A DNA stretch of 64,000 nucleotides from Metallosphaera yellowstonensis MK1 (GTDB lineage: Archaea > Thermoproteota > Thermoprotei_A > Sulfolobales > Sulfolobaceae): contig NZ_JH597761.1 in NCBI RefSeq assembly GCF_000243315.1, positions 769,656-833,655 on the forward strand, in the 5' to 3' direction. The translations under genes and the position numbers were made by a program. The notes beneath the pieces were generated by a model. It was given only the letters and a program-made list of their open reading frames with translations, was not told the origin of the DNA and made no database searches. Shown piece by piece: positions 1-64,000 of this stretch; positions within the stretch are counted from its first letter, which is position 1; every line of letters starts with the position of its first letter.

Positions 1-300
1 GCAGACCTGCCTGGTCCACCTCAAACGGAGGGTGGACAGGAGGGTGAGGGTCTTGCTGGACCTCCTCCTCTCCCTCGCCGAGTCCGTCCCCACCCGTGGC
101 TCTCCCCTCCTACCTCCTCGCCCCCAGGGAGGCCCCTCCTCAGGTCAAACAACCTGGCCGAGTACTTCAACTCCATCCTGGAGAGTTCGGGAAGTGCCAC
201 TCCCCCTGGAGGACCGCCCGGGCCATAGCCCTCAACTACAACCTCTCGATCTATCATCTCATCCTTGTAATAATATTACAAGAACCCTTATTTCTTCGTG
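1..300 (+). pseudogene. Degraded transposase fragment (3' part, runs off window start)
   Basis: The GC-rich first 250 bases read as pieces of protein in more than one + frame. One frame gives a stretch like QTCLVHLKRRVDRRV, and a shifted frame near 148-183 gives NNLAEYFNSILE. Such sequences resemble the C-terminal part of DDE transposases of the mutator/IS256 type. The frames are interrupted and the 5' part lies outside the window, so this is a relic. The base composition changes sharply to AT-rich after about 250. The family assignment is tentative. Confidence 0.35.
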
Positions 301-789
301 ATGTGATCAAATATATTCAGTAATTCCTTCATTGAATAAGTCTAAACCGAGAGATATATTACAATTTGCAAAGGAGCCCTTAATCACCCAGTCTACCACA
401 GCGCCCAACTACTATGCTCTCAAACTGCCTAAAATCCTACTAACCTCTGCTTTAGGACCTACTAAACTGCAATTCTGGGCCTGCTAAGCTGCTAAACTCT
501 AAACTGGGGGGTGATGAAGGGGAAAAGAAAGCGGGCGAGGGTGGCGGTGAAGTGCTTACTAGTTCTTTATAAAGAGAATATATATTGTTATTTTGTATTT
601 CACGTACAAAAAAGTAGTAAAATATAAAATAGTTATCTATTTTAGTGTGAAAGAAAAGATAGTTAGTTAATGTAAAGAAAAAGAAAATAATGGAATAAAA
701 GAACTGTTATAATATTCATATTGTGGTAATAAAAAGGCAAAGATAAAAACAAAAAAAGTTTTTAAATATGTTTTAACAGAAGTAGAAAT
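301..789. other. AT-rich gene-free stretch
   Basis: No credible coding frame is seen on either strand. The stretch 400-500 contains short imperfect repeats of CTACTAA and CTGCTAA. A GGTGATGA (506-513) resembles a C box but has no D box behind it. From about 677 it carries the block that is repeated at 1223-1268 and then a TATA-like TTTTTAAATATG (about 761-772) ahead of the RNA candidate at 790. Confidence 0.5.
677..720 (+). repeat. Upstream block shared by the two small-RNA candidates, copy 1
   Basis: About 44 bases containing AAAGAAAATAATGGAATA and TGTTATAATATTCA recur at 1223-1268 with only a few differences. In both places the block lies roughly 70-110 bases before a structured C/D-like RNA candidate. 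The two loci therefore look like duplicates of one RNA gene with its upstream region. Confidence 0.6.
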
Positions 790-870
790 GGGGGATGAGG
801 GGATGATGAGTAGGGTCAGAATTGACCTATGATAGGACACCCGGAAGCTGACCTGACCCCCTCATCCCTA
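790..870 (+). ncRNA. Putative box C/D-type small RNA 1 with an 11-bp terminal stem
   Basis: GGGATGAGGGG (792-802) pairs perfectly with CCCCTCATCCC (858-868). Inside this stem a C box ATGATGA (803-809) abuts the 5' strand, and a D box CTGA (853-856) lies one base from the 3' strand; a second CTGA is at 848-851. This is the layout of a kink-turn. A possible D' box TTGA (822-825) and C' box TATGATA (828-834) lie between. A TATA-like TTTTTAAATATG ends about 20-25 bases upstream. The terminal stem is longer than in most archaeal C/D guide RNAs. The guide targets were not determined. Confidence 0.55.
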
Positions 871-1183
871 ATTCATTACTTATCTTTTCAACTATTAAGC
901 TTTTCTTCTCATCCAATTTTGAAAAATCGAGCGAAGAATGAGGTTGGATCCTAACGATGAAGTTTTGTTGTTTGCTACTCTTATTAAGTGAGCTAACGTA
1001 TGCAATAACACGGCATAAGCAAAATCTAGGATTGAAGGAAAAAGAGATTAAGCTTTTTGTTTTAATTTTTTCTCATTAAATTGGGGAGTTAATTCAAAAT
1101 TTATAAAACTTTCTCTAAATATAAAATTTTAGGGCGATGATGAAACGACGTGCTGAGAACATGAGGAACGACTTAGAAGCTGA

Positions 1184-1216
1184 GCCTTGTCAACAGTTTC
1201 CGATAAACCGTGAATT
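1184..1216 (+). repeat. Solo left-end sequence of the second IS607 subfamily
   Basis: The reverse complement contains GGTTTATCGGAAACTGTT. The same block occurs in front of tnpA-like remains or a short element at about 21867, 34992 and 42772, and in diverged form at 51500 and 51840. Here no transposase gene follows it. The duplicated block upstream of RNA candidate 2 begins within 10 bases, so an IS end sits at the junction of the duplication. Confidence 0.6.
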
Positions 1217-1222
1217 ATGCGT

Positions 1223-1268
1223 AAAAAAAAGAAAATAATGAATAAAAGAAATGTTATAATATTCACAT
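1223..1268 (+). repeat. Upstream block shared by the two small-RNA candidates, copy 2
   Basis: This is the second copy of the block at 677-720 (GAAAATAATG, AATAAAAGAA, TGTTATAATATTCA). A TATA-like GATTAAAACATC near 1302-1313 lies about 25-35 bases before the structured RNA candidate starting near 1337. Confidence 0.6.
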
Positions 1269-1336
1269 AAAGATAATAAATGTGCTGGAAGAAGAAACTA
1301 AAAGATTAAAACATCTGTTTAACTACACATCTAAAT

Positions 1337-1418
1337 AGGGGGCACCCCTGGAGGTGATGACGGGAGGCATACCGATAGGTGACGAATGGCTTGGAACCTG
1401 ATCCCCGCCCGCCCCCCA
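1337..1418 (+). ncRNA. Putative box C/D-type small RNA 2
   Basis: The order and spacing of boxes fit an archaeal C/D guide RNA closely. The C box is GTGATGA (1354-1360), followed after 11 bases by a D'-like CCGA (1372-1375). A C' box GTGACGA (1379-1385) follows, and 12 bases later a D box CTGA (1398-1401). A short GGA/TCC stem flanks the C and D boxes, and an outer GGGGGC (1338-1343) can pair with GCCCCC (1411-1416). A T-run (about 1421-1426) follows. In such RNAs the bases just upstream of D and D' guide 2'-O-methylation of rRNA or tRNA; targets were not searched. Confidence 0.65.
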
Positions 1419-1475
1419 TTGTTTTTTCTTACTACCTCATTTATATTTTTATACAATGTTGTACTTCTTACTACC

Positions 1476-1655
1476 TCATTTATATTTTTCCAAGTCGATG
1501 TTGTACTTCTTAGCGTATTCTTTTAGGCCTAAGTCTAAGACCTCGTCGGCAACTTCTGAGTATCTTTTCCCTATGTCTACAGCTATCTTCTTTATTATCC
1601 TGGCGTATTGAGGGCTTACCCACAGTTGTTCCTTATTTGTTGGGTGAGACACCAT
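1476..1655 (-). CDS. Small ribbon-helix-helix-like protein (59 aa)
   Basis: The protein begins MVSHPTNKEQLWVSPQYARI and continues with a pattern (IIKKIAVDIGKRYSEVADEV) that fits the strand-helix-helix pattern of small CopG/Arc-type DNA-binding proteins, with a second helix ending in LGLKEYAKK. The ATG at 1655 is chosen because GTGAGGG lies just upstream as a ribosome binding site; a GTG start three codons earlier is possible. It stands alone in an AT-rich, repeat-bearing island, which suits a plasmid- or virus-derived regulator. No toxin-like partner is visible next to it. The family call rests on pattern only. Confidence 0.55.
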   Translation of the reverse strand: MVSHPTNKEQLWVSPQYARIIKKIAVDIGKRYSEVADEVLDLGLKEYAKKYNIDLEKYK

Positions 1656-1664
1656 TTCCCTCAC

Positions 1665-2206
1665 TAAGTAAATATCTATTTAGATGTTTAAAAGCTTTAC
1701 TGTTGAGATAAAGAGATTGTATAAACTCCCCAGTTTAGTGTAGAAAATTCAACTACTGGTAATAACTACTACTAAGGGTTTGGAAAGTAAAAGCAACGAG
1801 TGAAAGTGTAGGCCCCGTAAAAAGAAGTGCGTAAGGCCTTCTTTCTTTTCATAAAATTTTCTAAAAGTGAAAGTAAAAATTCAATTAGTCTCAAAAAAGT
1901 GTAAGTTAGTCTTCATAAAAAATACGTAAAATTGAAAGAGTAAAAAAAGTATTGTGAAAGTTCGGAAAAAATTCAGTAGTAGTAAATACTAGCAAAATCT
2001 CTTTTTAAAGAAATAGAATTTTTTCGGCAAACCGGGGAGTTATTTTGAGAAATTAGTTTGCTCTTATCCAAAACTTTTTCAAATTAAACTCCCCAGTTTA
2101 TCAAACTTAGGATATTTATTACAGTTATGAGAAATTAGAAAGATAGGGTTAGGTTATGTTATTTCTTATTTAGAGAAGGTTCTTATTCAGTCTTACCTTT
2201 AAGATT
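1665..2206. other. AT-rich gene-free stretch
   Basis: No coding frame is supported. The stretch is rich in A-runs and in repeats such as GTGAAAGT, and it contains three of the AAACTCCCCAGTTT-type motif copies. A TAATAACTACTACTAA (about 1756-1771) matches the outer arm of the 61-base hairpin found at 42869, but the rest of that hairpin is absent here. Confidence 0.5.
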
Positions 2207-2499
2207 AGACTGTAACGCTTCTACGTAACTACTCGTTATTTTTAATCATCTAAATATCGTTTTGACAAGTTGTGTTTATGTAGTATCACCGAAGTAGTTT
2301 TTATTGATGATCCCCCTAACTGATGACGGGCACTGCTCACGAGGTTTGGGGAGTGATAAAAGTGTGGATGGGAGGGTATTGAAGTTTCCCTCGACTAGCC
2401 CCAGTGATCTGGGGGTGACCGTGTATGAGCCCTCAGCAGGGGTGCCCGTGGTGGAATTAGAAGTAATTAAAGAAGGTAAGTTACGCCACGGGTAAACAC
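2207..2499 (+). mobile_element. Short non-autonomous IS607-type element, copy a (about 293 bp)
   Basis: This is one of three related copies (also 7970-8255 on the minus strand and 52782-53079). Each starts AGACTGTAAC and ends with GTTACGCCACGGGTAAACAC. The last 200 bases match the right end of the decayed IS607 element at 5354-7288, including the part of tnpB that encodes the tail ending in KLRHG. The first 60 bases resemble that element's left end (CTTTCACGT followed by GTTA and a T-run). A recombinase gene is absent, so movement would depend on an IS607 recombinase acting in trans. The right end is where TnpB-associated guide RNA is normally encoded. Confidence 0.75.
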
Positions 2500-2578
2500 C
2501 GTTCTTTAACCTATATGCAAACAATACCCTGGCCTTAGTGAACTCATCTAATATTTCACTTATCCTAGAGTCAATTCC
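2500..2578 (-). pseudogene. Possible stub of a gene cut by the adjacent element
   Basis: Reading leftward, the bases just outside the element give an open frame containing RISEILDEFTKARVLFAYRL, which looks like an amphipathic helix of a real protein. It has no start codon and runs directly into the element end at 2499. It may be the remains of a gene interrupted by the insertion. No family is recognised. Confidence 0.25.
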
Positions 2579-2653
2579 TCAACCCAGCCTAAGTCGACTA
2601 GGAAGTTTAGACCTTCACCACTGTGAAGGAGGCCGATCCACGAGGTGGAACGT

Positions 2654-2788
2654 TCACTTAACGTAATTCTCAGGTCTTTTCTTGAACTCCGCCATACACA
2701 TCGGGGAACAGAAGAGGTATGTCTTTCCCTTATACGTAACCTTGTAAGGTGATTGGGTCACCTCCTCCCCACACACGGGATCCTTCAA
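2654..2788 (-). CDS. YHS-domain mini-protein (44 aa)
   Basis: The frame from a TTG at 2788 encodes a protein with DPVCGEEV near the N-terminus, then [13 protein letters not shown], and ends [12 protein letters not shown]. This is the full pattern of a YHS domain: DPVCG, aromatic-rich strand, FCSxxC, then a Phe and PExY. YHS domains are Cys-rich metal-binding modules found alone or attached to metal ATPases and monooxygenases. GGTGAG lies 5 bases before the TTG as a ribosome binding site. TTTAAATAG lies about 20-25 bases upstream, overlapping the end of cobA. Its length is near the minimum for the domain. A role in heavy-metal handling is an inference. Confidence 0.7.
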
Positions 2789-2803
2789 GTGGGCTCACCT
2801 TGT

Positions 2804-3529
2804 CTATTTAAACTTCCACAATTTATTCCTTAACTCCACAACTTCCCCCACCACTATGAGGGCTGGAGAGGTTACGTTATGCTCTCTCACCGTCTTTGCT
2901 AGCTCCCTCAAAGTGCACGTGAGTACCCTCTGGCCCTCCGTTGTAGCCTTCTCTATCACAGCCACAGGTGTCCTCTCACTCCTCACCTTCATCAGATTCT
3001 CGGCTACCTCCTCGACCCTCGACACGCTCATCAGGAGAACCACTGTGCCCTTCTTTGGGATGTAGTCCAGATCCATGGCTGATCCATCAGCCCTCTGTCC
3101 TGTCACGACCGAGAATCCAGAGGAGTACCAACGACTTGTCACAGGAATCCCAGCGTAGGCCGGTCCCGCTATGGCGCTGGTCACTCCGGGTATCACTTCG
3201 CACTCCACCCCCCTCTCTATCAGAAAGAGGCATTCTTCTTCTCCCCTTCCGAAAACGTAGGGATCTCCACCCTTCAGCCTGACAACCGTGAGTCCCATTC
3301 TAGCCTTCTTTAGAAGCAGGGCGTTGATTCCCTCCTGGATCTCAGCCTCCCCCCTCTCCTTCCCAACGTAGATGAGCTCCGCCCCATTCCTGATTTCCCT
3401 CAGTAGTTCGGGAGAGATCAACCTATCGTACAGGACAACGTCAGCCTGCCTCAGTACCTTTAGTCCCTTGACCGTGATCAATCCTGGATCCCCTGGACCT
3501 CCACCCACTATATAGACCTTCCCGCTCAT
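2804..3529 (-). CDS. cobA: Uroporphyrinogen-III C-methyltransferase (SUMT)
   Basis: This 241-aa protein has the SUMT motifs: [18 protein letters not shown] at the N-terminus, [30 protein letters not shown] (about residues 83-98), and [20 protein letters not shown]. The enzyme transfers two methyl groups from S-adenosylmethionine to uroporphyrinogen III, giving precorrin-2 for siroheme and cobalamin. The length equals that of single-domain SUMT; there is no fused CysG part. It is last in a minus-strand run with a membrane protein (9-base gap) and a hypothetical protein. Cobalamin demand in this genome is consistent with the B12-dependent mutase at 46383. Confidence 0.93.
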
Positions 3530-3538
3530 CTTCTCTCC

Positions 3539-4129
3539 TCAAACAACGTTAACCCGTCTCACGATATAAACCCCGAAGGCCACTCCCTCCAGTAACTTAA
3601 TCAGATACGCCAGTATGAAGACGTCGTTTAACAAGACCTGTTGTGAGACGTGGAAGATTCCGGAGTCAATGTAGAGGATAATTATGAAGAAGACGTCTGC
3701 CGCAAATCCCAGGGAGTAGAGTGTGAACTTCTCCATGAACCTCAACGAGGTGATAGAGTAACCTATTATGAACCCGCCCGCGAATTCCGACAGGAACGCC
3801 CCAATGAAGAGCCACTGTAACTGCAGTGCCATGGTGTAAACGAAGGGAGTGAACCAAGGTAACATCATCAGGATCGCAATGGAAATGAACAGCCAGGCTC
3901 TCCCCCTGAGAACAACAGAGGCTATGGGTATTAGCTCACCGTCCTCCGTCTCCACATATTTCTCCTTGGGGGTGTAATTGTGCATGGCGAACCACCCCAG
4001 GAGTGCCCCAGACAGGATGGGACCCTGATAGGAGATCAGTCTCAGCAATGGGTCCCCCACACCGTAGACGACTCCAGAAACTATCAGGAGGACTAACCCC
4101 GCATATTTGGCCACAGCTGTCTGCTTCAA
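3539..4129 (-). CDS. Polytopic membrane protein of unknown function
   Basis: This 196-aa protein has about six hydrophobic segments. Two are near the N-terminus (about 10-30 and 35-48), a charged hydrophilic loop with YTPKEKYVETEDGELIP follows, and further segments lie at about 78-98, 103-125, 135-152 and 165-190. The start is a TTG whose codon overlaps the TGA of the preceding gene, so translation is probably coupled. It lies between a hypothetical gene and cobA in one operon. No family signature was recognised; a link to tetrapyrrole metabolism is only suggested by position. Confidence 0.75.
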   Translation of the reverse strand: MKQTAVAKYAGLVLLIVSGVVYGVGDPLLRLISYQGPILSGALLGWFAMHNYTPKEKYVETEDGELIPIASVVLRGRAWLFISIAILMMLPWFTPFVYTMALQLQWLFIGAFLSEFAGGFIIGYSITSLRFMEKFTLYSLGFAADVFFIIILYIDSGIFHVSQQVLLNDVFILAYLIKLLEGVAFGVYIVRRVNVV

Positions 4130-4533
4130 TCGGCCGACCTCCTCTCAGTCCTTAGGACAACGGTCTCCCTATCTCTTAGGGAGCAAACCCCCTCACGGAG
4201 GCTACTCGGTTGTGGCTCACAACGAAGGAGATCTGGCCCCCTGAAGGCTGAGCCCACGACGCCGATCATCAACACTTCTCGCTGACCGTTCAGGTCGAAG
4301 TGAGGCGTTTGGTCAAGGGGACGGTAGATGACTCCCACGGGCTTTCTCAACACCTCCAAGTTGCTGAGATAACAGAGCCTGGACGTGTCCTCCAGAGTTC
4401 CCCTCAAGGCAGCCTCCACTTGAAGGAGATGTTGTCCCTCCTCATGGCTTAACCGGTCGTGAATGCCAGCTGAGACATCTGTCAATCTCCTCACATCCCT
4501 CTCCGTTGAATCAATGGCCGAAAGACTAATCAT
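4126..4533 (-). CDS. Hypothetical protein (135 aa)
   Basis: The ATG at 4533 is preceded by GGGAGGAG at ideal distance. The frame is open well upstream of it (encoding ELPNATLEEGRCEVEFRIG) but offers no earlier start before a TGA. This means either the gene has lost its original 5' end or the ATG is correct. The N-terminal 60 residues look helical and charged; the C-terminal part is rich in Arg, Glu and Leu. It overlaps the next gene's TTG by 4 bases. No family is recognised. Confidence 0.5.
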   Translation of the reverse strand: MISLSAIDSTERDVRRLTDVSAGIHDRLSHEEGQHLLQVEAALRGTLEDTSRLCYLSNLEVLRKPVGVIYRPLDQTPHFDLNGQREVLMIGVVGSAFRGPDLLRCEPQPSSLREGVCSLRDRETVVLRTERRSAD

Positions 4534-4850
4534 GTTGCTCCTCCCGATCCTAAACTCAACCTCACACCTACCCTCCTCGAGTGTCGCATTGGGTAATTCT
4601 CTTCCCGCTCCTCACCTCTACTAAGTTGACTGGAGGAGGGCATCTCTGGAATAAGTGAAGTCCTCAATTTTAACTTTACCTACCTCCTCACTTTATGAGT
4701 TTGCCTCAATTTTTACAAAGAAGCTTTCAAGTTTTCCTCCATTAATCTAACATCACCTTAAAGACTTTATATAGATTTAATTACAACATCTCCCCAAGTA
4801 AGTTGGAGTGTAACGTAAAACACTCGACCCCTGGAGTGAGTTTACCCCCA
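4534..4850. other. Intergenic stretch with promoter-like AT block
   Basis: No further gene is seen apart from an open frame without a start that extends the 4126-4533 gene upstream. An AT-rich segment TTTATATAGATTTAA (about 4767-4781) could serve as a TATA box on either strand. Confidence 0.4.
4815..4845 (-). terminator. Hairpin just downstream of the TusA-like gene
   Basis: GTAAA and CACTC (4815-4825) pair with GAGTG and TTTAC (4834-4845) around a short loop, with a small bulge. It begins 6 bases after the stop codon of the TusA-like gene. No strong T-run follows on the minus strand, so a role in termination or 3'-end stability is only possible. Confidence 0.3.
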
Positions 4851-5093
4851 TTAAGGGAGGTAGATCAAATATGTTACCTTTCCGTCAACCTTCTCCTTGC
4901 TCACTATCTTAACTCCCTGCTCTTTCATTGCCTGGGCCCACATCTCTACTTGATCTTCCTGAGCTCCAGGGGTAGCTAATACCTTAATCTCCCTGTTCCC
5001 TCCGGTTTCTAACCACTTCCTCATTAACACCACCGCAGGGGCGTTGGCTCCACAGCTCCCTGTCTCCTTAGTAAGGTCAATCTCTTCCGTCAA
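4851..5093 (-). CDS. TusA/SirA-like sulfur-carrier family protein
   Basis: This 80-aa protein has the length and pattern of the TusA fold: IDLTKETGSCGANAPAVVLM at the N-terminus, then a helix, an IKVLATPGAQEDQVEMWAQA segment, and a final VTYLIYLP strand. TusA proteins carry sulfur on the Cys of a CPxP motif. Here the Cys lies in CGANAP, so the following Pro is three residues later than usual. A TTG start lies 7 bases after the TGA of the SIS gene 3' half, with GAGG upstream. Before IS insertion it was therefore the second gene of an SIS-TusA-like operon. Confidence 0.6.
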   Translation of the reverse strand: MTEEIDLTKETGSCGANAPAVVLMRKWLETGGNREIKVLATPGAQEDQVEMWAQAMKEQGVKIVSKEKVDGKVTYLIYLP

Positions 5094-5099
5094 GCAGCC

Positions 5100-5353
5100 T
5101 CAATATATCATATGGGAGCTCAACTTTAAGATACTTTCGTTTTCAGCGAAGTAAACCTTCTCCCACGACCTTCGTTCCATCTCAGCTATGATGGACCTAA
5201 TAATTGAGACCGCGTTGCAGAGGGAGGTCCTGCACCCCGTCATAACGAAGGATCTCCCTCCTCTCTCCTTCAGTTTCCTCTCCCTCTCATCCCCGGAGGA
5301 CAGTACTATCACCTTCCTACCCACGCTGGCGAATATGGGAGAGTGGAGAAATT
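5100..5353 (-). pseudogene. 3' half of a SIS-domain gene split by an IS607 element
   Basis: The frame continues straight out of the element end as EQFLHSPIFASVGRKVIVLS and ends SILKLSSHMIY before a TGA. The EFxHxP-type segment followed by a VIVLSSGDE strand is typical of the C-terminal part of SIS sugar-isomerase proteins. The other half ends at 7287 with GEPSNAERL. The two halves join in the same frame as NAERL-EQFLHSPIF, giving an ordinary protein of about 280 aa. An internal GTG at 5324 could start a 74-aa fragment, but this is unlikely to fold alone. Confidence 0.75.
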
Positions 5354-5363
5354 GTTCCAGTGT

Positions 5364-6688
5364 TTACCCGTGGCGTAACTTCTCTTTACTTTTAATTACT
5401 TCTAATTCCGCCACGGGCACCCCTCTTGAGGGATCATACAGGGTCACCCTTAACTCATTGGGGCTAGTCGAGGGAAACACCACTACCCTCCCATCCACCT
5501 TCCTTACCAAGTTAAGGGGAGCAATAGAATCCCTCTCCAAAAGAACTTCACCGCTTTCCAGGTACCTAGCGTTCACCTTCAGTACTTTTACACCCCCACC
5601 CTCGTGAGCAGAGCCCGTCATCAGGTGGGGGTTAAAAACCCTGATAACTTTCTCAACTGTCTGTTTCCTCTTCCTCAACTTCTCACCGTTAAACGGGTTG
5701 ATGGAGGAAGTGTAGGACTCAGAGACCTCTGCGACCTCTATCGGCTGAGTTTTCAACATCTCCAGAAATTTAACAACACTCCACTGGTGAATCCTATGCC
5801 TAAGCTTATCATTTTTATTGCTCTCCATCTTCTCCTTAGACCTTGAGGAGAACTTACCTACTACGACTTTGGCACTTAAGCTCCTAGCAAGCTCTGTTAT
5901 CCTCTTTACAGTCTTCCTCAACACGTCAGTTTTCCTCTCCCTCTCCCTCAATTTTCTCAACTTCTTCTTTATTAACTCGTCCTTAGTTGAGTGTCCTTTA
6001 GTAATCTCCTCCCTCCTCAAGGAGTAATTAACCACAATCCTCCCTAACCCAGTCTCATATCTCCTCAACTCCTTGAGTTTAAGACCCTCGAAGACTGCTA
6101 CCGTGACGTTATTCTCATTAACGTCAATAGAGATATGATTGCCGTCTTTCGTGTCAACCTCAACCTCCTTCTCAAAAGTCAACCAAACTAGGACTTTCCT
6201 ACCAACTAATCTTAACTTAAGCTCTTGCGAAACCCTCCAACCCTCATGCAAGTAACGAATAAGCTGTCTAGTTACCATGAGGGGAATCTCGACCCAACCC
6301 TTGTGGGTTAAAACATTAACTGAAACCTTGTTAAACCTCCAATTAACCATGTTAGGAATAGTGATCATAACCCTCTTATACTCCGGTTTATCCTTCCTCG
6401 TTAATCCTTTCTTTTCCTCTCCCTGAAACTCTTAACAATCCTTCCAGCAACGACGTAGGCACCTTCAATAACCCTTGAAGGTAGGAAGGGGTACTTCTCC
6501 TTATAATGATTGTAAAACCTCTCGTGCAACTTCTTCCTAGTGGTCTGTAAGCGCTTTGATAGGATTACCTCAATCATTTCGTTAACGAACTTCCTCTGAT
6601 GTTCTTCAACCTCCCTAAGAACGCGGTACTTCCACTCGTTCAAGAAGTCGCCCTCTAGTTTAACCGTCCTTTTCAACGTTTTCAACAC
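5364..6688 (-). pseudogene. tnpB: tnpB of the IS607 element, one frameshift
   Basis: The N-terminal part (5' end 6688 to 6401) encodes a helical region ending SFRERKRKD. After a TAA at 6401 the next frame resumes with KPEYKRVMITIP and runs to 5364, so a single frameshift near 6370-6400 splits the gene. The C-terminal part has the RuvC-like start ISIDVNENNVTVAVFEGL, a basic KKKLRKLRERERKTD helix, and VVVGKFSSRSKEK where TnpB normally has a Glu-containing strand. The Cys-rich zinc segment usual for TnpB is not evident; the end reads VNARYLESGEVLLERD and finishes KLRHG. Both the frameshift and the poor catalytic motifs suggest inactivity. Confidence 0.8.
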
Positions 6689-7250
6689 ATTTTACCACCT
6701 TCTCATACTCTTGGCCGTAAATTCTTGGGGCGAATGACTTGACGATCTCTACAAAGTCCTCCACTAGCTCCTGCGTGTGATCCTTATCATCTTGGAAAGC
6801 CACAATAACGTTTACTCCGTAAGCTTTGAACTCTACGAGGTATTCGAAGCCGAAACGTGTTAGCCTGTCCTTATGAGCTACAACTGCGTCAATTTGCCTC
6901 CTCTTGGCTAATTCTATTAACTTCTTTAAACCTTCTCTGTCCTCTTTCAATCCGGAACCTATATCCTTTTTCTATCACACTCACTTCACCGAAAGTTTTC
7001 CTATTCTCTCAATGCGCCCAACTGCCTCTCCAAGTCGTCCCTTTGCGTTCACGAAACTCGTGCGTAAATCGCTACTTGTTTAACCCTTCCACCGCCGGAC
7101 AACAATCAATTTCGCTGTAAGGTATTCTCCACCTACCGTTAACCTCAACAACCTTTATCTTCCCCTCCCTTACTTAATGACACCACTCCTACTCACGCCG
7201 AATATTTCAGCAACCTCACTGGGTGTTAGATACCTCTCCACAATAATTAA
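6660..7250 (-). pseudogene. tnpA: tnpA (IS607 serine recombinase), several lesions
   Basis: The start region encodes MERYLTPSEVAEIFGVSRSG, a MerR-like helix-turn-helix, then hits an in-frame stop and frameshifts (about 6960-7200). The segment around 7040-7065 would encode the catalytic YARVS motif. The C-terminal part 6660-6950 is intact and contains VVAHKDRLTRFGFEYL and the TQELVEDFVEIV helix typical of IS607 recombinases. It overlaps the start of tnpB, as in intact elements. Confidence 0.8.
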
Positions 7251-7286
7251 AAGTAACCAGAAGTATTTAAAAGTCACGTGAAAGTG

Positions 7287-7874
7287 CTATAATCTCTCGG
7301 CATTGGACGGTTCGCCAAATATTTCGGCCATCTTGAGGTAGGAGAAGTAGGCTATGCCGAAGTTCCCTCCCTGGCCTACAAAAACAGGTGTACGTCCTAT
7401 TTTAACTTCTCTCCCCACACCAACTACCTCTTCGTGGTCAGCCAAGGAGTATGCTGCCCTCAGGGTTAGAAGGAAGGAGCCCATTCCGGGTCTGGGACTA
7501 TCGGGCGGGGAGAACGGTATTACTATTTTCCTGTCAGCGAGCTCGAAGAGTTTTGAGCGAGGGTTAGCCGTGATGAGGAGTATCTTTCCCTTCCCCCTCT
7601 GTCTTTCAGCCAGGGATCTAAGTACCCTCGGTCTACCTGAAACGGAGATTATTAAGAGTGGTTTCCTGAAGTTCCACCCCAAGAGCTCGTACGGATCCAC
7701 ACACCTGAACCTTCCCTTGGTGACGCCTTCCAGGGCCAGGCACACTGCATAAGAGTCACCCGCACCTGTGACCAATCCCTCCCTGAGCCTCTCATCCACG
7801 CTCACAGACGTCCTCTGAGCCTCCTCAACTTCCCTCTTCAACTCAGAGATGACCGACATTACGTAGACTGACAT
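7287..7874 (-). pseudogene. 5' two-thirds of a SIS-domain (sugar isomerase-type) gene
   Basis: The 195-aa product contains the SIS-domain hallmarks: VTGAGDSYAVCLALEG near residue 36, a PLLIISVSGRP strand-loop near 72, and ILLITANPRSKLFELAD near 97. It stops five codons into the element end. SIS proteins bind sugar phosphates and act as isomerases or regulators. The missing C-terminal third lies at 5100-5353. A TATA-like GTTTTTATTTAC (about 7887-7898) fits initiation near 7867, which makes the second ATG (7859) a good alternative start. The truncated protein lacks the final helix-strand part of the fold. Confidence 0.75.
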
Positions 7875-7969
7875 CCTGTAGGGGTTGAGTAAATAAAAAC
7901 TTGAAACAGAAAACTCAACTCTCCTCTAAACTGCACTAGGCGAAGGAGTGAGCTTTGTGGGGGCTCAGG

Positions 7970-8255
7970 GGTGTTTACCCGTGGCGTAACTTACCTTCTT
8001 TAACCACTTCTAATTCCGCCACGGGCACCCCTCCTAAGGGGTCATACACGGTCACCCCCAGATCACTGGGGCTGGTCGAGGTAAACTTCAATACCCTCCC
8101 ATCCAACTTCTCCCATCCTCGTGAGCAGTGCCCGTCATCGGTCGGGAGATCGTCAAGAGAGAATTCTTGGGTAATACTACATGAACATGACCGACGTCAA
8201 AACGATATTTATAAAATTGAAAATAACGAGTAGTTACGTGAAAGAGTTACAGTCT
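7970..8255 (-). mobile_element. Short non-autonomous IS607-type element, copy c (about 286 bp)
   Basis: This is the minus-strand copy of the elements at 2207 and 52782. Its right end GTTACGCCACGGGTAAACAC reads leftward at about 7971-7990 and its left end AGACTGTAAC at 8246-8255. The internal sequence is more diverged than between the other two copies. It still contains GATGACGGGCACTGCTCACG and the tnpB tail. It lies between the SIS fragment and the amidohydrolase-like gene. Confidence 0.75.
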
Positions 8256-8430
8256 GTGGAGTACATCCCTCATCTCGGTAGCTCCAAGAACTCCATCCAA
8301 TTCTCCGATGACGAGAAGTTGAGGCGTCGATTTCTCGCACAATAAGGGGGAGATGTGCGGAGAGCGGCAAGATCATTCACGAGAGGAAAACTTGGAGAAC
8401 TCCTCAGGTCGAGGAGGCGTTTAGAAGTAG
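8256..8430 (+). pseudogene. Possible 3' remnant of an unidentified gene
   Basis: Plus-strand reading gives IQFSDDEKLRRRFLAQ in one frame, and after a shift GKIIHERKTWRTPQVEEAF ending SRK before a TAG near 8428. Both pieces look protein-like and the first begins right at the element border. A gene decapitated by the insertion and then frameshifted would explain this. The family is not recognised and the call is weak. Confidence 0.25.
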
Positions 8431-8486
8431 AAAATAGGAGAGGAGAAATTAAACTTAATTTATGGTTCAACCTGACTGAGAATAGG

Positions 8487-9620
8487 TTGAAGATACTAAT
8501 AACCTCAGGTTTAGCTTACCTTAAGGACGGACCTGTGAAGGGCGCTAACATAGGGGTAAACGAGTCCCGGGTTGAGGCCATAACCAAGGAGATCCCACCA
8601 GACTTCGAGGACGCCGAGCTCCAAATAGGAGGAAAGGATAGGATAGTCTCTCCAGGTTTCGTGACCACCCACACTTATCTCTCCCTCTACCCCTTCAGGT
8701 ACTCTCTGGTCTCAGGGAAGTTAAACGTCAACGATTTAGTATCAGTGTTAACCCCTAAGGATATCTATTCGCTGTCGCTGTTGGCCTCTTATCACCTCTT
8801 GAGAAGCGGCGTCACGGCCGCAGTGACTGCAGATCCCAGCCCAGAGAGCGCAGCCAGGGCCATGATGAGCGTGGGACTTAAACCTTTCCTGGCTGTGGGA
8901 GTTGGGTGCAACTGGGGCCCCTCAGATTGGAAGAGGGAATTCAAGGTCCTGAGGGAGAGGTGGGGAGGACCAGAGGGAAGGGTACTCTTAAAGATATGTG
9001 ACCAGCAGGAGTTGGAGGAGGCCCTCCATGTGGCGTCCGAAGCTAGAGTTCCGGTACTTCTGGACAGGCTCGTCACCTTAGAGGGCATCTCCCAAGTGCC
9101 CAACTACACTACAGCCCTCGGAGGAGGATCCAGACAGGATCTGGAGGCGGTGAAGCGACTGGGGGCCGGGCTCTCTTTCCTCCCATCAATGGAGGTGTGC
9201 AAGTTCACTTTGGGTTCCTTCTCACCGTCGATATCTCTGGACGCTAGTTTGAGGTATGATGCCAGGGTGGAACTGGGTTTCGCTATCTCTAGGCTGACGC
9301 TGACTCCAGATGAGGCGTTCAAGGCACTGACTTCGTGGGGTTATCAGGCTCTAGGTATTAAGGGATCCCTCGAGGTGGGAGCTGTACCAGACTTGGTTGT
9401 GTTTCAGGTCGGGGAACCACCTAGCTATCCCCTGGATAGGAGTTCCCCGTATGAGACACTCATCTTCTCCACTGGGGTGCCTGAGACCGTAATAGTGGGA
9501 GGGGAGCCAGTTTTAGACGGGGGAGTTCCCCTAAACGTAGGGATCAAGGACATCGAGGAGGCGGAGGAGGTAGTCCAGGAGATTGCAGGAAAGAGGATCA
9601 GTTCTCTGGAAAAGGGTTGA
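8487..9620 (+). CDS. Amidohydrolase-fold protein lacking the metal ligands
   Basis: A TTG at 8487 is chosen because the protein then starts on the usual first strand (ILITSGLAYL). An AT-rich AAACTTAATTTAT lies about 25-30 bases upstream. Family landmarks are RIVSPGFVTTHTYLS (about residue 55), a LLRSGVTAAVTA strand, and the C-terminal LTPDEAFKALTSWGYQALGI followed by GSLEVGAVPDLVVF. Active amidohydrolases have HxH after PGF; here it is H-T-Y. The later metal-binding His residues and the catalytic Asp are also not seen. It is probably a pseudoenzyme or uses a changed chemistry. The gene end overlaps the tRNA methyltransferase gene by about 38 bases. Confidence 0.75.
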   Translation: MKILITSGLAYLKDGPVKGANIGVNESRVEAITKEIPPDFEDAELQIGGKDRIVSPGFVTTHTYLSLYPFRYSLVSGKLNVNDLVSVLTPKDIYSLSLLASYHLLRSGVTAAVTADPSPESAARAMMSVGLKPFLAVGVGCNWGPSDWKREFKVLRERWGGPEGRVLLKICDQQELEEALHVASEARVPVLLDRLVTLEGISQVPNYTTALGGGSRQDLEAVKRLGAGLSFLPSMEVCKFTLGSFSPSISLDASLRYDARVELGFAISRLTLTPDEAFKALTSWGYQALGIKGSLEVGAVPDLVVFQVGEPPSYPLDRSSPYETLIFSTGVPETVIVGGEPVLDGGVPLNVGIKDIEEAEEVVQEIAGKRISSLEKG

Positions 9621-10377
9621 GGTAGTTGGGGACATAGCCATCGTGGGGGTCCCCTTCAACGCTGACGAAGAGGAACTCAGACGTTTCGCAGAGGAGATGA
9701 TGAGGAGAACTGGGGTGAGGGCGGTCTGGGGGAAGAAGAGGGATACGTCCGGAGATTTCAGACTTCCGACTTATGTTCACCTGGCCGGTGAGAGGCGTAG
9801 CGAGACCTTATATAGGGAACACTCCTGCGTCTATTTCCTGGACATAACTAAGGTGTTCTTCTCTTCCAAGCTCTCCTACGAGCACCGAAGGATAGCCAAG
9901 ATGGTCAGACGTGGGGAAGTTGTGGTAAACATGTTTGCGGGCTTCGGGCCCTTCTCCATCCTCTCCTTCAAGCTAGGTCAACCAAAGGTGGTCTACTCTA
10001 TTGATATTAATCCCTATGCATATTATTATATGATTGTAAATATCGAATTGAATAAGACCTACGGTGTGATTCCAATGTACGGAGACGCCTTTAGGAGGTT
10101 GAAGGAGCTGGGAGTGGTGGACAGGATAATCTCGCCGTTGCCTGAGAGAGGCAAAGAAGTTTACTGTGAGGCCATGGAGCATCTCAGGAGCGGAGGATAC
10201 CTTCATCTATTTGTCGAGATTAAAGTCGAGAGGGGCGAGGATCCCTTAGAGAGGGCACTGAGGGAGTATCCTGCAGAGGGTGGAAGAGTGGTGAGGAGCG
10301 TGAATCCCTCAACCTACCACGTGGTCTTGGACATAAGGAAGGGTGAGAGCGTTTCTCCTTATAAGTCAGTTTGCTGA
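9583..10377 (+). CDS. trm5: Trm5-family tRNA (guanine-N1)-methyltransferase
   Basis: This 264-aa protein has the Trm5/Taw2 layout. The first 90 residues form a substrate-binding part (WGKKRDTSGDFRLP, HLAGERRSETLYREHSC). The S-adenosylmethionine-binding part follows, with VNMFAGFGPFSILSFK and VVYSIDINPYAYYYM. Trm5 methylates G37 of tRNA, and relatives act in wyosine synthesis. In place of the usual NLP motif it reads RIISPLPERG, so a Taw-type or Trm5a-type specificity cannot be excluded. The TTG start overlaps the upstream gene. Confidence 0.85.
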   Translation: MQERGSVLWKRVEVVGDIAIVGVPFNADEEELRRFAEEMMRRTGVRAVWGKKRDTSGDFRLPTYVHLAGERRSETLYREHSCVYFLDITKVFFSSKLSYEHRRIAKMVRRGEVVVNMFAGFGPFSILSFKLGQPKVVYSIDINPYAYYYMIVNIELNKTYGVIPMYGDAFRRLKELGVVDRIISPLPERGKEVYCEAMEHLRSGGYLHLFVEIKVERGEDPLERALREYPAEGGRVVRSVNPSTYHVVLDIRKGESVSPYKSVC

Positions 10378-10389
10378 AACCTTCATCCA

Positions 10390-10623
10390 ATGGAGTTCAA
10401 CTTGAGAGATCTGGAGGACATGAACTTGGGCGTAATAGCCTGTCAAAGGAAGAGGGTGGAGGTGGGGAACTATCGCATAGTCTTCCGGAGGAGAAAGGTA
10501 GAGGGCGACTACATGTATCTGGTGGAGCTCTCACTGGGAGGAAAGGTAATAGAGAGGGGAGCCTTCACGGACTTCAGGGAGGCTACAATTTTTGCTGGGA
10601 GATTGTTCAGGGCGTTACTGTGA
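10390..10623 (+). CDS. Hypothetical protein (77 aa)
   Basis: It starts 12 bases after the tRNA methyltransferase gene and appears to be in the same transcript. The protein is basic in the middle (QRKRVEVGNYRIVFRRRKV) and has an alternating strand pattern followed by a C-terminal helix FREATIFAGRLFRALL. No family is recognised. Codon use matches its neighbours. Confidence 0.6.
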   Translation: MEFNLRDLEDMNLGVIACQRKRVEVGNYRIVFRRRKVEGDYMYLVELSLGGKVIERGAFTDFREATIFAGRLFRALL

Positions 10624-10672
10624 GGTTGAAATGCTTTTTATCTTTCCCGGGAGATGTGGGGCCTGAGGAGAG

Positions 10673-11959
10673 TTGTCAAAGGACGACGTACTCGAGGCGC
10701 TGAAGTCTGGGAGAATAGATTACGTGAGGGTGGAGTTCATAGATCTCTTGGGGAACGTCAGGGGCAGATCTTTGAGGAGGGCAGAGTTCGAGAAGGTCAT
10801 GGGTCAGGATATGGGGGTGCCCTACGCCGAGTCCCTCGTGTTATTAGATTACTTGGACAGACCCATCAAGTCCAAGTATGAGGACATAATAGCCATGCCA
10901 GATCCACAGTCCTTCATTATTATTCCTTACTTGGAGAGGACGGCCAGGGTTCTCTCCTACCTCTTCTCCCCAGACGGTACGCCTTCGAAGTTCTGTACTA
11001 GGGGGATACTTAGGAGCGCCGTACAGAAGCTTGAGGAGATGGGTTTGGAGTTGGAGATCTCCTTCGAACCGACCTTCTATCTATTGAAAAAGGATCAAAA
11101 GGGCATGGTTCCATCGGATTTCGGCAAGGCCTTCTCACCAGAGGGACTCATGGAGGAACAGGGCTTCCTGAAGGACGTCATAAAGTACTTGGAATTGGTG
11201 GGGGTTCAGGTCGAGATGATAAATAAGCACTACGGTCCGGGGCAGTACGAGATCACCTTCTCGGCAAGGGACGCCATATCATCTGCAGACTCGTTGATAA
11301 CAGCCAGGGAGATTATAAGGGATGTGGCCAAAATCTACAGTCAAGTAGCTACATTCATGCCTAAGCCCTTCTCTGACCTCCCGGGGAGTAGCATGGACAT
11401 CTACATCAAGATAAAGAGAAAGGACGGTTCAGACGCGATGTTAGATCCCAACGATCCTAAGGGGATAGGTATCAGCAGGGTCGCCTACAGTTTCTTCGGT
11501 GGTATACTAGAACACATAGGGAGCATAATAGCCATAGCCTCTCCAACCATTAACTCGTACAAGAGGTTCAGGGAGGTAATAACTCCGAACCTTGGGGGAA
11601 TAGGTCAAGAGAGGCACTTCATAATCAGGATCCCGAGCAACTTTAGGGAGTCGAAATCCCTGGAGTTTAGGCTGGCAGACCCCCTAGCCAACTCCTACCT
11701 ACTGCTAGCCTCCCTCATATTCTCAGGGATAGAGGGAATGGAGAAGGGGGCAGATGTGGAGGTCAACGAGGTGGTCACCACCATACCCAAGGACATGAGA
11801 GAGGCGTTAAACGTGTTGGATGGAGACTCATCCCTGAAGTTCTCTCTTGGAACTGAGCTCATATCCTCGTTCCTCGAACTCAAGAAGAGGGAACTAGAGA
11901 GTTACGAAAACTATGTCTCTGAGTGGGAGAGGGAAGCTTACCTTAAGGCAGGATGGTAA
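10673..11959 (+). CDS. Glutamine synthetase-like protein with altered active site
   Basis: The 428-aa protein aligns along its length with glutamine synthetase, with the beta-grasp start ([17 protein letters not shown]), KYGPGQ-like [32 protein letters not shown] and [14 protein letters not shown]. Several metal or substrate residues are changed: EPEFF reads EPTFY, HE before GPGQ reads HY, GSGMHxH reads GSSMDIY, and the NRS segment is QERHF. It may be a GlnA-like ligase for another amine or a non-catalytic paralogue. The TTG start is preceded by GAGGAG. It is followed with slight overlap by a dehydrogenase. Confidence 0.85.
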
Positions 11960-12921
11960 TGCTGGCAGCAATATTGAGGGAATTCGGCAAACCCCTGACT
12001 CTCGAGGAGATGGAAGTCCCCCATGGTGTCATGAAGGTCGGAGCCACAGGTCTCTGCCACGGAGATTTGCACATAATTATGGGAGAGTGGAGTTGGGACC
12101 TGGGGATCAAGCCCCCTCTCATCCTGGGACACGAAATTGCACTGGAGGGGGAGGACGGGACGTCCCTCCTGCTATATAACGCGAGAGGGTGTGGTAAATG
12201 TAAGGTGTGCTCTAAGGGTTTCCCCCAATTCTGCGAGAGGGTGAGGGTACTAGGTGTTCACGAGCACGGTGGATTCGCGGAGTACGTCCAGATCCCAAGT
12301 GGATACCCCCTAGTGCCGGTGAAGGGGGAAGCCTTTGAAGTAGCTCCCTTGGCTGACGCTGGCGTCACAGCCTACAATAGCGTGAAGGGGATAGGAGAGG
12401 GCGACAGCGTGGCGGTGTTAGGGACCGGGGCGGTGAGCATGTTCGCTGTCCAGATGCTCTCCATTAAGGGGGCAGAAGTCACCGTGGTGGGAAGGAACGA
12501 GAGGAAGCTGTCCAAGATGTTGGAGTTAGGGGCGTCAGAGGTGGTCAAGGCCAAAGGAGAGTACTCCACCGCCTTAGGAGAGGCCTACCCTAGGAGGAAA
12601 TTCGACTACGTCATAGACTACGTGGGGAGCGACAGTTCACTGAGGGACGCGCCTTGGCTGTTGTCAAGGATGGGGGAGCTGAGGTTAGTGGGAGAATTCG
12701 GTGGGGAACTTAACGTTTCGGGTCAGCTACTTGTCCTGAGAGGGATAAGGGTTAGGGGAGTTCTATACGGAACCCTCAGGGACTTGATCTGGGTGAAGAG
12801 ACTGTTCGAGAGAGGATCGTTAAGACCCATCTCGGTACCCTACACCCTATCTGAGATCAACGAGGCAATATCTGACTTGATGGAGGGAAGGGTAGTGGGT
12901 AGGGCAGTGATAGTACCTTAA
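11953..12921 (+). CDS. Zinc-containing alcohol dehydrogenase (MDR family)
   Basis: This 322-aa protein shows the catalytic zinc site ([10 protein letters not shown] with Cys, LGHE with His-Glu) and a structural zinc cluster [15 protein letters not shown]. The NAD(P)-binding motif is [15 protein letters not shown], followed by [20 protein letters not shown] enzymes interconvert alcohols and aldehydes or ketones. The start codon overlaps the end of the glutamine synthetase-like gene, so the two are probably co-translated. It converges with rtcA (4-base overlap). The substrate cannot be told. Confidence 0.9.
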
Positions 12922-13928
12922 GTCCCCTCAGTTTTACATTCCAGAAAGAACGGCCTCTCTCCCCTCAAGGTTATGTTCACGTTCAAGAACTTCCGGATTA
13001 CCTCCAGGTTCGTCTTCGCATGCTCCGTGAGCTGTGCCCCCGTGTACCTGAGATTGTTGAGGGCGCACAGCACCATGAGCATGTCTGACATGTGTCTGTC
13101 TAAGGCTCCTCCGCTGGACATGTCCTGGAGCAGTTGTTCAGCTGCCCTCTCTCCCACGATCTCAGCCATGACTCCCCTCTCCCCTAACGCACTGCCTCCC
13201 ATCAATGAGTCACCTACTGCCACCACTACTATCCCTGAGCCCTTGCTACCCACTTCATCAATCTCCAACTCTATGTGAACTGGTTTGCCGAACTTTTCCA
13301 AGTGCCTCCTGGCTGAGTCCGCCTGCCTCCTGGCTATATCTCCCGGCAGGGAGGACACATGAGACACTCCTACAAATTTCGTGGCCTCTCCCATCTCCGT
13401 GAGTGAGAGGGGTGTAGGGTTTCCCCTCACGTTCTCAAGAACAATTTCTCCACCCCCTTGAGGGTAGTGCCCCCTTCTCGAGACCCTGAGTTCTGCTCTC
13501 ATCCCCATTTTCTCCAGGATGGGAAGGTAGACCAGTCTCATGTAATCTACCGGGGGAGATAGGGGGACGTCAGTACCTCCCCTTAGAGTCAGTCTCACAT
13601 TTCTGTTCAGTATTACCGGGAGGGCGGTCATGGCTATCAGGACTACGCTCCCAGCAGTGCCCACATCCAAGGAGTAGTTCCCTTCCTGAACCTCTCCTGG
13701 CACGAACTCCAGTTCCGTGGAACCCAGGAAGTCACCTCTAACCTTTGCCTTTGCCAACAACTTCATCACCCTTACGGCCGACAGGTGCTGGTGCTGTAAC
13801 CCAGGGTTCTTTCTTTTAGCCCTTATGTTTCTCATCTTGAATGGCCTCCCTGTGAGAACTGACAAGGTGAGTGAAGTCCTAAGTATCTGACCTCCTCCCT
13901 CACCGAAAGATCCATCTATCTCTATCAC
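12918..13928 (-). CDS. rtcA: RNA 3'-terminal phosphate cyclase
   Basis: The 336-aa protein begins IEIDGSFGEGGGQILRTSL, the diagnostic RtcA start. It has GLQHQHLSAVRVM, LDVGTAGSVVLI, GGTDVPLSPPVDYM, HYPQGGGEIV and, near the C-terminus, DRHMSDMLM with the catalytic His (HMxD) that becomes adenylated. RtcA converts RNA 3'-phosphates into 2',3'-cyclic phosphates using ATP. It is divergent from the small gene at 13943, with only 14 bases between, and so shares a promoter region with it. Confidence 0.95.
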   Translation of the reverse strand: MIEIDGSFGEGGGQILRTSLTLSVLTGRPFKMRNIRAKRKNPGLQHQHLSAVRVMKLLAKAKVRGDFLGSTELEFVPGEVQEGNYSLDVGTAGSVVLIAMTALPVILNRNVRLTLRGGTDVPLSPPVDYMRLVYLPILEKMGMRAELRVSRRGHYPQGGGEIVLENVRGNPTPLSLTEMGEATKFVGVSHVSSLPGDIARRQADSARRHLEKFGKPVHIELEIDEVGSKGSGIVVVAVGDSLMGGSALGERGVMAEIVGERAAEQLLQDMSSGGALDRHMSDMLMVLCALNNLRYTGAQLTEHAKTNLEVIRKFLNVNITLRGERPFFLECKTEGT

Positions 13929-13942
13929 GTCTTATCAACCAA

Positions 13943-14386
13943 ATGGAAGTCAGGGTGAAATTAAAGCCTCTAGCCAGGGTGCTCGGTAGGGAGGAGTTGA
14001 TAGTTATACCAATTGCGGAACACGGTAGGTTCGTCCTGACCCTCAACTTCTACGAGGACGTCGAGGACGGGAGGAGAGGGAGGCTAGTGCTAGTGGAGGA
14101 CAGGTTCGGTATGTTGACGCAGGTGAGGGTTATTGAGGGTGACAAGGTGAACGTTGAGGCAGAAGGGGTGAGGGAAGCTATGGAAGTGCTCTCCAAGGTC
14201 ATTAGGATCGAGAGGTGGAACATGGGCAAAATCATCCCCCTGATACTTAATCCTGAGTTCAGGAATGAGCCTCGCAGTATGAGCAGGGGAGTGAGGGGAT
14301 ACGTGAACTACGTGAGCAGGTATGGAACTCCCGACACTGAGAAACTGAGGGGCATACTGACTCTTCTAGTGGAGGAAGTCCTCTAG
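13943..14386 (+). CDS. Hypothetical protein (147 aa)
   Basis: It starts at an ATG 14 bases from the divergent rtcA start. The N-terminal half is strand-rich (VRVKLKPLARVLG, IAEHGRFVLTLNFYE), and the middle has a VNVEAEGVREAMEVLSKVI helix. The 3' end overlaps the polymerase gene by 21 bases on the opposite strand. No family is recognised. The protein is rich in Arg and Glu as expected for a thermophile. Confidence 0.65.
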   Translation: MEVRVKLKPLARVLGREELIVIPIAEHGRFVLTLNFYEDVEDGRRGRLVLVEDRFGMLTQVRVIEGDKVNVEAEGVREAMEVLSKVIRIERWNMGKIIPLILNPEFRNEPRSMSRGVRGYVNYVSRYGTPDTEKLRGILTLLVEEVL

Positions 14387-15418
14387 GGTTGAGGTCTTGA
14401 CGACCTTTCCTAACCTCACTCCAACTCTCCTCAATTTCCTCCCGTCCTTCTCCAGTAGCTTCATCAGTAAACTCATGGCCTCTTCCTTTGCCCTGTCTGA
14501 GGATAGGGCGAAGGTGTAACTCCTTCCCCTGCTGACGATATCCAGGTCTTCCATTATACCTATCACGTAGATCTCCTGAGGTAGACCGTCCACTTTCTTG
14601 TAGGCCTCCTCCACCGCCCTGTGAAGGAAGGGTCTAATCTCCTCAGGATCCCTCGTGTTTCTGGGGAGGGTCAAGTATCTCCCCATGTGGTGTCTCTCCC
14701 TCGGTTTCACCGGTTCCTGGAACGTGTTATTGGCTAGGCTGAGGAGATAGAGGGCCTTACTTTTACCTACCAGTCGCGAGAGCTCATTTAGCCCCACTTT
14801 CCTCAATTGCCCTAACTTGTTTATTCCCTTCTCCAAGAGGGCCCTTTCAGTGACCTCCCCCACTCCTGGGATCTCCCCCACGTCCAGGTTCTCCAGGAAA
14901 CTCATGACTTCCTCCGGTCTGATAACTCCTAGACCCCCAGGCTTGTTCCTGTCGGCAATTACCTTGGCCAACACCTTATTTGGGGCTACCCCCATGCTCA
15001 CCGACAATCCTTCCCTCTCCTTGATTTCAGTCTTAGCCCTGAGGGCCAACTCGATGGCCTCCTGGAAGTTCCTCACCCTCCTTGTGACGTCCATGTAGGC
15101 CTCATCTATACTGGCTACCTCCACCACGTCCGCATATCTCCCCAGGATTGTCATCACTCTGTCACTGACCTGTTGATAAAGTTCCTTCCTCATCCTGAGG
15201 AACACTACGTCCTTGGAGATTTCCTTGGCCTTCTTTATGGGAATCCCCGCCTTTATCCCCAACTTTCTCGCCTCGTAGTTTGAGGTGGCCACTGCACCAC
15301 TGTCCTCAGATCTTCCAGAGAAAACACACACAGCAACAGGCTTGCCCTTAAGCGATGGATTCATGATCTCCTCCACCTGTGCGAAGAAGTAGTCCATGTC
15401 TACAAATACTACTATCAT
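14366..15418 (-). CDS. dpo4: Y-family translesion DNA polymerase (Dpo4/Dbh type)
   Basis: The 350-aa length matches Sulfolobus Dpo4/Dbh. Catalytic carboxylates are visible in FVDMDYFFAQVEE at the N-terminus and ASIDEAYMDVT near residue 105. YEARKLGIKAGIP, KVLAKVIADRNKP and the helix-hairpin segment VGEIPGVGEVTERAL follow, and then a little-finger domain. Such enzymes bypass damaged bases with low fidelity. It overlaps the PfkB kinase gene by 4 bases (ATGA), so the two form an operon. Confidence 0.95.
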   Translation of the reverse strand: MIVVFVDMDYFFAQVEEIMNPSLKGKPVAVCVFSGRSEDSGAVATSNYEARKLGIKAGIPIKKAKEISKDVVFLRMRKELYQQVSDRVMTILGRYADVVEVASIDEAYMDVTRRVRNFQEAIELALRAKTEIKEREGLSVSMGVAPNKVLAKVIADRNKPGGLGVIRPEEVMSFLENLDVGEIPGVGEVTERALLEKGINKLGQLRKVGLNELSRLVGKSKALYLLSLANNTFQEPVKPRERHHMGRYLTLPRNTRDPEEIRPFLHRAVEEAYKKVDGLPQEIYVIGIMEDLDIVSRGRSYTFALSSDRAKEEAMSLLMKLLEKDGRKLRRVGVRLGKVVKTSTLEDFLH

Positions 15419-16245
15419 CTACAAATTACTTTAGGATTCATGCTTTTCAGTTTTTCTTCAACCTCTTTCAACTTGGGGGAACTTATTCCTCCCAGCCTCG
15501 TCACCTTGATCCCAGAAGCTACGATAGCTAACCTGAGTGCCTCCTCAATCGGTCTGTCGGCGACATAGACAACGTTGAAGGCAGCGTCAAAGACATCTCC
15601 AGCTCCTGTGGTGTCCACAGCGTTAACCTTGATGGACTCGGCCCTGCACTCCACCCCGTCTCCGAAGACTTCAGCTCCCTCCTCACCCTTCTTGATCACT
15701 GTCAGCTTAGAGTTGATCCTGGAACCCAACCTCTTGTACTCCTCCTGGTTTACGAAGATTACGTCCACCCTCTCGCCACTGTATTCAGAGGCATATGGCC
15801 CAGGATCGTAGCTCACCAATTTCGCTCCCTCGTCGTACACCACTGAGGAAGGGGGTATAGAGGCGAAGTGTATTACGTCAAATATCCCCCTCAGTTTACT
15901 TACGTCCTCGGCTGTAGGCATCAGTCTTGGATTACTCCTCCTTATCATTGAGATCTTACCGTCGTTCCTCAGAAAGATGACGGCGACATTGGGCTCCTCG
16001 TCCAGCTCCTCTAGGTAGTCCAATCCTACACCTTCCTCGGCTAGAGGGGACATCAAAGCCTTGACTAGTGGTGTTCTCCCTACCTTGGCGTATACCTTCG
16101 AGCTGTGGCCCAACCTAGCCACCGCGACCGCATAATTTGTCGCTGAGCCACCTGGGAAGAACTCGATGAGATCCGTGTATTGAGGGGAGTCTGGACTCGG
16201 AATCTGGTCTGCCCTGACTATGACGTCTATGTTAAGCTTACCCAC
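15415..16245 (-). CDS. PfkB-family carbohydrate/nucleoside kinase
   Basis: This 276-aa protein carries the PfkB glycine pair motif FFPGGSATNYAVAVARLG near the N-terminus and the catalytic DTTGAGDVFDAAF near residue 214, where the Asp is the base. The family phosphorylates sugars such as fructose, ribose or 2-keto-3-deoxygluconate. The GTG start at 16245 is the only normal start after an in-frame TAA; it leaves the first strand short. The sugar cannot be told from sequence alone. It is upstream of and overlaps the polymerase gene. Confidence 0.85.
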   Translation of the reverse strand: MGKLNIDVIVRADQIPSPDSPQYTDLIEFFPGGSATNYAVAVARLGHSSKVYAKVGRTPLVKALMSPLAEEGVGLDYLEELDEEPNVAVIFLRNDGKISMIRRSNPRLMPTAEDVSKLRGIFDVIHFASIPPSSVVYDEGAKLVSYDPGPYASEYSGERVDVIFVNQEEYKRLGSRINSKLTVIKKGEEGAEVFGDGVECRAESIKVNAVDTTGAGDVFDAAFNVVYVADRPIEEALRLAIVASGIKVTRLGGISSPKLKEVEEKLKSMNPKVICR

Positions 16246-16530
16246 AGCTAAATGGACCGGGACAGTCAGTTAGCCGCCACCTCTTCACAATTCTGACCCA
16301 AAGGTACTCATCACTAGACTGGGCAGATATAAGATTACCCAGTTATTTAGCCTCCACCAGTTCCAGATGAGAAATCCAGTCCTTAAATACTCGTGAAACC
16401 TACTGATCGTGAAACCCCCACGTCTGGGACCGTTGTTGAATTGCCCACCGTGAGGGAGGGGATGGATAGCTCCTTTTAGAAATGTTTTTAGATATTAATA
16501 TAACATATTCTTTATAGGCATATTCTTTTA
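16246..16530. other. Intergenic stretch between a kinase and IS remains
   Basis: No gene is seen. Minus-strand promoter candidates for the PfkB kinase are GGTAATCTTATATCTG (about 16324-16339) and AGTATTTAAGG (about 16381-16391). A tandem TCGTGAAAC occurs twice near 16390-16414. An AT-rich TTTAGATATTAATATAAC block precedes the relic tnpB. Confidence 0.4.
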
Positions 16531-17480
16531 ATGCCCACCGTAGGGTTTAGGTTTCGCGCATACATAGATCAACAAACGTTTAGGGCGTTAGAGGCCCGGT
16601 TGGAGTTAGCCTCAAGTTCACAACACCCTGCGTTGGGCAGACGTGTACTTCCGTGAACTAGACGGGAAGTGGTCAACACGGACGGAGTTGAGGCAACCGG
16701 CACTGGACCTGAGGAAGCAGGACGTCCAATGTCAGTCAATGTACTCCCAGGTAGTCCAACAGGTCGCACTACGAGGCCAGGGAGAGGTCCTTAGACGGAT
16801 TGTCGCGTTTTCCCAGGACGAACGGGGTGGTTGCCCTGGACGTCGGGATGGGAAGTCGCTCGTGGCCTCGGGTGGTGCCCAACATGAGACATGGGGAAGG
16901 CACTCGGGAGCTGAGGAAGCTGCACGGGGACCTCTCCAGGAAGGAGTTCCTGTCAAGAACTTGTTCAAGACGAAGGTCAAGGTCGCCGAAGCTTAAGGGC
17001 GCTCGAAGGAGCTGAGGGACGTGAGGTTGGGCGAACACTTCCCCGAGAAGTACGACGTGGTCGTCATGGAGGACGTTCAAGTTAAGGAACTGGTGGGTAA
17101 GTCCTCAAGGAGGATGAGGCTCCGCGACGTCGCGTTCCACGAGCTAGAGACCGTCCTGAAGTACCAGGTGGAGAAGTACGGCAAGGAACTGGTCCTCGTC
17201 GAACCATCATGTACCTCCAAGGCCTGTGCCAGATGCGGACACGTGAAGGACTAGACCTTAGCAGATCGCGTGTTCTCTGCGGTTGGGTAACAGACCTTGA
17301 CTACAACGCTTCCCTGAACGTGCTCAAGAGATCAGGACTGGTGGCCTGTAGTGCCTGTGGAGCTCCTCCCTCTACCCGCTGGGCAAGGAAGCAGGAAGCT
17401 CCGTCCGCTAGGGCGAGGTGGTTCACTCAAGATACCTCCACGAAGTTAGTCCACGAAGTTAGCTCCGTGCATGGTTATAG
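16531..17480 (+). pseudogene. tnpB: Broken stand-alone tnpB (IS200/IS605-type) with right-end region
   Basis: The frame opens at ATG 16531 (PTVGFRFRAYIDQQTFRALE), shifts near 16620 to [15 protein letters not shown], then shifts again. A good stretch from 17021 gives [20 protein letters not shown] with the Glu of the RuvC-like site and [15 protein letters not shown] with the zinc-finger Cys. After a stop, LDYNASLNVLKRSG encodes the final catalytic Asp region. Multiple frameshifts make it inactive. Downstream to 17480 lies a GC-rich segment with AGCTCC repeats, the usual place of the guide-RNA end. Confidence 0.8.
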
Positions 17481-17593
17481 CAAGGGGGATCGATCTTTAA
17501 AAATAAGTACATGTGGTCCACCCCTCATGAGGGCTGAATCCTTTCTCACGTTAATAGAAATCTTTTTATACTTATTTATTATCAACCAATTTT

Positions 17594-18232
17594 GTGGAGA
17601 GACTACTGAGACCTAAAGAGGCTTGCCAACTGCTCAGCATTTCATACTCAACACTCCTACGGTGGATTAGAGAAGGGAAGATAAGGGCGGTAACGACTGA
17701 AGGAGGGAAGTATAGGATACCTTACAGCGAGATTAAGAAGTACTTAGAGAGGAGGGAAGAGACGAGGGCTGTAATTTATGCGAGGGTGTCCTCGGCTGAC
17801 CGGAGAGAGGACTTGGAGAGGCAAGTGAACTACCTAACAAATTACGCAACGGCGAAGGGTTACAAGGTAGTTGAAGTACTGAAAGATGTAGCTAGCGGGT
17901 TGAACACAGGAAGGAAAGGACTGTTAAGGCTATTCAAACTTGTTGAGGGAAGGAGTGTAGACGTCGTATTAATAACATACGAAGATAGGTTAACAAGATT
18001 TGGATTTGAATACCTTGAGGAGTTCTTCTCAACCGTGGGAGTTAAGATTGAAGTGGTTTTCGGTGAGGAACCTAAGGATACACAGGAACTTGTGGAGGAC
18101 TTAGTCTCAATCATAACCTCATTCGCAGGGAAAATTTTCGGAATGAGGAGTCACAAGAAAACACTCCTAGTTCAGGGCGTAAAAAAGTTGATAGGTGAGT
18201 TGAGTGGAGAGGACAGTGAAGTTAAGGGTTAG
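17594..18232 (+). CDS. tnpA: IS607 serine recombinase (transposase)
   Basis: This is a 212-aa full-length protein. Residues 4-50 form a MerR-like DNA-binding helix-turn-helix (RPKEACQLLSISYSTLLRWI). The catalytic domain has AVIYARVSSADRREDLERQV with the nucleophilic Ser near residue 66, then DVASGLNTGRKGL and YEDRLTRFGFEYL. The C-terminal helix TQELVEDLVSIITSFAG follows. IS607 recombinases cut and rejoin DNA through a phosphoserine bond. The start is GTG. It overlaps tnpB by 29 bases in another frame. Confidence 0.95.
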   Translation: MERLLRPKEACQLLSISYSTLLRWIREGKIRAVTTEGGKYRIPYSEIKKYLERREETRAVIYARVSSADRREDLERQVNYLTNYATAKGYKVVEVLKDVASGLNTGRKGLLRLFKLVEGRSVDVVLITYEDRLTRFGFEYLEEFFSTVGVKIEVVFGEEPKDTQELVEDLVSIITSFAGKIFGMRSHKKTLLVQGVKKLIGELSGEDSEVKG

Positions 18233-19433
18233 GGTTGACCATAAAACTTACTCAGTACTTAAGGAGGTCGAGGGGGAGTACAGAGAGGTTCTAGAGGAGG
18301 CAATAAATTACGCGTTGTCAAACGAGACTACCTCCTTCACCAGGATTAAAGCTGGGATTTACAAGACTGAGAGGGAGAAGCACAAGGACTTACCATCCCA
18401 TTTCATTTACACCGCCTGTGAGGACGCAAGCGAGAGGTTGGACAGCTTTCAAAAGTTGAAGAGGAGGGGTAGGAGTTACACTGAGAAACCGTCAGTGAGG
18501 AGAGTCACTGTGCATCTAGATGATCACCTGTGGAAGTTCAACCTCGACACGATTTCAATTTCCGCAAAGAGGAGTAGGGTTTTCATTTCACTAACCTTCC
18601 CTAAGATCTTCTGGAGATATTATAACAAGGGCTGGTCGATTGCCAGTGAGGCCAGGTTTAGACTAATGAAAGGTAACGTGGTGGAGTTCTTCATAGTTTT
18701 TAAGAAGGATGTTAAACCTTATGAGCCTAAGGGTTTCATCCCAGTCGACCTCAACGAGGACTCGGTCTCCGTATTAGTTCATGGAAAACCGACGCTTTTA
18801 GAGACTAACACTAAGAGGATTACTCTGGGCTATGAGTATAGGAGGGAGGCAATAATTACTGGTAGGTCAACTAAGGATAGGGAAGTGAGGAGGAAGTTAA
18901 AGAGGCTGAGGGAGAGGGATAAGAAAGTAGACGTTAGGAGGAAATTAGCCAAGCTGATCGTTATTGAAGCTTTTGAAAGTATGAGTGCAATTGTCTTGGA
19001 GGACTTGCCAGGGAGAACTCCGGAGCATATGATAAAGGACGTGAAGGACAAACAGCTTAGGTTGAGGATTTACCGTTCAGCATTTTCCTCAATGAAGAAC
19101 GCTATTATTGAGAAGGCTAGGGAGTTCGGTGTCCCCGTACTCTTAGTTAACCCCTCTCGCACTTCCACTGTTTGCCCAGTCCACGGGACGAAGATCGTTT
19201 ACCGACCCGATGGGGGCGATGCCCCAAGGGTTGGTGTTTGTGGGAAGGGGAAGGAAAGGTGGCATAGGGACGTGGTTGCGCTGTACAACTTAGCGAAGAG
19301 GGCTGGAGATGTGAGCCCCGTGCCGTTGGGCTCGAAGGAGTCCCATGACCCGCCTACAGTAAGTGGGTGGTTGAGGGCTAAGTCCCTACACTCGATCATG
19401 AATGAACATAAAATGATTGAAATGAAAGTGTAG
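18204..19433 (+). CDS. tnpB: TnpB, RNA-guided endonuclease family protein of IS607
   Basis: This is a 409-aa uninterrupted frame. The RuvC-like residues are visible: Asp in IPVDLNEDSVSVLV (about 177), Glu in AIVLEDLPGRTP (about 270), and the last Asp in HRDVVALYNLAKRAG. The zinc-finger part has TVCPVHGTKIV and RVGVCGKGKERWHRD, so one of the usual Cys-x-x-Cys pairs is Cys-x-x-His and another Cys may be missing. TnpB proteins use a guide RNA from the element's right end to cut target DNA and help retain the element. The start overlaps tnpA. It is the only full-length tnpB in this window. Confidence 0.9.
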   Translation: MERTVKLRVRVDHKTYSVLKEVEGEYREVLEEAINYALSNETTSFTRIKAGIYKTEREKHKDLPSHFIYTACEDASERLDSFQKLKRRGRSYTEKPSVRRVTVHLDDHLWKFNLDTISISAKRSRVFISLTFPKIFWRYYNKGWSIASEARFRLMKGNVVEFFIVFKKDVKPYEPKGFIPVDLNEDSVSVLVHGKPTLLETNTKRITLGYEYRREAIITGRSTKDREVRRKLKRLRERDKKVDVRRKLAKLIVIEAFESMSAIVLEDLPGRTPEHMIKDVKDKQLRLRIYRSAFSSMKNAIIEKAREFGVPVLLVNPSRTSTVCPVHGTKIVYRPDGGDAPRVGVCGKGKERWHRDVVALYNLAKRAGDVSPVPLGSKESHDPPTVSGWLRAKSLHSIMNEHKMIEMKV

Positions 19434-19492
19434 GGACAAACGGGGACAACCGCGGTTAGGGTCGAGTGTATTGGTGAAAAGGTTTCTCCTAA

Positions 19493-19502
19493 AATATTTA
19501 TA
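19493..19502 (+). promoter_or_regulatory. TATA box of the molybdenum hydroxylase genes
   Basis: AATATTTATA is centred about 27 bases before ATG 19525. This puts the transcription start at or one base before the start codon, so the mRNA is probably leaderless. The box lies only about 60 bases beyond the end of the IS607 tnpB gene. Confidence 0.65.
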
Positions 19503-19524
19503 CGCGTGGAGGTTTCATACCAGT

Positions 19525-20361
19525 ATGTATCCTCCAAAGTTCGGATATGTAATCCCAGATAGCTTGGGGGAGGCCACGGAGTTCCTGGAGCAACACGAGG
19601 ACGCCAAAGCCCTAGCTGGAGGTCATAGCCTAATACCCATGCTTAAGCTCAGGATCATACGACCTAGCTACCTTGTAGAATTGAAGGGACTCAAGGAATT
19701 GCACTTCTTGAGCAGAGAGGGGGGAAAGATAAGGATAGGGGCGCTGACCACCCATTACGAGATACTCAAGTCTGGAATACCGTTGTTGAGCGAAGCTGCA
19801 TCTACGGTCGCAGATCCTCAGGTTAGAAACATGGGAACAATAGGTGGGGTGATCTCTCACTTGGACCCAGCCGCAGATTATCCTGCCTCTTTGATCGCCA
19901 TGGACGCTGTGGTCAGAATAAAGGGAAGGAAAGGTGTAAGAGAGGAATCGTTCAAAGATTTCGCAAAGGACATGTTCACCCCTGACCTTTCACCTGGGGA
20001 GTTAGTGACGGAAGTTGTAGTTCCGGACTTCAATGGATACTCGTTTTCCTACAAGAAGTTGGAGAGGAGGGCCGGGGATTTTGCGATAGTGGGAGTTGCG
20101 GTGCTCCTCAAGAAGGAAGGAGGAGTTGTGAAGGACGTTAGGATAGGGCTGACAGCTGTTAACAACAAGGCTGTCAGAGCTGATGAAGCTGAGAAGATGC
20201 TTCTGGACGCTTCCCCTGACGAGAAGCTGATAGAGAAGGTCTCAGAGAAGGCGATGGAGTACGCTAACCCAACGTCCGACATCAGGGGTACCGCAGAATA
20301 TAAGAAAAAGATGGTGAAAGTTATGACTAAGAGAGCTCTCCTTGATGCACTAAAAAGGTGA
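19525..20361 (+). CDS. Molybdenum hydroxylase FAD-binding (medium) subunit
   Basis: The 278-aa protein begins [20 protein letters not shown] and has [14 protein letters not shown] and [19 protein letters not shown], the two FAD-binding signatures of xanthine dehydrogenase/CO dehydrogenase medium subunits. In Sulfolobales the closest well-known enzyme is glyceraldehyde oxidoreductase of the non-phosphorylating Entner-Doudoroff route. The subunit passes electrons to or from the Fe-S subunit. The next gene overlaps by 4 bases and encodes that subunit. The large molybdopterin subunit is not in the window. Confidence 0.9.
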
Positions 20362-20879
20362 TTGAAGTGAAGCTCTTCGAGAAGGATCAGAAGGTAAAGA
20401 TAACCTTGAAAGTGAACGGGAAGCCCTACGAAACTGAGGTGGAGCCGAGAAGGCTGTTGGTTCACGTCCTCAGGGAATTGGGTTTCACTGGGGTGCACGT
20501 GGGTTGTGACACCTCGAACTGTGGAGCCTGTACAGTCATCATGGACGGTAAATCGGTGAAGTCGTGTACCTTGTTGGCGGTGGAGGCGAACAACAGCGAA
20601 ATAACCACTGTGGAGGGTCTGGCACAGGATGGCAATCTCCACCCGGTTCAGGAGGCTTTCTGGGAGAAGCACGCCCTTCAGTGTGGATATTGTACGCCTG
20701 GGATGATAATGCAGAGTGTATGGCTTTTGAAGGAGAACCCTAACCCCACAGAGGAGGAAATAAGGGAAGGGATCTCAGGAAACCTGTGCAGATGTACAGG
20801 TTATCAAAATATAGTGGAGGCCATCAAGACAGCCGCCGAGAGACTTCGGCTAAATCAGCCTCTGTATCAACGTCGATGA
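20358..20879 (+). CDS. Molybdenum hydroxylase [2Fe-2S] (small) subunit
   Basis: The 173-aa protein has both iron-sulfur motifs. [17 protein letters not shown] is the plant-type ferredoxin cluster, and [10 protein letters not shown] together with [16 protein letters not shown] is the second cluster near the pterin. These motifs define CO dehydrogenase/aldehyde oxidoreductase small subunits. It starts at a GTG overlapping the medium-subunit gene. Its last 56 bases overlap the convergent MocA-like gene, so expression of the two may interfere. Confidence 0.93.
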
Positions 20880-21384
20880 GAACTCCCTCGTCTCCTTGAA
20901 CCAAACATATTTCCTTAACATTTCTTATTATTTTTCTGGCTCCTGTGTCTCCCTCTAGTTTCCATATCTCTGGGAAAAGCTTCTTGGAAAGGATTACTGG
21001 GTTTCCCAACTTTCCCTCATACGTCGGCACCACTGCCAGACAGGAGGAGGAATAGGCCTCCAGCATTCTCTTGACAACTCCCTCACTCACCAAAGGCATG
21101 TCCCCCAAGGCTACTAGAATCCCGTCCATATCTTGAAAGAACCTGACTCCAAGCTTGAGAGATGTGGACATCCCATTGGCCCAATTTGGGTTGTATATCA
21201 CGACCTCACTTTTGAGGACTGGAAACAACTCAATGGCATACCTACCGACTACTACCACTCTAGGCCTAGGTAGAGCAGATATGGCCCACTCTATTATGGT
21301 CTTTCCACCTACAGTCATCAATAGCTTATTTCGGCCGAATCTTTTACCTTCTCCAGCTGCTAAAACCACCGTACCTACGTCCAT
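20824..21384 (-). CDS. mocA: MocA/MobA-like nucleotidyltransferase for molybdenum cofactor
   Basis: The protein starts at an internal ATG ([20 protein letters not shown]), where LAAGxGxRFGxxK is the nucleotide-binding signature of the family. [20 protein letters not shown] and [16 protein letters not shown] follow, both typical of MocA. MocA attaches CMP to the molybdenum cofactor used by xanthine-oxidase-type enzymes, which suits its place next to two subunits of such an enzyme. An upstream in-frame ATG at 21423 would add 13 residues. The gene lies tail to tail with the Fe-S subunit gene. Confidence 0.85.
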
Positions 21385-21424
21385 TGACGAACTGTACTCT
21401 CCATTTGACACTGGTGAACTCACC

Positions 21425-21890
21425 CCTCAAGACGGGGCTTCCTGCTTCATGGCACCATCTTGCCTGAGTAGTATAAGGGCAAGTTATAACAACTTTCGAC
21501 ACTTCGTTGTTTACTATCATCCTCAGTAACTTGAGGAACCCCCTCCTCTTCACGTTCAATGAAGGTCCCACGTCCGTGATGACCTGCTCGTGGTCCTTAA
21601 CGTTCTCCTCGAGGTACTTAACTTGGTTTGCCAAGTCGTCCTTTCGCGATGACACTCCAGCATATAATACCACTTTCCTCTTCCTCACAATTCCCATTAA
21701 TTTTTCCACGTCCTCCCTGAACCTCCACTTCCCGCTCTGTAGTACTGGTCTTATTTATCCCTTCTTAACATATTCCCTAAGTGTCGTATAGGATATTCAT
21801 AAGCGTTGGCAGACTTCCTTAGGTTTCAGCATTGTATAAAAGCTTATGATGAAATAATATAAACTTTACGGCTTATCGGAAACTGTTGAC
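21425..21890 (-). pseudogene. tnpA: Truncated relic of an IS607 element (left end and part of tnpA)
   Basis: Reading leftward from the left-end motif (GGCTTATCGGAAACTGTT near 21867) there is an ATG followed by LKPKEVCQR, then stops and a frameshift. EKLMGIVRKRKVVLYAGVSS follows, where the catalytic Ser motif is degraded (YAGVSS instead of YARVSS). VNNEVSKVVIT is the last recognisable piece at about 21470. Everything after that, including tnpB, is missing. It belongs to the same subfamily as 40885-42810. Confidence 0.75.
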
Positions 21891-22020
21891 AACGGCAGTA
21901 ATTCTGAACATAGTGAGCGTCGGCAGAGTATACACGCCGTGATGAGGAATGCACGATGCTTACGTAATGTCTACTCCGTGAGAAACGTGATGAAGTTGGT
22001 CCTGCCCTCTCGACTAAAGG
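21891..22020. other. Spacer between IS relic and oxidoreductase gene
   Basis: No coding frame. Two GTGATGA sequences (about 21939 and 21993) look like C boxes, but no matching D boxes or stems were found. Confidence 0.35.
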
Positions 22021-24282
22021 TCACATATACGCGACGTTCCTGACTATCTCCTGCAGTACGCTCGGAGTTATGACTTTTTTCAGCACGTCGTTCTTTATTA
22101 CCTCTCTGAAATCCTTACCGCTCACCAGGTCCCTTGATCCGTATTCTAGCTTTGGTGAGTTCAAAACTCTCTTCACTAGCTCTTCGGTCAATTCATCGAA
22201 ATTAATTCCGTTGAGCACCTCAGTCCATCTGGAGGTCTTCTCCTGGAGAGTACCAGCACTTCCCAGTATGACTGAGAAGTATCTCTTGACTTCCTTACTA
22301 GTGCTCAGCCTCTGTATCATCAAGTTAACGAATTTCTTCCTGATGACGGGTGTGGCTAGAAGGACGAAGTAGTTCTTCCCTCCGAGGTTCCAGGAGTTCG
22401 CCCTGTCAGCCACCTCATCCGCTGAGAGTATCACTGCGTTCTTGAAGGCCTCCATCATCCAAGACACCAACTCCTGCTCTTCCACCAGGATTTCCTCCTT
22501 GGGAAGACTCGCCTGTTGGACGTCCCTCTTTAGGAAAGTGGAGTAGACGGACTTTGTGTTGTATTTCCACGTCGAGAAGGGACAGATCGTTAATACGTCC
22601 TTATTCTTGAGCTGTACCGACTTCCCTGAGTAAACTGTCAGGAACGTACCTGCACACTCGTTATCTCCTCCAGAATAGCCCATCTTCCTCATCCAACAAC
22701 CCACGTGTACCCTTCCCTTCACTTTGTCCTTTACCAGATCGTATGCGAGAATACCTTTGTCTCCACTCAAGCTGTTATACACGTAGAGACCCTCGGGGCA
22801 AAGGAAGTAAACCCCTTGGAGACCCAACTTATCCTTCATCTCCCTTATCCTGATTGCGTCACTCTTAGCCCCCTCCACATCTCCCGCTATGTACTTCTCG
22901 AAACCACAACAATGTCCGTCCATTAACTTGACCCTGGGAGAGTAAGATAGATCGTTCCCATAATCTCTAAGGAAGTGAAGGAATCCCTCCAGGCCATCCA
23001 AGTCATATTTGGATGCACAGCCAACGAACAGCATGAAGGGAGGTTTGTTCTTGTAAGTGTTCTCGATGAGCTTCTCCTGCTCCCTTATTCTCTGACTTAC
23101 AGGTGGTGTCTCCACATTCAGGGTAGACTTCGTCTTATTGAGCCTGGGGAGAACCTCAGTAACTGAGGCTATCTTTACTCCAACGGGACAGGCATCCTGA
23201 CATTCCATGCAACCGAAACACTGCTCGAACTCCTGATCTCCAGATATTAACCTAGCAAACTTTCCAGGGGGAGATCTAGTGTAATCCTGGGTAACCCTGT
23301 AGGCCAGGCAAGCATTCAGACAGAGACTGCAGTTGACGCACTTAAGGGCCTCCTGGTACTGTAACCTAAACTGGCCCAAGTTCTTGGGAACCTTAAGCTC
23401 AAACTCGGCCCTATTTAAGATGGCCTTATGGAGCTCAGTGTACTCCATGAGGTTAGGGAAGGGGAGGACTCTCGGGTTCTTCCTCAAGTAAGAGAATAGA
23501 TCCTCTAGTCTTGACTCCTCCACAGATCCACACTTCACATAATACCTCGCGGGGGAGTTGTAGTTGACGATGTAGCCTACGCCCCATTCCGCTTGAAATT
23601 GGTCTATAACCTCAAGGTATTCGGACCTGAGACATACGGGTAAATAATCCCTTTTGATGATCTTTTCGGTCCTACTCGTTATATTTTTAACCAATTCGGC
23701 TGTGCTCAAGGATCCTCGTTTCTCCTGCACAGAGTCCGAGTAGGCCTCTGGGATGTAGTAATACGCACCCTCTTGGGTTATTACTCCAGACCACGAGAAT
23801 TTGGATTCCTTGGTTGACTCCACAACTTCCGGATACCTGACTCCGAGGACCGAGACGTAGTTAGGATCCTTGAGTTCATGAACCCTCTTCTTTGCATTGA
23901 CGAATCCGAACTTGTAACTGCCGAACCCTGAGCCGTTGGTGGCTACGAAACCCCCTATAGTCCCTTCCACATATACAGGGAAAAGGGCCGGAAATATGTC
24001 CTCCCTGGAGAGCCTCTCAATGAGTTCCCTGAAAGTTACCCCTGCAGGGACTGTAAGCCTAGAGTAAGGACCGTCAGAGGACTCGACCCTATAGATACTC
24101 CCATCCTCAAGTCTGGTTGGGGGTGAGATAGCCCTCGGATTTTGAAACTGAAGAATGCCTCCATAAAGGGATGTTCCTCTTCCTACGATGATCTCTCTCC
24201 CCTCTTGTACCATAAACTTCCTGAAAGCCTCTGAACCCATCAACTTCAATGCCCTGCTGAACACTGACGCGTCGAATAGCAT
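22021..24282 (-). CDS. FAD-linked oxidase fused to Fe-S/CCG domain (GlcD-GlpC-like)
   Basis: The 753-aa protein joins three parts. Residues 1-300 form a PCMH-type FAD domain (VGRGTSLYGGIL, GTIGGFVATNGSGFGSYKFG). Residues 305-375 have two four-cysteine ferredoxin motifs (CVNCSLCLNAC and CFGCMECQDACPVG). Residues 400-590 resemble the CCG domain of heterodisulfide reductase/glycolate oxidase (LFVGCASKYDLDGL, DGHCCGFEKY, VHVGCWMRKMG). About 160 further residues form an unassigned tail. Such fusions oxidise 2-hydroxyacids like lactate or glycolate and pass electrons to the membrane. The substrate is unknown. The gene is divergent from pantoate kinase. Confidence 0.8.
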   Translation of the reverse strand: MLFDASVFSRALKLMGSEAFRKFMVQEGREIIVGRGTSLYGGILQFQNPRAISPPTRLEDGSIYRVESSDGPYSRLTVPAGVTFRELIERLSREDIFPALFPVYVEGTIGGFVATNGSGFGSYKFGFVNAKKRVHELKDPNYVSVLGVRYPEVVESTKESKFSWSGVITQEGAYYYIPEAYSDSVQEKRGSLSTAELVKNITSRTEKIIKRDYLPVCLRSEYLEVIDQFQAEWGVGYIVNYNSPARYYVKCGSVEESRLEDLFSYLRKNPRVLPFPNLMEYTELHKAILNRAEFELKVPKNLGQFRLQYQEALKCVNCSLCLNACLAYRVTQDYTRSPPGKFARLISGDQEFEQCFGCMECQDACPVGVKIASVTEVLPRLNKTKSTLNVETPPVSQRIREQEKLIENTYKNKPPFMLFVGCASKYDLDGLEGFLHFLRDYGNDLSYSPRVKLMDGHCCGFEKYIAGDVEGAKSDAIRIREMKDKLGLQGVYFLCPEGLYVYNSLSGDKGILAYDLVKDKVKGRVHVGCWMRKMGYSGGDNECAGTFLTVYSGKSVQLKNKDVLTICPFSTWKYNTKSVYSTFLKRDVQQASLPKEEILVEEQELVSWMMEAFKNAVILSADEVADRANSWNLGGKNYFVLLATPVIRKKFVNLMIQRLSTSKEVKRYFSVILGSAGTLQEKTSRWTEVLNGINFDELTEELVKRVLNSPKLEYGSRDLVSGKDFREVIKNDVLKKVITPSVLQEIVRNVAYM

Positions 24283-24310
24283 TACTGAACTATGTCTTCT
24301 TCAACTGAAT

Positions 24311-24320
24311 TTAAAAATAC
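24311..24320 (+). promoter_or_regulatory. TATA box of pantoate kinase gene
   Basis: TTAAAAATAC is centred about 25 bases before ATG 24340. It lies inside the open frame that would start at 24292, which argues that 24340 is the real, leaderless start. Confidence 0.6.
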
Positions 24321-24339
24321 GTGGCCGAACGCCCAACAC

Positions 24340-25080
24340 ATGGTGGATGTCGTAATTCCTTTGAGTGTATCCGGTGTTTGGTACCCAGTTCCCCACCAGG
24401 AACCGTCTAAGGCTGGATCCTTGGGAATAGCCTTAGTTCTGGAACCCTATAGTCACGCCCGTGTCAGTGAGGGAGAAGGCGTATACATTAACGGAGCGAA
24501 GGTGAACTTTGAGAACCTAAAGTATCTCGAGATGAAGTTAGGCAAGGTCAGGGTCGACATGACCTCAGCCGTCCCTCTGGGGTACGGATACGGAATGAGT
24601 GCGTCTGTGAGTCTGGCCTACTCTCTGGGGGTAGCCGAGATTAGAGGGATTCCTGAGGAAGTAGCAGTCAGGTTGGCGCATGAGAGTGAGGTCATCTCCG
24701 GTAACGGTCTTGGTGACGTCATTTCACAGTACTACGGTCACGGGATAGTGTGTAGGATGAGACCTGGTTTACCTCCCCTCGGAGAAGTCAAGGTGTTCGA
24801 GAGCGAGGGGATTGTCTACTCCAAACCCTTAGCCCCGCTTCCCACTTCCAGAATCGTCAGAAGATTGGATTTAGCCTTAAAGCTAATGGAGGAGTTCATG
24901 AGAGACCCTTCCCTCTCCTCATTCTTCACAATCTCCAAGAGATTTGCCGAAGCTCTTGGTTTTCAATCCCCATATCCCTGCTCCTTCAGGAAGAAGGGGG
25001 TAATTCTTAAATTAAATGAACCGGAGTCTGATTCATGGATAAAGCACAGGATCGCAAGGCGTGGAGCTTACGTGGAATAA
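24340..25080 (+). CDS. Pantoate kinase (GHMP family, archaeal CoA pathway)
   Basis: The start at 24340 ([18 protein letters not shown]) is preferred to the ATG at 24292 because a TATA box lies about 25 bases before it. The protein has the GHMP motif [20 protein letters not shown] and the early SVSGVW segment seen in archaeal pantoate kinases. It phosphorylates pantoate with ATP. The next gene, overlapping by 46 bases, encodes the enzyme that uses the product, and PanB, which makes the precursor, follows. The context makes the assignment strong. Confidence 0.9.
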
Positions 25081-25835
25081 TACCAGAGAACCATCCCAGG
25101 AGGGAATCCCTACTCATCAGGGAGAAAGTGGTGGAGGGCATGATGGAGAACGTGGTAGTACCCCAAGGGTTGATAGCTCAAGGGAGGGGGGAGTGCTTTG
25201 ATTATCTGTTAGGCGAGAGGACGCAAGACTTCGCACTCAGGGCTATTGAAGTGTCAGCGGCCATGTTGGTGACAGCCAAGAGCCCAGTGATATCCGTTAA
25301 CGGCAATATGGCCGCCCTAGCAGCCCATGAGATAGTCGACCTGGCTAAATCGATCCCTGCTAAACTGGAAGTAAACCTCTTCTATAGGGATGAGGAGAGG
25401 GAGAGGGCAATAGAGAGGAAATTAAGGGAGGCTGGGGCGGAAGAGGTCTTGGGCGTAGGAAAAAACGCGTCTGAGACCATACCGGAGCTCTTCAGCGAGC
25501 GAAGGAGGGTAAGTAAAGAGGGGATATACTCAGCAGACGTCGTCCTCCTAGGGCTCGAGGACGGAGATAGAACCGAGGCTTTGGTGAGGCTTCAAAAGAA
25601 GGTCATAGCCATAGACCTGAACCCTCTCTCCAGGACTTCACTTACGGCCACTGTGACCATAGTCGATAACGTAGTCAGGGCAATCCCGGAGCTTAAGAAG
25701 AAAGTCCAGGATGTCAGGAACAAGGACAGGGAAGAACTGGAACGCTTGATTAAGGGGTTCCACAATAGGGACAACTTGAGGTCTGCATTGAGGTATATGT
25801 CGGAGAGGTTAGCTCAACTATCCCTAACCCTATAG
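25035..25835 (+). CDS. 4-phosphopantoate-beta-alanine ligase (phosphopantothenate synthetase)
   Basis: The 266-aa protein begins with [20 protein letters not shown], the conserved start of the archaeal enzyme. It has [32 protein letters not shown] and [13 protein letters not shown], where the product class binds ATP. The C-terminus has [20 protein letters not shown]. The enzyme joins 4-phosphopantoate and beta-alanine in the archaeal CoA route. The N-terminus overlaps the kinase gene by 46 bases in another frame. It converges with panB, sharing 22 bases. Confidence 0.93.
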
Positions 25836-26602
25836 TTCTCCCTTGACGGGAATTTTCCTTCCCTGACTTCACTCGTGTATTTCCTTACGGCATCCCTTAT
25901 CTCTGTCTTGAGATCTAAGTATTTCTTGGCGAAGTAGGGTGAGATGTCCCCTAGGCCTAGTAGGTCGTGCAATACCAGGACCTGTCCGTCACAGTGAGGC
26001 CCAGCACCTATACATATGGTCGGTACGGACACCTCTTCTGTCACCCTTTTTGCGATCTCTGCGTAGACGTTCTCTATGACAATGGAGAATACGCCCGCCT
26101 CCTCGAGTGCCATTGCGTCAGCTAGGATTTTCTCTTCGTCTTTGATCAACCTATATCCCCCCAGGGCCAGATACCTCTGAGGGGTCAGGCCTATGTGTCC
26201 CATGACCGGTATGCCTGCCCTCACAATGCTTTTGACCCTCTCGAACATCTCTACTCCTCCCTCTAGCTTCACTGCGTCAGCCCCCTCCCTTACCAGTTCT
26301 CCGGCGTTTCTCACTGCTGTCTCGTTGGAGAGTTCGTAGCTCATGAAGGGCATATCTACCACGATCATCTGTCTTGGATTAGCTCTCACTACAGCCCTGG
26401 TATGATGAACCATATGATCCATGGTGACCTGGAGAGTTGAGGGGAAACCCAGAACGTTCATCCCTAGGGAATCTCCCACTAGGAACATATCGAGATCTGT
26501 TTCAGAAAGTATCCTGGCCATGGAGTAGTCGTATACCGTCAGCATTGTTATTTTCTGTCTCCCCTTCATCTTCACGATGTCCCTTACCGTCATCCTTTGC
26601 AT
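25814..26602 (-). CDS. panB: 3-methyl-2-oxobutanoate hydroxymethyltransferase
   Basis: The 262-aa protein has all PanB landmarks: [65 protein letters not shown] and [19 protein letters not shown]. It makes ketopantoate, the precursor of pantoate, for CoA synthesis. Its start lies inside the 3' end of the upstream gene: about 101 bases of panB are also read in another frame. A second ATG, three codons later, gives the more usual N-terminus [11 protein letters not shown]. Confidence 0.97.
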
Positions 26603-27164
26603 TTCCCATCGTAGCTATCTTTGTGGCCAGCGTTAAAATCCTCATCACCTTGGTAACTATGTATTGAGTCTCCTCATATTGAACGGCCCTTCGGTGGAGC
26701 TCAACTAGGAGAGGGAGGTCGCTGAACGCGATCTTCCTGAAGAGCATTCTGTCAGCCTCTGTCCTCAGACCTCTCCCTGCTAGAAAACGTAGTTTTCTCT
26801 CCAGCTCGTCTAAGTTCAGGGAGTGAGCCTGAGCCCTAATTAGCATGACCTCGGGTTCCTCCTCCTTTCCTAAGGTTTCCTTAACTGCCTCCAGGTCAAC
26901 GAACTTCCACCAATGTTGATTTGAGGACTTGTACGAGGTCTCGATCACCGCGTAGTCCTTTTCAAGCGACCTCAGGATCATCTTCGGATCGAAATTGTAA
27001 CCCCTCTCTCTCAACCTCTCCACCAGCGTCTTGTAGTCGAAGTCCCCTACTTCTCCCCTCCCCTTCTCCTCAGTTATTGAGAGAGCTACCTCCAACACTA
27101 CCTTAGCCTTCTCGTACTTCAGAAGGGCCTCCGTTACTCTGTCCCTAACTCCCCCTATCAACAC
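26502..27164 (-). CDS. Hypothetical winged-helix-like protein
   Basis: This is a 220-aa protein. Residues 1-75 are helical with [20 protein letters not shown] and [16 protein letters not shown], which looks like a DNA-binding winged-helix pattern; the middle ([15 protein letters not shown]) is probably coiled. The last 33 residues ([19 protein letters not shown] and on) are very polar and are read from DNA that also encodes the first 34 codons of PanB. This suggests that the original stop was lost or that the overlap is old. The function is not recognised. Confidence 0.65.
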
Positions 27165-27213
27165 GTGTATTTCTAAAAACGTTAAATTATTAGTTAGCCG
27201 TGAATAATGTCGT

Positions 27214-27954
27214 ATGACTGAGCCTCAGCCGATAGTCAGTGTTACTTCTCTGACCAGGGAGGTCGATGGCAGGCTAATACTCCACGACGTGAACTTTAAC
27301 GTTCTGAGTGGCGAGATCTTTGGGATCGTGGGCCCCAACGGAGCTGGTAAGACCACAACCTTAAGGATCTTGGCTGGGATAATCACCAAATATGAGGGAT
27401 CAGTTACGATCCACGGCAATACTCCTAGGAGAGCTAAGGAACAGGGACTTATCTCGTATATGCCTGAGGATTCTTTCCCCTACGATAGGCTCACTGGTCT
27501 AGAGAACCTGGAGTTCTACGCCAAACTATACGCCGGGGGACAAAAGGAGAGGATCGAGGAGTTCATCGAGAGAGGTATAAAGATAGCTTCCTTAGGGCAA
27601 AGAATATATGATAAGGTCTCTGGGTACAGTAGGGGCATGAAGAGGAGACTTCTCATAGCAAGGACACTGATGGTACATCCTGTAGTGGCTATTTTGGATG
27701 AACCGACCTCATCTTTGGACGTGGAATCTGCAGTCAGGATAAGGAATACAATTAGATCCATGTCTGGGAAATCCACAGTGATTTTGTCGTCCCATAATCT
27801 TCTGGAAGTAGAGTACCTCTGTGATAGGGTCATGATGCTCAACATGGGGAGGCAGATAATAATAGGTAAACCGAGAGAGATAGTGGAACTTACTAGAGCC
27901 GGGAATCTGGAGGAATCATTCCTGAAGCTGATAGGTGAGGGAAATGATAAGTGA
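27214..27954 (+). CDS. ABC transporter ATP-binding protein
   Basis: The 246-aa protein has Walker A ([17 protein letters not shown]), a signature motif reading [11 protein letters not shown], Walker B ([13 protein letters not shown]) and a switch His in [14 protein letters not shown]. This is the ATPase of an ABC-2 type exporter. The membrane subunit follows with an 11-base overlap. Such pairs export lipids, sugars, peptides or drugs; the cargo here is unknown. Confidence 0.93.
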
Positions 27955-29125
27955 CCTCGTGAGAAAGGAGTGGTTAGATCTGAAGAGGGACAGAAGACTC
28001 CTCCTGACTTCAATCCTCTTACCCATGCTCCTGCTCCCCTTGGTGGGAGCCATAATTTACGCATCAGTGGCCTCACAACCACCCATAGTGCTGTTGATAA
28101 ACAACGATACTGCCAACATCCCTTACGTTAACTTCCTCGAAAAATACGCTGAGCAACAGGGAGCCAAGGTGTACCTAAACAACGGTAGTTCCGTAGTTCC
28201 GGACGTAGAGGTCATCTTCCCCTCAGGATTTGCACAGAACATCTCCTCCATGAACGGCACAGCCTATGTGGAGGAAATAACGTTAGTCTCTTCACAGAGC
28301 GATGCTGTGAACATCGTTAACGACGGTCTCTATAAGCTAGCGGTCAACGTTTCCTTGACTAGGATATCCACTTTGTCCCGTGAGGCTCACACTCCTGTAA
28401 ATCCTGAGGCCGTACGAGATCCCCTAGTATTGAAGCTTGGATACATAAGCCCAGAGAAGAGACCAACTACAGGATCTGTGGAGAGACTGGGCCAGTTGAC
28501 CAGAGTGGTCTCCCTTATTCTCTTCCCAGCAGCAACACCTGTAATATTTTTCCTGACCGACGGTATCCTGGGAGAGAAGGAGAGAAAGACGCTCGAGGCA
28601 CTACTGGCTTCGCCTGTTTCGCCCTTTGAACTGGTCATATCCAAGCTAGTGATAGCCATGATGTTGGGCATCATATCTTCGCTAGGAGATCTCCTGGGCT
28701 TAGTTGCGTTCTCCTTCTTTGCTCCACTCCTTGTCGGGAACATAGGAGAACTGAGCTTATCCCTGGCGGGAATGGTCTCAATTGCCTACCTCCTCATGAT
28801 CCTCCTAACTGGATCGATAAGTCTACTACTCCTTGTGCTCATGGGCGGATCACAGAGGAACGCGCAGCTCATCAATTTCCTGGTCACTGGGTTTGGTATG
28901 TTAGCTTCGTTCTCAGCACTGATTTTGAATTTTGGCTCACTTGGGTTCCCCTTGGTCCTAGTTTACTTCATTCCCTACGTACAAATAGTAGCGGGGCTTT
29001 TGGACTTCGTGTTCGGTCTTGGCACTCAGAGCCTGATCCTCCTCTTATCGACATTTCTGGTATCTGTTCTGCTAATTTACACAACTACTCGCCTCCTCGA
29101 TCCAGAGAGGCTCATCCTGAGGTGA
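27944..29125 (+). CDS. ABC-2 type transporter permease
   Basis: ATG 27944 is preferred over the GTG nine bases earlier because GTGAGG fits as its ribosome binding site. The protein of about 393 aa has one N-terminal membrane segment ([20 protein letters not shown]) and an extracytoplasmic domain of about 150 residues ([18 protein letters not shown] onward). A block of about five membrane segments follows from about residue 185 ([19 protein letters not shown]). [20 protein letters not shown] is the typical coupling segment of ABC-2 (NatB-like) permeases. It is paired with the ATPase at 27214. Confidence 0.9.
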
Positions 29126-29166
29126 AGGACTAATAAGTTTTTAATTGTATGATAGACATTTACTGT

Positions 29167-29397
29167 ATGGGCTCCCTAAAAGCCTACGTTCTATTAATTA
29201 CATCCATAGGGAAAGAAATGGATGTAGTGAACGAGATGAAGAAGCTAAACGGGATCAAGGACGCCACAGCAGTCTACGGGGAATACGATGTGGTATTAGA
29301 AGTCGAAGGTGCGAATCTAGACGAACTAAACAAAGTAATAGGACAGGTAAGGAGGAATCCCCACATAATAAGGACTGTGACTCTGATCTCCATGTAA
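29167..29397 (+). CDS. Stand-alone Lrp/AsnC ligand-binding (RAM) domain protein
   Basis: This 76-aa protein starts [17 protein letters not shown] and contains [20 protein letters not shown] and [13 protein letters not shown], the full pattern of the Lrp/AsnC effector-binding domain without a DNA-binding part. Such proteins bind amino acids and form ring assemblies that may modulate full Lrp regulators. The TTTTTAAT box at 29138-29145 fits a leaderless start at ATG 29167 better than the ATG at 29149. Confidence 0.85.
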
Positions 29398-29690
29398 ATC
29401 AGTTTTTTAGCCCACTTCATCGATCAGCACGTCTCTGCGACATCATCCGTTTATTATAATTTAGGGGACCCACCTATGTTCATATTACCCTGGTACCCAG
29501 GGTCACATTCCCATAGGCCTTGTATCGTCTAATGTAAGGCAGATTAAATCTGTTTTGGGTTTCCGACAGATTGTCTTATTGGATGTTTTAAGAGCGGAAA
29601 GTCCCCTCCCGAATCGATGCAGAGAACAATGAGCTCAGGAGTGGGAACTCTCCATTTAAGGTGTGGGGGCAACTCAGACAGAAGTGGAGT
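29398..29690. other. Intergenic stretch with hairpin, no gene recognised
   Basis: Apart from the hairpin at 29473-29517, no coding frame was recognised on either strand. A TATA-like TGTTTTAAGAG near 29583-29593 is followed by GC-rich sequence that could be transcribed as an RNA, but no known RNA motif was found. Confidence 0.35.
29473..29517 (+). other. Nested intergenic hairpin
   Basis: CCTATG (29473-29478) pairs with CATAGG (29512-29517). Inside it ACCCTGG (29487-29493) pairs with CCAGGGT (29497-29503) around a 3-base loop. It lies about 75 bases after the RAM protein stop and points to a folded 3' region or small RNA. No T-run follows, so ordinary termination is not obvious. Confidence 0.4.
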
Positions 29691-29984
29691 TCAGTCCTGC
29701 TTTATCTCCACTTCCTCGTCTTCCTCAGCTTCCTCAAATACCTTGAGCCTTCTGACTAAGTCCATTACTACAGAGTCCAACTGGGCCACCTTGGCTTCTA
29801 GAAAGGCGATAGATTCTTCCAATTTATCTGTATTTTCGTTCCTTGGATTAGACTGCTGCACACCCTCCAGACCATTCTTGATGTAGAATTTCACCAGGTC
29901 GGTAACCTGTATACCCATATCTTCAGCCTTCCTTTTAAGCTCGTCATACATCCATTCTGGAATCGATAAGTGTACTGTGGGCAC
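29691..29984 (-). CDS. Ribbon-helix-helix DNA-binding protein with coiled-coil tail
   Basis: The GTG at 29984 is chosen because TTAGAGGAAATAACA places GAGG ahead of it and the protein then starts PTVHLSIPEWMYDELKRKA, the strand-helix part of an RHH domain. It continues DMGIQVTDLVKFYIKNGLEG. Residues 55-97 (ESIAFLEAKVAQLDSVVMDL) form a predicted coiled coil with an acidic end. A TATA-like TTAATATAAT lies about 35-45 bases upstream. It is divergent from the small RHH gene at 30128. Confidence 0.75.
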   Translation of the reverse strand: MPTVHLSIPEWMYDELKRKAEDMGIQVTDLVKFYIKNGLEGVQQSNPRNENTDKLEESIAFLEAKVAQLDSVVMDLVRRLKVFEEAEEDEEVEIKQD

Positions 29985-30127
29985 TGTTATTTCCTCTAAT
30001 AAAAAAGACAGGGGAACAATTATATTAATCTTCCTCTTATAGTAGTCCTCTTGAAGTATTAAGATGGTGTTATCGATACAGAAAATACTTAAACCTTCCG
30101 TACTACAAGTATAGAAATAGGTGCACA

Positions 30128-30304
30128 ATGAGAGTCGTGACTTTTAAGGCGGAGGAGGACCTCTTGGAGCTCTTAGATAGGTATGCCATAAGATATGGCC
30201 TCAATAGAAGCGAGGCCATAAGGAAAGCGATCGAGAGCATGGTAAAAGAGGAGATGAGTAAGGAAACCGTCCCTGTTGCAAGAGTGGAAAGGATGAAGCT
30301 ATAA
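30128..30304 (+). CDS. Small CopG-like ribbon-helix-helix regulator (58 aa)
   Basis: The protein [20 protein letters not shown] followed by [19 protein letters not shown] matches the strand (VVTFKA), first helix and second helix ([10 protein letters not shown]) of CopG/NikR-type RHH repressors almost ideally. It is divergent from another RHH gene 143 bases away, and its end overlaps the convergent metallo-hydrolase gene by 6 bases. An ACTTAAAC box lies about 38 bases upstream. Two divergent RHH genes suggest mutual or self regulation over the shared spacer. Confidence 0.8.
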
Positions 30305-30901
30305 AAGGAAAATGTATTTCTTTAAATTATTTTCGTCTATTTCTTTTCCTTTGATCTGTTGATAATTTATCTCATGGAGGAATTGGTCTGGTGGATCCAA
30401 AGGAAGTAAGAGCCCCTTAACCCAGTAATGTAAGGGAATCACTATGTCGGGGTTGAGGATCTTAACCAACTCGGCTGCTTCCTTTCCATCGATAGTCACA
30501 AGACCACCTACCGGGATAGCCAGTACGTCCGGACTAAACGACTTAAGTATGCTCTCTCTAGGAATTTCCCCTACGTCCCCCATGTGAAGGAGTGTTATCC
30601 CCTCATACTTGATTTCGTACATACTAGTCTTTCCCCTCCTTTTTCCTCCTTCCCTGTCGTGGTTCACCTTTGTCGCCCTAACCTTATAGCCGTCAAACGC
30701 GAACTCGCCCTCCAGACCCATTTTAACTTCCTCTGAGAGTAGACCTTGATAGGCGTTGTGGTCGTAATGATCATGCGTAATCAGGACATACTTTACCCTC
30801 TCTATCTCGGGAGGGGGAAGGCCTATGCTCCCTCCGTCGTGGGGGTCAATCACAAGCTCTCCGTTCACAACGAGCATTGAATGCCCATAAAGTCTTATCA
30901 T
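30299..30901 (-). CDS. Metallo-beta-lactamase fold hydrolase (UlaG-like)
   Basis: The 200-aa protein has the metal-binding motif [10 protein letters not shown] (residues about 39-48), a following KVNHDREGG with a His, HMGDVGEIP with the bridging Asp, and IPLHYWVKG near the C-terminus. The start ([20 protein letters not shown]) is that of UlaG-like hydrolases, which act on lactones, phosphodiesters or similar bonds. It is next to, but separate from, the leuA-type gene. The substrate is unknown. Confidence 0.85.
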
Positions 30902-30911
30902 GCGGAGTCCT

Positions 30912-32045
30912 TCATGTGTTCAGGTATTTAGATGCTATCCTCTTGGCATCCTCTGCTGTTATCTTCTTTCCTGTGTCTGCCATCCTCTTGACTTCCTGGA
31001 GAACCGCCTTTAATTTCTCATCGTCGAGGTGTATCCCATCCTCCTCTAATATCTTCCTCAGTCCGTGAATCCCACTGTGTTTACCCAAAGCTAATCTCCT
31101 GAAGTTACCTACCTCTTCGGGTGACATCGGCTCGTAGGTCAGAGGGTTCTCTATGACTCCGTGCACGTGTATGCCCGCCTCGTGGCCGAAAGCGTTTTCG
31201 CCCACTATTGCCTTGAAGTACGGCACTGGGACTCCGCTGAGCTCAGATACCAACCTGCTGGTGTCGTAAAGTAGCCATGTCTTAACGCCTACCTCGTAGT
31301 CCATCAGTTTCTTCAAAGCCATCACAACCTCCTCAAGGGAGGCGTTACCTGCTCTCTCACCTATTCCGTTAACTGTAACGTGGACTTGCCTAGCTCCTGC
31401 CTGAACTCCTGCCAGCGAGTTAGCCGTGGCTAGGCCGAAGTCGTTGTGGCAATGTACACTCACAATTCTGCCAGAAGTGGCGTTAACTACCTTCTTGATG
31501 AGGTCGTAGAACTTGAACGGGTACATCGTACCCACAGTGTCTGGTATGTTAACTCTATCTGCCCCCGCCTCCACTGCCGTTTTCACGGCCTGGATTAGGA
31601 AGTCCTCGTCTGTCCTCGTAGCATCCTCTGGGCTGTACTCTACGACTAATCCGTGGGACTTAGCGTATCTAACGGACTCGTAGATCCTGTCCAAGACTTG
31701 CTCCCTGGTCAACTTGAGCTTGTATTTCAGATGTATGTCAGAAGTAGCTATGAACACGTGAATGCTGGAGAGACCGGCCTCTATACCCTTGTCTATATCG
31801 TTCTTGTTGGCCCTGGCCAGCCCGGTCACCTCTACGCTATCGCCTACCTCCTCTAAGATCTTCTTGGTGGCTATGAACTCCCCCTCCGAGGAGGCCGGGA
31901 AACCTGCCTCTATTACGTCCACTCCCAGCCTCTGAAGCTGCCTAGCTATCCTCACCTTCTGCTCCACGGTGAGGTCTATTCCTGGGGCCTGCTCCCCATC
32001 CCTGAGTGTCGTATCGAATATTCTAATTCTCCTAGTGGAGAACAC
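30912..32045 (-). CDS. leuA: 2-isopropylmalate synthase-type enzyme (short form)
   Basis: The 377-aa protein has the family signatures [36 protein letters not shown] and [17 protein letters not shown], and also [11 protein letters not shown]. These belong to the DRE-TIM metallolyase group that condenses acetyl-CoA with a 2-oxo acid (isopropylmalate, citramalate or homocitrate synthase). The C-terminal regulatory LeuA domain is absent, so feedback control may differ from bacterial LeuA. GTG start. Isopropylmalate synthase is favoured; homocitrate or citramalate synthase are the alternatives. Confidence 0.85.
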
Positions 32046-32086
32046 TCATCCCTCTATACGCACCAACATGAATTGGGAAGGACTTT

Positions 32087-32680
32087 TTATAAATCTTTCC
32101 CTATAACCTCGTTGATTATATCCTTGGCCACCCGTAGCTTGAGTCTCTTGAGGTGAGAGGCGGGAGAGTCAGAGCTTAACCAAGGCTTAGAATACCTCCC
32201 TACCATAGGTGAGTCCAAGTCCATTCCGTACAGCCTTATTCTCCTAGCCCCGAAAGCTCTGGCCAACACCACCGCCCTGTCCCCATCCGTGAACCCCCCG
32301 AACAACTTCAGTCTGCCGAAGGGAGGGACCTGGGTAGTACCTACAACTCTTTTCAACTCTGAGACCTTGTGAAGGAGATGGTAGTTGTCCCCGTGGGCGT
32401 GCACCACGTAGAGCGAGTCTGGAAATTGAGTTATGCCGTCTAAATCGGTAACTATAACGTCAGGTACGATCCCCAGGGACAATAAATAGTTAGTTGCCCC
32501 GTCGGCCGAAATCATTACCTCCCCCTCGAACTCCCTGTGATCCACTAACGAAGGCCCTGCCCCCACCACTGCCACATCTTTGCCTCTGATGATCTCGAGC
32601 TCCCTCGTGAGATCCTCCCTTATCATCAAGTTTAGGAGAGACGCCGAATAATAGTCCTTGGAGAACGGAAAACCGAACAT
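32087..32680 (-). CDS. mptE: MptE-like 6-hydroxymethylpterin diphosphokinase
   Basis: This 197-aa protein has DVAVVGAGPSLVDH, ISADGATNYLLSLGIVPDV and VTDLDGI, followed by VVHAHGDNYHLL and FGGFTDGDRAVVLARAFGA. These are the DUF115/MptE landmarks. The enzyme transfers pyrophosphate from ATP to 6-hydroxymethyl-dihydropterin in archaeal folate or methanopterin synthesis. Other pterin-related genes (PTPS homologue at 34260, DHPS-like protein at 35662) lie nearby. It is last in a minus-strand run of four genes. Confidence 0.88.
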   Translation of the reverse strand: MFGFPFSKDYYSASLLNLMIREDLTRELEIIRGKDVAVVGAGPSLVDHREFEGEVMISADGATNYLLSLGIVPDVIVTDLDGITQFPDSLYVVHAHGDNYHLLHKVSELKRVVGTTQVPPFGRLKLFGGFTDGDRAVVLARAFGARRIRLYGMDLDSPMVGRYSKPWLSSDSPASHLKRLKLRVAKDIINEVIGKDL

Positions 32681-32685
32681 CCTCC

Positions 32686-32904
32686 TCAGTCGATCGTAGA
32701 TGGAGAGCCATCTGAACGGATCTTGAATAATATCTTCTCGCCCTCCTTTCTAACAATCTCCACTCTATATCTCTTAAAAACGTAGGACAGGAGTGGACTA
32801 TCCTTAGAGATCGAGAAAGTCACATCTACGTTCGCCAGCAGTCCCAGTGCCTCCAACGGGTCAGAGGAGCAGGTATATGAGTCTAGGTCAATGGTGGAAG
32901 TCAT
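32686..32904 (-). CDS. Small protein, possibly TusA-like fold
   Basis: The 72-aa protein has the order strand (STIDLDSYTCSSDPLEALGL), helix, strand (VDVTFSISKDSP), helix and final strand (EKILFKIR), which is the TusA/SirA pattern. A Cys sits in YTCSSDP where TusA has CPxP. The assignment is by pattern only. It overlaps the upstream HEPN-like gene by 17 bases and is 5 bases from mptE, so it belongs to that operon. Confidence 0.5.
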   Translation of the reverse strand: MTSTIDLDSYTCSSDPLEALGLLANVDVTFSISKDSPLLSYVFKRYRVEIVRKEGEKILFKIRSDGSPSTID

Positions 32905-33304
32905 CGAAGATGCCCTGTACTTTGTCGAATAACGAAGTGACCCTGTCCAAGATTAACTTCATTTCCTGTCCCCTAGTCAGAACTGAGGGAGCCTTAGTTG
33001 GAGACTCGTTGAGCATCTTAAGGGCGGAGAGTTGTCTCCACAGATCTTGGATCTCGTTGATGATTCCCTTAACTTTCTGGTCTATTTCCCTGGATATCTC
33101 CAGGAAACCCAATACTTCAACTGGAGAGAAGGATATGTCTAGGATTCCATATAGTGATAGCAGGACGTTAGACATGTTCTCAAGGGTCTCGGATAACCTC
33201 AACGCCGTATAGTACATGTCTCCGTCGTTGAAGGCATCGCTAGACTCCTTGAGGGTTCGCATGGATCTCAAGATATACTCAGACGCCATGGAGCTATTGT
33301 TCAC
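32888..33304 (-). CDS. HEPN-like all-helical protein
   Basis: The 138-aa protein is nearly all helix. It begins ASEYILRSMRTLKESSDAF and continues with DGDMYYTALRLSETLENMSN, a pattern seen in HEPN-domain proteins that pair with minimal nucleotidyltransferases. The RxxxxH motif of active HEPN RNases is not evident. The upstream gene, overlapping by 4 bases, looks like a degenerate nucleotidyltransferase. The pairing is an inference from pattern and gene order. Confidence 0.5.
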   Translation of the reverse strand: MNNSSMASEYILRSMRTLKESSDAFNDGDMYYTALRLSETLENMSNVLLSLYGILDISFSPVEVLGFLEISREIDQKVKGIINEIQDLWRQLSALKMLNESPTKAPSVLTRGQEMKLILDRVTSLFDKVQGIFDDFHH

Positions 33305-33756
33305 AGCTCCACCACCTCACCTTTATTTATCTTTATCAGGTCTATAACTTTCCTGCCCTGAAAGTCTTTGACCTTCCAGTCTCTCTTCACGGAGGAGAGA
33401 AGGCCCTCTGGATCGTAGGCTATGCCTCCGATCGTCAGACTCATTATCACCAATGGGTAACTGTGCTTCAGTTCCCTGGGGCTTATGACGACTCCCATCA
33501 CTGGAGGGTTCCTTCCTAGCTTCTCAACCAGTTCGAGCCCCTCACGAGAACGCTTGACCTTGTTGTAGAAGTAGTTGAAGATTTCGCCCCTCATCAATAG
33601 CGATATGGCGTCTACTCCCTCTAGGACTATCAAGAGGAGGTACCTATCCTGAAATTTGGAGACTACAATTCCCTTCAATCCTTCCCCGTAGTGGTCCAAA
33701 ATCGCCTCGGTGAGGGTTGATATAAATCGCTCGACGGTCATGTTTAATACCTTCAC
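33301..33756 (-). CDS. Degenerate nucleotidyltransferase-like protein
   Basis: In this 151-aa protein the segment ILDHYGEGLKGIVVSKFQDR and then YLLLIVLEGVDA has the shape of the MNT nucleotidyltransferase core (helix, strand, GSxARG, strand with DxD). The GS motif is replaced by SKFQDR and the two Asp are missing. The rest is mixed helix and strand. It overlaps the HEPN-like gene by 4 bases, the usual MNT-HEPN order being variable. If right, the pair would have no AMP-transfer activity. Promoter region is shared with the divergent gene at 33774. Confidence 0.45.
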   Translation of the reverse strand: MKVLNMTVERFISTLTEAILDHYGEGLKGIVVSKFQDRYLLLIVLEGVDAISLLMRGEIFNYFYNKVKRSREGLELVEKLGRNPPVMGVVISPRELKHSYPLVIMSLTIGGIAYDPEGLLSSVKRDWKVKDFQGRKVIDLIKINKGEVVEL

Positions 33757-33773
33757 GAGGCTGAATTAAAGTT

Positions 33774-34259
33774 ATGGATTACTGGCTCCAAAGGTACCTC
33801 CAGGAGAGACCATCGATGACAGTAGGTGCAGTCGAGGCCGTAGTACCGTGCAACTCCTCTTGTTTAGAGGGAACCGAGTTCAGATCGCTCTTGAGTGATC
33901 CATCCTTCCGTTCCAGGTTAGAAGTGATGGACAGCCTGGTGGATCTGATCAAGGACCTCTCCAACACACTGGTCAGGGAGATTGAGGAAAAAGCTCAGGG
34001 TATGGAGGGAGTAAACGTCAACGCCTTAGTCTACACTGTGTATAGGTTGAGCGAATACGGCGGAACTACAAGTTTGGGCGAGAAGCTCAGGTACGAAGGG
34101 AGAGTGTTAGCTGAGGGGAGTTTCCCCCTCCTGATTAACGTAAACAAGCTTGTGGATCAATTGGTCCAGGATCAGAACATAAGGTCTATCTGTGACGAGA
34201 TAAGGTACTTGACGGAGGCTCTTTGGGAACACTTTGAGAAAAACATGGTGAGGGTTTAG
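33774..34259 (+). CDS. Hypothetical protein (161 aa)
   Basis: It starts 18 bases from the divergent gene and ends immediately before the PTPS gene, so it is probably co-transcribed with it. The N-terminus contains two Cys close together (VVPCNSSCLEG). Residues 50-80 are helical (VMDSLVDLIKDLSNTLVREI), as is the C-terminus (CDEIRYLTEALWEHFEKN). No family is recognised. Confidence 0.65.
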   Translation: MDYWLQRYLQERPSMTVGAVEAVVPCNSSCLEGTEFRSLLSDPSFRSRLEVMDSLVDLIKDLSNTLVREIEEKAQGMEGVNVNALVYTVYRLSEYGGTTSLGEKLRYEGRVLAEGSFPLLINVNKLVDQLVQDQNIRSICDEIRYLTEALWEHFEKNMVRV

Positions 34260-34676
34260 ATGAAAGTGAGGGTCGGCATAGAAGGGTTCAGCCTGGACTC
34301 TGCTCATTACACCCTCTCCTCGCCCAAGGACGATCAACTCCACGGCCACACCTACAACATCGACGTGGAAGTAGAGGGACCGGTAGACGAGAATAGCGGA
34401 TTCGTGGTCGACTTTAACGTCCTGAGGGAGGTGGTGAAAGAGGTGGTGAAGGAGTGGGATCATAAGTTCATTGTCCCCAAGAGGGATATCCCAAAGATAA
34501 AGGTAGAGTCTCCATTCAGGCTAGAGATCAAGGAGATAGACCACCCATTCCCCACAGTGGAGTACATAGGACTCGAAATAGCCAAAAGCGTCCATCGGAG
34601 GCTCGGTGAGAAGTTTAAGGTGATCGTCAAGATCTATGAGGGAAAAGACTCGTACGCTCTAATAGAGTACCCTTGA
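34260..34676 (+). CDS. 6-pyruvoyl-tetrahydropterin synthase homologue without the catalytic Cys
   Basis: The 138-aa protein has the PTPS/QueD fold markers: [11 protein letters not shown] with the first zinc His, [14 protein letters not shown] with the His-Gly-His pair, [41 protein letters not shown] and [16 protein letters not shown]. In QueD and classical PTPS a Cys stands four residues before HGH; here that position is Asp (KDDQLHGH). Some PTPS variants with an acidic residue there act as dihydroneopterin-cleaving enzymes in folate synthesis. The MptE and DHPS-like neighbours favour such a role over queuosine or archaeosine synthesis. Confidence 0.85.
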
Positions 34677-34734
34677 CTCTGGACTCCCTAGTCACTCCTA
34701 GTTTGCCTATAGTGCTCATCGAGCGTGTTACTCC

Positions 34735-35025
34735 ACATTCCTTCAGGTCGGGGCTCAAGGGGTTCGGGCTTCATAGGATTTCATAATATTTAATATCAAT
34801 CCTCAGCCCTTGGGCTTCACCTGAGTCGCGGCTGGCCCGTTCACACCCCTCCGCCCCCTTAGCAGGATGACCCCACCCAACGGGTCCTATGGGAAACCCG
34901 CACATCTTCAGTTCACCGTCACACCCAATCGGGATTTCTTCACCCATCTGGTGTGATTGTGTTTATGTTTTCAAATCAACAAATAAGAAAACTTTACGGT
35001 TTATCGGAAACTGTTGTCCACGGCA
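34735..35025 (-). mobile_element. Short non-autonomous element of the second IS607 subfamily
   Basis: The first part (about 34750-34910) matches the right-end region of the element at 40885-42810: CAATCCTCAGCCCTTG, GCTTCACC(T/G)GAGTCGCGG, CCTCCGCCCCCTTAGC and GGGAAACCCGCACATCTT. The last part (about 34992-35025) is the left-end block with GGTTTATCGGAAACTGTT. Nothing of tnpA and almost nothing of tnpB remains between them. Total length is close to 290 bases, like the elements of the first subfamily. Confidence 0.7.
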
Positions 35026-35125
35026 GAGCTAACGTGGTGTGAGAACTCATATTTTATCACTAAAGCTTGTCATAAACGAATACAAAATATTTTTGTTGAT
35101 ACGGAGAACGATTCATCCCCCAGGA

Positions 35126-35310
35126 TGTCAACGTTCTTCTCTACCCTCAAGATGCACTCCGTTAACTTGATCTTTTCTGGGAAACTATTCCTTTTTCAGA
35201 ACCTAGCGCATTTTATTTACATAAAAGGAAAGGAGTATTATTCTGTAAAGTACAGGATTAACAGAGGTACCATGAGTATTACACCTGCAGTGATCATCGC
35301 TCTTAATTAG
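35126..35310 (+). CDS. Doubtful small protein (61 aa)
   Basis: The frame MSTFFSTLKMHSVNLIF, then KEYYSVKYRINRGTMSITPA, could encode a small protein with a hydrophobic middle. A TACAAAATATTTTTG block lies about 40-55 bases upstream. Its end overlaps the convergent gene by 4 bases. No family is recognised and chance is possible. Confidence 0.25.
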
Positions 35311-35705
35311 TCGACTATAAACCTTAGTCCGATCACGTCCACCTTCTCGCCTCCTTCAAGGCGGTTTGGACTTAGGACGAGAGTTCCCTCCTGGACTTTA
35401 AGACATCCTTCACGACCTTCTCTTGTCGCGTACACGAACTCTTTCACGGACAAACTGCAATCCTCTCCTCTTAAAGAAAAGAAACCATCGTACTCGGCCC
35501 TAAGCAAAGGCTTTGTACCCTTGAAAATGATCACTCCTCCATATATTGACGGTAAACAAATCAGGGGGTCGGTGCAGGAAGACAATCTCATATCGCTTCT
35601 CAACTTCTCCACCATTCCTCCTTGAGCGATTAGCGGGAGATGGGCTATAGCTATGATGACGTCATTGAGGTGGAAAAGACTGATCTTGGGAACCGAGACT
35701 ATCAT
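35307..35705 (-). CDS. Hypothetical protein (132 aa)
   Basis: It overlaps the end of the DHPS-like gene by 44 bases, so the two are translated from one transcript. The N-terminal half is hydrophobic (NDVIIAIAHLPLIAQGGMVE) and the C-terminal half is strand-rich (CLKVQEGTLVLSPNRLEGG). No family is recognised. A role connected with the DHPS-like protein is only suggested by the overlap. Confidence 0.6.
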   Translation of the reverse strand: MIVSVPKISLFHLNDVIIAIAHLPLIAQGGMVEKLRSDMRLSSCTDPLICLPSIYGGVIIFKGTKPLLRAEYDGFFSLRGEDCSLSVKEFVYATREGREGCLKVQEGTLVLSPNRLEGGEKVDVIGLRFIVD

Positions 35706-37185
35706 CTGCTATCCTCCTAAAGAGGGGTTTGTCCTGTATGTAAGTCTTATCCAATAGGGAGGCAATCTCCGCCTTAGCTAGCTCGTAACCTATGTACAAT
35801 GCGTGTTCTCTGGAGATCTCGGTCTCCATTAGCAATTTCCTGCCCACGGATAGGGCATCTTTACCCTCGACAGTGAGTTCCCTCTTCCCAAAGAACGAGA
35901 CCCCTATCCTTCTATCCTCTACGTATACCTTTACGTGACCTGCCGGATCCATGTTGGGCTCAATTCTGCCTACCTCTATCAACTCACCTACCCTCTGAGG
36001 CCTCTCCAACTTTCTCTTCTTCTCCTTTAGGATGAGTAGGTTCGGGCCCACATCCTTAGGTGGCTTCCTTTGGTACATCGCAATGGACACCATTTGAGAT
36101 GCCACCTTGACTTCCCAGCTATTCCACCTCGTCTTTCCTTTCTCCATCACCAGGAGGGATGACGCGCCTATCTCGCCAGCCATGCTCACCACTAATGCAG
36201 AGACACCGTGGCTGTCCGCGTCTATCAGCTCCGTCACGTTAAGTGTACCCATAAGGAGAGGTACGTCAGGGAGAGAGTCCCTTATCTTAAGATACTCCAC
36301 GAGACTGTCCACCATACCAGTTAGGGGAGGAGAGAGAATAGGGTCGGCCATGAGCCTTGTAAACCCTTTCCTCCTGGCCATATTGACTAGCTCTATAACG
36401 GTCCCTGCTCGATTATCTGTGGAGAACGGAGCTACAACGAAAGCTGCACCTCCTTTGACTTCCTCTAGGTCATCAATGTTGAGTTCGTTTAGATTGAAGG
36501 CGAAGGTTGCACCTGTCCTGACTCCTTCCTTTATTACCCTAGGTGAATCACTGTCTATTCCTACTACTAACCCCAAGTCAAGTAAATGTCTTATCCTTCT
36601 CCTGACCTCCTCTGGGTCGTCGAAACCCACGGGAAAGCCAGCCACTATAACGTCCACAAAGGGTTTAACTCTCTTTAATTCCTCCTCCCATTTCTCCATG
36701 GACCAACTGGGATCGAGTTCCAGGAAGACTCGAAATGGAGGGGGTCGCAAGGGTATCTTCACGCCTGCTTCAAAGGCAATTATGGCCTTACTCTCGATCT
36801 CACTCAAAATCCTCCCCTGTTCACTCTTCATCTCCTTTTCAAGAATTCTGTCAGCCGGGACTAAAGTTGAGAGGCTCACGCCCCTCCTCAGGGCCTCGAG
36901 GACGTGAACTACGTCCCAGGCGTTCTCTGTCCCCTTGTATACCTTAACTCCAAGCTCCCTCTCTATGACCTTTGCGTCTCCGTAAACGAGCCCGGGTAAT
37001 ATCACGAAATCGTATTCTTTCAATTCCTCCTTTCTTAGTCTGAGATTCTCCAAGATGTACCTGACACTCATTAGGGAGGCCACAGGGTAGTCCAGAACGA
37101 GTATGTCCACGTCTCCCTGGGATTGCTTCACTGCCTCTCTCAGGATAGGGTACGCCAGTTTTCCAGTCACCAGTAACGCTCGCAT
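35662..37185 (-). CDS. Dihydropteroate synthase-like archaeal protein
   Basis: This 507-aa protein belongs to the archaeal group that carries a DHPS-like TIM barrel in the middle. An N-terminal domain of about 140 residues starts ALLVTGKLAYPILREAV. The barrel contains VVGIDSDSPRVIKEGV, MADPILSPPLTGMVDSL, VPLLMGTLNVTELIDADS and VVSMAGEIGASSLLVMEKGK. The C-terminal 110 residues carry MDPAGHVKVYVEDRRIGVSF. Members are thought to act in pterin coenzyme (folate/methanopterin) synthesis. MptE and the PTPS homologue nearby support that. Confidence 0.8.
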   Translation of the reverse strand: MRALLVTGKLAYPILREAVKQSQGDVDILVLDYPVASLMSVRYILENLRLRKEELKEYDFVILPGLVYGDAKVIERELGVKVYKGTENAWDVVHVLEALRRGVSLSTLVPADRILEKEMKSEQGRILSEIESKAIIAFEAGVKIPLRPPPFRVFLELDPSWSMEKWEEELKRVKPFVDVIVAGFPVGFDDPEEVRRRIRHLLDLGLVVGIDSDSPRVIKEGVRTGATFAFNLNELNIDDLEEVKGGAAFVVAPFSTDNRAGTVIELVNMARRKGFTRLMADPILSPPLTGMVDSLVEYLKIRDSLPDVPLLMGTLNVTELIDADSHGVSALVVSMAGEIGASSLLVMEKGKTRWNSWEVKVASQMVSIAMYQRKPPKDVGPNLLILKEKKRKLERPQRVGELIEVGRIEPNMDPAGHVKVYVEDRRIGVSFFGKRELTVEGKDALSVGRKLLMETEISREHALYIGYELAKAEIASLLDKTYIQDKPLFRRIADDSLGSQDQSFPPQ

Positions 37186-37298
37186 TTTTCATTCAGTCAT
37201 TCAGGGTTGTCGTTAATATTCATACGATTAAGCCCAATTATTTGCGTTGAAAACTCACTCAAGAAACATTTAATACTCCCAAAGTCAAAAACGTGGCT

Positions 37299-38273
37299 AT
37301 GAGTCTCATCCCCAGAGCTTCTAATGTGAGACCAGGCGACAAGTTTGATACAATAATAGTGGGTCTAGGACCCGCTGCGTACAGTGCAGCCCTCTATGCT
37401 GCCAGATACATGCTCAAGACCTTGGTCATAGGCGAAACTCCAGGGGGACAGCTCACAGAGGCTGGAGAGGTAGACGATTACCTAGGGCTCATAGGAGTCC
37501 AAGCATCGGAAATGATAAAGTTGTTCAACGCTCACGTGGAGAAGTATAGCGTTCCCATCCTAATGGATAGAGTGGAGTCGTTCAAGAGAGAGGGGGAGGA
37601 GTACATCGTAAAGACGAAGAGGAAGGGAGAGTACAGAGCTTCCACGATCATTGTGGCTGTAGGCACCAAGAGGAGGAAGCTCAACGTTCCCGGTGAAAAC
37701 GAGTTCCTGGGCAGAGGAGTGTCCTACTGTTCAGTGTGTGACGCACCACTCTTCAAGAACAGGCCAGTAGTCGTGGTTGGAGGAGGAAACTCAGCATTGG
37801 ACGGAGCGGAGCTCCTGAGCAGGTATGCTACAAAGGTCTACTTAGTCCATAGGAGGGAGGAGTTCAGGGCCCAGCCCATAATAGTGAAATTGGTCAAGGA
37901 GAAACCCAACGTCGAGTTCATCCTAAATTCCAGGGTAAAGGAGATAAGGGGAGACAAACTGGTCAGGAAGGTAGTTGTGGAGAACCTGAAGACAGGTGAA
38001 GTCAGGGAAATTGAGGCCAATGGAATATTTGTGGAGATAGGTTTTGAGCCACCTAAGGACTTCGCCGAGGTCAATGATCTGGAAACTGACGAACAGGGCT
38101 ACATAAAAGTTGATGAGTGGACAAGAACCAACCTGCCAGGTGTCTTCGCCGCGGGGGACTGCACAAACATGTGGATAGGTTTTAGACAAGTAGCTACTTC
38201 GACGGCTATGGGCGCCGTGGCCGCACACAGTGCGTATAATTATCTGAACGAGAGGAAAGGGTTCAGGGGATGA
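37299..38273 (+). CDS. trxB: Thioredoxin reductase
   Basis: ATG 37299 gives [20 protein letters not shown]. The protein of about 324 aa has the FAD motif [19 protein letters not shown], the redox pair in [11 protein letters not shown] (CxxC), the second dinucleotide motif [16 protein letters not shown], and the C-terminal [19 protein letters not shown]. It reduces thioredoxin-like proteins with NAD(P)H. AGTCAAAAACG upstream (about 37281-37291) is not a clear TATA box. The next gene overlaps by 4 bases. Confidence 0.95.
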
Positions 38274-38981
38274 GAGAGTTACTGGAGAAGATAACCAAGG
38301 AAACCTCTGCTTACCTCAGGGAATTGAGCGGAAGGGAGGGGTTGGACAAGGTAATTGGGACTCACGGCGACGACACAACTAAGGTTGTGGACAGACTCGC
38401 GGAAGATTTCATACTGGAGAACTTGAAGAAGGAAGACTTAAGAATCACCGTAGTCACAGAGGAGACCGGGTTCATCGAGAGGAGTGGGTCTGAGTACGTT
38501 GCCGTAATAGATCCTTTAGATGGTAGCACCAACTACCTCAACGGCATAACTTGGGCGGGAGTCTCCATAGCCCTATTCAAGAGGGACGGATCCCCAGTGG
38601 CCGGGGCAGTTAGCGAAATCTTCTCTGGGAGGACTTATTCATACGATCAGGAACGAGCTTACGTAGACGGTAGGATTTTTACAGGTATCTCGAACCCCCG
38701 GACGAGGATCGTGTTATCCTATTTCGACAGATCCAGGTTGAGGGAAGCAATGGGGATACTCTCCGCCATAGAGGGCAGTTACAAGACCAGGAATCTAGGT
38801 TCGGCCTCCCTCGATATGCTCTTAACGTGTACCGGGAGGGCCTACCTGTTCTTCGATATAAGGAACAAGTTGAGGAACGTGGACATTGCCTCTTCATCAA
38901 ATTTCTGTAAGAAAGTATCCATAAATCCTATGAGTTTGGAGGGAAAGAGCATAGATATAAACCTCGAGGGAGTGACGACCA

Positions 38982-40799
<1,818 letters not shown>

Positions 40800-41039
40800 T
40801 TGCCCTTGTGGAGTCTCTCATTCCGTGTATATAAGCAGGCGTAAAGGAAATCCGAACTTGGCTGATTGAAAACAACACGTTCTACTTTAAACTACTCCCC
40901 ACACGGGGGTTCGGGCTTCATTGAATTTTCATGAATTTGTATCCAATCCTCAGCCCTTGAGCTTCACCGGAGTCGCGGGGAAACCCGTTACTCCTCCGCC
41001 CCCTTAGCGGGGTAACCTAAACCCACCTACTCCCACTGG

Positions 41040-42136
41040 GAGTGAGAGAGAGGTGGGGAAACCCGCACATCTTGAGGAAGATATTCAAGGATGCGTTGAG
41101 TTGTCTATCCAGGGTGAAACCACACCTCTCACAACGAAAAGTCCTACCTTTCGGGAAATCCGTCCACATCTGGGGCAGGACTTGGAAGTTAAATGAGGGT
41201 TCACCTCCTTAACTAGGGAGCCGTATAGTGGGGCCTTGTACTTCAACGCACGGTGGATCGACCTCCATACAGTCCTTGAAATCTTCTTAGACAACCTGTC
41301 GTCAGCTTCTTGGAACATATCCTGTTTGTTCAGTTTCTCAACAGCAATCGTAGTCACGGTATACATCTCAAGGAGCTCGTTGACGAACTTGTGAACGTGG
41401 TCCCTAACTCTATTCCTCTCACGGTGGGAGTACTTCCTCGACAACAACTCCCCTTTCCTACCGTGCTTGGAAGCGAAGGACTTGATTCTACCCCTCTTCA
41501 ACTCCATCCCAAACTTGAGGCTGTACAGCTCCCTCAAGGAGAAAGTGACGAACTTCTCGCCGTCGTAAGCGTCCAGAGTATAGAGGTTACTGTCGATTGC
41601 TAGATAGTCCAGGGGAGTTGACCAGGGTAATTTGTAACGGAATGGTAGGTGAACCTTGTCCTCCTTTATCACGGGCTCACCCAGTTCTAACCCTTTGACC
41701 CGTGGAGAGAACCAGGTGTGGGACCAGGAGAGGGTCAAGTACTCATACGGTCTTACAGTAATCCTTACGTTCTCGCCATCAACCTTCCTCAGAGTAGACT
41801 TAACCCTTACGTAAACCTTCTTCAATCTAGGTTTCCTCAGTGAAGCTCGTCCCTTTTCAGCCCTCCTCCAACCTTTCAACATTGAGCGTCGCTTATTGCC
41901 TTATCCACGTAGTGTGAGGCTAGGACGTTGACCTCCTCCAGTTCGTCCCTCAACGTCTTGTACACTCCCTTCTTCTCGGGGAGGGTTATCTTGACCTTCG
42001 TGAGGACTTTCTTACCCCTCTTCACTTCCCTCCTCTCAACCTTGATCCTCTCCCACAACCAGTCTAAAGCCCTCTGCAGTAGGACTCTGTAGTTCTCCAG
42101 TAGTACTTCACTCTCCTCCTTCTTGTCGTTCTTCAT
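41040..42136 (-). pseudogene. tnpB: tnpB of the second IS607 subfamily, two frameshifts
   Basis: The N-terminal part (42136-41876) ends with a TGA after KAISDAQC. The main part follows in another frame with LDYLAIDSNLYTLDAYDG (RuvC-type Asp), TIAVEKLNKQDMF (Glu) and SKSCPRCGRISRK (zinc Cys). After a shift near 41150 the end would read with a CxxC and then LDRQLNASLNIF, which holds the last Asp. All catalytic residues are still readable, so the decay is recent. Confidence 0.8.
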
Positions 42137-42186
42137 GGAGTAAGTTAGGTAGACGTACTCCTCCTCTGGCTGAAACGATTTAAGCC

Positions 42187-42765
42187 TTAATTTCCTCGAC
42201 GCACTTCCTCACCTTCTCGTACTCGTGACTCCCCACTCCTTGCAATTTCTCGCTTAACGATACGTATAGAGATTAGGTCTTCGACCAGTTCCTGCTCGGG
42301 GGTTTTGTCCTCCCCGTTCAACACCACGAGCTCATGGTCGTGCGCTTTGCACACCTCCTCTACTATCTCGAAGCCGAACCTCACCGGTCTGTCCGGGTAA
42401 GCAATGGCTTTCGACACCTCGTTGTTGAGCGTCGTCCTCAGTTGAGGAACCCCTTCCTCTTCACGTTCAACCAAGACCCCACGTCTGTTATCACCTTCGT
42501 ATTCCTTAACGTTCTCCTCTAGGTATTTAACCTGGTTCACCAAGTCGTCCTTTCGCTTGTTCGATACCCTAGCGTATAATGCCACTTTCCTCCTCTTGAC
42601 AATACCCATCAGTTTTTCTAAGTCCTCCCTGAACTTCCACTTCCCGCTCTGCACCACCGGTTTTATGTAACCCTCCTTAACGTAGCTCTGCAACGTGCGG
42701 TAGGATATTCCCAGTTTTTGGCACACTTCCTTAGGTTTCAGCACCATAATAAAACTCACATACAA
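42187..42765 (-). pseudogene. tnpA: tnpA of the second IS607 subfamily, frameshifted
   Basis: The start LKPKEVCQKLGISYRTLQSY is the MerR-like DNA-binding part and RRKVALYARVSNKRKDDLVN contains the catalytic Ser. The middle (EYEGDNRRGVLVEREEEGVP) is out of frame compared with intact relatives, where a DVGPSLNVKRRGF-like segment stands. PDRPVRFGFEIVEEVCKAHD and EQELVEDLISI return to the normal sequence. A compensated double frameshift has therefore altered the middle, and the protein is probably inactive. Confidence 0.75.
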
Positions 42766-42810
42766 AATGTATAAACTTCACGGTTCATCGGAAACTGTTG
42801 TCAACGGCGT

Positions 42811-43061
42811 CTCCTCGAGGAAACACGCTCTGTTACCCTCAACTCGCCGGGATTAACCTAGTTTTAGTAGTAGTTATTAGATTTCCGTTGATGACAGGAC
42901 GTCAGTTAAGGGGAAGTCAAATAACTACTGTTTGAGGTGTAATTAGAAATGATTGAAGGTGGCGAAGAGTCATGCCGTTGACAACCGTCGAAAGAGTGCT
43001 ATAACAAACGAAGATGCATAGCCTACTGTTCACGACGGTGGGGTGGGATCTCATCTCACAT
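42811..43061. other. Intergenic stretch with the 61-base hairpin
   Basis: No gene is seen. The stretch carries the hairpin at 42869-42929 and ends just before the phytoene desaturase-like gene's stop codon. Confidence 0.4.
42869..42929 (+). repeat. 61-base hairpin, copy 1
   Basis: AGTAGTTATT (42869-42878) pairs with AATAACTACT (42920-42929), and GATTTCC (42880-42886) pairs with the GGGAAGTC side before it. A TGAC/GTCA stem caps the loop. A second copy of exactly the same length lies at 53671-53731. The outer stem shows a compensatory change (T-A here, C-G there). This supports selection for the folded form, as DNA hairpin or RNA. Confidence 0.55.
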
Positions 43062-44615
43062 TCATGACTTTCCAGCCCTCATGTCGTTGATCACCCTCAT
43101 AGCCGCGTTAAATCCCGGGGCCCCTGTCACCCCTCCTCCTGGATGGGTTCCTGAGCCACAAAGGTAGAAGCCTTTGACCGGTGTATTGTAATCGTACCCT
43201 GGGATGGGTCTGAACGAGTAAAGCTGGTCAGGGGTCATATCCAGGTGGAATATGTTACCTTCAGTTATACCGAACCTCTTCTCTATGTCGAGGGGAGTTA
43301 TGACCTCATACCTTACAGGTTTGAAGTTGGGTGCATACTCCCTGATCTTGTCCATGGTGAGTTGATATATCTCATCCTTCATCTCATCGAGTCCCTGCCT
43401 GTACGGTAGATATTGCCCGAATATGGAGAAGGAGAACTTCCCAGGAGGTGCTAGGGTAGGATCGACTGACGACTGAATATTTATGGAAAGCCAAGGTTCC
43501 CTGGAGAACCCTCTAACCTTGGCGTCGAGGTAGGCCTTCTCCACGTAGTCGACTGAGGGAAGTATCAGCTCAGAAGCTATGTGCTCTGGGGATAGAGACT
43601 TTCCATGACCGAAATCGGGCAACTCCTCTATGTAGCCCACGACCTTGAACGAAACTCCTCTTCCCTTGAGCGATCTCACCTTTCTCACGAACTCTTGATC
43701 CAGCTCGACTCCCTCCAACAGCTTCGTGAAGGTGAACCTAGGGTCTGCATTGGAGAGAACTACCCTGGACTCTATTACCTTCCCTCCCTTCAGTAAGACT
43801 CCCGTGACTCTGCCTCCCTTAACCAGTATCTTCTCCACTGGACTACCCGTGTAAACCTCTACTCCAAACGACTCCGCGGCTCTCCTCATGGCGGCGGTAA
43901 CTCCGCCCATTCCACCCCTCACGTAGCCCCAGGCTCCCTTTATACCGTTGACCTCTCCGAGGACGTGATGGGCTAAGACGTAAGCAGTACCCGGCGTGGA
44001 AGGAGAGGCGTAGGTCCCGACCACCGCGTCCTCAACGAGGGCCGCCTTGACCTCGTCTGACTCGAAGAAGGTGTCCAGGAGAGAAGATGCGTCCTGGACT
44101 AAGGTCTTAAGTGCCTCCAAGAGGTCCTTGGGACTCTCCGTGCTGACAGACTTGAGGAGTGGGATTAAAGCCTCCAAGTCCTGTATGGAGGGGGGTGGGT
44201 TGAGCATTATAGTGTCGGCCAGTAGGTAGAATGGTTCCCAGAACTTGATCCACTTCTCGTAGGCTGAGGCATCTCTAGTGGAAAATTTTGATATCTCCCT
44301 CTTGGTTTTATCCACGTCGTTCCAGATATAGAGACTCTTCCCGCTCCCGAAAGGTACGAAGAGACCTGGATCCTTCGTGATGATTTCCAGCCCTCTCTCC
44401 TCCAGCTTTAGATCACGTATTATCCTTGGCCTCAGGAGGCTCAAAACGTAAGCCCCAGTGGAGACCTTTACCCCAGGCCACAACTCCTCAGTGACAGAGG
44501 CTCCTCCCACCACGTCCCTTCTCTCGAACACTGCCACCCTGAGCCCATTCATGGCGAGGTAGGCTGAGGCCACTAGGCCATTATGTCCTCCCCCCACGAC
44601 GATGACGTCATACAT
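43062..44615 (-). CDS. Phytoene desaturase-like FAD oxidoreductase
   Basis: The 517-aa protein, starting MYDVIVVGGGHNGLVASAYL, has a Rossmann FAD motif followed by FERRDVVGGASVTEELWPG. It ends with the second FAD motif GFYLCGSGTHPGGGVTGAPG, typical of the phytoene desaturase/retinol saturase superfamily. Such enzymes desaturate or isomerise carotenoids or related polyenes. The carotenoid genes crtB or crtY are not in the window, so the substrate is open. A 35-aa membrane peptide gene precedes it by 10 bases. Confidence 0.85.
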   Translation of the reverse strand: MYDVIVVGGGHNGLVASAYLAMNGLRVAVFERRDVVGGASVTEELWPGVKVSTGAYVLSLLRPRIIRDLKLEERGLEIITKDPGLFVPFGSGKSLYIWNDVDKTKREISKFSTRDASAYEKWIKFWEPFYLLADTIMLNPPPSIQDLEALIPLLKSVSTESPKDLLEALKTLVQDASSLLDTFFESDEVKAALVEDAVVGTYASPSTPGTAYVLAHHVLGEVNGIKGAWGYVRGGMGGVTAAMRRAAESFGVEVYTGSPVEKILVKGGRVTGVLLKGGKVIESRVVLSNADPRFTFTKLLEGVELDQEFVRKVRSLKGRGVSFKVVGYIEELPDFGHGKSLSPEHIASELILPSVDYVEKAYLDAKVRGFSREPWLSINIQSSVDPTLAPPGKFSFSIFGQYLPYRQGLDEMKDEIYQLTMDKIREYAPNFKPVRYEVITPLDIEKRFGITEGNIFHLDMTPDQLYSFRPIPGYDYNTPVKGFYLCGSGTHPGGGVTGAPGFNAAMRVINDMRAGKS

Positions 44616-44625
44616 GGTGATCCCG

Positions 44626-44733
44626 TCACTCCTTTGAGGTGAAGTGGAGTACCACGGACAGCCCAACAGCCACTGCGGTGAGGCCCATGGCGAAGTAGGC
44701 CATGAACACCAAAACTTCAGGGATAGTCATCAT
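44626..44733 (-). CDS. Small single-span membrane protein (35 aa)
   Basis: MMTIPEVLVFMAYFAMGLTA followed by VAVGLSVVLHFTSKE is a clean single membrane segment with a charged tail. The stop lies 10 bases before the ATG of the oxidoreductase gene, so the two are likely co-transcribed. GTTATAAGATATC upstream can act as promoter. It may be a subunit or anchor of the oxidoreductase; this is inferred from position only. Confidence 0.5.
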   Translation of the reverse strand: MMTIPEVLVFMAYFAMGLTAVAVGLSVVLHFTSKE

Positions 44734-44771
44734 CAAGATATCTTATAACGATCCTTTTAACACTAATCGTC

Positions 44772-45860
44772 ATGGAACTTGTTGAACCTAACTATAACGA
44801 GAACCTGTACAGCCTGGGATGTGGGATAGCGAACTGGTTGGGAACGAAGGTGGAGTGTCAAAGGAGGATAGAGGTATCAGCCAACAGACTTGTCCTACTA
44901 CTCTTGGACGGCTTCGGTTGGAATATCATGAGCCAAGCCCTGGGGGAAGTCAAGGAGGCCAGGAAAATTCACAGCGTCTTTCCCTCGACCACCTCCACCT
45001 CCCTGACGACGTTGTTCACGGCAAGGGTCCCAGGAGACCACGGGGTTCTCGGCTATAATACTTTCGTAAAGAGACTCGGAGGAATAGTGAACAGCCTCAG
45101 GTACACGCACCCCTCCTCAAATATAAGGGACTCATTGAGCAACGGTGTTCCCTTCGAGAGCGCCTTTCCTAAAGCCAAGGGGTACTTATCCCAGGTGGAA
45201 AAGGGAACAGCGGCCGTTTTACCTCAGGGAATAGAAAACACCGAGTTCACGAGGGTAGTCCACGGTAAAGTGGAGGAGACAAGGACGTACTTCAATATCT
45301 GGGATGCAGGTAACTCGCTCACGGCACTCATGGGGAAAGGTTATAGGTTCATCTACGCCTACATTCCTGACGTAGATACGTTAGCCCACAAGTACGGACC
45401 TTACGATCCCTCGACTCTAGAGGCAGCCAGGGAGATCTTCATGAAGTTTTACTACGCTCTCAAGAAAAGGGGGGATTACACAGCCCTCATAACTGCGGAT
45501 CACGGACTCATAGAGACGGACAAGGTGGTGGAGGTGAGGGGGGAGCAGGAGCTCATGTCCCTGCTGGAGTTGCCTCCCTATGGAGACTCCAGGGCCCTCT
45601 TCCTTAAGTCCAGGTTTGACATGAAGGTCTTCCTCTCCCAGAGATACAACCTTAAGGTATATGCAGGTGAGGAGATACCTCCACTCCTGGGAGGGATTAC
45701 CGACAGGGAGTATCTCCCCGACTTCGTGGCTGTACCCTTGGACAAGGCCTCCTATATCTTTGATTATAGGGAAGACGGAAACTACAGAAAGCTTAAAGGG
45801 CATCACGGGGGTCTGCTCAAGGAAGAGATGGAGATACCGTTGGTGATACTCAATGGTTGA
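44772..45860 (+). CDS. Type I phosphodiesterase / nucleotide pyrophosphatase-like protein
   Basis: The 362-aa protein has LVLLLLDGFGWN (first metal Asp), FPSTTSTSLTTLFTA with the catalytic Thr/Ser, YAYIPDVDTLAHKYGP with Asp and His, TADHGLIET (Asp-His) and LKGHHGGLL with the last His. These are the metal-site residues of the alkaline phosphatase superfamily, NPP branch. No signal peptide is seen, so it probably acts in the cytoplasm on nucleotides or a similar substrate. The next gene overlaps by 8 bases. Confidence 0.85.
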   Translation: MELVEPNYNENLYSLGCGIANWLGTKVECQRRIEVSANRLVLLLLDGFGWNIMSQALGEVKEARKIHSVFPSTTSTSLTTLFTARVPGDHGVLGYNTFVKRLGGIVNSLRYTHPSSNIRDSLSNGVPFESAFPKAKGYLSQVEKGTAAVLPQGIENTEFTRVVHGKVEETRTYFNIWDAGNSLTALMGKGYRFIYAYIPDVDTLAHKYGPYDPSTLEAAREIFMKFYYALKKRGDYTALITADHGLIETDKVVEVRGEQELMSLLELPPYGDSRALFLKSRFDMKVFLSQRYNLKVYAGEEIPPLLGGITDREYLPDFVAVPLDKASYIFDYREDGNYRKLKGHHGGLLKEEMEIPLVILNG

Positions 45861-46386
45861 TTTCCTTATACCTTCATGGGAGGAGATAGAGGATAGAGTG
45901 TTCCAGATAGTTGAGAAAATGACCAAGGATGGCTTCTTCCCTGACGCCATAATAGCCGTACTGACGGGAGGTGCAATACCGGCTAAGTTGCTCTCAGATA
46001 TCTTGGACACCAAGAACATAAAATACGTGGACATCAAGTTCTACAAGGGCGTAGGTACAACGGAAAATAGGCCCGTTATTAAGGCTATTTACATCAACGA
46101 CCTGGAGAACAAGAACGTCCTCATCGTGGACGACGTCTCGGACACCGGGGAGACGCTGGAGGCCGTGAGCAACGTGGTCTCCATGTTCTCGCCGAAGACG
46201 ATAAGGACGGCAGCCCTATACGTCAAGCCTTGGTCGAGGAAGATACCAGACTACTACGGCGAGCAGGTAGGAAAGTGGATAGTCTTCCCCTGGGATAAAT
46301 GGGACGTTGTCAGAAGTAACCCAGAGGTACCAGTGAGCGGAAAGGAGAGATACTTCAAAATTCGGAGTGCGTTGAAGAACGTCTAG
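45853..46386 (+). CDS. Purine-type phosphoribosyltransferase
   Basis: The 177-aa protein has the PRPP-binding motif VLIVDDVSDTGETLEAV and an upstream AIIAVLTGGAIPAKLL loop. The C-terminal part (YYGEQVGKWIVFPWDKWD) is that of archaeal xanthine/guanine/hypoxanthine-type PRTases. It salvages bases by joining them to PRPP. It overlaps the phosphodiesterase gene, which suggests a shared role in nucleotide turnover. It ends convergently with the mutase gene (4-base overlap). Confidence 0.88.
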   Translation: MVDFLIPSWEEIEDRVFQIVEKMTKDGFFPDAIIAVLTGGAIPAKLLSDILDTKNIKYVDIKFYKGVGTTENRPVIKAIYINDLENKNVLIVDDVSDTGETLEAVSNVVSMFSPKTIRTAALYVKPWSRKIPDYYGEQVGKWIVFPWDKWDVVRSNPEVPVSGKERYFKIRSALKNV

Positions 46387-48044
46387 AATATTATAGGCTC
46401 CCTGTACTCTCCCCAAACCTCCCTCAGGGTAGAGCTAATCTCCCCGACTGTGGCCCCCTTCTTTATGGCGTCGAGGACGTAAGGTACCATGTTGACGTTC
46501 TCCTTCTCAGCTACCTTCCTGAGGTTATTCAACGAGTCCCTGAACTTGATCTCGTCTCTATCAGACCTGTATTTCTTAAGCCTCTGGATGACCCTCTCCC
46601 TAACCTCTGGGTTGACCCTGAAGACCTCGGTGGTACCTATCCAGTCTGGCTCATACGACATGTTCACTCCCACCTTAACCATGTCCCCCTCCTCTATCCT
46701 CTTCTGGAGTCTGTAGGCGCTCTCGGCTATTTCGGCCTGGGGGTATGCCCTCTCTATGGCCTTCATCATACCCCCCATACCTTCGATCCTCTCTATGACC
46801 TTCCACGCCCGCTCCTCTATCTCGTCGGTGAGCCACTCCACATAATATGAGCCGGCGAGGGGGTCTACAGTCTCGGTGACCCCGCTCTCGTAGGCCACGA
46901 TCTGCTGAACTCTTATGGCTATTTTGGCTGCCTTCTCGCTGGGTAGTGCTACAGCCTCATCGTAAGAGTTCACGTGAAGGCTCTGGGTACCACCTAGGGC
47001 AGCTGCCAATGCCTGGATTGTTGTCCTGATTATGTTTATCTCGGGCTGCTGGGCTGTGAGCTCGGCACCTCCAGTCTGTGTGTGGAATTTCAGAGTCATG
47101 GAGTCCGGTTTCTTGGCGTTGAACATATCCCTCATTATCTTGGCCCACATCCTCCTGGCTGCCCTGAACTTAGCTACCTCCTCGAAGAGGTTGGTGTAAC
47201 CGGCAAAGAAGAAGGACAACGTGGGGGCGAAGTCATCAACCGGTATACCTCTCTCGAGGGTCCTCCTCACGTACTCTATCCCATCTGCTAGGGTGAAAGC
47301 CACTTCCAGAACCGCGTCTGCACCGGCTTCCCTGATGTGATATCCGCTTATACTGATGGGATGCCACTTGGGCACATTTTTATATGAATATTCAATTATG
47401 TCTACAGCGTATCTCATTGAGGGCTCGGGCGGGTAGATGAAGTTCTTTCTAGCTATGTACTCCTTTAGGATGTCGTTCTGTACGGTTCCGTCCAGCTGAG
47501 CTTGGCTTATCCCCCTCCTCTCAGCGGTGGCAATGTACATGGAGAGCAACTCCATGGCAGTAGCGTTTATGGTCATGGACGTGGAAACCTTATCCAGGGG
47601 GATGGAATTCATGACCAGGTCCATCTCCTTCCAGTGGAACATTGAGACTCCCACCACTCCCACCTCCGTATAGGCAAGAACGTGGTCTGGGTCCAGTCCC
47701 AGCTGAGTGGGGAGATCGAAGGCCATACTGAGCCCGGTCTGGCCCGCTTCGAGAAGTTTCCTGAACCTGAGGTTTGTGTCCTCTGAAGATCCGAAACCTG
47801 CGTACTGTCTGATTGTCCATATCCTCCCTCTATACATGTTGGGATAGATCCCCCTAGTGAAGGGATAATCGCCGGGGAAGCCTATCTTCTCCTCGTAATC
47901 ACCCTTGACGTCCAGGGGTGTATATAACGGTTTGACCTCAATTCCTGAGGGCGTGATGAACTTGGACTTCCTCTCCTTTCTCTTGGAGAGCCATGTAGCC
48001 AAAACCTTGTTCTCCCATTCCTTAACCCTTTCCCCTGAGACCAA
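46383..48044 (-). CDS. Methylmalonyl-CoA mutase, large (catalytic) subunit
   Basis: The 553-aa length fits archaeal catalytic subunits without the B12 domain. Motifs include GFPGDYPFTRGIYPNMYRG, WTIRQYAGFGSSEDTN, GQTGLSMAFDLPTQLG, SGYHIREAGADAVLEVAFT, FHTQTGGAELTAQQPEINI and a late YDEAVALPSEKAAKIAIR. The enzyme interconverts methylmalonyl-CoA and succinyl-CoA in the 3-hydroxypropionate/4-hydroxybutyrate carbon cycle and in propionate use. The B12-binding subunit is not in the window. The epimerase gene lies divergently next to it. Confidence 0.96.
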   Translation of the reverse strand: MVSGERVKEWENKVLATWLSKRKERKSKFITPSGIEVKPLYTPLDVKGDYEEKIGFPGDYPFTRGIYPNMYRGRIWTIRQYAGFGSSEDTNLRFRKLLEAGQTGLSMAFDLPTQLGLDPDHVLAYTEVGVVGVSMFHWKEMDLVMNSIPLDKVSTSMTINATAMELLSMYIATAERRGISQAQLDGTVQNDILKEYIARKNFIYPPEPSMRYAVDIIEYSYKNVPKWHPISISGYHIREAGADAVLEVAFTLADGIEYVRRTLERGIPVDDFAPTLSFFFAGYTNLFEEVAKFRAARRMWAKIMRDMFNAKKPDSMTLKFHTQTGGAELTAQQPEINIIRTTIQALAAALGGTQSLHVNSYDEAVALPSEKAAKIAIRVQQIVAYESGVTETVDPLAGSYYVEWLTDEIEERAWKVIERIEGMGGMMKAIERAYPQAEIAESAYRLQKRIEEGDMVKVGVNMSYEPDWIGTTEVFRVNPEVRERVIQRLKKYRSDRDEIKFRDSLNNLRKVAEKENVNMVPYVLDAIKKGATVGEISSTLREVWGEYREPIIF

Positions 48045-48132
48045 AGAGAATACCCTATATGGCTTTGTTTAAACGGTATATAATCTTTGCTTTTTGATCA
48101 AACTTTTAAAGTAAAAGGACATAAATGTCCCC

Positions 48133-48558
48133 ATGAACACCCTGGGCATAGACCACGTGGGAGTAGCCGTGGACAACCTGGAGGAGGCCATAAAACTCTA
48201 CACCGAAAAGGTGGGAATGAAGCTCGTGCACAAGGAGGATCTTCCGGACAGGGGGATAAGGGTAGCGTTCCTGGTTGGAGACGACGGAGTAGCTGCGGTG
48301 GAATTGATGGAGCCCATGAATCACGATGATCCAAATAACACCGTTGCAAAGTTCATTAAGAGTAAGGGACAAGGAATGCATCACCTCGCAGTAAAGGTGA
48401 GGGACATAAGTGAGAGCCTTAAGGAGATGGAAGCCATGGGTATGAACCTAATTGATAAGGGCCCTAGGAGAGGTGCTAGAGGGCACCTAGTAGCTTTCGT
48501 TCATCCGAAGAGCGTCATGGGGGTGCTCCTGGAGCTCGTTCAAGAGGCTCATCATTGA
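48133..48558 (+). CDS. mce: Methylmalonyl-CoA epimerase
   Basis: This 141-aa glyoxalase-fold protein begins MNTLGIDHVGVAVDNLEEAI and contains metal ligands in DHVG and GQGMHHLAVKV, with Glu in VLLELVQEAHH. The family interconverts the R and S forms of methylmalonyl-CoA, the step before the mutase. It is divergent from the mutase gene, with 88 bases between. ACTTTTAAAGTAAAAGG (about 48101-48117) can hold the TATA boxes for both directions. Confidence 0.95.
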   Translation: MNTLGIDHVGVAVDNLEEAIKLYTEKVGMKLVHKEDLPDRGIRVAFLVGDDGVAAVELMEPMNHDDPNNTVAKFIKSKGQGMHHLAVKVRDISESLKEMEAMGMNLIDKGPRRGARGHLVAFVHPKSVMGVLLELVQEAHH

Positions 48559-48681
48559 ATTTTATGGACCCTTACCAGGAGAACCTCGTCGTTAGTAGAT
48601 CTATACAGTGTAAGTATTCCCCTCTAACCCTCTGAGTAAATTTTAAATTTTCTTAATCAAGTATTTAAAGTGGGATCTACA

Positions 48682-49191
48682 ATGCCCACGAAGAGAAGGG
48701 ATATATTTAGTTACTTCGACGACCTCATCAAACAGATAGAGGAGGAGTTTGAGGAGATGGAGAGGGAGTTCTTTAAGGCAGCGGAGAAGGGACAGGTGAA
48801 AACCTATGGCCCCTACGTCTACGGATTCAAGGTAACTCTAGGTCCTGACGGCAAGCCCATAGTTGAAGAGTTCGGAAACGTCAAGAGACTGGGTAACAGA
48901 CCACTACTCAGCGAGGAGAGGGAACCCTTGGTGGACGTCATAGAGAAGGAAGACACCATCAGGGTCGTGGCTGAGGTTCCAGGGGTTGAGAAGGACAACA
49001 TCAAGGTAAAGATAAACGGCACTAACCTGATAATTACCGCGAACTCCCAGGACAAGAAGTACTACAAGGAGGTGGAGCTGCCTGCCCCAGTGGACGAGAA
49101 CTCCGCCAAGGCTAACTACAAGAACGGAGTTCTTGAAGTAATACTCAAGAAGAAGGAGTCTACTGCTGGAAAAGAGATAAAGATCGAGTGA
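48682..49191 (+). CDS. Small heat shock protein (Hsp20)
   Basis: ATG 48682 (MPTKRRDIFSYFDDLIKQIE) gives a 169-aa protein. Residues 60-75 hold RPLLSEEREPLVDVIEKED, which opens the alpha-crystallin domain. It continues VVAEVPGVEKDNIKVKINGT and closes with NYKNGVLEVILKKK, the usual GVL signature. The C-terminus has GKEIKIE with the IxI-type motif that links oligomers. It protects unfolding proteins. ATTTTAAATT lies about 35-40 bases upstream. Tail-to-tail overlap of 32 bases with the ZPR1 gene. Confidence 0.93.
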   Translation: MPTKRRDIFSYFDDLIKQIEEEFEEMEREFFKAAEKGQVKTYGPYVYGFKVTLGPDGKPIVEEFGNVKRLGNRPLLSEEREPLVDVIEKEDTIRVVAEVPGVEKDNIKVKINGTNLIITANSQDKKYYKEVELPAPVDENSAKANYKNGVLEVILKKKESTAGKEIKIE

Positions 49192-49669
49192 CCTTAGCCT
49201 TATTGTTTTTTATGAAGCTCGTTCCTGAAGGATCATCTATTACCAACCTGAACCTTGTTCTACCGTCCATAGCGAGCTCGATTTTTTCGCATCCCCCCTC
49301 ACAGATCCCTCCAACACTGTCCCTGACTATTTCCAGCAGTCCTCTCACGGTAGTCAAGTTACCTTGGGAGGCCGACGCGGGCTCTATCTCCACTCCCAAC
49401 TCAGGTATGTTCACCGAGGCGAATGCCGACCTATAAACGAGGGACGAGAGGTCCTCCTCGCACTCCACGTCCAACTCTATCCTTATGGGTTCCTGAGTCT
49501 CGTAGGGTTTTACGTCCCTCAGTCTGAAGTTACAGCTTTCGCACTCCCAGTTGGAGAGTACCAGCTTGCCCACTTGGGGTGTTTCGTAGAGGTAATCCTT
49601 TGCAGACAAGGTCTCCTTTCCACAGGCTGGACACTTGAGCCTCTCGTTCATGATTAGTATTGGCTCCAT
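49160..49669 (-). CDS. ZPR1-type zinc-finger protein
   Basis: The protein has the four-Cys zinc finger MNERLKCPACGKETLSAKD ... NWECESCNFRLRDVKP in the order of ZPR1 (CxxC-32-CxxC). The strand-rich part (IRIELDVECEEDLSSLVYRS and VNIPELGVEIEPAS) and GGICEGGCEKI follow. Eukaryotic ZPR1 binds EF-1A and helps it fold; archaeal copies are single-domain. The adjacent divergent gene is an EF-Tu-related GTPase, which makes a chaperone role for translation GTPases plausible. Confidence 0.85.
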   Translation of the reverse strand: MEPILIMNERLKCPACGKETLSAKDYLYETPQVGKLVLSNWECESCNFRLRDVKPYETQEPIRIELDVECEEDLSSLVYRSAFASVNIPELGVEIEPASASQGNLTTVRGLLEIVRDSVGGICEGGCEKIELAMDGRTRFRLVIDDPSGTSFIKNNKAKVTRSLSLFQQ

Positions 49670-49730
49670 GGCTATCAACCAAAGCTTATTTGGTAGAACC
49701 GCACATTATATCGCAGAGCGATTCGGAGAT

Positions 49731-51293
49731 ATGAAATTCCCACGGGAGAGTGAGATAGGAAAGATAGAATATAAGCTTATTCTGGCCGATCTCCGTGAGG
49801 ACAGGCTCCAACAGCTTGCTTCGCAGATGAAGTACAGAATTGAGGAGGGAGGAGGAGAGGCCATATACGTAGTAGGGGTCAGTGACGAGGGAGACGCCAT
49901 AGGTCTCTCCAAGGAAGACCTACAGGAGACGCTAAACTCCATAGAGAGAATAGCCTCAATGATAAACTCCAAGGTAGCTCACAAGAGGATAGTGGAGTTC
50001 AAGAAGGGACTTTACGTGGCTGAGGTGTTAGTGAGGTTTCAGAGGGATAAAGTTCCCATCCAGGTGAATGTGGCCGTCATGGGCCACGTGAACGCCGGGA
50101 AGAGCACGCTCACCGGCACCCTAATCTTGGGCAAGCTAGATGACGGGAACGGTGCGTTGAGGAGCGCCGTGGCCAGATACCTTCATGAGGTGATAAGCGG
50201 GAGAACCTCGTCAATTACCATGAGGTTATTGGGCTTTAACGAGAGGGGCGAAGCAGTGAACCCCGCGTGTAGGGATCCCCTGGACGAAGCTGAGGTGACG
50301 TTGAAGAGTTCCAAGACAATCAGGTTGATCGACCTGGGAGGACATGAAAGATACCTCAGGACGACTCTAAAGGGACTCCTGGGATACGAAGTTGACTACG
50401 TGATGCTGGTGGTGGGAGCAGACGACGGGCTGAGCATCATGGGCCGAGAACACCTGGCCGTGTCCGCAGTGCTGAAGTTCCCCATATTTGTGGTGATAAC
50501 TAAGGTGGACAAGTTCCCCGATGAGAGAGTGAGGGAAGTGATCGGACAAATAAAGGATGTCCTGAAGATACCGGGCATCAACAGGCTAGCCATGGAGGTA
50601 GACGACGAGGGAGATGTGCTCAACGGAATAATAGGGATCAGGTCTCTCAGAGTAGTACCCATATTCAAGGTCTCCAACGTGACCGGGAAGGGACTGAACC
50701 TCCTCCTCAGGTTCATGAACATGCTGCCTCCCAAGAGGGTCAAACCTGAGAGGTCCACGTTAGTCTACTTAGACGAGATATACAACGTTCCAGGAGTAGG
50801 CACAGTGGTTCTGGGCTCGGTGATAAGAGGAAAGGTATCAGTGAACGATCAACTTTTCGTAGGGCCCACCAAACTCAGTGAATTCATAGAGGTGAAAATC
50901 AAGAGCATTCAGCTGAACAAAGTCTTCGTGGAAAGCGTCGGAGAGGGATCTATAGCCACCTTCGCCCTTCAAGGGGTAACCAGGGAGAGCCTGAGGAAGG
51001 GAATGGTTTTGACTAAGAGCCCTCCTAAGGGTATAAGGAACTTCTGGAGTAAGGTGATAGTCCTTCACCATCCGACGACCATAAGGGAGGGGTATGTGGC
51101 TACCATGCACCTCTACACCATCAGGCAGGCCATAAGGTTCTCCAAGATCTCAAAGGGTGTTCTCAGATCTGGGGACAGTTCAGACGTCGAGATGTCGTTT
51201 ATGTTCAGACCCGAATACGTTGAGCCCGGCCAGATCTTCGTCTTCAGGGAAGGAAGAACCAGAGGCTTGGGAATAATAACCAGAGTAGAGTGA
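49731..51293 (+). CDS. GTPBP1-like translational GTPase
   Basis: The protein of about 520 aa (MKFPRESEIGKIEYKLILAD) has a 115-residue N-terminal part, then the GTPase core with VAVMGHVNAGKSTLTGTLIL (G1), RLIDLGGHERYLRTTLKGLL (G3, DxxGH), VVITKVDKFPD (G4) and a VSNVTGKGLNLLL G5-like segment. EF-Tu-like domains 2 and 3 follow. It belongs to the GTPBP1/2 branch, not to EF-1A. These proteins act in ribosome rescue or mRNA turnover in eukaryotes; the archaeal role is open. An upstream ATG at 49668 in the same frame is an alternative start. Confidence 0.88.
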   Translation: MKFPRESEIGKIEYKLILADLREDRLQQLASQMKYRIEEGGGEAIYVVGVSDEGDAIGLSKEDLQETLNSIERIASMINSKVAHKRIVEFKKGLYVAEVLVRFQRDKVPIQVNVAVMGHVNAGKSTLTGTLILGKLDDGNGALRSAVARYLHEVISGRTSSITMRLLGFNERGEAVNPACRDPLDEAEVTLKSSKTIRLIDLGGHERYLRTTLKGLLGYEVDYVMLVVGADDGLSIMGREHLAVSAVLKFPIFVVITKVDKFPDERVREVIGQIKDVLKIPGINRLAMEVDDEGDVLNGIIGIRSLRVVPIFKVSNVTGKGLNLLLRFMNMLPPKRVKPERSTLVYLDEIYNVPGVGTVVLGSVIRGKVSVNDQLFVGPTKLSEFIEVKIKSIQLNKVFVESVGEGSIATFALQGVTRESLRKGMVLTKSPPKGIRNFWSKVIVLHHPTTIREGYVATMHLYTIRQAIRFSKISKGVLRSGDSSDVEMSFMFRPEYVEPGQIFVFREGRTRGLGIITRVE

Positions 51294-51299
51294 CGAGAG

Positions 51300-51475
51300 A
51301 GTGGAGTTTGTCACGAGATTTCATTAATTGATGCCAATCCTCAGCCCTTAAGATTCACCGGAGTCTGGGAGGACCGTTCCTATCCCCCTTAAGCGTGGAA
51401 CTATTCATAAGGGCTGGATGATGGGGAAACCCGCACATCTTGAGGTTATAGCCACACCTTTCAGGAAAACCCATC
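51300..51475 (-). mobile_element. Solo right-end fragment of the second IS607 subfamily
   Basis: CAATCCTCAGCCCTTAAGAT, TTCACCGGAGTC, CCCCCTTAAGCG and GGGAAACCCGCACATCTT match the right ends at 34750 and 40942. Here it lies directly after the GTPase gene and is followed at 51498 by a left end that points the other way. So two separate relics touch. This part of such elements normally encodes the TnpB guide RNA. Confidence 0.65.
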
Positions 51476-51497
51476 CACATCCAGTCTGACTAAGCCG

Positions 51498-51872
51498 TGG
51501 CCAACAGTTTCAGACAAACCGTAAAGTTTATATCATTTCGTCATAAACTCTTATATGATGCTGAGACATAAGGAAGTCCGCCAACGCTTAGGAATATCCT
51601 ATGCAACACTCAGAGAATACGTAAAGAAGGGATAAATAAAACCAGTACTACAGAGCGGGAAGTGGAGGTTCAGGGAGGATGTAGAGAAGTTAATGGGTAT
51701 TGTTAGAAAGAGGAAAGTGATACTTTATCCTAGGGAGCGTGGAGGCGTTCCTCAGGTTCTCGAGCGCCATTTAGGCTAACCACCTGGGCCGATGAAAATC
51801 TTTAAGTTACGTTAAAGTCCCATAACTGCTGCGTAGAATAAATTTCACAGCTTATCGAAACTGTTAGCAAAG
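51498..51872 (+). pseudogene. tnpA: tnpA relic with left-end sequences (second IS607 subfamily)
   Basis: After a left-end block (ACAGTTTCAGACAAACCG, 51507-51524) there is ATG followed by LRHKEVRQRLGISYATLREY, then VKKG and a TAA. It continues VLQSGKWRFREDVEKLMGIV and RKRKVILYPRERG, where the catalytic YARVS is destroyed. The reading is lost after about 51740. Another, inverted and diverged left-end block (GCTTATCGAAACTGTT) lies at about 51849-51864. Confidence 0.7.
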
Positions 51873-51963
51873 GCGTTAAGCCCCTCACGTCCGTTAACGT
51901 TGAAGGCGTTAATGTCCTGGAAGACCTCAGTGCCTCAGGAGACCCAAGAAATTGGGTAGTGCG

Positions 51964-52374
51964 TTACTTAGCGTTTATCTTCGAGACCGTACAAGAGATT
52001 ATCTGCCTTGACACTCGCTCGGCTTCTCTACCTATAGTATTCTGAAGCGCCTTCGCTAAAGCTCCTGAAATGTCATAATCTGCAGACCAGTTAAGCTCGT
52101 TGTCTCCGACCTCAACTATCGTCTTGATAACTAGTGTGAGTCCTGGCCCAAGGACCTCCATTAGGTTGGTGACCTGTCTCCCTGTTACCTTATGTTCCTT
52201 AACTTCCCCGCTCAATTCGACCCTCATGGGACCTATGCTGGCCTCCACTACAAACCTTCCGCTCTCCATCCTCCTCACTCCAGGAATACATTCCAAGAGA
52301 TTCCTGTAATCGGAAAGGAATGTCATCGCCTTGTCGTTGTCTCGAACCTTCTCTACGCCTCCTATCTTACTCAT
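51964..52374 (-). CDS. CoxG-like (SRPBCC fold) protein 1
   Basis: The 136-aa protein has AMTFLSDYRNLLECIPGVRR at the N-terminus and a late GALAKALQNTIGREAERV helix. This is the pattern of CoxG, a START-like protein linked to molybdenum CO dehydrogenase and related hydroxylases, where it is thought to help membrane attachment or maturation. A second CoxG-like gene lies at 53080. AATTATATAAGCC (about 52425-52437, minus strand) is a promoter candidate. No cox structural genes are adjacent. Confidence 0.75.
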   Translation of the reverse strand: MSKIGGVEKVRDNDKAMTFLSDYRNLLECIPGVRRMESGRFVVEASIGPMRVELSGEVKEHKVTGRQVTNLMEVLGPGLTLVIKTIVEVGDNELNWSADYDISGALAKALQNTIGREAERVSRQIISCTVSKINAK

Positions 52375-52781
52375 CTAGCTACACCCTAAGTTCTCCTACG
52401 CGAATTACTGTATTTCATTTTCTCGAGGCTTATATAATTTTAGGACGTAGTTTAAGTTCCACGATCTCGACGTTTCTGTTGGATTTAAGGGTTGAACATC
52501 CTCTGTCCTCATCTTACCTCAGGTGAAGGAGTGGTTGTCGGAACCTTGTGTATATCTGACCGAGACTTTAATTCTCCTCTTTCTAGGAATTGTTCCAAAA
52601 TGGGAGTATATGACTTAATCCGTAGGTAGAAAAGATTTCCCGTCTGATGAGTTTCTGCCCTCAGCACTCCCTGTCCATTCAAACCTTTTTATCCTAAGAT
52701 TTGGTCTCTCAACTCCTCGCTCTGAAACGGCTGTGTGAAGATCGAGTTGGACGGGAATCTCAATCCCGCGATGAAGAGCTT
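52375..52781. other. Gene-free stretch
   Basis: Apart from the likely promoter of the CoxG-like gene near 52430, nothing was recognised. The short frames seen here have no family resemblance and poor codon patterns. Confidence 0.4.
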
Positions 52782-53079
52782 AGACTGTAACGCTTCTACG
52801 TAACTACTGGTTATTTTTAATCACTTCTAAATATCGTTTTGACAAGTTGTGTTTATATAGTATCACCGAAGTAGTTTTTATTGATGATCCCCCTAACTGA
52901 TGACGGGCACTGCTCACGAGGTTTGGGGAGTGATAAAGGTGTGGATGGGAGGGTAGTGGTGTTTCCCTCGACTAGCCCCAATGAGTTAAGGGTGACCCTG
53001 TATGATCCCTTAAGAGGGGTGCCCGTGGTGGAATTAGAAGTAATTAAAAGTAAGGAAAAGTTACGCCACGGGTAAACAC
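52782..53079 (+). mobile_element. Short non-autonomous IS607-type element, copy b (about 298 bp)
   Basis: This is nearly the same as the copy at 2207-2499: AGACTGTAACGCTTCTACGT at the left, TGATGACGGGCACTGCTCAC in the middle and GTTACGCCACGGGTAAACAC at the right. The tnpB tail region is closer to the full element (NELRVTLYDP) than in copy a (SDLGVTVYEP). Its right end abuts the stop codon of the second CoxG-like gene. Confidence 0.75.
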
Positions 53080-53505
53080 TTACTTCTTCTCCACCCTCTG
53101 CTTCAGGCAGTCAAATAGGTCACTTATTAGTTTGTTTACAGCTGGATCCATTAACCTGGCCCCTACAGACGCGAGCACTCCCGCCACTCTCACTTCCGCG
53201 TCATAAGCTATCTTGCTGTCCTCGATTTTGACCTTTGCCATGATGTCCACGTTACTATTGAGGCCCGTTCCCTTGGCTAGGATAGTCATTCCCTCCATAG
53301 GTATCATGTCCTTAAAGGTTACTGTTGCCTTATACTCCCCCTTTATGAAGCCTATACCTGCTGTCCCAACGACCTTGTAGGTATCTCCTTCCTTAGTTAC
53401 GCTCTTTATTCCTGGGAAGCAGGAGGAGACCATGTCGAGATTGCTTAGAATGTTCCAAATGGTCGACTTATCCGCGTCCAGTTTAACTTCTCCCTGATAC
53501 TTCAT
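53080..53505 (-). CDS. CoxG-like (SRPBCC fold) protein 2
   Basis: ATG 53505 gives MKYQGEVKLDADKSTIWNIL, then SNLDMVSSCFPGIKSV and GEYKATVTFKDMIPMEGMTI. The C-terminal helix AVNKLISDLFDCLKQRVEKK completes the SRPBCC/CoxG pattern. A TAAAAACTTT block (about 53537-53546, minus strand) fits as TATA box. The non-autonomous element b starts at the base after its stop codon. A link to the molybdenum hydroxylase subunits at 19525 and to moaDE at 53831 is plausible. Confidence 0.85.
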   Translation of the reverse strand: MKYQGEVKLDADKSTIWNILSNLDMVSSCFPGIKSVTKEGDTYKVVGTAGIGFIKGEYKATVTFKDMIPMEGMTILAKGTGLNSNVDIMAKVKIEDSKIAYDAEVRVAGVLASVGARLMDPAVNKLISDLFDCLKQRVEKK

Positions 53506-53670
53506 GACCAATACTTGGACTGTAGTCGGAAAAAAGTTTTTAGATTGTTCAACCTAGCCGACCGAGTCCCCGAAACAAAGTCCCTCTTTGATAACGCTCC
53601 TATCTAGAGTTTCGGTCTTATGGAATTGCGTCGGTGCGATCACTTCCGCTCATTGTATGGCTAATCGGGT

Positions 53671-53731
53671 AGCAGTTATTAGATTTCCCTTGAAAAAGGG
53701 GCGGTAATTAAGGGAAAGTCACGAAACTGCT
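53671..53731 (+). repeat. 61-base hairpin, copy 2
   Basis: AGCAGTT (53671-53677) pairs with AACTGCT (53725-53731), and GATTTCCC (53682-53689) with GGGAAAGTC. It has the same length as copy 1 at 42869 and shares ATTAGATTTCC, GTTAA/ATTAA-GG and AGTCA. The third base pair is C-G instead of T-A. It lies between CoxG 2 and moaDE, about 100 bases before the moaDE start. Confidence 0.55.
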
Positions 53732-53830
53732 GATCGGGGTGGTGCTCCACATCTCCCGCCTCACGGTCGAGGTATTCCGGCCCTTCGCCAAACCCATTGA
53801 AGATAAAAAAGATCGACGGGCCAATATTAC

Positions 53831-54529
53831 ATGATGAGTATCAAGATAAAGGTGAGGTATTTCGCCTTCGTTAAGGATCTCACTGGCAAGCACGAGGAAA
53901 TCGTGGAAACCACGTGTAGGGAGTTGAACTGCCTGTTGGAGCAACTGGGGAAGACTTATGGAGAGAGGTTTAGCTCGGCGTTGCGACAGGGATTGGGTGG
54001 AGTGAAGGTCTTCGTTCTCGTTAACGGAAAGACGAACATCGAAACTTTACGGGATGGGGACGAAGTCGCCGTTCTCCCTCCTCCTGCAGGAGGAGAATTA
54101 CGTATAGGAAAGTTGGACGTGATGAAGGAAATACAGGACTTCCACAGTAAAGCTCCTCCAGAAGCGGGCTCAATGGTCGTCTACATAGGTTTCGTCAAGG
54201 GAAAGGTAGAGGGACATACAGTCCACGAGTTACGCTATGAGGCATACCAAGAGTACACTGCCGCGAGACTGAAAGAGATCGAGGAGGAGATCAAGAGGAA
54301 GTATAATGACGTTGTATCCATCAGGATAATTCACGCCGTTGACGAGATGAAGCCTGGAGACGACGTGATCCTTATCATGGTATTGGGGAAGGGCAGAAAG
54401 GAGGCTATAAGGGCCGTTGAGGATTCCATCGAGTTGGTTAAGCATACTACGGGGATCTGGAAGCTGGAAGTCAGAGATGACGGAGAGTACTGGGTGGTAG
54501 CAGGGAACACCAGGGTGAGAAGAGAGTGA
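53831..54529 (+). CDS. moaDE: MoaD-MoaE fusion, molybdopterin synthase
   Basis: Residues 1-90 are MoaD (small subunit), ending [15 protein letters not shown]; the Gly-Gly that must carry the thiocarboxylate is therefore internal. Residues 95-232 are MoaE (large subunit) with [35 protein letters not shown] and [20 protein letters not shown]. The enzyme turns cPMP into molybdopterin. Function would require cleavage after the Gly-Gly. GATAAAAAAG about 25 bases upstream fits a leaderless start. The next gene overlaps by 4 bases. Confidence 0.93.
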
Positions 54530-55866
54530 AGAAGAAGGTCAGCATGGCAGTAGGAGGGTTCGATACAGGCGGTGGGGCCGGAATAGAGAGTGACATTAAG
54601 GCGATGGAAAGCGTAGGGGTTCACGGAGTCGGAGCCATAACTGCCATAACGTCTCAGAACACCTTGGGAATAAGGGAGATATTACCGGTCAGTCCCAAGT
54701 TCCTGGCCTCACAACTCAGTGCCATACTGGAGGACTTTGACGTGAGGACCGTGAAGACAGGCATGATACTGGATGCTGACCAAATGAAGGTAGTGTCCGA
54801 TCTACTCTACCACAAGCCGATGGTCGTGGACCCTGTCATATATGCCAAGGACGGCACCAAATTAATAGGCGACTTGGACGCTTTCAAGAGTATCCTCCTC
54901 ACAAAGGCCAGAGTAGTGACACCAAATGTGCCGGAAGCTGAGGCACTCTCAGGAGAGAAGATAAGGAGCGTGGAAGACTCAAGGAGAGCTGCCAAGAAGA
55001 TCCACGAAACGTACTCCGTTCCTCTCGTAGTAGTAAAGGGCGGCCACCTCCAGGGAGAGGAGGTGGTGGATGTGGTGTACGATGGTTCGTCCTACCTTGT
55101 CTTGAAATTTCCCAGGATAGAACAGAGGCACACCCACGGGACTGGAAGCGTCTTCGCCTCACTCATGGCAGCGTTGATGGCTAAGGGTCTAGATGAGTAC
55201 AGGGCCTTGGAGAGGGCCAGTTCGCTGATCAAGGATGCCATATACTCTGGACTAGAGATAGGTAAGGGCGTAGGGCCTGTTGACCCTATGGCGAGACTGG
55301 AAATAGAGGCGATGAAATATAGGGTATTTGAGGAGATGAGGGAGTTTGCAGACTTCGTGGAGAGGAGGGAGAACTTCCATAGGTTGATCCCAGAAGTTCA
55401 ATCAAACTTAGCCCACGGAGTGACGCCGAACTACGTGAGGGGATTACAGGACATCGCTACGTTCAGGGGAAGAATAATCAAGAGGTGGGATGGAAGGGTA
55501 GTTGTAGGTCTACCTCCTGTTTTCGGCTACCCCACCCACACGGCAAGGTTACTACTTTCAATAATCCAAAAAGGCGAAACGGCTGATACCCTGATGAACA
55601 TTAGGTACGATTCTACGCTAGTTGGAATATTCCGAAAGATCGGTTATGATGTAGTAGAGGTGGACAGAACTAAAGAACCCCCTCATGGAGAGGGGAAAAC
55701 AATGGGTTGGCTCGTGGAATACGTATACTCAGAATACGGCAGAATCCCAAACGTAATTTACGATAGAGGAGCAGTAGGTAAGGAAGCCATGATAAGGTTC
55801 TGGACCAGTTCCATCCAGGAGATGATGGACTCATTGGACTCATTACTAAAGGAGTGGAAGCCATGA
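54526..55866 (+). CDS. thiDN: ThiD-ThiN fusion: HMP-phosphate kinase / thiamine phosphate synthase
   Basis: Residues 1-260 are ThiD, with [46 protein letters not shown] and [20 protein letters not shown] with the catalytic GTG loop. In the second residue motif the usual Cys (THGTGC) is Ser. Residues 270-446 are ThiN ([51 protein letters not shown]). The fusion makes HMP-PP and joins it to the thiazole moiety, the archaeal way without ThiE. Start overlaps moaDE by 4 bases. Confidence 0.93.
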
Positions 55867-56402
55867 GACTGGAGAGAGCTTTAGAGGCATGTAAGAACTT
55901 GGTGAGGACGGGCTGGATGCAGAGAGGGGTCCCCCCAGCACTGGGAGAGACTGTTGCCTCCCATAGCTTCGAGGCCGCAGTGATAGCCTACCTAATTTCT
56001 GAGGAGCTGAAGGAGATAGGAGTAAATGTTAATCCAGAGCACGCAACTGTCATAGCACTATTTCACGACATAGGCGAGAGTGTATTGGGCGATCTCCCCA
56101 AGTGGGCCACACAGAGAATAGATAAGAACCGTGCTGAAGAGGAGGCTTTCGTTCACCTGGGAATGCCGAGAGATCTCTTCGCAGAATATCAGGAGAGGAA
56201 GTCCTTGGAAAGTAGGATAGCCAAGATGGCTGAGGAAGTGGCTACCCTAAAGCAGGCCCTGAGATATAAGGCCATGGGTTTCAAGGTAGAGGAGATAATT
56301 AAGACGTATGAGGATTCTCTCTCGAAGATGTGGGAGGAGGAGCCCTTCAAGTCCGCTAAGCCCAGGCTTGAGAAGATTCTCTTCAACGATTCAGAAAAAT
56401 AA
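55863..56402 (+). CDS. HD-domain phosphohydrolase (YfbR-like)
   Basis: ATG 55863 overlaps the thiDN stop by 4 bases. The 179-aa protein has ETVASHSFEAAVIAYLIS (first His), ALFHDIGESVLGDLPKWATQ (His-Asp pair and following ligands) and a later EEVATLKQALRYKAMGF helix. This is the YfbR/HDDC2 type, whose members remove phosphate from deoxynucleoside monophosphates. It probably shares a transcript with thiDN. Specificity is inferred from family only. Confidence 0.88.
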   Translation: MRLERALEACKNLVRTGWMQRGVPPALGETVASHSFEAAVIAYLISEELKEIGVNVNPEHATVIALFHDIGESVLGDLPKWATQRIDKNRAEEEAFVHLGMPRDLFAEYQERKSLESRIAKMAEEVATLKQALRYKAMGFKVEEIIKTYEDSLSKMWEEEPFKSAKPRLEKILFNDSEK

Positions 56403-56437
56403 TTTAAAGGCTTTGATACCATTTCATGGTGATTAGT

Positions 56438-56953
56438 ATGAAGGTAGGTCCAGGGAAGAAGGCCCCTGACGTCATTAATGTCCTGATAGAGATACCCATG
56501 GGATCTAACATAAAATATGAGTACGACGAGGAGGAAGAAATAGTGAAGGTAGATAGAGTGCTTTACACCTCAATGGTTTACCCATTTAACTACGGATTCG
56601 TACCAGGGACGTTGGAGGAAGACGGCGACCCTATAGACGTACTGGTTTTAGGTAACTACTCGTTGATTCCTGGGACAGTAATAGAGGCCAGACCCGTTGG
56701 GTTAATCCACATGCAGGATGAGGAGGGTACAGACGAAAAGATAATTGCAGTACCTAAGGATAAGACGGATCCTTCGTTCAGTAGGATAAAGGACGTCACA
56801 GATATAGATGAGCCCACGAAGAACAAAATAGTCCATTTCTTTGAGCATTACAAGGAATTAGAGCCAGGCAAGTGGGTTAAGATCTCAGGGTGGGGAACGG
56901 CTTCAGAGGCGAAGGAGAAGATCATGAAAGCCGTTCAGAGGAAGAAACAGTAA
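56438..56953 (+). CDS. ppa: Inorganic pyrophosphatase
   Basis: The start [20 protein letters not shown] (ATG 56438) fits a TATA-like ATAATTTAAAGG about 30 bases before. The 171-aa protein has [23 protein letters not shown], where the Asp residues bind magnesium, and [18 protein letters not shown]. It hydrolyses pyrophosphate made in biosynthesis. The length is typical of family I archaeal enzymes. The glycosyltransferase gene starts on its last base (TAATG). Confidence 0.97.
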
Positions 56954-58209
56954 TGGATTTTTTAGGAGCTATCCTTATCCTTAGTTCTTTGATAACCTCA
57001 TCGTGGTTGATACTCCAGGCTTTATATTCACCCCATGATGAGCGAGTGGAGAGATGCGAGGATAAGAAAATTACTTATTCCATAATTATTGCAGTAAAGG
57101 ACGAGGATCCTGAGGTAATTGGCAGTTTAGTTGAGAACCTAAAGGGTCTGGAGTATCCTGAGTTCGAAGTCATCATTGTCTCAGACGACAGTCCAGAAAG
57201 ATTTAGAGAGATAGAGAAGCTGGAGGTACCCAAGAACTTCAGGATAGTCAGGAGAGAAGCTCCCACAGGAAGAAAGGCTGGGGCATTGAATTATGGGGTA
57301 TCTCTAGCCAAAGGTGAGGTGCTGGTCTTCCTGGACTCTGAGGCTAGGGTCGAGAGAGATTTCCTTAAGATACTCTCTAGAACGCCCTGGGAGGATGCAG
57401 TGGCCCTAAGACTGAAGGTTAGAGAATCCAAAGGGAGACTTCAAAGGCTATATAGTCAAATGACCGACTACTCAATGGAACACCTATTCTTAGGGAGAGC
57501 CGTGAGGGGATTCCCAATATTTCCCAACGGCTCGGCTTTCGCTATAAGGAGGGAAGTCCTTGCGTCTCTGGGAGGATGGAATGAGGGGAAAGTCGCCGAA
57601 GATCTGGACATGGGAATAAGGCTCTTTCTACACGGCTATCAAGTACGTTACATACACGACATCGTCGTGGAAACACTGGCTCCCTTCACGTGGAGAGACC
57701 TTTTCCAACAAATTAGGAGGTGGGCCTATGGATCTGGAGAGCTTTTGGGATCGAGTCTCAAGATGCTGACTAAAGGAGGTAGGGGTCTAGAGGGATTTGT
57801 TTACGCTAACCAGTGGGGAATATATCCCTTGTTCCTTTTAACTGCACTGGTGGTGGGTGCACTTGATATATGGTTCAGACCCTCGCTTTTGGCAGTTGCA
57901 ACGTCTTTTGGCATCTACGCAATCTCAGCCCTAATATTCTCCCTTAGTTCGAGGACAGTCGAAAGCGACCTTAGGCTGCCAGTCATGATACTTGCAGCCT
58001 CACTTATAGGGTACCTTTCGGGCTTGCTCAGGATCAACTTCAAGTGGAGTGTAACTCCGAAAAGGCCTAAAGGAAATGAAGAGACGCCTCTCATATTGAA
58101 GGTAATATCGTGGACATATTACATTATAGGTATATTCTCAATCAGGGACGACGTTATCATGGGGTTGGTCTTGGTGGTAGTCTCACTACTCATGCTGTCT
58201 ATACCGTAA
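56953..58209 (+). CDS. Membrane glycosyltransferase, GT2 family
   Basis: The start overlaps the pyrophosphatase stop by one base. The protein of about 418 aa has one N-terminal membrane segment (LGAILILSSLITSSWLILQA), a GT-A catalytic domain with VIIVSDDSPERF, LVFLDSEARVERDFL, VAEDLDMGIRLFLHGY (ED) and FQQIRRWAYG (QxxRW). About four membrane segments follow at the end. QxxRW marks processive synthases such as cellulose or hyaluronan synthase relatives. It may build a cell-surface or exported polysaccharide. The sugar is unknown. Confidence 0.88.
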   Translation: MDFLGAILILSSLITSSWLILQALYSPHDERVERCEDKKITYSIIIAVKDEDPEVIGSLVENLKGLEYPEFEVIIVSDDSPERFREIEKLEVPKNFRIVRREAPTGRKAGALNYGVSLAKGEVLVFLDSEARVERDFLKILSRTPWEDAVALRLKVRESKGRLQRLYSQMTDYSMEHLFLGRAVRGFPIFPNGSAFAIRREVLASLGGWNEGKVAEDLDMGIRLFLHGYQVRYIHDIVVETLAPFTWRDLFQQIRRWAYGSGELLGSSLKMLTKGGRGLEGFVYANQWGIYPLFLLTALVVGALDIWFRPSLLAVATSFGIYAISALIFSLSSRTVESDLRLPVMILAASLIGYLSGLLRINFKWSVTPKRPKGNEETPLILKVISWTYYIIGIFSIRDDVIMGLVLVVVSLLMLSIP

Positions 58210-59914
58210 CCTTCAGTGACGACATTCTGGCTACCTCTCTCATTGCCTCCTCTGGTCTTAAGCTGTACTTGATTATATATTTTTTAACTAACTTATAACT
58301 ATCTGGACTTTGAACTATATCCCTAGACGCCGCCATGAGTTTGAGATAAAGTGCCCTCTTTTCAATCTCCTCCTTAACCTCAGACAATGCCCTTCCAGAC
58401 TCCTCTAACCTAGTCTTCATGACCTTCGCGTTATCTAGATCTACTGTCTGGGTGTCCACCTTTGGATCCCACGTCACTACTCTCCTGAAATCTGAGGATG
58501 TGACTACCTCGTCCACAGCAACCACTCTCCTTTTCAATAACAGCTTATCACCCACAAAGACTGGTAGCCTCCTAACGTTTATGACAATGTTGTTCATGGG
58601 TATCCACTCCTGCGGGATGTTAAGGGGCGGATTCATCAGCCTCTTCACAGCACTCTCTGTATCGTATGCATGGAAGGTAGTGGCACCTCCGTGTCCTGTG
58701 GAGAGAGCTTGGAAGAGGATATAGGCCTCAGCACCCCTTATCTCACCTACAACGATTATATCTGGCCTATACCTCAAGGATAACTTCAGTAAATCCATGA
58801 GGGTTATTTCCTTGCTCGTTTCCCCATAGGCTTGTCTAGCGTAAAGCTGTACCCAGTTCTCTTGGGCTAACCTTATCTCTGGGATATCCTCAATGGAAAC
58901 GATCTTCATGGACTCCTTAGCTAAGTTAAGGATGGAACCTAGAACTGTGGTCTTTCCTGCTCCAGTTACTCCTATAACCATGAAGGACATCCTTAAGTCA
59001 ATAGAGTACCAAAGGTAGGCGGCAGTCTGCGGAGACATTACACCGCTATTTATCAAGTCCAGGATGGTGATAGGCCTCTCACTGAACCTCCTGATCACGA
59101 AGGATGACCCCCTGGCACTAACTTCGTATCTAAAGGTAGCCGCTATCCTATCTCCCTTAGGGAGTATGCCATCCGAAATGGGATTAGCAATTGAGAGGGT
59201 TTTACCAGAGAGTGAGATCAATCTGAGAACTAGCTGGTCAAGTAATTCCTGACCGCTTATATCTTTGTCCAAGACCCTCATTGTAGGGCTTATGATGAGG
59301 TTCGTGGGTACATAATCGTATTCCCTGTGATATACAAATAAAGGTAAACCGATACCGCTACATGAAATGTCTTCCACCTTAGAGTCAGCTAAGAGTGGAG
59401 TTAGGACATTATACCCGAACATATTCCTCAGAAGGTAGTAAAGGGCCACTTTCCCCTTAGTGGTGAGTTTATAAACTCCTCCCACCTGGCCTTGAATGAG
59501 CTCTGTGGAAGGCATCTTGGAGTGTGTCTCCAAAACGATCCTTGCTACGTCTATCTTCTCCTCTTTAGAGAGGAGGGCCCTCTCTATCTCCTTAATTAGC
59601 GTTAGGTAAGCGTTGAAAACACTATGATCTATTGGTGGTTCAACTAACACATATTTGTATATCCCCTTGTCTTGATCAAAGACAATGAACGTGTGAGGAT
59701 TGGCTATTGATAGTTCCAAGTTATTGTTCACGAACGTTTTCTTGACGTCTTCCGGGATTATGCCCATCAGATCTACTTCGTATTCGGAGACTATCTCTGG
59801 CAACTCCTCGTAGGGTAAAGTTATGGGATATAGACTTATAGGAAGGTTATAATCCATTGAGCTAATAGATTTGGAAGTAGACCTGTCCCCGAACTTAGGT
59901 AAAGTAAGTTTCAC
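58199..59914 (-). CDS. Type IV pilus/secretion assembly ATPase (ArlI/UpsE/AapE-like)
   Basis: The 571-aa protein has Walker A GVTGAGKTTVLGSILNL, an Asp box/Walker B region RYRPDIIVVGEIRGAEAYI and the His box LSTGHGGATTFHAYD. KVSIEDIPEIRL-like VSIEDIPEIRLAQENW marks the archaeal GspE/TadA type. The roughly 290-residue N-terminal part holds the FLF-like domain. It powers assembly of type IV pilin-like fibres. It is downstream of the membrane platform gene with 37 bases between. Which pilus (Ups, Aap, bindosome) cannot be told. Confidence 0.9.
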   Translation of the reverse strand: MKLTLPKFGDRSTSKSISSMDYNLPISLYPITLPYEELPEIVSEYEVDLMGIIPEDVKKTFVNNNLELSIANPHTFIVFDQDKGIYKYVLVEPPIDHSVFNAYLTLIKEIERALLSKEEKIDVARIVLETHSKMPSTELIQGQVGGVYKLTTKGKVALYYLLRNMFGYNVLTPLLADSKVEDISCSGIGLPLFVYHREYDYVPTNLIISPTMRVLDKDISGQELLDQLVLRLISLSGKTLSIANPISDGILPKGDRIAATFRYEVSARGSSFVIRRFSERPITILDLINSGVMSPQTAAYLWYSIDLRMSFMVIGVTGAGKTTVLGSILNLAKESMKIVSIEDIPEIRLAQENWVQLYARQAYGETSKEITLMDLLKLSLRYRPDIIVVGEIRGAEAYILFQALSTGHGGATTFHAYDTESAVKRLMNPPLNIPQEWIPMNNIVINVRRLPVFVGDKLLLKRRVVAVDEVVTSSDFRRVVTWDPKVDTQTVDLDNAKVMKTRLEESGRALSEVKEEIEKRALYLKLMAASRDIVQSPDSYKLVKKYIIKYSLRPEEAMREVARMSSLKVTV

Positions 59915-59951
59915 ATTAGAAAAATGGTGGTTTATTCTTTATAAACTATTC

Positions 59952-61790
59952 CTATCCTGTGGGAGGAACTGCAGGACCGAAAGTGAAATGCACATGAACA
60001 ATTATTAATATCAGAATGGCAGTCATAATTGTCATAACTCCAGCGTGAAAGAACCCTGACGCCACTTTTCCTCTCCCCAACTTTCCCACCAACAATCCAG
60101 CGAAGAATGCATTGATTATTGAGGCTATTGAGGTAATGAAGACTGCCTCTGGGAGGAGCACCCTCGCCTGACCCAAAACCCCTGTGGAGAACGCGTAGGC
60201 GTTCCCGGTGATGAGACCGAGGATCGCGGCAGACAGGAGGTTCACAGCTATTATTGAGATGATTACCCCAATGTAAGGTGTATATAGAAGTATCTTTACT
60301 TTACTTTCGTATTCTCTCTTTATTTTTATCTGATTACTGATCTGATCTGCTAAACTCTCTATACTATCTGGCGTTAAACTACCTATTTCTATCATATCAG
60401 CCAAGGAAATTATGGAGATCCTAGACGAGAAGTCCATTATCTCCTCAGCACCTTTCATGAACGCATCCTTTAGTGGGTAACCTAGAGAAATGTAGGCATA
60501 TATTCTCTTTAGCACCGTTGAAAGCTTGCCCATCTCTCGGCTGTCCTTAACGTTCCTTATTATTGCCTCTGGTGATAGGCCCGCCCTTATGCCCTCAGAG
60601 ATGGCTCTGAGTAAGTTCACCACATAGGGATCGTATCCAGTACCCTTCTTGAGTTCTCTTGAGGTTATGATAGCTGGAGGAAGGGAAGCTATTAGCAAAC
60701 CGATGGTCATAGCTATGGTTACAGGCGTAACATCAGACAAACCTCCACTTAAGGTGAAGAAGGTTCTCAGCTCCCTAGTAAGACCTAAGAGTATTATCAT
60801 AACCACAATTCCAGCACCCACTGAAATGTAGAAGACCTTATATGAGGATAGCTTCTTCTCGGGAAACCTCAGTTGGGACTGTTCTGCCAATAGGATGAAG
60901 ACTCCGTCCACAAGCGGAAGAATTAGTATTAGAAGTGCCCCGAAAGCCGGAACTGGAATTGAGCCACTTAGACCTGGGAAAAGGGCTTGTAGCAAAAGAA
61001 TCAGAAAGAAGGTTATGTAACCAGAGGCCAACCATATTACGTACGTCTCTCCAACTCCTGAGAGCTTATCAGCTGCTATGCTGGCTGCGAGTTCCAACTG
61101 CCTCAAGATGTCCCTGGATTTAGCCTCAACAGTCTCAACAACCGGAGCACCAGTCCTTACTGCCGTCACATAGCTTACAAGAAAGTCATTAAACATCTTG
61201 GAAGGTGAGATCTTTATTGCATTAAGTAGGGCATCTTCTACACTCTCCCCCAGATAGTTTATTCTCTTGGAAACATACAATGTCATTTGAACGACATAGT
61301 TGAACGCAGCAGTCTTCGATATCCTCTCAAATAGTATCCTAGGACTCAGTCCGCTCTTCAAGAAAATAGTGAAGACTGCGGAGAAGGCTGCCGTCTCAGC
61401 ATCTATACCAACTCTCCTGTTTTCGATGGACTGGGAGATATTGACGATGAGCAGAAGATAGGTGACCAGAGGTATTATTATCGCAAAGACGAGGAGCATG
61501 AGGCCCAATACGACGAACTTAGCGAGTCTGAAGACCAAGTAAAGCTTCACAAGCACGTAGATGCCGAAGAACGCCAATATACCTGAAAACGCGGTTGAGA
61601 GTAATAAATAAAAGAAGGTCTGTGCAGCGAAAATCCTCGGATCTACATTCATCCCAGCTAGGAGTAACTTTCTCTCGACCGACTTGGCCATCGACTGAAC
61701 TATACCCAACCCGTAAAAGCTAGCCAGCAATCCACCTCCAGAGTTGACCATGTTGTTTGTCTTTCCTCTCTTGGGTAGCTTAAGGGCCAT
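59952..61790 (-). CDS. Pilus-assembly platform membrane protein (ArlJ/TadC-like)
   Basis: The 612-aa protein has two copies of the T2SSF/TadC arrangement. The first has membrane segments at about 50-125 (FFYLLLSTAFSGILAFFGIY), the helical FSAVFTIFLKSGLSPRILFE repeat and segments at about 255-310. The second has LLRAISEGIRAGLSPEAIIR, then IGVIISIIAVNLLSAAIL and a C-terminal segment near 585-605. It anchors the ATPase encoded next. No pilin-like gene with a class III signal peptide is seen in the window. A TTTATAATGC box lies about 30-40 bases upstream. Confidence 0.85.
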   Translation of the reverse strand: MALKLPKRGKTNNMVNSGGGLLASFYGLGIVQSMAKSVERKLLLAGMNVDPRIFAAQTFFYLLLSTAFSGILAFFGIYVLVKLYLVFRLAKFVVLGLMLLVFAIIIPLVTYLLLIVNISQSIENRRVGIDAETAAFSAVFTIFLKSGLSPRILFERISKTAAFNYVVQMTLYVSKRINYLGESVEDALLNAIKISPSKMFNDFLVSYVTAVRTGAPVVETVEAKSRDILRQLELAASIAADKLSGVGETYVIWLASGYITFFLILLLQALFPGLSGSIPVPAFGALLILILPLVDGVFILLAEQSQLRFPEKKLSSYKVFYISVGAGIVVMIILLGLTRELRTFFTLSGGLSDVTPVTIAMTIGLLIASLPPAIITSRELKKGTGYDPYVVNLLRAISEGIRAGLSPEAIIRNVKDSREMGKLSTVLKRIYAYISLGYPLKDAFMKGAEEIMDFSSRISIISLADMIEIGSLTPDSIESLADQISNQIKIKREYESKVKILLYTPYIGVIISIIAVNLLSAAILGLITGNAYAFSTGVLGQARVLLPEAVFITSIASIINAFFAGLLVGKLGRGKVASGFFHAGVMTIMTAILILIIVHVHFTFGPAVPPTG

Positions 61791-61800
61791 AATTAACTAA

Positions 61801-62064
61801 ATTAATTGTGTACTAAACAGCATTATAAATAATGATGTCCTCACGGTGCTCCCTTATACAGCCCTTAAGAATCAACTATATTTCTCTCTAATAATTGTAA
61901 ACCTATTGATTAGAGAACTTTTACATTTAATTCTATTATCAATTTGACTGAAAAATGAATACTGTATCTTTCAAACAGAATCATAATTTAATTGGACTAC
62001 TCAGTTATGCTTACTCTCATCCTCGGTGAGCTGAATTAGGGTCTACGGTAATGGAGTGGGGGCA
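61801..62064. other. AT-rich gene-free stretch
   Basis: It contains the promoter of the pilus pair and no recognisable gene. It ends in IS remains at 62065. Confidence 0.4.
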
Positions 62065-62260
62065 AACAACGTTAGGGATACATCCACAGTAAACGGTTCA
62101 CAAACTTATGCACGTAATCCCTAACACGGTTCCTCTTACGACGAGAGTGTTTCCTCATCAGGCTGGTTTGACTCAGTTACGAGATGAAGCGGAGGAGATC
62201 GGGCTCGAATTTTCCTCACAGCCCAAGGGAAGTTAATTTCCATTGAAGGTTTGGGAAGCT
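62065..62260 (-). pseudogene. tnpB: tnpB fragment of the second IS607 subfamily
   Basis: Leftward reading from about 62162 gives LMRKHSRRKRNRVRDYVHKF followed by VNRLLWMYP and a stop. This matches KYSHRERNRVRDHVHKFVN in the tnpB at 41040-42136. Only this helical segment survives. It lies between the pilus operon and the TGS-protein gene. Confidence 0.7.
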
Positions 62261-62335
62261 AGAAAGCGAGAGAGGGACCCTAAGGTACTGAGTATGAAAC
62301 TCCCTAGGTGAAGAACAGACCCACTTAATGGTCTC

Positions 62336-63409
62336 TCACTTAGTGTGAATCTCAACTATGTCCTTATCCTCGAGCACGTGATCCTCTCCGACTCTTTGGC
62401 CGGGGAATTTGGCTGACTTGCCCCACACCCTAGCATATTTGAAGTTTTCAGAGAGGGCACTATGAAGTTTCTTGGCAACGTCGAGCACTGTAGAACCCCT
62501 CTTCATGATCATGGGATCCTTGGTTGGTTCCTCGAGGGGCTCCTTAGTGTACACTCTTATGATGTCGAGGCTCACGAACAGCTCACGCCTGAGGTCGTCC
62601 AACTTGTCAAGTTGAACTACAGGAACTTGAGGAAAAGAGAAGGAGTTTTGAGAGGCCACGACTGCAGGCTTGAAGGAGATTGCCTCAAAAAGAGATTTCT
62701 CAACGTCATCAAGGGTAACTTCGCCCAAAATTTTAACTATTGCGGATTTTATCCCAAAACTCTCCAAATAATGTTTTACCTCGTTCTCATCTGTCCCCAC
62801 CAACTTTCCCATCATCACGATCCTTATACCCTCTTTACTACTTCTGGAACGTTCCACTACTACCCTACCTTTGGGTCTTCCTAGTATTATGTTATTGTTC
62901 TCCAGGAACTCCTTCATCTTAGTGAACTCGTCCCTGTCCTCTACGACGAACAGGATGGAATCCGCGTTCCTCACCAGGCCCAAGATCTTGCTCACTATCA
63001 ACCTGGAGTCAAGGATGAGCTGTGGCGGATTGACCAATTGAATGGCTACGTCTTCATAATACGTCATCGCCGGAACTGGCAGGTCTCTTGGCTCTGCCTT
63101 GACGTTCGTGAGGGATCTCATGAGGGAATTCTTGAGGTCTTGTCTCCCCAGAAGTAATACCTGACCTGCGCCTTCCTTCTCAAGGAAAAAGGAGATGCCT
63201 CCCCCCTTTGACTTCTTTCTCTGCTTCTCTGCCTCCTCCCTCAGCTCCGCTAACCTTCTCTTGGCCCAATAGACTAGGTTCTCGGTCCCCTTATGCTTAG
63301 GTACACTACTGAGGAAGTCCTGTATGGCACGGATCTTCTCCTCAGGTGTCTTGGCCTCCATAACTCGCAACCATTTGCTCCTAGCCTCTGCAGGTAAGTT
63401 AGTTACCAA
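62336..63409 (-). CDS. DRG/Obg-like protein with TGS domain and lost P-loop
   Basis: The 357-aa protein has the layout of DRG GTPases: helical N-terminus (KAKTPEEKIRAIQDFLSSVP-like), a G domain position starting AGQVLLLGRQDLKNSLMRSL, and a C-terminal TGS domain (IRVYTKEP, GSTVLDVAKKLH, RVWGKSAKFPGQRVGEDHVL and DIVEIHTK). In active members the P-loop is GxPxVGKS; here GRQDLKNS has no Gly-Lys. The DTPG motif is VNPP, and NKxD is not seen. It therefore probably does not bind GTP normally. It overlaps the RNase HII gene by 11 bases. Confidence 0.75.
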   Translation of the reverse strand: MVTNLPAEARSKWLRVMEAKTPEEKIRAIQDFLSSVPKHKGTENLVYWAKRRLAELREEAEKQRKKSKGGGISFFLEKEGAGQVLLLGRQDLKNSLMRSLTNVKAEPRDLPVPAMTYYEDVAIQLVNPPQLILDSRLIVSKILGLVRNADSILFVVEDRDEFTKMKEFLENNNIILGRPKGRVVVERSRSSKEGIRIVMMGKLVGTDENEVKHYLESFGIKSAIVKILGEVTLDDVEKSLFEAISFKPAVVASQNSFSFPQVPVVQLDKLDDLRRELFVSLDIIRVYTKEPLEEPTKDPMIMKRGSTVLDVAKKLHSALSENFKYARVWGKSAKFPGQRVGEDHVLEDKDIVEIHTK

Positions 63410-64000
63410 GTGAAACCACCTTCTCTAGGTAATACTGGGGGGCACTCTTCTGTAATAGTTTCCAAGTCCTCCTTATAATGGTTGGTGGGGGTTTTCCTTC
63501 CTTTGCAAGCCTCTCCACCCACTTCCTTGTCTTGGGATCAGATGGATAACCACTCCCGAAATCGCCATATTGCTCCCTAAGCTCCAATACTATCCTGTCC
63601 CTGACGACTTTGGCCACAATGCTGGCCGCGCTGGCCTCCAGGAAATTCTCGTCAGCATGATACACTACATTTGGTCTAAGCCCTAACCTGTATATCTCCT
63701 CTATGACCTCAACTTCCTTCCCTACTCTGTCCACGGTCACAGTGTCTATGGGAAAGGCAGATAAGGCCCTCATGACCTCCAAGACCTTTCTGTAGGTTAA
63801 CTCGTTCAAGTTGTTGGTGTCTATTTCATCTGGAAGGGCCTTAGCTATTGCTACTGCTTCACTCTCCTCCAAAATGAGGTGAAAGAGCTCCTCCCTCCTT
63901 TTCCTAGTAAGCTTCTTGCTATCCTTTACTCCTACCGCCCTGAGCCTACCCATTCCCTTCTCGCTTAGCACAACTCCCGCTACCACCATGGGGCCTATGA
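63399..64000 (-). CDS. rnhB: Ribonuclease HII (N-terminus outside the window)
   Basis: The visible part continues from IGPMVVAGVVLSEKG, so only the DEAGRG start is missing beyond 64000. It has VKDSKKLTRKRREELF, NNLNELTYRKVLEVMRAL, VTVDRVG, VVYHADENFLEASAASIVAK with the conserved Asp, and GSGYPSDPKTRKWV. RNase HII removes RNA from RNA-DNA hybrids and single ribonucleotides. It is the first gene of a pair with the TGS protein. Confidence 0.95.
   Translation of the reverse strand, partial: IGPMVVAGVVLSEKGMGRLRAVGVKDSKKLTRKRREELFHLILEESEAVAIAKALPDEIDTNNLNELTYRKVLEVMRALSAFPIDTVTVDRVGKEVEVIEEIYRLGLRPNVVYHADENFLEASAASIVAKVVRDRIVLELREQYGDFGSGYPSDPKTRKWVERLAKEGKPPPTIIRRTWKLLQKSAPQYYLEKVVSLGN

Follow-up and report, generated by a model that had tools for sequence, protein, structure and literature searches.

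Probable box C/D guide RNA genes of pNOB8-like conjugative plasmids in a plasmid remnant of the Metallosphaera yellowstonensis chromosome

Box C/D guide RNAs of archaea are usually treated as host housekeeping genes. The described sRNAs, represented in Rfam by sR1, sR9 and sR28, combine a C box (RUGAUGA), D' and D boxes (CUGA) and a C' box with guides of 9-12 nt, a D'-C' spacer of 3-4 nt and a stem closing by the k-turn, and some are dual guides for rRNA sites about 30 nt apart. The genes described here share these features. They differ in lying at conserved conjugative-plasmid loci with a conserved promoter and T-rich 3' element, in the unusually long, G/C-rich closing stem of one family (family 1), in tRNA guides that aim at position 36, and in that none passes an Rfam gathering threshold. 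Among tRNA-targeting sRNAs, such as sR50 and the pre-tRNA-Trp intron (Cm34 and Um39), the guide likewise pairs with the anticodon loop. The anticodon-arm C/D sites given in the accessible text of a review of archaeal C/D RNAs (PMC7994747) and of an S. acidocaldarius survey are 32, 34, 35 and 39, whereas the register here is 36, the genes are plasmid-borne and an Arg guide fits the spliced tRNA only. In TIGR-Tas systems (compare PMC12045711), too, the guides are box C/D-like RNAs found on mobile elements, but none of the six plasmids searched carries a Tas/Nop protein, the genes form no tandem array, and the predicted targets are host RNAs. A possible analogy, and only that, is with phage tRNAs and tRNA repair against anticodon nucleases, where a mobile element acts at the host anticodon loop; the agents here would guide modification instead of replacing or repairing tRNAs. 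The review states that mobile features of archaeal C/D RNAs "remain to be discovered" (PMC7994747). Box C/D sRNAs as a class are known; a literature search with poor coverage of subscription papers brought up no description of C/D RNAs encoded on plasmids, and prior notice is therefore possible.

The window, a 64-kb stretch comprising positions 769656-833655 of contig 10 of the 2.8-Mb genome of this member of the Sulfolobaceae, matches conjugative plasmids near its start. By blastn, 505-956 aligns with pAH1, 1467-1749 with pBEU9E1 and 1716-2201 with pSOG1/2 and pMGB1; no plasmid match was found in the 7.8 kb directly upstream of the window. Judged by these alignments, the stretch 505-2201 is a decayed fragment of a pNOB8-like conjugative plasmid. 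Three loci within it are very probably box C/D guide RNA genes of such plasmids, left in the chromosome when the plasmid decayed. The features are listed below.

505-2201 (about 1.7 kb), no strand: pNOB8-like conjugative plasmid remnant, from blastn pieces
672-730, plus: upstream block, first copy, shared with pAH1
758-768, plus: TATA-like promoter element of sRNA 1, GTTTTTAAATA (1.40 bits per column, 26 relatives)
791-869, plus: sRNA 1, family 1 (Rfam, family model, alignment, fold, pattern)
791-802/858-869, plus: sRNA 1 closing stem
803-809, plus: sRNA 1 box C, ATGATGA
810-821, plus: sRNA 1 D' guide, 12 nt
822-825, plus: sRNA 1 box D', TTGA
829-835, plus: sRNA 1 box C', ATGATAG
836-847, plus: sRNA 1 D guide, 12 nt
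848-851, plus: sRNA 1 box D, CTGA
898-914, plus: conserved T-rich, terminator-like stretch after sRNA 1, AGCTTTTCTTCTCATCC (alignment)
1077-1092, no strand: variant copy of plasmid repeat TAAACTGGGGAGTTTA, immediately before sRNA 3
1100-1109, plus: TATA-like promoter element of sRNA 3, TTTATAAAAC, kept in pYN01, pBEU9E1, pMGB1 and L016
1131-1188, plus: sRNA 3, family 2 (Rfam sR1, 28.3 bits, E=5.9e-5; plasmid relatives upstream of traG-like genes)
1131-1135/1184-1188, plus: sRNA 3 stem
1137-1143, plus: sRNA 3 box C
1144-1152, plus: sRNA 3 D' guide, 9 nt
1153-1156, plus: sRNA 3 box D'
1161-1167, plus: sRNA 3 box C'
1168-1179, plus: sRNA 3 D guide
1180-1183, plus: sRNA 3 box D
1189-1214, plus: terminal repeat of an IS (left end, IS607-like), directly adjoining sRNA 3
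1221-1277, plus: upstream block, copy 2
1338-1415, plus: sRNA 2, family 1, divergent (family model E=2e-11)
1354-1360, plus: sRNA 2 box C, GTGATGA
1361-1371, plus: sRNA 2 D' guide, 11 nt
1372-1375, plus: sRNA 2 box D', CCGA (weak)
1379-1385, plus: sRNA 2 box C', GTGACGA
1386-1397, plus: sRNA 2 D guide, 12 nt
1398-1401, plus: sRNA 2 box D, CTGA

A strict C-D'-C'-D pattern matched three times in the whole 64 kb (803-851, 1137-1183 and 1354-1401), each time on the plus strand and all within 600 bp, and none of 3,000 dinucleotide shuffles of 640-1480 yielded a match. An earlier note, made from the DNA alone, had described two candidates (here sRNA 1 and sRNA 2) with C and D boxes in proper order; both are among the three matches, and the note had overlooked the third canonical gene, at 1137-1183. 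Guide lengths (D'/D) are 12/12, 11/12 and 9/12 nt and D'-C' spacers 3, 3 and 4 nt for sRNAs 1, 2 and 3, so that the spacing of 11 and 12 given for the second candidate holds. Boxes C, D', C' and D stand in the right order, with consensus sequence, in the three window genes and in 26 aligned relatives. Rfam gave no match in the window at the gathering threshold (best, 29.5 of 36 bits, sR9); below it, archaeal C/D families fell on all three genes (sR9, E=0.0011; sR1, E=5.9e-5; sR1, E=0.01). Because Rfam families are guide-specific, the miss at gathering excludes those families and not the box C/D class.

For the first candidate the helix 791-802/858-869 is present; the note's 11-bp form starting right at the boxes touches D only through a second CTGA at 853-856, whereas the canonical 12-nt spacing uses the CTGA at 848-851. 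A closing stem had been claimed for both candidates; in sRNA 2 one closing arm is G-rich and the other C-rich, the stem is weak and the computed fold does not improve on that of shuffled sequences. The near-identical block upstream of both genes exists (about 672-730 versus 1221-1277); it is, however, plasmid sequence and not the core promoter; it sits some 80-130 nt upstream, and the TATA-like element at 758-768 is nearer. The IS607 left end proposed nearby agrees with the 1189-1214 repeat, which in this and related genomes precedes IS607-type TnpA-like starts (M-L-R/K-P-K-E-V). This repeat had been tried as a conserved part of sRNA 3 (18 genome matches) and was rejected as an IS terminal repeat.

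The remnant shows two further features. A 62-aa ORF lies at 1476-1664 on the minus strand, in a stretch that matches pBEU9E1 11009-11299 with 84% DNA identity; the counterpart region in that plasmid contains a hypothetical protein (11111-11290), and neither Pfam nor NCBIfam gave a match for the window ORF. Two perfect copies of TAAACTCCCCAGTTTA, reportedly a plasmid recombination motif, occur at 1722-1737 and 2085-2100, and the motif also occurs near plasmid sRNA genes.

Family 1 was modelled from 26 members. One model matches both candidates (E=2e-29 and 2e-11), in keeping with the paralogy that had been proposed, although both window genes were among its training sequences. It locates a single copy in each of pAH1, pYN01, pNOB8, pB12E5, pSOG1, pSOG2, pARN4, pHVE14 and pARN3 (E 3e-30 to 3e-15), most of these copies being training members that match by construction; pKEF9, from outside the training set, gives a divergent match that represents a separate subfamily. 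By blast and alignment, sRNA 1 and its surroundings are 91% identical to pAH1 and 93% to pYN01, and the region also aligns in pB12E5, pSOG1/2, pNOB8, pHVE14, pARN3/4 and many chromosomes. Many chromosomal copies adjoin DUF1286, PlrA and/or a plasmid integrase, as the plasmid copies do. The earlier suggestion of a plasmid-derived RNA is supported: nine or more conjugative plasmids have the locus at the same site, where it retains its boxes and promoter. Conservation of the boxes in related strains, the lack of which the note had named as counting against its reading, was found. Two PLSDB plasmids, pMGB1 and pING1, showed no family-1 copy. In a survey of 117 genomes of the order, strong full-length matches were confined to Sulfolobaceae, and the matches outside were weaker; many of them spanned no more than the box region, which is what ordinary C/D RNAs would give. 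Viral contigs and phage records gave no match.

Conservation in the family is concentrated in the scaffold. Boxes C, D', C' and D carry 1.59, 1.50, 1.36 and 1.88 bits per column and the guides 0.54 and 0.46; overall, promoter, boxes and stem arms range over 1.2-1.9 bits against about 0.5 for guides. The stem arms vary yet stay complementary (GGGGAAAGGGG/CCCCTTTCCCC, GGGAGTGGCGGG/CCCGCCACTCCC, GGGAGCGGGG/CCCCGCTCCC), and most members form a closing helix of 8-17 bp; the closing stem does not exceed shuffles in sRNA 2, sRNA 3, pARN4 and pSOG1. Two plasmid genes were seen alongside. In pBEU9E1 (L236), a RelE/ParE-like toxin gene (28726-29037) occupies the family-1 site, flanked by DUF1286 and the conserved T-rich 3' element. 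A DUF1874-family gene lies at 21001-21435 of pAH1 (L241), a plasmid that bears two C/D sRNAs; the DUF1874 family is associated with AcrIII-1 ring nucleases.

Families 2 and 3 have unrelated scaffolds and the same architecture. Family 2, with a TATA-like element of its own, adjoins traG-like genes in pYN01, pAH1, pBEU9E1 and relatives. The pMGB1 copy (L044, upstream of 9662) has lost D' and C' by an internal deletion and retains C, D and the D guide. Family 3 was found in pKEF9, in integrated plasmids and in two copies on contig 19 of the M. yellowstonensis genome, and adjoins a divergent gene for a 75-aa protein (88-89% identity; pKEF9 26619-26846). The contig 19 copies, at about 729.3 kb (L242) and 752.3 kb (L243), are near-identical, each stands beside the 75-aa gene, and no recognised plasmid context surrounds them; sRNA and gene together are possibly a small mobile unit. 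The family-3 sRNA and the 75-aa gene are separated by palindrome-like GTACAATATGGTAC and TGTACCACAATGTACC repeats (L244, L246, L247 and pKEF9 26400-26700), which suggests that the 75-aa protein may regulate the sRNA.

Matching of guides to host RNAs, as the earlier note had proposed, gave a fit of the sRNA 2 D guide to tRNA-Gly(UCC) and of the sRNA 1 D' guide to 23S rRNA, both of the same genome. Guides were scanned against in-silico-spliced mature tRNAs of M. yellowstonensis and one related genome (G015). Fourteen of 79 distinct guides formed a duplex of at least 7 nt with the fifth base before the box facing tRNA position 36, compared with a mean of 0.46 and a maximum of 3 for shuffled guides (300 shuffles). 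A conservative count left aside guides that a pattern had found or that 16S rRNA explains, and merged near-identical guides into 45 clusters; four clusters remained at position 36, against a shuffle mean of 0.285, and this was reached in none of 2,000 shuffles. The tRNA-targeting guides therefore come from few lineages. tRNA-Thr(CGU) was rejected as a target of family-3 D guides (7 nt); these fit the 16S 1500 region better and were for that reason left out of the conservative count.

The strongest position-36 matches are to tRNA-Gly(UCC) (sRNA 2, pHVE14 and L034), to tRNA-Gly(CCC) (L019), to tRNA-Val(CAC) (L127) and to mature tRNA-Arg(UCU) (L120). The sRNA 2 D guide forms 10 bp with loop and stem of the anticodon arm in its own genome's tRNA-Gly(UCC), one more than with the Saccharolobus version, while the pHVE14 guide fits the Saccharolobus tRNA-Gly-UCC stem and the L127 guide matches 11 nt of its own genome's tRNA-Val-CAC. 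In all three comparable cases the stem half of the guide tracks the tRNA version of the host or of a host's relative. The sRNA 3 D guide, a weaker prediction, forms 8 bp with the anticodon loop of mature tRNA-Arg(UCU); the L120 guide spans the splice junction, and the Arg match exists only in the spliced tRNA, so that a scan of unspliced genes misses it. Single-base guide differences correspond to different anticodons: GGCTTGGAA (UCC), GGCTTGGGA (CCC) and GGCTTAGAA (mature UCU, at the splice junction). The pattern GGCTTRGRANCTGA, guide plus box D, matched 14 times in 31 genomes, and its reversed control once. Matches with the look of a C/D RNA resemble the described families; the rest show no C/D structure. 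The searched text of the S. acidocaldarius tRNA survey makes no mention of methylation at position 36; the predicted product would accordingly be unprecedented, or it does not form.

For rRNA, relatives' sequences were scanned, the 16S and 23S genes of this genome being largely masked. The group A D' guide (sRNA 1, pYN01, pAH1 and L015) pairs with 23S CUCUGACCCU, with 9 bp for sRNA 1, and this target is present in the unmasked part of the 23S gene of the same genome. By comparison with E. coli, CUCUGACCCU presumably belongs to helix 69; E. coli numbering of rRNA sites, including 16S 1400/1500, is likewise our assumption. Both L015 guides fit 23S sites about 30 nt apart (0 of 400 shuffles), both L018b guides fit 16S sites within about 30 nt (3/400), and the guides of pKEF9 match CCCGUCGCUCC over 11 nt as well as UCGUAAC, close to the 3' end of 16S in the decoding region (7/400). 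The joint 23S test is not significant for sRNA 1 alone (50/400), and its pairing is supported because its relative L015 is significant. Several of the predicted sites would be part of the decoding apparatus: the anticodon, helix 69 and 16S 1400/1500. This theme is a lead only, since the 16S sites of group B lie elsewhere and many guides, including the sRNA 1 D guide, have no convincing target.

That the window copies are dead relics of genuine plasmid C/D sRNAs is a serious possibility, if a somewhat doubtful one. The flanking plasmid genes have been lost, an IS end abuts sRNA 3, the sRNA 2 D' box and the length of the sRNA 3 D' guide are deviant and the sRNA 2 stem is weak. Nevertheless, the boxes, promoter and stem of sRNA 1 are nearly identical to those of pAH1 and pYN01, sRNA 2 keeps C, C' and D together with its 10-nt tRNA-Gly(UCC) match, and sRNA 3 keeps four boxes and a promoter. 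It is improbable that the RNAs act as antisense blockers or chaperones of tRNA and rRNA, methylation being incidental: the tRNA guides do extend, over 10-11 nt, across the entire anticodon loop and into the 3' half of its stem and would occlude decoding, but the box spacing is that of catalytic guides and the N+5 rule yields one fixed tRNA position.

The conserved block might instead be a plasmid DNA element, such as a replication or transfer origin, with an inverted repeat that merely looks C/D-like. It is intergenic and has a strong inverted repeat, and a putative plasmid origin with repeats is placed in an ORF-free region in published plasmid work (PMC4390865). This reading is nonetheless very improbable, as it leaves unexplained why boxes stay conserved around 11-12-nt slots whose guides vary, the tRNA-matching guides in one register and the unrelated family 2 and 3 scaffolds with the same architecture. 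The sRNA block was separately considered as the published origin and rejected, since in pAH1 the motif TCTATACCCCC is found about 1.4 kb from it. The mobile setting, C/D boxes and variable guides bring to mind TIGR-Tas-like guides that target DNA, but these can hardly be involved: none of six plasmids encodes a Nop-domain protein, with archaeal controls positive, the genes are isolated and form no tandem array, and the guides match host tRNA and rRNA.

Guide RNA genes of conjugative plasmids thus remain the preferred reading, on the sequence-level evidence of canonical boxes and spacing, a closing stem in most members and a conserved promoter, leader and T-rich stretch. Each gene would be transcribed alone, and by established C/D biology its RNA would bind host L7Ae, Nop5 and fibrillarin and direct 2'-O-methylation to whichever target nucleotide pairs with the guide base five positions before box D or D'. 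Fibrillarin, the machinery protein searched, is present in the host genome (E=8.7e-101). Predicted targets are position 36 of tRNA-Gly-UCC for sRNA 2 and, less firmly, of tRNA-Arg-UCU for sRNA 3, 23S helix 69 for the sRNA 1 D' guide and 16S for other members. The scaffold would be retained while point changes re-aim the guides, and the plasmid might gain by tuning or shielding host translation. A broader proposal is speculative and rather unlikely as it stands: plasmid guides may rewrite host 2'-O-methylation around the decoding site (anticodon position 36 of tRNAs, helix 69 of 23S and 16S 1400/1500), re-aimed by point mutation, and so shield these RNAs from ribonuclease toxins or anticodon-cleaving defences, or bias translation to the plasmid's advantage. 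If true, this would be an RNA-modification counter-defence encoded by RNA alone.

C/D RNAs appear here as standard cargo of well-studied plasmids (pNOB8, pHVE14, pKEF9, pARN, pSOG and pAH1). The PLSDB tables, in which RNA genes are not listed at all, leave these sRNAs unannotated. Whether mobile elements alter host RNA methylation, and whether 2'-O-methylation occurs at tRNA position 36, are the questions this raises. Since the same genes recur on most of the plasmids checked, with swapped guides that often match tRNA anticodon loops or rRNA, mobile DNA may reprogramme host RNA modification.
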